Below are positions 1-34,900 of a stretch of 34,900 bases of DNA, piece after piece. Under the pieces are notes generated by a model, which had not been told where the DNA came from, searched no databases, and saw nothing but the letters and a program-made list of their open reading frames with translations. The DNA lies in NCBI GenBank assembly GCA_029933005.1, contig JAOZOY010000028.1, positions 1 through 34,900 of the forward strand. The letters run 5' to 3'. The first letter of the stretch is position 1; every line of letters starts with the position of its first letter. Source of the DNA: Deltaproteobacteria bacterium. GTDB taxonomy: Bacteria > Desulfobacterota > Desulfobulbia > Desulfobulbales > SURF-16. Position numbers and translations under genes: made by a program.

Positions 1-25
1 CCGTGGGGTGCTGCTGAATAGTTAC
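1..25. repeat. End of a dispersed hairpin repeat, cut by the window edge
   Basis: The first 25 bases match, without gaps, 19 of 25 positions of the right end of the long repeat near 25,670-25,694 (CCGTG...TGCTG...TGAA...TTAC). It lies 21 bases past the stop codon of the TIM-like gene. The rest of the element would lie upstream of the window, so its extent is unknown. Confidence 0.5.
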
Positions 26-46
26 GAAAAACAAATTATCATGAAA

Positions 47-742
47 TTATGACGCCGACGCAACAATTTTGCAAATATCTGCAAATTCACTCGGATCCAG
101 ACTCGCCGCCCCAACCATTAATCCTGTCACACCGGCAATCCGCAGATAGTCGGCGGCATTATCTTTGTTCATTGACCCACCGTACAGAATCGGTTTATCC
201 GGAATGATTTCCAGGATCTCCTCTATGACCGCGCCGGCTTTTTCAGGCCGTTGGGGAATATTGCCGCCAATGGCCTCAGCCGGGCCATAGCCGATAATCA
301 AATCGTTGAGCTCCACGTCGTTTAAGGCAGCAATCTGCGCTCTGGCATATGGCTCATCCACACAGACGATGGGTTTTATCCCCGCAGCCACCGCTTCGCT
401 CAGTTTATTGGCCACATCCTGATTTGTTTCGTGGAAATAGCGTCTCCTCTCAGAATGTCCAAGAATAGCATATTCTGCCAGATCGCTTACCATATCAGCT
501 GCCACCGCGCCGGTGTAGGGACCAAAGGGGAATGACGAGAGGTCCTGGGCAGCCAGCTTAATGTGCTGATCTGCGCCAATTTTCTGTAACATCTGCCACA
601 TGAGCACAAGGTAGGGAAAAGATGGGGCGATAATGACCTCCAGCCCCGACTCTGGATGATACAACTGACAGAATGTCTTCATCCATGCTTCTGCTTCGGA
701 TAATGTTTTATGTGATTTCCAGTTTGCCAGCACAATAGCCAT
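47..742 (-). CDS. Triosephosphate isomerase-like protein, catalytic Glu missing
   Basis: A 231-residue protein with a clear triosephosphate isomerase (TIM barrel) pattern. It has the N-terminal NWK signature (Asn7, Lys9), the GHSERR motif with the electrophilic His96, and the phosphate-gripping YGGSM and LMVGAAS loops near 187-214. It is shorter than bacterial TIMs (about 250 residues), and the stretch between CVDE (127-130) and the catalytic loop is compact, as in archaeal TIMs. Where the family has the catalytic base (YEPVWAIG in bacteria, VEPPELIG in archaea) this protein reads YGPAEAIG, so Gly153 replaces the glutamate; the codon is GGC. The start is supported by an AAGGAG ribosome site. 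Known for the family: the glutamate is needed for dihydroxyacetone phosphate/glyceraldehyde-3-phosphate interconversion. Inference: a non-canonical paralogue, with a true tpiA probably elsewhere. Confidence 0.85.
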   Translation of the reverse strand: MAIVLANWKSHKTLSEAEAWMKTFCQLYHPESGLEVIIAPSFPYLVLMWQMLQKIGADQHIKLAAQDLSSFPFGPYTGAVAADMVSDLAEYAILGHSERRRYFHETNQDVANKLSEAVAAGIKPIVCVDEPYARAQIAALNDVELNDLIIGYGPAEAIGGNIPQRPEKAGAVIEEILEIIPDKPILYGGSMNKDNAADYLRIAGVTGLMVGAASLDPSEFADICKIVASAS

Positions 743-786
743 GACTTTCTCCTTATTAAATTATTTTATCTCAGGGTCCTGTCTTA

Positions 787-821
787 ATGTCATTAACTTA
801 AGCTTTCTCACTCCTTTAGTA
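787..821. repeat. Dispersed 20-bp repeat, copy 1
   Basis: The 20 bases at 787-806 recur at 6578-6597 with a single mismatch, in the same orientation (core ATTWACTTAAGCTTT). Similarity continues weakly to a CTCC..TAGTA stretch ending at 821 here and at 6613 there. Both copies lie in intergenic DNA. The family is not recognised. Confidence 0.55.
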
Positions 822-959
822 AAGATGGGCCGGCTTTTAAATCTCTCCTCTTCAAAGTCTCGCTTGTCGACAGGATCACTGTTTAATCAGAGCAAAATGG
901 CTCTGCTTCGGCTATAGTTTGGTGGAACATAACAGGTAACCAAATGAGAAGGAATTATC

Positions 960-1358
960 ATGTTTGACAACAATGACAGCCACAGCAAGACCATAGGATA
1001 TATCCTCTGGATTTTCGGTTTTACCGGTTCCCACCGGTTTTATTACGGGAAGCCAATTTCCGGCACCATCTGGCTTTTCACCCTGGGACTTCTTGGGGTT
1101 GGCTGGCTCATTGATCTGTTTTTGATTCCGGGAATGGATGATGAGGCGGATTTACGTTATCAGGAAGGTCCTCTGGATTATTCCCTGGCCTGGATTCTTC
1201 TCACCTTTGTCGGTATCTTCGGGGTGCATCGCATGTACATGGGAAAATGGTTCACCGCTATTCTCTATCTTTTATCCGGCGGCCTGTTCGGCTTTGGTGT
1301 CCTCTATGATTTCTGGACCTTGAATGAACAGATAGATCGTATACATGCCGGGGAGTAG
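960..1358 (+). CDS. Tandem TM2-domain membrane protein
   Basis: A 132-residue membrane protein built from two TM2 domains. Each has the hallmark turn between two membrane helices: GSHRFYYGK at 23-31 and GVHRMYMGK at 88-96, each followed by a hydrophobic helix ending in an aspartate (LIDLF near 50-54, LYDFW near 115-119). A short charged linker, roughly 57-73, separates the repeats, giving about four membrane passes. An AAGGAA ribosome site sits 7 bases before the ATG. The TAG stop directly abuts the ATG of the radical SAM gene at 1359, so the two are surely co-transcribed and probably translationally coupled. TM2 proteins have no settled biochemical role in bacteria. Tandem TM2 is less usual than a single copy. 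Confidence 0.85.
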   Translation: MFDNNDSHSKTIGYILWIFGFTGSHRFYYGKPISGTIWLFTLGLLGVGWLIDLFLIPGMDDEADLRYQEGPLDYSLAWILLTFVGIFGVHRMYMGKWFTAILYLLSGGLFGFGVLYDFWTLNEQIDRIHAGE

Positions 1359-2885
1359 ATGGATTCTCTGCTTCTCATCTATCCACCCCTGGCCAAAAAT
1401 TGTGAACCGCCGGCAGGCATTGCCGGGCTGGCAGGATTTCTACGCACAAATGGTGTCAAATGTGCGACCATGGATGCCAACAGGAAAGGGCTGGATTACC
1501 TGCTCGGTCTCGATTTTCACAAAACTGACACCTGGACGACACGGGCTCAAAAAAATTTGGCGGCAAATATTACAGGACTGCAAAATTCACATTTTTATAC
1601 CAATTTCGACCGATACAAGCGGGCTGTTGCCGATGTCAACCGGGTGCTGTCAGGGGTTGGAGAAGCCCATGGAGTTGAGTTATCCCTGGCTAATTATCAG
1701 GATCTGTCCTCCCCGGTGCAAAGTGATCATTTGCTGAGAGCGGCACAAGAATATAGAAAAAATCTGTTTTATCCATTTTTCAAGAAAGAAATCAGCCCGA
1801 TTATTGATAAGGAGCAACCTGATTTTGTCGGAATTTCCATTTGTTACTTAAGTCAGGCCATTCCAGCCTTTGCCCTGATCGGCTTTATCAGGACCGGATT
1901 CCCTGGGCTGAAAATAATTCTTGGTGGCGGACTTATCACCTCATGGCTGCGCAGTCCGTTATGGAAAAATCCTTTTGACGGATTGGTGGATGAATGCCTT
2001 GCCGGCCCCGGCGAACAATCCCTGCTCGACATGCTATCTGAAAAAAAAAGGGTGGGTAATCCCGCCCCCCCGGAATACGATTGCATTGACTACCTTGCGC
2101 CGGGATTTATCCTGCCCTATGCAGCGTCCAGCGGCTGTTATTGGAATAAATGTCTGTTCTGCCCGGAGACTGCTGAAGAAGCCCCATACCTTTCCCTCGC
2201 CCCAGAACAGGTTCTGGTGGATCTACAGATCCTGCAAGCCCGCCACAGACCTTTACTTATTCACTTTTTAGATAATGCCCTAAGTCCGGCTTTGATGAAA
2301 GCACTGGTCGAAAATCCCCTGGGAGCTCCCTGGTATGGTTTTGCCCGAATAAGTTCTCTCCTTGCGGATGAACAATTTTGCCGGAGTCTGCGCCGCTCAG
2401 GCTGTGTCATGCTGAAACTGGGGATTGAATCGGGAGATCAGCAGGTTCTGGATCAGATGAATAAGGGAATTAATCTTGAAATGATGAGCCAGGTGTTACG
2501 GGCCCTGAAATCGGCAGGAATTCTCACTTATGTCTACCTCCTTTTCGGCACACCTTCCGAAGATGAGGCCAGTGCTGAAAGAACCCTTAAGTTCACGACC
2601 CGCCATCATGATGAAATCGGCTTTCTCAACCTGGCCGTATTTAATCTGCCCCTGGCCGGTCCTGAGGCGTCAGCCCTTGCGGTTAATGAATTTTATCGAG
2701 GAGATCTTTCGCTGTATACTGATTTCAGCCATCCGAAGGGATGGTCACGCCAGAAAATTCGAACATTTTTAAGCAAAAAATTCAAACGCCATCCCGCCAT
2801 TGCCCCGATTATCCAGCGTGATCCGCCATTTTTCACCTCAAACCATGCAGCGTTGTTTCATTCGTCGTTTTTTAGTCGGTCTTGA
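1359..2885 (+). CDS. B12-binding-domain-type radical SAM protein
   Basis: A 508-residue protein. The N-terminal third resembles a cobalamin-binding Rossmann domain: YPP near residue 8, then PAGIAGLAGFLR, then a VGIS...IILGGG stretch near 150-190. No DxHxxG cobalamin motif is visible. The radical SAM core follows, with cluster cysteines Cys260, Cys265 and Cys268 spaced CX4CX2C instead of the usual CX3CX2C, then a KLGIESGDQQVL segment typical of these barrels and a GTPSEDEAS segment. About 80 C-terminal residues are unassigned. The gene starts at the base after the TM2 stop codon. Known for the class: SAM cleavage by a [4Fe-4S] cluster to start radical chemistry, often methylation or rearrangement. 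The substrate cannot be read from the sequence. No carrier peptide or biosynthetic partner other than the TM2 protein is next to it. Confidence 0.88.
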   Translation: MDSLLLIYPPLAKNCEPPAGIAGLAGFLRTNGVKCATMDANRKGLDYLLGLDFHKTDTWTTRAQKNLAANITGLQNSHFYTNFDRYKRAVADVNRVLSGVGEAHGVELSLANYQDLSSPVQSDHLLRAAQEYRKNLFYPFFKKEISPIIDKEQPDFVGISICYLSQAIPAFALIGFIRTGFPGLKIILGGGLITSWLRSPLWKNPFDGLVDECLAGPGEQSLLDMLSEKKRVGNPAPPEYDCIDYLAPGFILPYAASSGCYWNKCLFCPETAEEAPYLSLAPEQVLVDLQILQARHRPLLIHFLDNALSPALMKALVENPLGAPWYGFARISSLLADEQFCRSLRRSGCVMLKLGIESGDQQVLDQMNKGINLEMMSQVLRALKSAGILTYVYLLFGTPSEDEASAERTLKFTTRHHDEIGFLNLAVFNLPLAGPEASALAVNEFYRGDLSLYTDFSHPKGWSRQKIRTFLSKKFKRHPAIAPIIQRDPPFFTSNHAALFHSSFFSRS

Positions 2886-3078
2886 TGGTAAATCCTTGCT
2901 TGGTTCCAATCTCCACCACTCCCTGTCTAAATTTTTCAAGCAGTTGCAGATTGTGGCTAAATTGCTCGGTAAAATCAGGATGCTTTTTCATTTTATTTTG
3001 TACGACCAACGGGGCGATGTGCAACACTTCCAGCTCTGCTGGAGGCTGAATAATAGAACGAAGTGGTTTTGTATTCAT
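2872..3078 (-). CDS. Small hypothetical protein, 68 aa
   Basis: A 68-residue reading frame, convergent with the radical SAM gene and overlapping its last 14 bases. The composition is protein-like: a mixed hydrophobic and charged helix-prone middle (QLLEKF), no low complexity, no signal peptide, no cysteines. I do not recognise a family. No good ribosome site precedes the ATG, which weakens the call. In its favour, a TAAAAT box at 3094-3099 with a poor -35 (TTCAGC) 17 bases further up lies just upstream and overlaps a perfect 6+6 dyad, as expected for a small regulated gene. It could also be a fortuitous frame. Confidence 0.4.
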   Translation of the reverse strand: MNTKPLRSIIQPPAELEVLHIAPLVVQNKMKKHPDFTEQFSHNLQLLEKFRQGVVEIGTKQGFTIKTD

Positions 3079-3088
3079 CTTGTAATCA

Positions 3089-3107
3089 TGTTCATTTTAT
3101 GTGAACA
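3089..3107. promoter_or_regulatory. Operator-like dyad overlapping a putative -10 box
   Basis: TGTTCA (3089-3094) and TGAACA (3102-3107) form a perfect inverted repeat around a 7-base spacer. On the minus strand the spacer holds a TAAAAT -10-like box, 17 bases from a weak TTCAGC. The site ends 11 bases upstream of the ATG of the small hypothetical gene. Its size and place suit a repressor site, but no regulator is known. Confidence 0.3.
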
Positions 3108-3422
3108 GCAAAAAGCGCTGAACGTGTTTATGTAAAGTGGAAGTGGGCTTAGAATTTATCAGGACTCTTTTCAGTACTCGCTTGACGGGTATAAGTGCCT
3201 TGTCAGTAGATATAACTACCTTGTTTCAAAATAAATTTCTGAGTTTCTTGTTTTTTATGACAGCTTCTCAGGAGTAAGGCACTAAAGTTATTTTTGAGAT
3301 TATTCGCTTCTCAAAATGTTTACCATTTTTCGGATACCTGATACAATCAGGCCTATTCTCGGATAGCCCCCTACCAATGTTATTGTAAAAATTCGCTACT
3401 TTAAATTATCTTAAGCTACACT
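3108..3422. other. Intergenic region before the helicase
   Basis: Some 315 bases without a supported gene. It holds a short dyad, CCTGAT-ACA-ATCAGG at 3337-3351, flanked on both sides by CGGATA (3331-3336 and near 3360-3366). Two imperfect direct repeats (GTATAAGTGCCTTG and GATATAACTACCTTG) lie near 3189-3224. No terminator or convincing sigma-70 promoter was seen for the helicase gene, whose ATG also lacks a clear ribosome site. Confidence 0.4.
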
Positions 3423-5927
3423 ATGACTGCGACAAACCCCGAGCTTGAACTCGCCAACGACTTTGTTCAGTATACCGACTGTAACATCTTCCTGACCGGC
3501 AAAGCTGGCACCGGCAAAACAACCTTTCTGCACAATCTGAAAAAACGCTCGGCCAAGCGGATGATTGTCACCGCCCCTACCGGGGTGGCGGCCATCAATG
3601 CCGGCGGAGTAACGCTTCATTCCTTTTTCCAGCTACCCTTTGGCCCATTTGTGCCGGGCAGCGACACATTTGAACGAAACAAACAGCGGCTGTTCAGATT
3701 CAGCAAAGAAAAAAAACAGATCATTAAAAGCCTTGATTTGCTGGTAATCGATGAAATAAGTATGGTGCGCGCTGATTTGCTTGACGCAGTTGATGCCGTG
3801 TTGCGTCGCCACCGCCGCAACAATCAACCCTTTGGCGGAGTGCAATTATTGATGATTGGCGATCTGCACCAGCTCTCTCCGGTGGCAAAGCGCGACGAAT
3901 GGCAACTTTTACAACAGCACTACGAATCGGTTTATTTTTTCAGCAGTAAGGCGCTGGCCCAGACCGAACTTATTCCCATTGAACTGAAACATATTTATCG
4001 CCAGTCAGACGCCGGTTTCATCAAACTCCTGAACCAGGTGCGCGATAACCGACTTGATGAATCCACCCTGACCAAACTCAACAACCGTTATCTCCCCAAC
4101 TTTGCTCCTGACGAAGACCAGGGCTACATCACCCTGACAACCCATAACAGCAACGCTGACTCCATCAACCAATCAAGGCTTAAAAGCTTACGCAAAAAAG
4201 AACACCGCTTCCAAGCTGAAATCAGCGAAGATTTCCCTGAACATATCTACCCCACAGCAGCCACCCTTCTACTTAAAGAAGGGGCCCAGGTGATGTTTGT
4301 CCGCAATGATTCTTCGGCCGACAAACGCTATTACAATGGAAGAATCGGCAAAGTAAGCAAAATTTCAAACAAAAATATCAGGGTTATCTGCCCCGGTGAC
4401 CAGCAGGAAATCGTGGTGGAACCGGTCACCTGGGAAAACATTAAATACACGGTTGACGAAAAAACCAAGGAAATCGATGAGAACATCATCGGTAAATTCA
4501 GCCAATACCCCTTAAAATTAGCCTGGGCCATTACCATCCATAAAAGCCAGGGCCTTACCTTTGAAAAAGCCATCATCGATGCCCAGGCCGCCTTTACTCA
4601 TGGTCAGGTCTATGTGGCCCTGAGCCGCTGCAAGACCTTGGAAGGTATGGTGCTCAACTCGCCCATCTCCGCCAAAGGGGTACAAACGGATAACGCCATA
4701 GCGGATTTCGATGAAACCACCAGCCAAAATCCACCGTCCGCCGAACAGCTTCAGGCAGCCAAAATCAACTACCAGCAGCATCTACTGCTTGATTGTTTTG
4801 ATTTTCATCTCTTGGCTAACCGCTTAAATTATCTTGTCAGGCTTTTACTCGGCAACGCCGGAGTGGTTCAGATAACAGGCATCCAGGATATCCGTCAGAT
4901 CCAGAAACAAACCCGGCAGGACATCTTGAATGTCAGTGAAAGCTTCAAACACCAGCTCAACACCCTTTTTTCAGAAACACTGCCCGGATCAGACCCGGTT
5001 ATTCTGGAACGAATTGGCAAGGCGTCAATCTGGTTTCAGGAAAAATTCTCCTCTATCTTTGGGGAGTTGACGCAAAATATGGGGATGGAAACTGATAATG
5101 CAGATATTCGTAAAAAAACAAAAAATGCCCTGAATAATCTAAAACAGGAAATCAATGTAAAATTGGCGGGAATAAGAAACTGTGAAAAAGGATTTTCGCC
5201 CGCTTCCTACCTGCGGGCTGTTTCAGCAGCTGAAATTGACTTTATCCCGGACAAAATAAAAAAACATCAGGCCCCGGTCTACAGTGAATCCGATGTCGGC
5301 CATCCGGAGCTTTTCCAAAGCCTGAAGGACTGGCGCACGGCAAAGGCAAAGGAGGAAGAGATCGCCCATTTCCGAATTTTGCATCAGAAGGTCCTCATCC
5401 AGATAGCCATATTTCTGCCTGACAGCATTATAACTCTTCAAAAAATCAAAGGAATCGGCCAAAAAACCGCGGAAAGATACGGCAAGGAACTGGTGGCGCT
5501 GGTTACGGATTACCGCCAACGACACAACATTGAAAAGGTCATCCTGCCGGAGCCTGCAAAACATACGATAGAAAGCGAAAACGCTCTGGTAAAAGATCAG
5601 GCCCCCCGGAGCGACACGAAACAAACAAGTCTTGCCATGTTTAATTCAGGATTAACTATTGACCAAATTGCCGGCGAACGGGGCCTGGTAAACTCTACCA
5701 TTGAAGGCCACCTGACCTGGTTTGTGGCAAAAGGCGAGTTGAATATCAACAAGCTGCTTTCAGCTGAAAAACAAAAAGCCATTGAGAAAAAACTCGGTGA
5801 AATGCGAAAAAACAGTTTAGGCGAAGTAAAAAACGCGCTAGGAGATGGCTACTCCTATAACGAAATCAAAATGTTCCTGGCCCACAGGAAATACCTTGGT
5901 GAAAAAAAAGCACCTAACCCACAATGA
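3423..5927 (+). CDS. Pif1/RecD-like helicase with RecQ-like C-terminal tail
   Basis: An 834-residue superfamily 1 helicase. The N-terminal half is Pif1-like: Walker A GKAGTGKT near 26-33, an APTGVAA segment at 51-57, Walker B LLVIDEISM near 106-114, and the late motif HKSQGLTFEKA near 375, followed by VYVALSRC. The C-terminal half differs from simple Pif1 proteins. A helix-hairpin-helix or HRDC-like segment (KIKGIGQKTAERYG) lies near 673-687. A helix-turn-helix of the RecQ/HTH_40 type (GLTIDQIAGERGL...TIEGHL) lies near 740-765. Family knowledge suggests 5'-3' unwinding of structured DNA or stalled intermediates in repair. The gene is alone, convergent with tRNA-Arg 20 bases downstream. The start is uncertain because no good ribosome site is visible. 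Confidence 0.88.
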   Translation: MTATNPELELANDFVQYTDCNIFLTGKAGTGKTTFLHNLKKRSAKRMIVTAPTGVAAINAGGVTLHSFFQLPFGPFVPGSDTFERNKQRLFRFSKEKKQIIKSLDLLVIDEISMVRADLLDAVDAVLRRHRRNNQPFGGVQLLMIGDLHQLSPVAKRDEWQLLQQHYESVYFFSSKALAQTELIPIELKHIYRQSDAGFIKLLNQVRDNRLDESTLTKLNNRYLPNFAPDEDQGYITLTTHNSNADSINQSRLKSLRKKEHRFQAEISEDFPEHIYPTAATLLLKEGAQVMFVRNDSSADKRYYNGRIGKVSKISNKNIRVICPGDQQEIVVEPVTWENIKYTVDEKTKEIDENIIGKFSQYPLKLAWAITIHKSQGLTFEKAIIDAQAAFTHGQVYVALSRCKTLEGMVLNSPISAKGVQTDNAIADFDETTSQNPPSAEQLQAAKINYQQHLLLDCFDFHLLANRLNYLVRLLLGNAGVVQITGIQDIRQIQKQTRQDILNVSESFKHQLNTLFSETLPGSDPVILERIGKASIWFQEKFSSIFGELTQNMGMETDNADIRKKTKNALNNLKQEINVKLAGIRNCEKGFSPASYLRAVSAAEIDFIPDKIKKHQAPVYSESDVGHPELFQSLKDWRTAKAKEEEIAHFRILHQKVLIQIAIFLPDSIITLQKIKGIGQKTAERYGKELVALVTDYRQRHNIEKVILPEPAKHTIESENALVKDQAPRSDTKQTSLAMFNSGLTIDQIAGERGLVNSTIEGHLTWFVAKGELNINKLLSAEKQKAIEKKLGEMRKNSLGEVKNALGDGYSYNEIKMFLAHRKYLGEKKAPNPQ

Positions 5928-5946
5928 GCTAAGTGCTTAAAACAAC

Positions 5947-6023
5947 TGGTGCGCCCAGCAGGATTCGAACCTGCGACCTACGGCTTAGAAGGCCGGTGCT
6001 CTATCCAGCTGAGCTATGGGCGC
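5947..6023 (-). tRNA. tRNA-Arg (anticodon TCT)
   Basis: Read on the minus strand, a full cloverleaf is present: acceptor GCGCCCA/TGGGCGC, D stem GCTC/GAGC, anticodon loop CTTCTAA with anticodon TCT, T arm GCAGG-TTCGAAT-CCTGC, discriminator A and encoded CCA (5947-5949). It reads AGA and AGG arginine codons. The outermost anticodon-stem pair (positions 27 and 43) is C-U and does not pair; the other four pairs are good. It is convergent with the helicase gene. Confidence 0.95.
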
Positions 6024-6126
6024 ATTAATATTTTGTAATTTTTTTCTGGCCGGGATATGATCCTGCGTTAAAAACGTTTTCTAGCATGACAGCCGCTAAT
6101 TTGCAACTCAATTTTAGTCCCCCGAC

Positions 6127-6504
6127 ATGACAGACGCGACAAAGAAAAAGAAGAACTATTTCTCCGGCAAGCCAAGAATGACGCGGGAATACAAAACCAT
6201 TAAAACGATGATCCACATCTATTGCCATAATCATCATGGGACGACAAGATCTCTCTGCTCCGATTGCCGGGAGCTTCTGAATTATGCCCGGTTGCGCCTC
6301 ACCCATTGCCCTTTCCAGGAAAAAAAAACATCCTGCGGCAACTGCACGGTTCATTGCTACAAACCGGCCATGCGGGAAAAAATCAGAGAGGTGATGCGCT
6401 ATGTGGGGCCGCGCATGATCTTCCGCCATCCCATCATGGCGCTCTTCCATATCCTGGACGGTTTGCGGAAACAGCCGGGCAGACCGGCAAAAAAACATAC
6501 CTGA
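6127..6504 (+). CDS. ygbA: YgbA-family protein (nitrous oxide-stimulated promoter family)
   Basis: A 125-residue cysteine- and histidine-rich protein matching the YgbA family. It has YCHNHHG followed by LCSDCRELLNYARLRL (residues about 32-60), CPFQEKKTSCGNCTVHCYKP (about 61-80), then the family's MRYVGPRM and HPIMALFH segments near 90-107. The spaced cysteines suggest metal or iron-sulfur binding. In enterobacteria ygbA is controlled by the nitric-oxide sensor NsrR and helps recovery from nitrosative stress; that knowledge is carried over here and not shown by this sequence. No NsrR-like site or strong ribosome site was seen upstream. A long frame on the opposite strand (6025-6498) is a shadow, because the cysteine pattern is conserved only in this frame. 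It stands alone. Confidence 0.85.
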   Translation: MTDATKKKKNYFSGKPRMTREYKTIKTMIHIYCHNHHGTTRSLCSDCRELLNYARLRLTHCPFQEKKTSCGNCTVHCYKPAMREKIREVMRYVGPRMIFRHPIMALFHILDGLRKQPGRPAKKHT

Positions 6505-6577
6505 TACAAAGCCATCTCAAAAAAATGTCGGATTTTCAACTGGCAGACGACTGGCTGCTGGTGTAAGTTTAAATTTG

Positions 6578-6612
6578 ATGTCATTTACTTAAGCTTTGGA
6601 TATCTCCCTAGT
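6578..6612. repeat. Dispersed 20-bp repeat, copy 2
   Basis: Bases 6578-6597 repeat 787-806 with one mismatch. The looser similarity that follows ends exactly at the left terminus of the MITE-like element at 6613. Confidence 0.55.
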
Positions 6613-6826
6613 ACTGCCCTTTACCCACAAGTTTAAGCACACAAGGAAACATTAATGCCTGTTTATACGTTATTTTGCATAAATTGGTCCTCTTGGCACC
6701 TCCTCCCCGAATATATTTATCGGGGATCCAGAAGATTTTTAACCCTGATGGATCCCCGATAAAAGCACTCGGGAATGATGATAGCGGCGATGACTCCTGT
6801 ATTATGACTTATGGGTAAAGGGCAGT
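6613..6826. mobile_element. MITE-like element, 214 bp, perfect 15-bp terminal inverted repeats
   Basis: ACTGCCCTTTACCCA at 6613-6627 is the exact reverse complement of 6812-6826. After one mismatch the match runs four more bases (AAGT), giving a 20-bp terminal repeat with one difference. The flanks are CCTAGT (6607-6612) and CCGAGT (6827-6832), a possible 6-bp target duplication with one change. Inside is a second, perfect 14-bp stem (6716-6729 with 6750-6763, core ATCGGGGATCC). There is no coding capacity for a transposase, so it would be non-autonomous. The cognate transposase family is not recognised. The right end lies 83 bases before umuD. Confidence 0.6.
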
Positions 6827-6867
6827 CCGAGTCAGCAAAATTCGGAGAAATCCTTAAAGAAAGGACA

Positions 6868-6895
6868 TTGATCTTCAGTCAAAAAAACATAGAAT
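6868..6895 (+). promoter_or_regulatory. Weak candidate umuDC promoter
   Basis: TTGATC at 6868-6873 and TAGAAT at 6890-6895 are 16 bases apart. Transcription from here would start only a few bases before the umuD ATG at 6910, leaving almost no leader, which fits the absence of a good ribosome site. No LexA box of the E. coli, Bacillus or Bdellovibrio type was found nearby. Confidence 0.25.
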
Positions 6896-6909
6896 AAGTA
6901 TCCAACATC

Positions 6910-7353
6910 ATGCAACTGAGCAAAGATCAGACAATCGCCCGGATTTATTCCTTTGAAAAACGGATCAAGGTCGTGCGCCCCCTCTTTTTAAGCGGCGTCT
7001 CAGCAGGATTTCCATCGCCGGCCGATGATTATATCGACCGGGATCTTGATCTCAACGAACATCTGATCACCAATCCAGCCGCCACATTTTTTGTCCGGGT
7101 GGCCGGTGATTCCATGACCGGGGCCGGTATCAACAATAACGACATCCTCATTGTCGACCGCTCCATTGCACCGATTTCCGGCAAAATCGTCATTGCGGTC
7201 ATCAACGGCGAATTGACGGTAAAACGACTGATCAAGACCGAAACCAATTGCCGGCTTGTCGCAGAAAATCCGGACTATTCCGACATTGAAATCAGCGGAG
7301 AGATGGAACTTGAAATTTGGGGCGTAGCCACCAGCGCCATTCATGCCTTATGA
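6910..7353 (+). CDS. umuD: UmuD, SOS translesion polymerase accessory protein / self-cleaving protease
   Basis: A 147-residue S24-family protein. It has the RecA-stimulated self-cleavage site Ala32-Gly33 in VSAGFPSP, the catalytic serine Ser68 in AGDSM and the catalytic lysine Lys105 in TVKRL. The 37-residue spacing between serine and lysine equals that of E. coli UmuD. In the family, RecA filaments trigger removal of the N-terminal arm to give UmuD', which joins UmuC as DNA polymerase V. The gene lies directly upstream of umuC; the 88-base spacer is filled by a dispersed repeat. Regulation by LexA is expected from the family but no box was identified. The ribosome site before the ATG is weak. 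Confidence 0.93.
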   Translation: MQLSKDQTIARIYSFEKRIKVVRPLFLSGVSAGFPSPADDYIDRDLDLNEHLITNPAATFFVRVAGDSMTGAGINNNDILIVDRSIAPISGKIVIAVINGELTVKRLIKTETNCRLVAENPDYSDIEISGEMELEIWGVATSAIHAL

Positions 7354-7358
7354 TAAGC

Positions 7359-7436
7359 ATTCACCAGCACCTCACGGAGTCTTCGCTTACAAAACGAGGG
7401 TTTTCGTAAAGTTGTATTTCCCAGATGAACGGTTAC
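7359..7436. repeat. Deletion derivative of the hairpin repeat, filling the umuD-umuC spacer
   Basis: Bases 7360-7390 match the reverse complement of 25657-25687 at 30 of 31 positions. Bases 7399-7434 match the reverse complement of about 25485-25521 with a few differences and one indel. The roughly 135 bases between these two blocks in the recA-cinA copy are absent here. The ends (TTCACC and TGAACGGTTAC) are the same termini as in the long copy. Confidence 0.65.
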
Positions 7437-7441
7437 GCGTT

Positions 7442-8743
7442 ATGAAAAAAAGGATCTTCGCCCTGGTGGACTGCAACAACTTCTATGTCTCCTGCGAACG
7501 GCTCTTTAACCCGAAACTCGCCCACAGGCCGGTTGTAGTCCTGTCCAACAACGACGGCTGCATCATTGCCCGCTCCAACGAGGCCAAGGCGCTGGGAATC
7601 AATATGGGAACCCCCTATTTCAAGGCCAAAAACTTCCTGCACCGCCACCGGGTCAAGGTCTTTTCCTCCAACTATCCCCTCTACGGAGACCTGTCCCGGC
7701 GGGTAATGACCACCCTGCAACAGCTTGAACCGGAGATGGAGATTTACTCCATTGACGAGGCCTTTCTCCGATTGCCTCCGGATTCCGGCATGAATCTGAA
7801 CATTCTGGGCCGGCAAATCCGGACCACGCTGAAACAACATACCGGCATCCCGGTTTCCATTGGCCTCGGTTCCACCAAGACCCTTGCCAAAATCGCCAAC
7901 CGCTTTGCAAAAAAATTTCCTGAATACAACGGTCTACTCGACTTGACCGCTGTTGATCCCGATCCATTTCTGAATCGCTGCGAGATCAACGATGTCTGGG
8001 GCATCGGCCGCGGTCATGCCGAACGACTGAGAGCGCGGGGTGTGCATACAGCCCTTGATCTTACCAGGCGTGATGACGGCTGGATACGGAAACAACTCAC
8101 TGTCACCGGCCTGCGCACCGCCATGGAACTGCGCGGCATCTCCTGCATCAGTCTTGAAAAAGAAGGAAAGAAAAAGTCGATTTCAAGCTCGAAATCCTTT
8201 GGCTATCAGGTGGAAACGCTTAACGAATTACGAGAGGCATTGGCCACCTATATCACCCAGGCGGCGGTCAAACTTCGTCTTCAGCAATCAACGACCGGCT
8301 GCCTGCAGGTCTATCTGACCACCAACCGCTTCAGTAAAACTCAAACTCTTTACGCGACCAGGGAAACAATCAACCTAGCCGAACCTACTGCGAATACCGG
8401 CACATTAATCAAACACGGACTGGAGAGATTGCAAAAAATCTACAGACCTGGCCTGCGTTACCAGAAATGCGGAGTTGTGCTCACCAATCTGGTTCCGGCC
8501 AAAAGCCGACAGCTCAATCTCTTTTTTAAGCCGGACAAAAGACAAAGCGAACTGATGGCCGCAGTTGACAGAATCAACACGCGCTGGGGTCGGCATACCA
8601 TCCAGCACGCGGCAGCCGGTTTTACCAAGCCATGGCAGCACCGGCAGGAGAAAAAATCTCCGGCATATACAACACAATGGCAGGATCTGCCGATGGTCAA
8701 GGCCTCATGGCCCGATTCCCTGCTGCCAGATACTTTCAGGTAA
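7442..8743 (+). CDS. umuC: UmuC, translesion DNA polymerase V catalytic subunit
   Basis: A 433-residue Y-family polymerase of UmuC type (E. coli UmuC is 422). Metal-binding acidic residues are visible: Asp10 in ALVDCNNFY and Asp105-Glu106 in YSIDEAF. The palm and fingers contain SNNDGCIIARS near 38-48 and the thumb contains IGLGSTKTLAKIA near 140-152. A helix-hairpin-helix (VWGIGRGHAERL) lies near 187-198 and the little finger occupies about 240-360. The frame opens earlier, at 7343, but those first 33 residues are encoded by the dispersed repeat and overlap umuD. The ATG at 7442 gives the family's normal N-terminus, so it is preferred even though no ribosome site is obvious. It acts with UmuD' and RecA to copy past lesions. 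Confidence 0.92.
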   Translation: MKKRIFALVDCNNFYVSCERLFNPKLAHRPVVVLSNNDGCIIARSNEAKALGINMGTPYFKAKNFLHRHRVKVFSSNYPLYGDLSRRVMTTLQQLEPEMEIYSIDEAFLRLPPDSGMNLNILGRQIRTTLKQHTGIPVSIGLGSTKTLAKIANRFAKKFPEYNGLLDLTAVDPDPFLNRCEINDVWGIGRGHAERLRARGVHTALDLTRRDDGWIRKQLTVTGLRTAMELRGISCISLEKEGKKKSISSSKSFGYQVETLNELREALATYITQAAVKLRLQQSTTGCLQVYLTTNRFSKTQTLYATRETINLAEPTANTGTLIKHGLERLQKIYRPGLRYQKCGVVLTNLVPAKSRQLNLFFKPDKRQSELMAAVDRINTRWGRHTIQHAAAGFTKPWQHRQEKKSPAYTTQWQDLPMVKASWPDSLLPDTFR

Positions 8744-8765
8744 ATCCAACCAGGAAAGTCACGTC

Positions 8766-10592
8766 ATGAAATCCCGCAATCGCTCATTCCGGGAAATCCT
8801 TGTCCCTCTGCTGCTGGCAGTGACCATTGGTGCTCTGGCCGGACTGGGCGCGGTTTTTTTTCGCTGGCTCATCTCCTGGGAAATGGATTTTCTCTGGCCC
8901 GCTGGTGAAAATTTCATCAGCCGCCTCAACAATACCTCCTGGTTCATGCGGCTGCTGATCCCAACAGCGGTGGGGCTCATCATCGGCCCCATTATCACCT
9001 TCTGGGCCCAGGAGGTGCGCGGCCCCGGCGTGCCTGAAGTCATGGAGGCCCTGGCCCTGCATGGCGGCCGCATCCGGCACAGAGTCACCCTGATCAAAAC
9101 CTTTGTCACTGCTACGTTGATCTCGGCCGGCGCCTCGGTGGGTCGAGAGGGTCCCATTGTCCAGATCGGCGCCTCCATCGGCTCCTCTCTGGCCCAACTT
9201 TTAAAAATCGGCCGCGACCATCAGCGAATGGCGGTGGCCTGCGGGGCTGCGGCCGGCATTGCCGCCACCTTTCAGGCCCCCATGGCCGGCACCATGTTTG
9301 TCGCTGAAATCCTGCTCTTTGAGATTGAGACAACCTATCTCAGTCACATCGTTATAGCCGCCGTCACCGGCACCCTGGTCTCCAAAGCCTGCTGGCACGA
9401 AACAGTCGTCTTTCAAATTCCCCATTTCACCCTGGGCCACCCGGCTGAACTGCTCATTTATTTCAGCTTGGGGATTGCCTCGGGCCTTGTTGCCCTGCTG
9501 CTCATGGGCGCGGTTTTCGGTCTGCCTAGATTCTGCCAACGCTGCCATATTCCCCTCTGGCTCACTCCGGCCCTGGGCGGCCTGGGTGTGGGGCTTGTCG
9601 GTCTACTGCGTCCCGAAGCCCTGGGAATCGGCTATGAAACCATCAATAATGCCTTAACCGGCAATATCACCCTGACGCTGGCGGCCCTGCTGGTGTTCGC
9701 CAAGCTATTAACCACCGGCCTGTCCATCGGCAGCGGCATGAGCGGCGGCATCTTTGCGCCTTCACTTTTTTTCGGCGCCATGATCGGCGCGGTCTTCGGC
9801 CATGCCGCTACTTTTCTATGGCCGGGCACAAGCCTGTCAACGGCCCATTACGCCTTAGTGGGTATGGGAGCCATGGTCAGCGGCACAACGCTTGCGCCCA
9901 TCACAGCCATCCTGACGATTTTCGAACTGACCTATAACTATGAGGTAATCCTTCCCCTGATGGTGGCCTGCATTCCCAGTCTGATGATTGTCCAGACTCT
10001 GCACGGCTATTCAGTCTATGAAACAAAACTGCTGCTGAGAGGAATCAACATTGTCCGCGGTCACGATGTCAATCTGCTGCGTGAAATGCAGATCAGCCAG
10101 CATATGGACCGAGAGTTTCAGACGATCAGAGAGGATACTTCGTTGCACGGAGTTGTCGAACTGATGGAAAAAAGCACCTTTCCCCATTTTGTTGTTGTTG
10201 ACCACAACGATTTTCTGGTTGGTGTCGTGACTCTGCGGGATCTGCGGGATTTTTTTGCCCATCCGGAAAAATACGACTGCGAGAGTCCGATTATCCCGCT
10301 CATGCAGAAAGAAGTCATCACCGTCCAGGCCGATCAGAATATGGAATCCGCCTTCCAGATCTTCGCGGAAAAACCCATCTCATTTCTGCCTGTTGTCCAG
10401 CCTGGCTCAACTCGTCGAGTACTGGGCCTGTTGAAGAAAGCCGACCTGATATCAGCCTACAATGAGCATATCCTCAAGGAACGTATTCTGCCCCCCCTGA
10501 ACTGGGTCTGCTCCATGCCTCCGAAGGAAGAAAGCAAGGGGCAAAGAGGCAAAGGGACTAATGATGATAATACTTCATCGCCTCGGGAATAA
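8766..10592 (+). CDS. ClC-family anion transporter or channel with C-terminal CBS pair
   Basis: A 608-residue membrane protein. The ClC core has the gating-glutamate motif GREGPIVQ (Glu128), GSGMSGGIFAPSLF near 320-333 and many hydrophobic helices. Two CBS domains follow, roughly 445-585 (HGVVELM...VGVVTLRDL, then AFQIFAEKPISFLPVV). The selectivity motif is GPGVP (86-90), with proline where Cl-selective exchangers have serine (GSGIP). The position of the internal proton glutamate (Glu203 in E. coli ClC) is Ile182, while the preceding Glu181 is kept. The ATG at 8766 has an AGGAAAG ribosome site; an open frame starting earlier inside umuC is not used. The 3' end overlaps the convergent M48 protease gene by 35 bases. 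The family moves anions through the inner membrane. The transported ion and the choice of channel or exchanger are open. Confidence 0.9.
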   Translation: MKSRNRSFREILVPLLLAVTIGALAGLGAVFFRWLISWEMDFLWPAGENFISRLNNTSWFMRLLIPTAVGLIIGPIITFWAQEVRGPGVPEVMEALALHGGRIRHRVTLIKTFVTATLISAGASVGREGPIVQIGASIGSSLAQLLKIGRDHQRMAVACGAAAGIAATFQAPMAGTMFVAEILLFEIETTYLSHIVIAAVTGTLVSKACWHETVVFQIPHFTLGHPAELLIYFSLGIASGLVALLLMGAVFGLPRFCQRCHIPLWLTPALGGLGVGLVGLLRPEALGIGYETINNALTGNITLTLAALLVFAKLLTTGLSIGSGMSGGIFAPSLFFGAMIGAVFGHAATFLWPGTSLSTAHYALVGMGAMVSGTTLAPITAILTIFELTYNYEVILPLMVACIPSLMIVQTLHGYSVYETKLLLRGINIVRGHDVNLLREMQISQHMDREFQTIREDTSLHGVVELMEKSTFPHFVVVDHNDFLVGVVTLRDLRDFFAHPEKYDCESPIIPLMQKEVITVQADQNMESAFQIFAEKPISFLPVVQPGSTRRVLGLLKKADLISAYNEHILKERILPPLNWVCSMPPKEESKGQRGKGTNDDNTSSPRE

Positions 10593-11370
10593 GAGAGCGG
10601 ATGCTCTCAATGCGCTGCCGGTCGGAGGGATGGGTGCTGAAAAATTCAGGGGTAGCCCCACCTTTTTTTTCCGCCAACATACGCTGCCAGAAATCAAGGG
10701 CAACATGGGGGTCATAACCGGCCATGGCCATAAAAATCAGACCGAGATGATCGGCTTCCTTCTCCTGCAGCCGACTGTAGGGCAACGCGAAGCCATACTG
10801 GGTTGACACCCCGAAAGCCGTCATCCAAAGCTCCTGGGTGGCGGCTGAATGCTCCCTGACCGCAGTGGAAAGGGCAACGCCTCCCATCTGCACCAGGAGG
10901 CTGTGACTCATACGTTCGTTACCATGATTTGCCACGGCATGGGCTATTTCATGCCCCATTACCACAGCCAGTCCAGCCTCATCTCTTGTTATCGACAAAA
11001 GCCCGCTGTAGACAACAACCTTACCGCCGGGCATACACCAGGCGTTTTTTTCCTCGCTGTCCACCAAGTGAAATTCCCACCTGTAGCCGTCCAGCCGATG
11101 CGCCATGTGCTGTTGACGAAAATACTGTTCAACCCCGTGCTGAATCCTGCGACCCACCCGTGTCACCATTTCATTGGATCTGCTGTCTGTGCTGATGACA
11201 TTCGAGTCAAGAAACTGGCTGTACTCCTGAAAACTCATGGGAAAAATAGAGGAATCAGGAATCAGGTTCAACTGATTGCGGCCGGTAATGGGGACCTGGG
11301 CACAAGACATCAACAGCAGGCTGACGATCAGAAAAAAAAGCAGGATAAATTGTTTCTTTTTCATTTTCAT
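10558..11370 (-). CDS. M48-family zinc metalloprotease lipoprotein (LoiP/YcaL-like)
   Basis: A 270-residue secreted lipoprotein. A short basic N-terminus and hydrophobic stretch end in a lipobox LLMSC with Cys23. The catalytic motif HEIAH places zinc ligands at His140 and His144 with Glu141 as base. The third ligand is probably Glu205 in EKEADHLG. Length and arrangement suit the periplasmic LoiP/YcaL class of M48 proteases, which act in outer-membrane protein quality control. Its ATG overlaps the ettA stop as ATGA, so it is translationally coupled to ettA. Met3 is an alternative start but would break that overlap. Coding overlap with the convergent ClC gene is 35 bases. Confidence 0.9.
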
Positions 11371-13052
11371 ATTCTTGTCAACTGCCGATACTTGATGCGA
11401 TGAGGTTGATCAGCCGCGCTTCCCAGACGTTTTTTGCGGTCAGCTTCATATTCAGTGTAATTTCCGTCAAACCAGACCACTCGGCTGTCTCCTTCAAAGG
11501 CAAGGATTGAGGTGGCAATACGATCGAGAAACCAGCGGTCATGACTGATGACCACGGCACAGCCGGCAAAATTATCCAGAGCCTCTTCCAGGGCTCGCAA
11601 CGTATTGACATCAAGATCATTTGTCGGTTCGTCAAGCAGGATAACATTCCCTCCTTCCTTGAGCATGCGGGCAAGGTGAACCCTGTTGCGCTGACCGCCT
11701 GAAAGCAGGCCCACCTTTTTCTGCTGCTCGGCTCCTGAAAAATTAAAGCGGGCCACATAGGCCCTTGAATTCATCTCCCGGTTTCCAAGCTCAATGGTAT
11801 CCAGGCCGTCGGAAATAACCTCCCAGATACTCTTATCAGGATCAAGGGCATCCCGGCTCTGGTCAACATAAGCCAGCTTGACGGTCTCACCGATGCGGAT
11901 CGTTCCTTCATCGGGTTTTTCCAGGCCGGTGATCATCTTTAGCAAAGTCGTTTTACCGGCGCCATTGGGACCAATCACACCGATAATCCCACCCGGGGGC
12001 AGGGAAAAAGTCATCTCATCAATCAAAAGCCGGTCGCCAAACACTTTACGAATCTTATCCGCTTCAATTACCAATTTTCCCAGACGCGGTCCCGGCGGTA
12101 TATAGATCTCGAGCTCGCCGGCCCGTTTCTCCCCTTGGCTGCCCAACAGCTGTTCATAGGCCTTGATCCTGGCCTTGGACTTTGCGTGTCTGGCTTTAGG
12201 TGTCATCTTGACCCACTCCAGTTCCCGCTGCAAAGTTTTCTGCCTGTCTGACTCTTTCTTCTCTTCAACCTGCAGACGTTTACGCTTCTGGTCAAGCCAG
12301 GACGAATAATTTCCTTTCCAGGGAATGCCGCGGCCACGATCAAGCTCAAGAATCCAGCCCGCCACATTGTCGAGAAAATAGCGGTCATGGGTAACGGCTA
12401 TAACGGTTCCTTCATAGCGATGAAGATGATGTTCAAGCCAGGCAACGGTTTCTGCATCCAGGTGGTTGGTTGGCTCATCAAGGAGGAGGATGTCCGGTTT
12501 TTTCAGCAGCAGCCTACAGAGGGCCACCCGTCGTTTCTCGCCGCCGGACAGAATATTAATCACCTGGTCGGCAGGCGGACAGCGCAGAGCATCCATGGCC
12601 ATGTCAAGGCGGGCATCAAGATCCCAGGCGTCAAAATGATCCAACTTTTCCTGAACCTCTGCCTGGCGGGCAATGAGATTATTCATCTCATCGTCCGACA
12701 TTGGTTCGGCAAATTTTTCATTGATCAGGTTAAATTCATCCAGCAGATCGACCGTCTCCTGCACACCTTCCTCAACGATTTTCCTGACTGTTTTATCATC
12801 ATCAAGCAATGGTTCCTGCTCCAAAAGACCAACCGTAAGCCCGGAGGAAATTGAGGTTTTGCCGACAAAATCGCTGTCCATCCCGGCCAGGATTCGCAGC
12901 AATGAACTCTTACCCGAACCGTTCAGTCCCAGGACACCGATTTTTGCGCCATAAAAATAGGAAAGATTGATATCCTTTAAAACAGGCTTCTTATCATAAA
13001 ATTTGCTTACTCCAATCATGGAGTAGATCACTTTCTTTTCTTCAACAGCCAT
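11367..13052 (-). CDS. ettA: EttA, ABC-F energy-dependent translational throttle
   Basis: A 561-residue soluble ABC-F protein with two ATPase cassettes. Cassette one has Walker A GLNGSGKS near 42-49, signature LSGGEKRR and Walker [13 protein letters not shown]. Cassette two has [16 protein letters not shown] and [12 protein letters not shown]. Between them, the P-site tRNA-interaction motif region contains [21 protein letters not shown], the EttA hallmark. The E. coli protein has 555 residues. An upstream in-frame ATG at 13154 would add 34 unrelated residues; the start at 13052 gives the family N-terminus and has an AGGATG ribosome site. EttA binds the ribosomal E site and gates entry into elongation according to the ATP/ADP ratio. 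The last bases overlap the start of the M48 protease gene. Confidence 0.93.
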
Positions 13053-13216
13053 AGGTTCATCCTGTAAATGAATTAATCGAGGTATTGCCTGTCTTGCTGA
13101 ACAGTTACAGTCTGGAGTAAAGTATAATTTCCAGCCTATACTTCTAAATATCAAGATTGACGAGTATCCTGTGTAAAAACCGCAGAATCAGCAAGATAAG
13201 TTAAATTTTCCACTCA

Positions 13217-13249
13217 CGTCATTCCCGCTAAAAACATGCAGGAATGACG
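13217..13249. repeat. REP-like hairpin
   Basis: CGTCATTCC (13217-13225) is the perfect reverse complement of GGAATGACG (13241-13249). Inner bases CGC and GCA extend the stem imperfectly. This resembles the CGTCATTCC-type repetitive palindromes scattered through many proteobacterial genomes. Confidence 0.5.
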
Positions 13250-13420
13250 ATATAATTCTCTTGTTACTTTTATAATAAATGCCGGAATCCCCACCCCGGT
13301 TTTCTTCGCTGAATAGTTACTTTTAACTAAAATTTTGATTAGAATCAAAGCAAATTGTTCGAATAACACCATAATCAAAATTAATTAAAAAGATCTGTGC
13401 ATTGCATTTTTGAATCAAAG

Positions 13421-13449
13421 TTGACAGGACGGATCATCTTGCCTACATT
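13421..13449 (+). promoter_or_regulatory. Strong sigma-70-type promoter for the J-domain gene
   Basis: TTGACA at 13421-13426 is a perfect -35 box, followed after exactly 17 bases by TACATT (13444-13449), a four-of-six -10 box. Transcription would start near 13456, about 26 bases before the ATG at 13482. Confidence 0.6.
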
Positions 13450-13481
13450 TGATTTAAACAGACAAAAATAAAAAAACTATC

Positions 13482-14492
13482 ATGTACCTCGCCAGAAAAA
13501 CAATTAACAGGAAAATTCATTACTCCATCAGGCAATCCTATGATGACGGCGACGTTTTCCGCAACCGTGTTCTTTTTGAACTGGGTCCTGATCCTGAAAA
13601 TTATTTTGTCTATCCGGGAGAGAATTCCTTTTACGTTGCCGAACATCTGATCGAATCCCTGGAAGCTTTTGTCGACGGGGATGTGGGCGATAAACTTGAA
13701 AACCTTCTCTGGCCATTTATCGATCCGGAAATTCGCATCAAGATCGAACCCTTTTATCGCCGCCAACAGCAGTTTCAATCAAAAAAAATCACTGTCGATG
13801 AACTAGCGGCTATTGAACGTCAGGTTCACATATTTGACCGAAGGCGTCTCCACCATCTCCGTTACGGAGGTCTGGATCAGAGTCGAATCTGGAAAATGCC
13901 GGCTAAAATACTCCGCGTTCTTCTCAACAAATCCCGGGATGAACGAGAACAATATTTTATGGAACAGGAACGGTGCCTTGGACCCTCTGATTTCAAATTG
14001 TACATCTACGTTATTTTCGACCTGCAACGTCATTTCAGCGAGCTTATCGCTCGGGCCATGCCCCAAGGACTGAACCAGAATTTGGTCGATAAGCATTTTC
14101 TCGATGATCTCTGCCGGCTGGATCGGGACGATTTTTTCTGGGCCGGAATGATGCCTGAAAACAAACTCCACGATTATCTGATTCGATACCTTCTCCTGTT
14201 TTTTGATTTTAATTATGGGACAAGCACTTTCCTTGATGACTACATCAGACAGTTCATGAACAGTCACCGCAAATTCAGCTTCCCGGAATCAAAAAACACA
14301 ATCAGCATGGAGGATGCCGAAAATATCCTTAATGTTTCGGCAAAAGATTTGAACGGAATGTCGAAAAAGGAGTTAACACGTCTTTACCGGAAAAAAGCAA
14401 AGGATCTGCATCCGGATACCGGCGGTGACCATCAAACCTTTGTCGAACTCAGCGAGGCCTATGAAAAACTGCTTTTAAAGGTCAAAGGATAG
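13482..14492 (+). CDS. Protein with C-terminal J domain and uncharacterised N-terminal region
   Basis: A 336-residue protein. The last 50 residues form a J domain: LTRLYRKKAKDLHPDTGGDH, with the HPD triad near 310-312, then ELSEAYEKLL. The preceding 280 residues match no family I recognise. They start with YLARKTINRKIHYSIRQSY, look cytosolic, and are rich in aromatic and basic residues with no membrane segment or signal. Known for J domains: they stimulate DnaK ATPase. Inference: the N-terminal part recruits DnaK to a specific client. There is no glycine-rich region or zinc finger, so this is not DnaJ or CbpA. A near-consensus promoter lies directly upstream. The gene ends with TAG, after which the same frame stays open for 50 codons. 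It is monocistronic. Confidence 0.85.
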   Translation: MYLARKTINRKIHYSIRQSYDDGDVFRNRVLFELGPDPENYFVYPGENSFYVAEHLIESLEAFVDGDVGDKLENLLWPFIDPEIRIKIEPFYRRQQQFQSKKITVDELAAIERQVHIFDRRRLHHLRYGGLDQSRIWKMPAKILRVLLNKSRDEREQYFMEQERCLGPSDFKLYIYVIFDLQRHFSELIARAMPQGLNQNLVDKHFLDDLCRLDRDDFFWAGMMPENKLHDYLIRYLLLFFDFNYGTSTFLDDYIRQFMNSHRKFSFPESKNTISMEDAENILNVSAKDLNGMSKKELTRLYRKKAKDLHPDTGGDHQTFVELSEAYEKLLLKVKG

Positions 14493-14645
14493 ATTCCTAC
14501 AAATATACTACTCAACAACTGGCTTAATTATCTTCGTGATGAAGGGGGCAATCCCATACCGGCGGAAGAAGATTTTGCTGCAGTTCGAATATGCGACTCA
14601 TGTTATCAATCCATCCGATCATACAACTGGATAAAAATTGATTAG
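14493..14645 (+). other. In-frame open extension behind the J-domain amber stop
   Basis: After the TAG at 14490-14492 the same frame continues for 50 codons to a second TAG at 14643-14645, without ATG, GTG or TTG. The translation is protein-like in composition (NNWLNYLRDEGG, then ICDSCYQSIRSYNW). It could be a readthrough extension, a remnant of another gene, or chance: a random frame of this length stays open roughly one time in ten. Confidence 0.2.
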
Positions 14646-14663
14646 TGGAATTTACAAAAAAAT

Positions 14664-14693
14664 TTGACAAATAGAGCACAGACATCGTTTAAT
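14664..14693 (+). promoter_or_regulatory. Sigma-70-type promoter for cheX
   Basis: TTGACA at 14664-14669, an 18-base spacer and TTTAAT at 14688-14693 (five of six). The predicted start near 14700 leaves a leader of about 68 bases before the ATG at 14768. Confidence 0.5.
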
Positions 14694-14767
14694 CAAAGGT
14701 AACTATTAAGAAGCACCTTAACTTTCCACTATATAAAATCACCGAATTTGCAAAGAAAGGACGATCA

Positions 14768-15238
14768 ATGAAGGCTGATTTCATCAATCCATTCCTCAAC
14801 TCCACTAAAAATGTCTTGGAAACCATGTGCCAGATTCATGCGAAGTCGAAAAAACCTGAATTAAAAAAAGGAAATAAATCCTATGGTGAGGTAACAGGAC
14901 TCATAGGCATGGCTTCCGAAAAAGTAAGCGGCTGCATGGTGGTCAGTTTTAGCGAAAGCTGCATACTGAATATCGTAGGCAACATGCTCATGGAGCCGCC
15001 AAAAAAAAAGATTGATGACGACATTCTTGACGCCGTAGGGGAATTAACAAATATGATCTGTGGAGGAGCCAAGGCTCAGCTGGCAAAGCTGGATCATAAA
15101 TTCGACCTGGCAACACCGACCATGATCAAGGGAAAGGGAGTAGAAATTTCCTATTTTTCAGATGCACCAACCATTGTCATTCCATTTGAAACCGAAAATG
15201 GAAATTTTGTCATTGAGGCTAATCTGGGAGATAAATAA
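14768..15238 (+). CDS. cheX: CheX-type chemotaxis phosphatase
   Basis: A 156-residue protein of the CheC/CheX/FliY phosphatase family. The single catalytic signature D-x3-E-x2-N is exact: Asp88, Glu92, Asn95 (DAVGELTN), with the downstream proline at 117 (ATPTM) near the expected distance. One such motif and this length fit CheX, which dephosphorylates CheY-P as a dimer. CheC and FliY carry two. An AAAGGA ribosome site precedes the ATG, with a promoter about 75 bases upstream and a shared terminator downstream, so it is monocistronic. No chemotaxis or receiver gene is in the window; the partner response regulator must be elsewhere and need not be CheY. Confidence 0.88.
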   Translation: MKADFINPFLNSTKNVLETMCQIHAKSKKPELKKGNKSYGEVTGLIGMASEKVSGCMVVSFSESCILNIVGNMLMEPPKKKIDDDILDAVGELTNMICGGAKAQLAKLDHKFDLATPTMIKGKGVEISYFSDAPTIVIPFETENGNFVIEANLGDK

Positions 15239-15278
15239 ATTTGCACAGATTTATTTACAAAGCGCACAAATAAAAAAA

Positions 15279-15305
15279 AAGCCGCACAAAAGTGCGGCTT
15301 TTTTT
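15279..15305. terminator. Bidirectional rho-independent terminator between cheX and atpC
   Basis: A GCCGCAC/GTGCGGC stem (15281-15287 with 15292-15298) has an AAAA loop, a run of A before it and a run of T after it, so it can end both the + strand cheX transcript and the minus strand atp transcript. Confidence 0.9.
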
Positions 15306-15324
15306 ATATCTATAACAAATAAAA

Positions 15325-15738
15325 CTATTTGTTTTCAGCAGTCTTAATTCGGGCAATCGCACGTTGAAGAGCTGCCTCGACTCGAACCATATCAATCTTT
15401 TCTTTCTGTGATTTGGCTTCAAGCATTCTTTTCTCAGCCCGCTCTTTAGCCTTCATGGCACGATCAACATCAATATCAGCGCCCTTTTCAGCGGCTTCAG
15501 CTAAAAAAGTGATTTTATTATTGGACACTTCACAAAATCCACCACTGATCATCAATGATGTAGCGGTTCCACCCTGTTTATAGATCAATGTGCCAATTTT
15601 TAGAGTGCTGAGAAAATGTGCATGGTTAGCCAGAACACCAAACTCGCCGCCACCACCGGGTGCGGTGACAATATCTACAGATTCACTCACCACAGCTCCG
15701 GTAGGAGTTACTATTTCAAGTTGTATACTTTCAGCCAT
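15325..15738 (-). CDS. atpC: F1Fo ATP synthase epsilon subunit
   Basis: A 137-residue epsilon subunit. The N-terminal beta-sandwich ([15 protein letters not shown], then [16 protein letters not shown]) is followed by an alanine- and lysine-rich two-helix C-terminal domain (about 90-137) that can inhibit ATP hydrolysis. It is the last gene of the atp operon, 87 bases after atpD, with an AAGGTGAG ribosome site, and is followed by the shared terminator. It is part of the central stalk with gamma. Confidence 0.95.
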
Positions 15739-15825
15739 TGCTTACTCACCTTATATCAATCGATTAACAGCATGAATCAACACCAATAGATATCAACTCA
15801 TGCTGCTTCTTGATATCTGTTTTTT

Positions 15826-17262
<1,437 letters not shown>

Positions 17263-17279
17263 TCAGCATCTTTTTAAAC

Positions 17280-17303
17280 AAGCCGAAATTTTTATTCCGG
17301 CTT
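17280..17303 (-). other. Intercistronic hairpin between atpG and atpD
   Basis: AAGCCG and CGGCTT form a 6-bp stem with an extra AAT/ATT pairing inside and an A-rich loop. No U-run of terminator type follows on the minus strand, so it is more likely a message-stability or processing element than a terminator. Confidence 0.35.
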
Positions 17304-17316
17304 AAAATTAAATTCT

Positions 17317-18198
17317 TTATCCTTTAAGGGCCTCGGCGCCACCGACAATATCCATCAAGTCGCCGGTAATAGCCGCCTGCCGGGCCTTATTGTAAATCGA
17401 TGTTAACTCATCGACGATATCAGAACATGCGTTTGTCGCATTATCCATGGCCGTCATTCGAGCTGCGTGCTCACTGGCACCGACTTCAAGCATGGAATGG
17501 TAAATCATGACATTCATGTATAGGGGCAGCAGAACACCCATTATTTCAGCAGGACTTGGCTCGTAAATATAATCTACACTACCGCCAGCTGATTCAGCGG
17601 CCTCTTCCCCCTCAACTTCAATGGGTTGAACAGGCAAGAGGGTTTGTACGGCAGGTTTCTGGATACCTATGGAAATAAAATGGCCATAGATGATTTTGAC
17701 CTCGTCAGCCTCACCGGCCAGAAAATTTGCGGCAATATCCTGGGCAATGGCCCGGGCATTAAACATTTGGAAATTGCCCATGATATCGTCATATTCCTTT
17801 CGAACGGTAGCTTTTTTCGCAAAATATCTCGCACCTTTCTTGCCGACACAGGTGAAAGTCACCTTTTTTCCCTCTGCCTCGTACTCAGCCTTCATCTTCT
17901 CGCCCATTATCATAATATTGGCGTTGAAGCTGCCGCAGAGACCACGGTCAGAGGTGATAACAACAATTTCAGCTGTCTTGACTTCACGCTTTTCCATTAA
18001 AGGAAAGGCGCTGGAATCCATATTCCCGGCCAGACTTCCCATGGCTTCATTGAACTTGGCAGTATAAGGACGAAACTGCTCCATCTTTTCCTGGGCGCCA
18101 CGGAGCTTAGCCGAGGCAACCATGTTCATGGCCTTGGTAATCTGGGAAGTCTTCTTTACACCTTCTATCTTGGTTTTAACTTCTTTTAGACTAGGCAT
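17317..18198 (-). CDS. atpG: F1Fo ATP synthase gamma subunit
   Basis: A 293-residue gamma subunit, the rotating central shaft. The long N-terminal helix has the conserved KTSQITKAMNMVASAKLR pattern near 16-33, the Rossmann-like middle has VITSDRGLCGSFN near 81-93, and the C-terminal helix has ARMTAMDNATNAC near 245-257. Gene order atpA-atpG-atpD is standard. The spacing to atpA is 21 bases and the ribosome site is weak. Confidence 0.96.
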   Translation of the reverse strand: MPSLKEVKTKIEGVKKTSQITKAMNMVASAKLRGAQEKMEQFRPYTAKFNEAMGSLAGNMDSSAFPLMEKREVKTAEIVVITSDRGLCGSFNANIMIMGEKMKAEYEAEGKKVTFTCVGKKGARYFAKKATVRKEYDDIMGNFQMFNARAIAQDIAANFLAGEADEVKIIYGHFISIGIQKPAVQTLLPVQPIEVEGEEAAESAGGSVDYIYEPSPAEIMGVLLPLYMNVMIYHSMLEVGASEHAARMTAMDNATNACSDIVDELTSIYNKARQAAITGDLMDIVGGAEALKG

Positions 18199-18219
18199 TT
18201 TTAAGCTCTATCCCTTTAA

Positions 18220-19743
18220 TTATTTGATACCCTTTGAAGCCTTGAAGGATTCGCCAAAGGCAGTAAAGACCTGTTTCATCTTCTCATCTAGAGCACTGTC
18301 GATTTCCTGTTTTTCTTCAAGAGTATCAAAGATGTCAGCATGATTAGATTCTATGTATGAATACATTTCCTTCTCATAATCAGCCAAAGTATCCAGAGGC
18401 AGAGTGTCAAGATAGCCCCTGGTGCCGGCATAGAGAATACAGATCTGTTTCGGCATGACCAGCGGGTTATACTGGGGTTGCTTGAGGATCTCAACAAGAC
18501 GAGCGCCACGAGTCAACTGTGCCTGGGTGGCGGCATCAAGATCGGAACCGAAACCGGCAAAGGCGGCCAGCTCACGATACTGGGCAAGATCGAGGCGCAG
18601 AGTACCTGCAACCTGTTTCATGGCTTTACACTGGGCAGCGCCACCAACCCTTGATACGGAAAGTCCAACATTAATAGCCGGACGAACACCGGCAAAGAAC
18701 AGATCCGGCTCCAAGTAAACCTGGCCATCGGTAATGGAAATAACGTTTGTCGGAATAAAGGCGGAAACGTCACCAGCCTGGGTTTCAATAATCGGCAGCG
18801 CTGTCAGAGAGCCGGCGCCAAGCTCGTCATTTACCTTGGAGGAACGCTCAAGAAGACGGGAATGGTTAAAGAAAATATCACCGGGGAAGGCCTCACGTCC
18901 TGGTGGACGACGAAGCAGCAGAGACAGCTCACGATAGGAGACGGCCTGTTTGGAAAGATCATCATAAATGATCAGGGCATGCTGGCCTCTGTCACGGAAA
19001 TACTCGCCCATGGCGCAGCCGGTAAATGCGGCAACATACTGCATCGGCGCTGGATCGGAGGCGCAGGCGGCGACAACCGTGGTATAATCCATGGCGTTAT
19101 TTTTACGCAGATTTTCAACAACCAGGGCTACGGTTGATTTTTTCTGACCGATGGCAACATAGATGCAATGAACATCCGTCTCGCGCTGGGCAATGATGGC
19201 GTCAACGCAGACAGCTGTTTTACCAATCTGGCGGTCACCAATAATCAACTCACGTTGGCCACGGCCAACAGGGGTCATGGCATCAATAGCCTTGCTGCCC
19301 GTATAGCAGGGCTCGTGAACACCCTTTCTGGCAATAACGCCTGGAGCAATAACTTCCATCCTTGCAGATTCTTTAGCATTAATGGCTCCCTGTCCGTCAA
19401 TAGGGGCGCCAACACCGTCAACAACGCGGCCTTCACACTCGGGGCCAACAGGAACCTGGGCAATCTTACCGGTTCGTTTAACGATATCGCCTTCTTTAAT
19501 TCCTGATACATTTCCAAGAATAGCACAACCAACATTGTCGGTTTCAAGGTTCAGAGCAAGACCCAGAATACCACCGGAAAACTCCAGGAGCTCCATGGCC
19601 ATGCAGTTTTCAACTCCATGGACACGTGCAATACCGTCACCTACGGAGATTACGGTTCCGGTTTCACTCAGATCAACTTTTGTTTCATAGTCCTTGATCT
19701 GTCCCTTGATAATTTGACTAATTTCTTCAGCTTTGATCTGCAT
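18220..19743 (-). CDS. atpA: F1Fo ATP synthase alpha subunit
   Basis: A 507-residue regulatory nucleotide-binding subunit. Walker A is GDRQIGKT (169-176), Walker B lies in [11 protein letters not shown], and the arginine-finger region [15 protein letters not shown] is near 370-385. Length and order are standard. The start has a GGGAG ribosome site and lies 3 bases after atpH. It forms the hexamer with beta. Confidence 0.97.
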
Positions 19744-19746
19744 TGC

Positions 19747-20292
19747 TTATTCACTCCCTTTTATGGACTCTTTTAAACCGGCAAGCTGGGTCTTAATGCT
19801 GCCGTCAAACACGAGATCGCCGACCTTGGCGACCATTCCGCCAATAATGGCTTCATCAACCTCGGTGTTCAAGGTGACCTGCTTTCCTGTTATCTTTTCC
19901 AGTGTTTCCTTAACCTTTTCCTTCAAATCGTTATCAATTTCCGTTGCCGTTACGACCAGACCCTGACAGACGTTATGCTCTTCATCAACCATGGACTGAA
20001 AGGTCTCGGCGATATCCGGCAAAACATCCGCTCTTCTCTTCTGGGCCAGCAGATTCATAAAATTGGCCATAACACCGGTCAGGCCGGCTGATTTCACCAG
20101 CGCCGCCATGACATTTTCCCGGACATCCTGGGGATAAATAAAATTCGTCAACCCATCAAGCACTTCGGGTATTGTGGCGTACATCTTGGCAAATCCGTTC
20201 AAGGCATCGGTGTATTCGTCAAAGGCATTCTCTTCCTTGCCCACCGCGAATAATGCCTTGGCGTATCTTTTGGCTAAAATTGCATTTTTCAT
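19747..20292 (-). CDS. atpH: F1Fo ATP synthase delta subunit
   Basis: A 181-residue delta (OSCP) subunit that joins the peripheral stalk to the top of F1. The typical N-terminus (ILAKRYAKALFAV) and C-terminal pattern (EVDEAIIGGMVAKVGDLVFDGSIKTQL) are present. Its start overlaps the atpF stop by one base (TAATG), so it is translationally coupled. Confidence 0.95.
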   Translation of the reverse strand: MKNAILAKRYAKALFAVGKEENAFDEYTDALNGFAKMYATIPEVLDGLTNFIYPQDVRENVMAALVKSAGLTGVMANFMNLLAQKRRADVLPDIAETFQSMVDEEHNVCQGLVVTATEIDNDLKEKVKETLEKITGKQVTLNTEVDEAIIGGMVAKVGDLVFDGSIKTQLAGLKESIKGSE

Positions 20293-20909
20293 TATTTCAA
20301 GGCTCCCACTTTATCAAGGTAATTTTCTACAAGTTTCACCTGATCAGCATCCTGCAGGTTCTTTTTGATTATTTCTTCCGCCATGATTGCCGCTTTATCG
20401 GCAATCTCGTCCTTCAGCTCTTTTCTTGCCTCGGACAAGGCGTTTTGAACTGCATTCTCGGCCTGACGTTTAATATTCTCGGCAGCCTGATTCGCCTCTT
20501 CAATAATTCTTTTCTTTTCTACCTCACCCTGGGCAATGGCATTGTCGATCATCTTATCAAGTTGCGCATCCATGCCGGCGATTTTCGCTTCATATTCTTT
20601 GTATTCCCTCTCGGCTTCACTTTTCTCGGCCTCAAGGTTATCAAACTGTTCACGAATTCCTTCACGCCTGCCCCGCAGTCCATCAACAAGAGGCTTAGCC
20701 AGAAATTTGACCAGAATGATCATTAAGGCAGCAAAGTTCAGAGTTCTCCAGAGTAAATCCTTAAGCTTGGCCGGAGACAGACTATCGTGAACTTCATGAC
20801 CGCCGCCATGCTCTCCACCCGAGGCGTACAGCAACCCTGCCATTGACAGCACACTGATTACCGCAATGGTTGTTATACCGATTTTTTTCCATTTTCCCCT
20901 GCTGTTCAT
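20292..20909 (-). CDS. atpF: F1Fo ATP synthase b subunit
   Basis: About 205 residues from the preferred start at 20909 (an upstream in-frame ATG at 20954 lies inside the preceding gene). The preferred ATG has a GGAGGG ribosome site and follows the b' stop by a single base. The protein has an N-terminal hydrophobic segment (about 10-29), a histidine- and glycine-rich stretch (GGEHGGGHE), a second membrane helix (NFAALMIILVKFLA) and then a long charged coiled coil to the end. Two hydrophobic segments are more than the single anchor of E. coli b; the first may be a signal or extra anchor. It forms the peripheral stalk with b'. Confidence 0.93.
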   Translation of the reverse strand: MNSRGKWKKIGITTIAVISVLSMAGLLYASGGEHGGGHEVHDSLSPAKLKDLLWRTLNFAALMIILVKFLAKPLVDGLRGRREGIREQFDNLEAEKSEAEREYKEYEAKIAGMDAQLDKMIDNAIAQGEVEKKRIIEEANQAAENIKRQAENAVQNALSEARKELKDEIADKAAIMAEEIIKKNLQDADQVKLVENYLDKVGALK

Positions 20910-20910
20910 C

Positions 20911-21336
20911 TTAAACCGCCCTCCCAAGCACCTTACTTGCCATCTCATTAGCAAAACTATCCAACTGACCGCTCAGCTCTTTCCGGGCGGTTGCAAAATC
21001 AGATTTAACCTGGCTGAGCTGGCTGGACTTGGCAGAATCGGATTCACTGCGAATCTTGGCCAATGTCTCATTTCCAGCCGTCTGAGCCTCGTTGCGTGCA
21101 TCATCAAGCTTGGCCTTGGCTTTCTGGCCGACTTCAAGAAGTTTTTTATCAAACTCCTCGCCTCTCAGTTTGGCATTTTTACGATAATTTTCAGCCTCGC
21201 TTTCCAGATCAGCCAATTTCTTCTTGCGCTTCGCCAGAATCGCCAGCACCGGTTTATACAAAACCGCATTCAGAATCACGATCAGAAAAAGGATATTCAC
21301 GATCTGAATCAACATTGTGATATCTATATCAATCAT
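20911..21336 (-). CDS. atpF': F1Fo ATP synthase b' subunit
   Basis: A 141-residue b-type subunit: one N-terminal membrane helix (MLIQIVNILFLIVILNAVLY), then a conserved KPVLAILAKRKKK junction and a charged coiled coil. It is first in the operon, with a strong GAGGAGG ribosome site. Two different b-type subunits side by side imply a b/b' heterodimeric peripheral stalk, as in photosynthetic bacteria and many Desulfobacterota. The a and c subunit genes (atpB, atpE) are not upstream; alaS is there instead. Confidence 0.93.
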   Translation of the reverse strand: MIDIDITMLIQIVNILFLIVILNAVLYKPVLAILAKRKKKLADLESEAENYRKNAKLRGEEFDKKLLEVGQKAKAKLDDARNEAQTAGNETLAKIRSESDSAKSSQLSQVKSDFATARKELSGQLDSFANEMASKVLGRAV

Positions 21337-21410
21337 CTACGCCTCCTCGTTTTGCTGCGTTTACTGGTAGAGACAGGAAAAATGAATGTCCCCTCATAAA
21401 ATTATGGCGA

Positions 21411-21439
21411 TTTCTACTACATTCCTATGGGCCTGTCAA
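21411..21439 (-). promoter_or_regulatory. Candidate atp operon promoter
   Basis: On the minus strand a perfect TTGACA (21434-21439) is followed after 17 bases by TAGAAA (21411-21416, four of six). The start would be near 21404, about 68 bases before the atpF' ATG. Confidence 0.5.
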
Positions 21440-21491
21440 CTTTTTTTCTAGATAATAAGGCCTAGAAATTTGTTGTTTTCCTTACGTCTTA

Positions 21492-24146
21492 CTATCGACC
21501 TATTTTAAGTTGCGCCGCAACAATGGTGGCAACCGCTTCCAAGGCCGCCGGAAGTTTATCAACCATAACGCCGCCGGCCTGGGCCATATCCGGCCGGCCG
21601 CCGCCGCCGCCACCTACCATGACAGCTACTTCCTTGATTATTTTACCGGCCTGGAGCCTTTTCGTCAGATCCTTGCTGACAATGGCCAGGAGCGAAACCT
21701 TATCGTTCAAAACCCCGCCCAGCACAGCAACGCCCGAGCCCAGCTTATCCCGCACCCGGTCACCAACCTCGCGCATGGTTTTTGAAGAATCAAGTGTTAT
21801 CCGGCCGGCGACGACCTTTATATCCTCCACCATTTTGCCGCGGTTGATCATCTCATCCAGGCTTACAAGCGACAATCTGGCATTCAACAAACTGATTTCC
21901 TTTTCCATCTCCTTCTGCCTGGCCTGGAGATGTTTGATCCGATCCACAGTTTCAGCAGGAGTTGAGCGGAGTAGTTCGGCAACATCGGCAAGAACCGCGT
22001 CCTCTTTCTGAAACAGCTCCAGAGCCCCCGCTCCCGTTACTGCCTCAATCCTGCGGATACCGGCGGCAATCCCGGTTTCCGTCGTAATCTTCATCAGACC
22101 GATTTCACCGGAGGCCGTAACATGGGTGCCGCCGCAGAGTTCCCTGCTGAACCCGGCAAGACTTACCATGCGCACCGTCTCACCATATTTTTCACCGAAC
22201 AGGGCCGTGGCTCCGGCTTGAATCGCCTCATCACGGCCAAGAAGCGCGGTTTGTACCGGGCTGTTCATCCGTATCTCTTCATTGACCCTCTTTTCCACCG
22301 CCCTGATCTCTTTGATTGTCAATGGAGAAAAATGGGTAAAGTCAAAACGCAGCCGGTCCGGAGTCACCAGGGAACCCGATTGCTTGACATGATCACCAAG
22401 CACTTCTTTCAGGGCGGCCTGGAGAAGATGAGTGGCAGTATGATTTGCGGCGATCCGTCGCCGTCTGTTCTCGCCAACCTTCAACTTCACCTCCGCGCCT
22501 CGGGCCAGCCGGCCCTCGACAACTTCGGCCTGATGCAGAATCAAACCGTTGCCGATGGAAACCGTATCAAGCACCCGGGCCTGTCCGCCTGACACAACAA
22601 TCTCGCCCTGATCACCCACCTGACCGCCTGACTCTGCGTAAAACGGTGTCTCTCCACAAATAATGGAAACCCTGTCGCCCTCTGCGGCCTCGGTTACCAG
22701 CTCACCGGTCTGGTTCAGAATTTCTTTTATCGTCGATGAAGCCTGCCACCTTTCGTAGCCGACAAAATCGGTTTTTTCTTCCCTGGCAAGCAACTCCTGC
22801 ATACCCTTTGTCTTTTCCGCAAGACCGCTCCCCTTCCATGATTTTCGGGATTGTTCCCGCTGCTCCGCCATGGCGCGGTTGAAACCGTCTTCATCGATCT
22901 CCAGATTGGAATCCAGACCGATATCACGGACAATGTCCACTGGAAAACCGTAGGTATCATAGAGTTTGAAAATAAATTCACCGCCGATGACTGCCTCTCC
23001 GGCGGTCTTCATGCGATCGATTTCCTCCTCCAACAAGGCCAATCCGTGATCAAGGGTCTCAAGGAAACGCTCCTCCTCATGGTGTACAACCTTAACCAGA
23101 AGTTCCCCGGCATCAAGAAGATGGGGATAGGCCTGAGCCATTTCAGCAATCACCTCCGCCGTGACAGCAGACATAAAAGGCTTTGTCAGTCCGAGAAAAC
23201 GACCAAAACGAATAGCGCGCCGCATGATGCGCCGCAACACGTATCCCCGGCCCTCATTGGAAGGAAGGATGCCATCGGCGACGAGAAAGGTGGTGGCCCG
23301 ACTGTGGTCGGCAATAACCTTCATGGCCGTATCACGGCGGGAATCCTCTCTGTATGATATCTTGCTGATTTCAGCAATCTTATTGATCAGACCGGTAAAG
23401 AGATCGGAATCATAATTACTGTGTACTCCCTGAACCACGGCGGCAATGCGCTCAAGTCCCATACCGGTGTCAATGCTTGGCCTGGGCAGGGGCGTCAGTT
23501 TGCCGTCCTCACTGCGCTCAAACTGCATAAAAACCAGATTCCAGAGTTCAAGATAGCGGTCACAGTCACAGCCGACCTTGCAGTCAGCCCGGCCGCAACC
23601 CACCTCCGGGCCCTGGTCAATATGGATCTCGGAACAGGGTCCGCAGGGACCGGTATCACCCATGGCCCAGAAGTTTTCCTTTTCACCGAGTCGGACAATA
23701 TGACCTTCAGGAACATCCTCTATCTTTTCCCAGATCCCATAGGCCTCGTCATCATCCTCAAAAACCGAAATCCACATCTTTTCCGTGGGCAGACCAATGA
23801 CCTTGGTGAGGAACTCCCAGCCATAATGAATGGCGTCTTCCTTGAAATAATCGCCAAAAGAAAAATTCCCCAGCATCTCAAAAAAAGTATGATGCCGGGC
23901 CGTATAGCCGACATTTTCCAGATCATTATGCTTACCACCGGCCCGCACGCAGCGCTGGGAGGTTGCGGCCCGGACATAATCCCGCTTTTCCTCACCGGTA
24001 AAAACCCGTTTGAACTGCACCATGCCGGCATTAGTGAAGAGTAATGTCGGATCATCCTTGGGTACCAGGGCGGAACTTTCCACCACTGTGTGACCCCTGT
24101 CGGCAAAATAGTCGAGGAACTTTTTTCGTATCTCTTTTCCAGTCAT
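21492..24146 (-). CDS. alaS: Alanyl-tRNA synthetase
   Basis: An 884-residue class II synthetase of standard length. The aminoacylation domain is N-terminal (RKKFLDYFADRGH, then LLFTNAGMVQFK). The editing domain has the zinc pattern HTATH near 564-568 and CGGTH near 670. The C-terminal domain contains the glycine-rich GGGGGGRPDMAQAGG segment near 850. It charges tRNA-Ala and clears mischarged serine and glycine. The start gives the family N-terminus but no ribosome site is visible before it. recA lies 146 bases upstream, and the recX gene often found between them is absent. Confidence 0.97.
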   Translation of the reverse strand: MTGKEIRKKFLDYFADRGHTVVESSALVPKDDPTLLFTNAGMVQFKRVFTGEEKRDYVRAATSQRCVRAGGKHNDLENVGYTARHHTFFEMLGNFSFGDYFKEDAIHYGWEFLTKVIGLPTEKMWISVFEDDDEAYGIWEKIEDVPEGHIVRLGEKENFWAMGDTGPCGPCSEIHIDQGPEVGCGRADCKVGCDCDRYLELWNLVFMQFERSEDGKLTPLPRPSIDTGMGLERIAAVVQGVHSNYDSDLFTGLINKIAEISKISYREDSRRDTAMKVIADHSRATTFLVADGILPSNEGRGYVLRRIMRRAIRFGRFLGLTKPFMSAVTAEVIAEMAQAYPHLLDAGELLVKVVHHEEERFLETLDHGLALLEEEIDRMKTAGEAVIGGEFIFKLYDTYGFPVDIVRDIGLDSNLEIDEDGFNRAMAEQREQSRKSWKGSGLAEKTKGMQELLAREEKTDFVGYERWQASSTIKEILNQTGELVTEAAEGDRVSIICGETPFYAESGGQVGDQGEIVVSGGQARVLDTVSIGNGLILHQAEVVEGRLARGAEVKLKVGENRRRRIAANHTATHLLQAALKEVLGDHVKQSGSLVTPDRLRFDFTHFSPLTIKEIRAVEKRVNEEIRMNSPVQTALLGRDEAIQAGATALFGEKYGETVRMVSLAGFSRELCGGTHVTASGEIGLMKITTETGIAAGIRRIEAVTGAGALELFQKEDAVLADVAELLRSTPAETVDRIKHLQARQKEMEKEISLLNARLSLVSLDEMINRGKMVEDIKVVAGRITLDSSKTMREVGDRVRDKLGSGVAVLGGVLNDKVSLLAIVSKDLTKRLQAGKIIKEVAVMVGGGGGGRPDMAQAGGVMVDKLPAALEAVATIVAAQLKIGR

Positions 24147-24292
24147 GATTATTTAGGATATTGAATTTGGGATTGGGGATTTAGGATTGCGGAATGCTGA
24201 ATTCGGAATTTGGCTGAAAGTTCTCGATCCAGCATAGGCTCGAAATGATTTATACTTACGATCAGTTTTTAAGGCCAAAATCCAAAATTTTA

Positions 24293-25336
24293 TTATTCTG
24301 ATTTGACTTCCGCCTCTTCCTCTTTCTCTTCGCCGGAATCAACCGGCAGACCAAAACCGAGCCGCACCTTGCGCTCAATGTCAACGGTCATCTCAGGATG
24401 CTCCTTGAGAAACTCCTTTGCATTCTCGCGACCCTGGCCGATCCGTTCACCCTCGTAGGAGTACCAGGCTCCGCTTTTATCCACGATGTCCTGGCCCACA
24501 GCCAGATCCAGGGTATCTCCGACTTTAGAAATCCCTTCGCCGTAAACAATATCAAACTCGGCGATTTTAAAAGGAGGAGCCACTTTGTTTTTGACAATCT
24601 TCACCTTTGTCCTGTTGCCGATGACCTCCTGGCCATCCTTGATCGGTGTCTGCCTGCGGATATCAAAACGCATGGAAGAATAAAATTTCAGAGCATTACC
24701 GCCAGTGGTGGTCTCGGGATTTCCGAACATGACGCCGATCTTCATTCTAATCTGGTTGATAAAAATGAGGGAGGTATTGGTCCTTTTCAGGATACCGGTC
24801 AATTTCCGCATGGCCTGGGACATCAACCTGGCCTGTAGGCCCATGTGGGAATCGCCGATATTGCCGTCAATCTCCGCCTTTGGCACCAGGGCAGCCACCG
24901 AGTCAATGACAATCACGTCCACAGCACTGCTCCGGATCAGGATCTCGGTAATCTCCAAGGCCTGCTCACCATAATCGGGCTGGGAAACCAGCAGATCATC
25001 CACGTTAACCCCGAGCCTGGATGCGTAAGCCAAATCCAGAGCATGCTCGGCATCAATAAAGGCGGCAACACCGTTTAGTTTCTGGGCTTCAGCGATGACA
25101 TGCAGGGCCAGGGTGGTCTTGCCCGAAGATTCCGGGCCATAGATTTCCGTTACCCGCCCCCTGGGGAAACCGCCCACTCCTGTGGCAATGTCAAGACTCA
25201 GGGCGCCGGTAGGAATGACCGGAATAGCCTGAACCTCATCGGTGCCAAGGCGCATGATCGAACCTTTACCAAACTGCTTCTGAATTTGAAATATTGCCGA
25301 ATCCAGTGTTTTCGTTTTTCCCTCGGCGATGGCCAT
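24293..25336 (-). CDS. recA: RecA recombinase
   Basis: A 347-residue RecA. Walker A is GPESSGKTT (67-75). Walker B is [12 protein letters not shown] (about 138-149). Loop L1 carries [14 protein letters not shown], and loop L2 lies around [18 protein letters not shown]. The C-terminus is the usual acidic tail (EEKEEEAE). An AGGAGA ribosome site precedes the ATG. RecA forms filaments on single-stranded DNA, drives strand exchange and triggers LexA and UmuD self-cleavage, linking it to umuDC in this window. A modest promoter (TAGACG-17-TATAAA, 25361-25389) lies upstream; no clear SOS box was seen. Confidence 0.98.
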
Positions 25337-25360
25337 ATTACTGTCTCCTGTTTGAACTGA

Positions 25361-25389
25361 TTTATATTATTTTTTGTGTAAAACGTCTA
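25361..25389 (-). promoter_or_regulatory. Candidate recA promoter
   Basis: On the minus strand TAGACG (25384-25389) and TATAAA (25361-25366) are separated by 17 bases. The -10 is five of six and the -35 is four of six. It sits 24 bases upstream of the recA ATG. Confidence 0.35.
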
Positions 25390-25399
25390 TTCAGGCCGA

Positions 25400-25469
25400 C
25401 AGGCTGTAGGTAAAATGAACTCGTTACCTCGTAGGCTTCGAAAACTAATAGCCTTTAGCCTACAGCCTG
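25400..25469. repeat. Inverted repeat, 11-bp perfect arms
   Basis: CAGGCTGTAGG (25400-25410) and CCTACAGCCTG (25459-25469) are perfect reverse complements separated by 48 bases. The element lies between recA and the longer hairpin repeat. Confidence 0.5.
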
Positions 25470-25481
25470 ATCACCTGATTA

Positions 25482-25694
25482 GTGAAACCGTTCACCGGGG
25501 TCTACAAAATTACGAAAACCACGATCTGTAATCGTTTACCAGTGCCACAGATTCGGAGTCTCGTTCCTCGCTTACCGGTTCATTCGGAGTCTGCGCTTAC
25601 CTGATTTTGGCAGACACCGCTTCGCTGTTATAGCCCCTCTATACGACAAGGCTCAGGTAAGCGAAGACTCCGTGAGCTGCTGGTGAACGATTAC
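25482..25694. repeat. Long copy of a dispersed hairpin repeat family
   Basis: An element of about 213 bases with CGTTCACC at both ends in inverted orientation (25489-25496 and complement 25682-25689). The inner arms at 25585-25604 and 25653-25672 pair at 19 of 20 positions (core GTCTKCGCTTACCTGA). A third arm-like block lies at 25551-25580. Related copies are at 31650-31765 and 7359-7436, with a partial copy at 1-25. It fills most of the 423-base gap between recA and cinA. No open frame or transposase is inside. Confidence 0.7.
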
Positions 25695-25759
25695 AAATAA
25701 GTTATTGCAAAACAAAAAATAATACCCGATCTTCTCATTTCTTCCCATGATTAAATGAA

Positions 25760-27007
25760 TCAATCCGACGGCAGCTCCAGCTTAAGCAGATAACGCCGAA
25801 CCAGATCAAGGCCGGTCATGGCCGCCCTGGTTTGGATCATGACCCGTTTGCCGTGGAAATGAAAAAGAAAATCAAACGAGTCCTCACCAGCTGCCAGCCC
25901 AAAACAGACCGTACCCACCGGCTTTTCTTCCGTCCCTCCAGTGGGACCGGCAATACCGGTCACCGAAATACCGATATCACTGCCCGTGGCCTCGCAGATA
26001 CCCAGGGCCATCTCCCGAGCCGTCTGCCGGCTCACAGCGCCATGCTTAACCAGAGTTTGTCTGTTCACCGACAGCAGTTTTTCCTTTAAATCGTTGGAAT
26101 AGGCCACCACTCCGCCGAAAAAATAGTTGGAACTGCCCGGAATGGTAGTGATCCGGTGCGCCATCAAACCGCCGGAGCAGGATTCAGCCACGCTGATTGT
26201 CAGCTTGCGGGCATGGAGAATCTGGCCGACAACCCCTTCCAGGCAGGCGTCATCTTCGCCATAAAGAAAGTCTCCCATGGTCTCTTCAATGACCCTTTCT
26301 ATCTGCTGAAACAATTTCTCTGTTTCGGTATGGCTTTCGCCCCGTACAGTGAGACTCACATGCACTTCGGTAGAAAGTGGATAGTAACCGATGCGGACCT
26401 GGCTGTGGCTGTTTTCAACCGACTCCAGTCTCTTGTTAATTTCCATTTCGGAAAGACCGAAAACTTTATAAACCTTCTGCCGGACCAGACTGGTCTTACC
26501 GCCTTTCCAGGTCGCAAGGCGGGGAATCACCCGATCAAGCATCAATTCCCGCATCTGGTTGGGAACACCTGGGAGGAAAAAAATCGGCTTATCATTATAA
26601 ATGAGCAGATAGCCTGCCATCCTCTCACCAGGCTTTAAAATCTCTGCCCCCGAAGGCAGCCAGGCCAGCTTTTCCAGAGAAGGCATACTGGCAAATCGCC
26701 TGGATTTTTTGATCTTATCAAAAATCTCGGGATACAGAGTAGTCGGCCGATCCAGGGCCTGGGCCACTGCCTCATTGGTCAAATCATCACTGGTAGAACC
26801 CAGGCCGCCGGTGACCACGACAAAATCAGCCCGGTCAATGCTGTCCTTGATGGAAGAACCAATTATTTCCGGTTCATCGCCAATGGTGAACATGGCGGAA
26901 ACCTCATGGCCGGCCCCAAAAAGATGGCTGGCGGCAAAATAACTGGTTGAGTTCAGAATCCGTCCCGAGGTCAACTCGTCGCCAATGGAGATAATTTCAC
27001 CGATCAT
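25760..27007 (-). CDS. cinA: CinA-family protein with NMN deamidase domain
   Basis: A 415-residue two-domain protein. The N-terminal molybdopterin-binding-like (COG1058) domain has ISIGDELTSGRI near 7-18 and VVVTGGLGSTSDDLT near 63-77. The C-terminal PncC-type domain has SVAESCSGGLMAHRITTIPG near 275-294 and VTGIAGPTGGT near 355-365. In the family, the C-terminal domain converts nicotinamide mononucleotide to nicotinic acid mononucleotide and the N-terminal domain hydrolyses ADP-ribose. Both are complete here. cinA upstream of recA is a common bacterial arrangement. The 423-base gap with repeats suggests separate transcription here. A GA-rich ribosome site precedes the ATG. Confidence 0.94.
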   Translation of the reverse strand: MIGEIISIGDELTSGRILNSTSYFAASHLFGAGHEVSAMFTIGDEPEIIGSSIKDSIDRADFVVVTGGLGSTSDDLTNEAVAQALDRPTTLYPEIFDKIKKSRRFASMPSLEKLAWLPSGAEILKPGERMAGYLLIYNDKPIFFLPGVPNQMRELMLDRVIPRLATWKGGKTSLVRQKVYKVFGLSEMEINKRLESVENSHSQVRIGYYPLSTEVHVSLTVRGESHTETEKLFQQIERVIEETMGDFLYGEDDACLEGVVGQILHARKLTISVAESCSGGLMAHRITTIPGSSNYFFGGVVAYSNDLKEKLLSVNRQTLVKHGAVSRQTAREMALGICEATGSDIGISVTGIAGPTGGTEEKPVGTVCFGLAAGEDSFDFLFHFHGKRVMIQTRAAMTGLDLVRRYLLKLELPSD

Positions 27008-27120
27008 GTCTCTCTCTTTATTCAGAAGTCAGAAACCAGAGGACAGAGAACAGAAAACGAATGTCGCTATCAGATATTCTCTCCGGTATATTCCGCTGAT
27101 TTCATTGTTTGTTATGCCCG

Positions 27121-28437
27121 TTACGGAACAATTTCACCAAAAGCCATATTTTCTTCCAGCCGGTCGATCCTGACGTCACAAATCCGATTACTCAACCCGG
27201 CCGGAGCCGAAAAGTAAACCGGGATATAATTCTCCGTAAAACCGCGCATGAGATTAAAACGGTTTTTTTTGTTTTCGGCCAGCACCCTGTGGACCGTGCC
27301 TGTAAAACGACTATAAAACGCCATCCGTTTCTCCTGGTCCAGCCGACGCAAAACCGCTACCCGCTCCTTCTTGACCGGACCCGAAATTTGTCCTTCCATC
27401 CGGGCGGCAAGGGTGGCGGGCCGCTTTGAATAGGGAAAGACATGGAGATAGGAAATCGGCAGACCGGTCAGCAGATTTCGGGTGTTCAGGAAAGCCTTTT
27501 CATCCTCACTGGGAAACCCCACCAGCACATCGGAACCAATGCATGCGTCCGGCAGCAGGCTGATGGTTTTCTCAACGGTACGCGCATAATCCTCCGGCGA
27601 GTAATGCCGATTCATCTTTTTCAGGATGCCACTGTCACCGCTCTGAAGCGGAATATGAAGATGGGGCATGATATTCGGAGAGGAGCCAATCAGAGCAAGC
27701 AGATCATCATGCAGTTCTCCGGGTTCCAGGGAACTGATCCGAAAACGAATATCCGGCTCCTGCAAAGCCAGTTTTTCCATCAAACCGACCAGGGTGAAGG
27801 ATGACTCAAGATCAGAACCGTACTTCCCCACATGAATGCCGGTCAAAACAATTTCCCGATATCCCTGTTCCGCAAATATGCGGGCCTGCTCCAAAACCCG
27901 ATCCAGCGGCAGACTACGGCTGCGTCCCCTGGCATAGGGAATAATACAGTAGGAACAGAAGCTGTTGCAGCCATCCTGAATTTTCAAAAACGCCCTGGTC
28001 CTGCCGCGAAAACTTTTTACCGGCAAATCACAGATCTCACTGACCTTGCTGATATCTGTCATGTACATCTCGATATCGCAATAATCATCGGCAAGGGTAT
28101 AGTCAACCAGCAGATGCTTATAGGCATTGCCTACCAGACAAACCGGCTGATCAACAAGATCAAGAAGTTCGCAGCCGGCCATCTGCGCATAACAACCGGT
28201 CACCACGATCCTGGCATCAGGATTACTCCTGTAGGCCCGACGAACCATACGGCGGGATTCGGCTCCGGCCCGGGCCGTGACAGCGCAGCTGTTAATAATA
28301 TAAATATCCGCCTCATGGGAAAAAGGCACAATTTCAGCGCCTCTTGCCTCCAGAGAAGAGATAAAGGACGCCGACTCAAACTGATTGACCTTGCATCCCA
28401 GGGTCGTCACTGCCACCCGCTTACTTTTTGATTTCAT
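27121..28437 (-). CDS. mtaB: tRNA ms2t6A methylthiotransferase MtaB
   Basis: A 438-residue methylthiotransferase. The N-terminal UPF0004 domain has cysteines 15 (TLGCKVNQ), 51 (NSCAVT) and 82 (TGCYAQ) for one [4Fe-4S] cluster. The radical SAM cluster is Cys157, Cys161 and Cys164 (CNSFCSYC). A TRAM-like C-terminal domain follows (about 370-438). TLGCKVNQFES separates MtaB from MiaB and RimO. The enzyme adds a methylthio group to t6A37 in tRNAs reading ANN codons. It lies between mnmA and cinA on the same strand with gaps above 100 bases. The ribosome site is weak. Confidence 0.94.
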   Translation of the reverse strand: MKSKSKRVAVTTLGCKVNQFESASFISSLEARGAEIVPFSHEADIYIINSCAVTARAGAESRRMVRRAYRSNPDARIVVTGCYAQMAGCELLDLVDQPVCLVGNAYKHLLVDYTLADDYCDIEMYMTDISKVSEICDLPVKSFRGRTRAFLKIQDGCNSFCSYCIIPYARGRSRSLPLDRVLEQARIFAEQGYREIVLTGIHVGKYGSDLESSFTLVGLMEKLALQEPDIRFRISSLEPGELHDDLLALIGSSPNIMPHLHIPLQSGDSGILKKMNRHYSPEDYARTVEKTISLLPDACIGSDVLVGFPSEDEKAFLNTRNLLTGLPISYLHVFPYSKRPATLAARMEGQISGPVKKERVAVLRRLDQEKRMAFYSRFTGTVHRVLAENKKNRFNLMRGFTENYIPVYFSAPAGLSNRICDVRIDRLEENMAFGEIVP

Positions 28438-28585
28438 CCTGCAATCTCTCTACATTTCACCAAGGGCTAAAATCCTTGGGGGAACTCCGTACTGTAAGTT
28501 TACCAGTATCCCAGATGTGCGCAAGCAGGCTGAGAGAACTATAGTAGTATTATGTGAACCAGCCTGATCGGGTGCTGATGAGCTC

Positions 28586-29632
28586 TTACACAATCTCTCC
28601 ACAGCCTATAACCTGATTTCCATCATAAAAAACCGCAAACTGGCCCGGAGTTATGGCCCGCTGCTTCTCCGCAAAAACAACCTCGGCTCCATCGTTTCTC
28701 CGGTTCACCTTTGCCCGCTCCCCCAAGTGGCGGTAACGGATCTTCACATCAAAAATCGCAGGGAGTTCCGCTGGAAAACCGCTGGTCCAGCGCATCTTTT
28801 CCACAACAAACCGGTCATGCCATAAATCCTTTTCCTTACCCGCCACCACCTGATTTTTCGCGACATCCAGCCCAATCACATACCAGGGCGTGGCATCGCA
28901 AAGACCAAGTCCGCGCCGTTGGCCGATTGTATAATAAAAAATCCCCTGATGTTCGCCAAGATGACGGCCCATTGAATCGACAATCTCTCCTTTTCCAGGA
29001 AGACCCAAATCCTGATCCACGAAAAAATCGGCTATACTCCGACTTTCAAGAAAACAGACATCCTGACTCTCCCGGCCATGGAAATCCGAAAATCCCAACT
29101 CCTCGGCCCGCAGGTAAACCTCCTCCTTGCTCAAACCGCCAAGGGGAAAAACAAGGCTGGCCAACTGACGCTGACTCAGACCGCAAAGAAAATAAGACTG
29201 ATCCTTGCCGATATCCCTGCCTTTGAGCAGCCGATAATGGCCCTGCCCGTCGAAATCGATCCGGGCATAATGGCCCGTGGCCAGCTTATCGGCCGATTCC
29301 GGACAGACCGCGTTCAGCAAATATCCACATTTTATTGCAGGATTACAAATGACACAAGGATTAGGTGTCCTGCCCTGCAAATAACTGTTGCTGAAATAGT
29401 TCAGAACCTCTTTGCGAAACTCCCGGCTCAAATCGACAATTTCAAGGGGAACATCCAACTTACGGGCCACCTTCCTCACCCGGTCAAGCTGATCTTGAAG
29501 ATCCGGCTGGGCCAGGATCATGAAAACCCCGGAAACGTCATATCCCTCTTGTTTAAGGATGGCAGCGGCCACGGTACTGTCCACTCCGCCGCTCATAGCC
29601 ACGCTGACTCTTTTATTCTTTAAAGTCTGCAC
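28586..29632 (-). CDS. mnmA: tRNA 2-thiouridylase MnmA
   Basis: A 348-residue tRNA-specific 2-thiouridylase. PP-loop SGGVDS is at 14-19. The two catalytic cysteines are Cys93 (TPNPCVIC) and Cys193 (SQDVCF). TGHYAR lies near 119-124 and the GQRRGLGL motif near 240. It makes s2U34 in tRNAs for Lys, Glu and Gln with sulfur from a relay or desulfurase. The start is GTG with no convincing ribosome site, but it gives the usual distance to the PP-loop. Unlike most MnmA proteins, KFG after the first cysteine motif is replaced by KCG (Cys102), adding to Cys96 another cysteine near the active site. Confidence 0.94.
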   Translation of the reverse strand: MQTLKNKRVSVAMSGGVDSTVAAAILKQEGYDVSGVFMILAQPDLQDQLDRVRKVARKLDVPLEIVDLSREFRKEVLNYFSNSYLQGRTPNPCVICNPAIKCGYLLNAVCPESADKLATGHYARIDFDGQGHYRLLKGRDIGKDQSYFLCGLSQRQLASLVFPLGGLSKEEVYLRAEELGFSDFHGRESQDVCFLESRSIADFFVDQDLGLPGKGEIVDSMGRHLGEHQGIFYYTIGQRRGLGLCDATPWYVIGLDVAKNQVVAGKEKDLWHDRFVVEKMRWTSGFPAELPAIFDVKIRYRHLGERAKVNRRNDGAEVVFAEKQRAITPGQFAVFYDGNQVIGCGEIV

Positions 29633-29762
29633 AAAAATTTTGAAAAATTGATGACGATTTCAGGATTAAGGTTTAAGTTATTTTATTACCCCTCATAATT
29701 ACCATGCCGGCCGAAGAAGGTCAAAAAACAAAATAAATCCGTAAGCTGATACACCAAATAAA

Positions 29763-30326
29763 ATGTTCGAAAATTTACTCAAACTCTATCAATATGTGGA
29801 TCAGACCATGGAGCTTGTCCGGCAGCGTTTTCCGGAGGAGGTGAAATGCAAACAGGGCTGCTCCGACTGCTGTTCAGCTGTTTTTGATCTCTCTTATATC
29901 GAGGCTGTTTATCTCGCCCACCGCTTCAGTCTGCTCGAAGACGGAATCAAGGCGGAAATTCGGGAGCGGGCGAAAAAGGCTCTTCAAGAATGGCGAAATC
30001 TCGTTGCCGCAAAAGACGATCCCTCCACGGCCCGTATCCGCTGTCCCCTTTTAAACAATGAGGAACAGTGCGACTGCTACGAGGCTCGACCGGTGAACTG
30101 CCGAACCTACGGCGTCCCCACGGTGATTAACGACTGCGGCCATGTCTGCGGCTTCTCCGGTTTCATAAAGGGCAAACCCTACCCTACCCTTCATCTTGCC
30201 CCCCTGCAGCAGAGTCTCTATGACTACTCCATTGAACTTGGCGGCAAAAAGCTTGGTGAAAAACGCCAGCCCGTAGGCGCCGTGCTGCTTTCCCCAGAAC
30301 GATTTCAGCCAGACTCAAAAAAATGA
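29763..30326 (+). CDS. YkgJ-type cysteine-cluster protein
   Basis: A 187-residue protein of the YkgJ (CxxxCxxCC) family. Cys29, Cys33, Cys36 and Cys37 (VKCKQGCSDCC) form the first cluster; CPLLNNEEQCDCYEARPVNCRTYG near 103-126 is the second. These cysteines are thought to bind zinc or iron. The molecular role of the family is not settled. The last four bases overlap the start of the U32 gene (ATGA), so the pair is translationally coupled and may work in the same pathway. No strong ribosome site precedes its ATG. Confidence 0.88.
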   Translation: MFENLLKLYQYVDQTMELVRQRFPEEVKCKQGCSDCCSAVFDLSYIEAVYLAHRFSLLEDGIKAEIRERAKKALQEWRNLVAAKDDPSTARIRCPLLNNEEQCDCYEARPVNCRTYGVPTVINDCGHVCGFSGFIKGKPYPTLHLAPLQQSLYDYSIELGGKKLGEKRQPVGAVLLSPERFQPDSKK

Positions 30327-31558
30327 GTCATCCCCGCTGTGAACTCCTGGCCCCGGCCGGCAGCCTGGAAAAACTGAAAATCGCCATCCATTATGGCGCT
30401 GATGCGGTCTATCTTGGCGGCAAACGATTCAGCCTGCGGGCCCAGGCCGCCAATTTCAACGAGGATGAACTTCGGGAGGCTGTTGCCTTTGCCCACCAGC
30501 ACAGAGCCAGGGTCTTTATCACAGTCAATATATTCGCCCATAACCAGGACTTTAAAGGTCTTGCCGACTATCTGAAATTTCTTGCAAAAATCCGGGTGGA
30601 CGGACTCATTATTTCCGATCCCGGCATTCTCGGCCTGGCCGGAAAGATCGTGCCGCAATTAAAAATCCACCTCTCCACCCAGGCCAATGTCACCAACGGC
30701 GAAAGCGCCATATTCTGGGAACAGCAAGGTGTCAGCCGCATCAATCTGGCCCGGGAACTGACCCTTGCGGAAATCCGCGAAATCAAAAAAAAGATCAGTG
30801 CCAAAATTGAAATCTTTGTCCACGGCGCCCTCTGCATCTCCTATTCCGGCCGCTGTATGCTCAGCCTCTATCTCACGGGGCGGGACGCCAACAAGGGACT
30901 GTGCGCCCATCCCTGCCGTTACTCCTACCGGCTTGAAGAGGCAAAAAGACCGGACTGCTTTTTTCCGGTGGAGGAAGATGAGCGGGGAACCCATATCTTT
31001 AACAGCAAGGATCTCTGCCTGATCAACCGATTGCCGGAACTGATCGCGGCCGGAGTGGATTCCATCAAAATCGAAGGAAGAATGAAGGGGATCTATTATA
31101 CCGGCGGTATTGTCCGAATCTACCGGGCCGCTCTGGATTATATTTATCAATGCCTGGAGAAAAATCCCCATGAACCTGTGGTTATGGGAGAGGAGTTCAT
31201 GAAGGAAATTGTCAAACTGGGCTCCCGGGGTTATACCGAGAATTTTCTTGACGGACCGCCGGATGAAGATGACATGCTCTACTCAGGCCCCCGCGTTGAT
31301 CAGATCTATGTTCCGGCCCTGCTGGTCAGAAAAAAAGGATCCGGCACCCTCTTTGATATCCGCCATAAGATTGAACCGGGAGATCGACTGGAATACATGG
31401 CCCACGGTCTTGCTAATCTGAATTTCAAAATTAAAAATATTTATGCTCTGAACGGCGCAAGGCTGGACCAGGCCCAGCCCAACACACTGGTCAGGCTCGA
31501 AACCTTTCCTGAAATTGACTGGCAGGAAGATGGACTGGTTAGAAAGGTGCAAAATTAA
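30323..31558 (+). CDS. U32-family protein, likely tRNA hydroxylation (TrhP/YegQ-like)
   Basis: A 411-residue U32 peptidase-family protein. It begins with LLAPAGSLEKLKIAIHYGADAVYLGG. The family signature lies near 163-182: EIFVHGALCISYSGRCMLS, followed by GLCAHPCRYSY. These cysteines probably bind an iron-sulfur cluster. Later come NSKDLCLI and GVDSIKIEGRMK. The length (E. coli YegQ/TrhP is 453) and the order of motifs suit TrhP, which with related U32 proteins makes 5-hydroxyuridine at tRNA position 34 from prephenate. RlhA (23S rRNA) and UbiU/V are other U32 members, so the substrate is inferred. It is coupled to the upstream YkgJ-type gene. Confidence 0.87.
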   Translation: MSHPRCELLAPAGSLEKLKIAIHYGADAVYLGGKRFSLRAQAANFNEDELREAVAFAHQHRARVFITVNIFAHNQDFKGLADYLKFLAKIRVDGLIISDPGILGLAGKIVPQLKIHLSTQANVTNGESAIFWEQQGVSRINLARELTLAEIREIKKKISAKIEIFVHGALCISYSGRCMLSLYLTGRDANKGLCAHPCRYSYRLEEAKRPDCFFPVEEDERGTHIFNSKDLCLINRLPELIAAGVDSIKIEGRMKGIYYTGGIVRIYRAALDYIYQCLEKNPHEPVVMGEEFMKEIVKLGSRGYTENFLDGPPDEDDMLYSGPRVDQIYVPALLVRKKGSGTLFDIRHKIEPGDRLEYMAHGLANLNFKIKNIYALNGARLDQAQPNTLVRLETFPEIDWQEDGLVRKVQN

Positions 31559-31995
31559 AAATCTCGTAAAAACAACAAATTTAACACGGAGCGCCCAGAG
31601 CTCACTAAGGAGAAAGCTAATGACCATTTCATAACAAACTATAGAAATAGTAACCTGTTCGTTCGCAGTCTGCGCTTACCTGATTTTGGCACACCGCTTC
31701 GCTGTTATAGTCCCTCTAAGCGATAAGCGACAAGGCCCAGGTAAGCGCAGACTCCGAACGGGCGAAGAGGAGAGGCCTTTAACTTCCTGGCTGAGATTTT
31801 ACAAAAAAGGGAAAAAGAATTATATGATGCATGAATAATTCGCTTAAACGCCGGAATACCGGCCCGACTCCCCAGACAAGACACAGGGGGCAGCAGCCAT
31901 TTTCACAGTGAGCAAAATCGTGATTATTATCCCGTCATTCAAAGCGGACGCAGAGACACGGAATTTCTGATAATCTCTATGCCTTTGTGAGACTG
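31559..31995. other. Intergenic region with hairpin repeat
   Basis: Some 437 bases between the U32 gene and the convergent FKBP gene. It contains the repeat at 31650-31765, a small GCCGG-AATA-CCGGC dyad near 31851, and a good ribosome-site/ATG combination at about 31610-31623 that opens only a four-codon frame. No U-tract terminator was found for the U32 transcript. No gene is supported. Confidence 0.5.
31650..31765. repeat. Second hairpin repeat copy
   Basis: The arms GTTCGCAGTCTGCGCTTACC (31661-31680) and 31740-31759 pair at 19 of 20 positions. The loop between them (TGATTTTGGCA...ACCGCTTCGCTGTTATAG...CGACAAGG) is nearly the same as the loop at 25601-25652. It is in the same orientation as that copy and lies downstream of the U32 gene. 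Confidence 0.7.
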
Positions 31996-32424
31996 TCAGG
32001 AAATCTCCACCAGCTCAATTTCAAACGTCAGCTCCTTGCCGGCCAGGGGAGGATTGGCATCCAGCATGATATGGTCATCATTGATCGCCACCACCACTAC
32101 CATCATAGGCTGGCCGTTGGGACCTTGAAGCTGCAGCTTCTGTCCCACCTCAGGATTAATCTCCGCAGGAACCTGATTTTTGGGCACGGGCATGACCAAT
32201 TCTTTCTTATACTCTCCATAGGCCTTATCCGCCGGAATCGTCACTTTTTTGGACTCGCCATGACTCATGCCGAGCACTGCCTCGTCAAACCCAGGAATCA
32301 CCTGACCACTGCCAAGGGTAAACCCCAATGGCTCACGTCCGGCGGATGAGTCAAAGACCGTGCCGTCGTTAAGTGTGCCGGTGTAATGAATTTTAACACT
32401 GTCTCCTTTTGTTGCCGCTGCCAT
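31996..32424 (-). CDS. FKBP-type peptidyl-prolyl isomerase (SlyD-like)
   Basis: A 142-residue FKBP with the SlyD-like insert-in-flap layout. The FKBP halves are [21 protein letters not shown] near 7-27, [16 protein letters not shown] near 38-53 and a C-terminal FEIELVEI strand. The chaperone flap domain lies between ([14 protein letters not shown] to about 120). It catalyses proline isomerisation and helps folding. It lacks the histidine-rich metal-binding tail of E. coli SlyD. An AAGGAG ribosome site precedes the ATG. It is downstream of, and separated by a terminator from, yajC. Confidence 0.92.
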
Positions 32425-32465
32425 ATTTTTCTCCTTATGAAATAATTTATATTAAAACTCAAAAA

Positions 32466-32502
32466 ATAAAAAAACGGGAGCAACATGATCGGTGCTCCCG
32501 TT
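32466..32502 (-). terminator. Rho-independent terminator after yajC
   Basis: On the minus strand AACGGGAGCA and TGCTCCCGTT (32473-32482 with 32493-32502) form a perfect 10-bp stem with a 10-base loop, followed by a long run of T. It ends the rph-tgt-yajC transcript before the FKBP gene. Confidence 0.85.
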
Positions 32503-32542
32503 ATACTTTTCACACCCGGTGAAACTATTTCTTTTTAATGAG

Positions 32543-32881
32543 TCACCCCCCTGACTTGCATCCGTCACCCTTCTTGTCGGACAAGGCTGATGCCGGACTC
32601 AGGACATTCTGACGGGAAACCTTAACCCGGATATTCTCGGCTATTTCCAGGGTCACCACCTTGTCGGTCAGCCCCTTGATGGTACCGTGCAGACCGCCGC
32701 TGGTAATCACGACATCTCCTTTTTTCAGGCTGCTCAGGAAGGACTGCTGCAATTTGGCCTTTTGCTGCTGCGGCCTGATGAGCAGAAAATAAAAGACCAC
32801 AAAAATCAAAATCATCGGAATCAATCCGCCAAGGGGACTTCCTGCCGATGCGGCATCAGCCGCGTACGCTAAAGATGTCAT
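32543..32881 (-). CDS. yajC: Preprotein translocase subunit YajC
   Basis: A 112-residue protein with a short N-terminal region, one membrane helix (GGLIPMILIFVVFYFLLI), the family signature RPQQQKAK directly after it and a cytosolic SH3-like domain (LKKGDVVITSGGLHGTIKGL). It associates with SecDF-YidC at the inner membrane. A GAGGAGG ribosome site precedes the ATG, 15 bases past tgt. secD and secF, normally next in the cluster, are not here because a terminator follows. Confidence 0.94.
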   Translation of the reverse strand: MTSLAYAADAASAGSPLGGLIPMILIFVVFYFLLIRPQQQKAKLQQSFLSSLKKGDVVITSGGLHGTIKGLTDKVVTLEIAENIRVKVSRQNVLSPASALSDKKGDGCKSGG

Positions 32882-32896
32882 GTAATAAACCTCCTC

Positions 32897-34707
<1,811 letters not shown>

Positions 34708-34729
34708 AATCTCTTTAAATAATCATTTC

Positions 34730-34760
34730 ATTATACAGGAGCAACATAAAAAAAGAGCAA
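34730..34760 (-). promoter_or_regulatory. Promoter of rph-tgt-yajC
   Basis: On the minus strand a perfect TATAAT (34730-34735) has TTGCTC (34755-34760) 19 bases upstream. The start would be about 15 bases before the rph ATG. The spacing is long, so the -10 carries most of the weight. Confidence 0.4.
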
Positions 34761-34900
34761 ACTATTTTTGTCCATATTTGCAGAATGCCATTTTATTGAT
34801 AATAATTCATGGTTGCTTTATTACAGAACTTTACTTTTTTCCATATTCCCTTGCTGTCATAGACGACAAGTTAAAGAAATAACAACATATTAGCTAGTTA

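Follow-up and report, generated by a model that had tools for sequence, protein, structure and literature searches.

The spacer between umuD and umuC carries an 84-bp non-autonomous element (MITE) at positions 7353 to 7436 of the window, the whole 34,900-nucleotide stretch that was analyzed, which is one contig of a 3.07-Mb genome assembled in 164 contigs. With a probability of about 0.87, the spacer is a MITE, most likely of IS66 type, that inserted into GCCTTATG, at a site where umuD and umuC, when empty, overlapped as ATGA. The case is real and neatly resolved, a MITE in an operon junction, and is ordinary in kind; its interest lies in the duplication of a start codon, the nested units of the family, and a possible link to druA. 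The features concerned are the following.

6910 to 7353, plus strand: umuD (Peptidase_S24), with the stop codon TGA at 7351 to 7353.
7343 to 7441, plus strand: putative in-frame open leader before umuC, from ATG 7343; an extended UmuC is possible.
7345 to 7352, plus strand: left copy of the target duplication, GCCTTATG.
7353 to 7436, plus strand: MITE of 84 bp with ends ATAAGCATTCACC ... GATGAACGGTTAC.
7353 to 7390, plus strand: left-end module of 38 nt, equal to a hand-made family consensus at 35 of 38 positions.
7391 to 7436, plus strand: right-end module of 46 nt, equal to a 58-bp family member (L130) at 35 of 46 positions.
7437 to 7444, plus strand: right copy of the target duplication, GCGTTATG (7/8), which ends in the umuC start codon.
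7442 to 8743, plus strand: umuC (IMS, IMS_C, and DUF4113), with the start ATG 7442 placed by alignment with relatives.
25486 to 25694, minus strand: long family copy of 209 bp between recA and cinA, without a clear target duplication (5/8 at best).
31653 to 31756, minus strand: inner part of a family copy, in which the scan found no pair of ends.

The hallmarks of a MITE were found together at the junction, namely, a length of 84 bp without a transposase gene, inverted ends, a duplication of fixed length, and membership in a multicopy family. The ends differ from the 15-nt family pattern GTAAYCGTTYACCRG by three mismatches on the left and two on the right, and the 8-bp duplication, equal at 7 of 8 positions, borders the element exactly. 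The first-pass annotation had placed a repeat at 7354 to 7441; a repeat does lie there, with its borders at 7353 and 7436 instead, the segments 7345 to 7352 and 7437 to 7444 being the duplication copies that had been missed. The earlier reading as a repeat was thus correct and incomplete, what it described being a mobile element that has inverted ends and is flanked by an 8-bp duplication, which keeps the umuC start and leaves both genes intact.

The umuDC copy lacks the interior of the longer family members, and its left-end module runs straight into the right-end module at CGCTTAC, which occurs in both modules. The left block (7354 to 7390) was 92% identical over 37 nt to the inverted recA-cinA copy (25657 to 25693), and its matches to other genome copies reached E values down to 7.3e-12. 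The right block (7391 to 7436) agreed at 25 of 46 positions with the recA-cinA-type consensus, a weaker match than that on the left, and with the 58-bp member at the 35 of 46 given above; neither score was reached in any of 20,000 shuffles. The two termini of the recA-cinA repeat stand back to back with the interior gone, as had been noticed earlier. The search of the own genome, which scored 40 of 102 candidates, returned at least 35 matches, namely, the element itself, 32 to the left block (84 to 100% identity, 21 to 48 nt), and 2 to the right block (78 to 79%), and these at least 32 other left-block copies bear out the description of the spacer as a shortened copy of a dispersed repeat. Within the same scored candidates, the 84-bp form was present in one copy only. 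In the plasmid collection the 84-bp sequence had no match at E 1. Ordinary intergenic sequence resembling the repeat by chance would agree with the spacers of more than 60 nt seen in other lineages (12 of 68) and is extremely improbable given the E values of the left block, the right-block scores beyond 20,000 shuffles, and the inverted ends and duplication lying in register. A structured RNA was also considered and rejected, since the only Rfam match at the gathering score over the whole window was a tRNA at 5950 to 6023, and the fold of the element was no better than that of shuffles.

Removal of the element and the right duplicate gave the empty site GCCTTATGAAAAAAAGG, in the context ...CATGCCTTATGAAAAAAAGG..., in which the umuD stop and the umuC start overlap as ATGA; the products of this site would be a UmuD ending in ...AIHAL and a UmuC beginning with MKKRIFALVD. 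At the occupied site the left duplication contributes its final TG to the umuD stop TGA, and the element contributes its first base, which is A where the family usually has G; with G in this place, umuD would gain one codon and stop at TAA. Because TTATG stands on both sides after the duplication, umuD and umuC both survived: the duplication preserved the umuC ATG (7442) and the umuD stop, and the two genes are intact, both of them open and matching their Pfam families.

In the two closest umuDC-bearing relatives (L062 and L063, 70% and 69% UmuC identity), the genes overlap by 4 bp as GTGA, which resembles the reconstructed empty site and upholds the earlier claim that an insertion separates the two genes. 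The nearest named records by UmuC were metagenome genomes of Desulfobulbaceae (L287 and L288), which seem to correspond to the L062 and L063 loci, and the same-genus genome G001 (77% complete) gave only a distant UmuC match (E 1.2e-25, 30% identity). The comparison was extended to 80 named loci, with umuD upstream in 69 and a readable start in 68. In these 68 loci the umuD-umuC spacing ranged from -23 to 687 nt, with 17 loci at -4, 25 at 0 or less, and 12 above 60 nt; in genus g5 of the same family, spacers of 58 to 66 nt were found in four loci (L066, L067, L069, and L070). By these counts an overlap is common and wide spacers are no rarity, and the statement that the two genes are normally closely linked applies to the closest relatives and is weak for the named loci at large. 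The same spacer was not seen in relatives without the repeat: none of the 69 named umuDC junctions contained the first 13 nt of the end pattern at up to 1 mismatch; the best match there had 2 mismatches and lay in one 243-nt spacer.

The family is large. With up to 2 mismatches, the end pattern occurred at 328 genome sites (166 + 162), compared with 27 (14 + 13) for the reversed control. Pairs of GTAAYCGTTYACCRG ends were sought in 94 stretches, 92 around copies and 2 from the window, with places taken from the own-genome matches and the first 100 of the 328 end sites, which makes them a sample and no census. No pair was found in 42 of these stretches when each end was allowed up to 3 mismatches. 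Elements were accepted with up to 5 mismatches per end and a sum of up to 7, together with a duplication of at least 7/8, or of 6/8 where the ends had up to 3 mismatches. This gave 42 elements of 55 to 267 bp in 42 stretches and none in the other 52. The duplications were 8/8 in 32 elements, 7/8 in 7, and 6/8 in 3, so that 39 elements had at least 7/8, against 2 hits in total from eight shifted controls. The target bases of the 42 elements were 69% A+T. In the empty sites, a spanning ORF of at least 100 amino acids was absent in 23 and present in 19, ORFs being predicted frames throughout; in 7 of the 19 the element lay up to 8 bp from the ORF end (L151, L193, L188, L178, L148, L156, and L181) and in 5 it lay 43 to 128 bp inside (L152, L162, L186, L130, and L176). 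The umuDC site fits a family that is often found between reading frames or at their edges.

The build of the family is modular. Eleven of the 42 elements measured 55 to 58 bp, 8 of them with perfect duplications, and 8 of the 11 short units agreed with an end of a longer member at no fewer than 48 of 56 to 58 positions, the other three at 37 to 39. Inside the right end of many longer members there is a further end-like site, close to GTAAACGTTTAC and almost identical when read on either strand, and the simplest reading is that this near-palindromic inner site can serve as an end. A full-length element may have inserted and later been shortened in place by deletion between the two CGCTTAC words, the 84-bp form never having moved, and we give this variant an even chance. 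It agrees with the occurrence of CGCTTAC in both modules, with the worn ends of the umuDC element, and with the own-genome matches, which all lay within positions 39 to 92 or 85 to 139 of the query, none spanning both and no second copy having the same left-right join. That search scored only 40 of the 102 candidates, however, and the perfect duplications around elements of 55 to 58 bp show that very short forms are mobile, so that the 84-bp form could have inserted as such.

The IS66 family is characterized by ends beginning GTAA and by an 8-bp target duplication, and the likely partner transposons of the MITE family combine an IS66-type transposase with a druA-like gene (PF14236). In the own genome, one locus (L212) consists of a family end followed by a truncated druA, and another (L120) has both ends, a 7/8 duplication, and two druA pieces 92 to 93% identical to L212; L120 alone among the 42 elements contained detectable pieces of druA/IS66 genes. 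A search with the L212 fragment through 257 genomes of the order found relatives in 41. At L277 and L272, both of the same order, two copies of GTAACCGTTCACCGGG enclose a druA-like gene together with an IS66-family transposase (NF033517). Matches to NF033517 above the cut-off were obtained in L277, L272, L281, and L234, and to PF03050 also in L279, L286, L274, and L217. The same gene pair with divergent ends and perfect 8-bp duplications was found in L234 (duplication ATTTTATT) and L286 (GATTCTTG), both of which have the GTAA ends together with the duplication. The ends alone were seen in L277, L279, L272, and L281; no 8-bp duplication was present at the first three, which are complete with the same or nearly the same ends, or at L281. 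Comparison of 15 ORFs beside druA-like genes with Pfam gave PF03050 in 9 (L213, L217, L228, L277, L279, L272, L286, L281, and L274), where L228 is the L234 element and L213 a fragment upstream of druA. The remaining ORFs matched DDE_Tnp_1_assoc in two cases (L215 and L216) and UPF0236 in one (L219), with two further UPF0236 matches below the cut-off (L218 and L220) and no transposase match in one (L284).

Between the MITEs and these transposons, the common sequence is short. In 30 of the 42 elements it was restricted to 15 to 25 terminal nucleotides held in common with druA-IS66 transposons or L212, and 11, the umuDC copy included, had no match to autonomous elements at E 0.01, so that the umuDC element is linked to them by way of its family. 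The own genome yielded no complete druA-IS66 transposon, both of its druA pieces being partial; several family copies stand at contig ends, and the assembly may lack a complete partner. The IS66 elements of the own genome were rejected as the source, all three PF03050 pieces (L038, L039, and L040) being incomplete. L038, the only one of them that could be assigned, shares 69% identity across 189 residues with an IS66 transposase (L091) whose genome gave no PF14236 match, and the likely end of L038, judged visually, is GTAAGCGC, which differs from the family ends. Twelve of 58 genomes had at least 20 end sites; four of these (G001, G026, G038, and G053) had neither PF14236 nor PF03050, some genomes being incomplete, and G002, G010, and G023 had PF14236 without PF03050. 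In other families of the order, G024, G026, G038, and G053 contained 65 to 213 end sites at up to 1 mismatch and no PF14236 match. Judged from ends and gene content, druA-IS66 transposons are the likely source or mover of the umuDC MITE family. We call the partner likely and not proven because of the duplication missing at L277, L279, L272, and L281, the end-rich genomes without the genes, and the lack of a complete partner in the own genome.

The druA-like genes were also observed beside other types of transposase, at L215 and L216 (DDE_Tnp_1_assoc) and at L218 and L219 (UPF0236, L218 just below the cut-off). With such varied neighbors, the druA-like gene may be common to different transposon families. 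A separate 134-bp MITE with ends GTAACCGATCACGGGG and duplication AGCGCATG was seen at L283:3787-3920, inside a druA-IS66 element with ends GTAACCGATCAGGGGG. PF14236 is presumably the family once named DUF4338. One published study terms DUF4338 a GNAT-like domain (PMC10853773). The druA-like proteins of L219, L271, L272, and L277 gave weak matches to the Mom family (E 3e-4 to 3e-3, below the curated cut-off). A role of the druA-like gene in transposition draws on this GNAT-like naming and these Mom matches and on nothing more. We offer it tentatively, as part of an idea that is rather unlikely as a whole: the family would consist of nested units, the near-palindromic inner end letting the transposase take either a 55- to 58-bp unit or the whole element, with units little longer than two ends spreading alone and IS66-family transposons as the driving force; the druA-like gene of these transposons, which may be remotely related to Mom and GNAT proteins, would serve transposition rather than phage defence.

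The insertion can be pictured as follows. Before it, the umuD stop and umuC start would have overlapped as ATGA. A short non-autonomous element with GTAA...TTAC inverted ends, mobilized in trans by a transposase, would have entered GCCTTATG at the end of umuD, with duplication of these 8 bases. The candidate is an IS66-family transposase, such as those of L277 and L272, acting on GTAACCGTTCACC ends. TTATG would have been left on both sides, umuD stopping at a TGA formed with the first base of the element and umuC starting at its ATG. Shortening to the modules joined at CGCTTAC may have taken place either before or after insertion.

As the first-pass annotation reported, the umuC frame is open from 7343 through the repeat; UmuC may be extended, starting at ATG 7343, or its coupling may be weaker. 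One could suppose that the element was kept for its action on umuC, the 33-residue leader that begins just before the umuD stop linking UmuD and UmuC translation; the frame is open throughout and in frame with umuC, and by eye there is no clear Shine-Dalgarno word ahead of ATG 7442. We consider this improbable. Chance alone often yields an open frame of 28 codons (about one in four by our estimate), relatives start at the position of ATG 7442, and the RNA fold of the element was no better than that of shuffles (z +1.23, with 183 of 200 shuffles being equally or more stable). The single promoter-like site (9/12) lies across the left border, with a shuffle average of 0.3. A promoter or terminator supplied by the element was likewise rejected, on the strength of that one site at the border and the absence of a terminator-like site on the plus strand.

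Immediately upstream of umuD, at 6608 to 6831 of the window, there is a second dispersed inverted-repeat element; it has the ends CTGCCCTTTACCCA, measures about 220 bp, and has at least 19 genome matches, itself included, with 94% identity on contig C8, 93% on C47 and C121, and 92% on C35. Together with the MITE at 7353 to 7436, it leaves umuDC flanked and split by two repeat families. The umuDC junction illustrates that a mini-transposon can enter an overlapping gene pair and break neither gene, since its own target duplication provides a second copy of the start codon. The suggested connection of a large MITE family with IS66-type transposons that contain a druA-like gene, otherwise classed as anti-phage defence, gives a testable idea of what this gene does. 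Among the titles and abstract beginnings of the literature matches listed, which took in few subscription papers, no IS66-type MITE and no druA in an IS66 element was found.

ISDge4 of the ISBst12 group of the IS66 family has the end GTAACTGCTCAGCA and an 8-bp repeat (PMC12898284), and it has in common with the present case an end beginning GTAAC, the 8-bp duplication, and the IS66-type DDE transposase of the likely partners. In contrast to that group, the likely partners add a druA-like gene (PF14236) beside the transposase gene, and the spacer itself encodes nothing. The DruA protein of the Druantia system belongs to the same Pfam family, PF14236, as the accessory gene of the transposons; compared by this gene alone, the difference is that the druA-like gene here lies inside transposons and adjoins the transposase gene. 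The umuDC family is like the bacterial MITEs mobilized in trans by IS transposases in being short and gene-free, with ends in common with autonomous elements, a duplication of fixed length, and many copies, whereas it differs from them in its modular build, with a second near-palindromic inner end (GTAAACGTTTAC) and 55- to 58-bp units that stand alone with duplications of their own.
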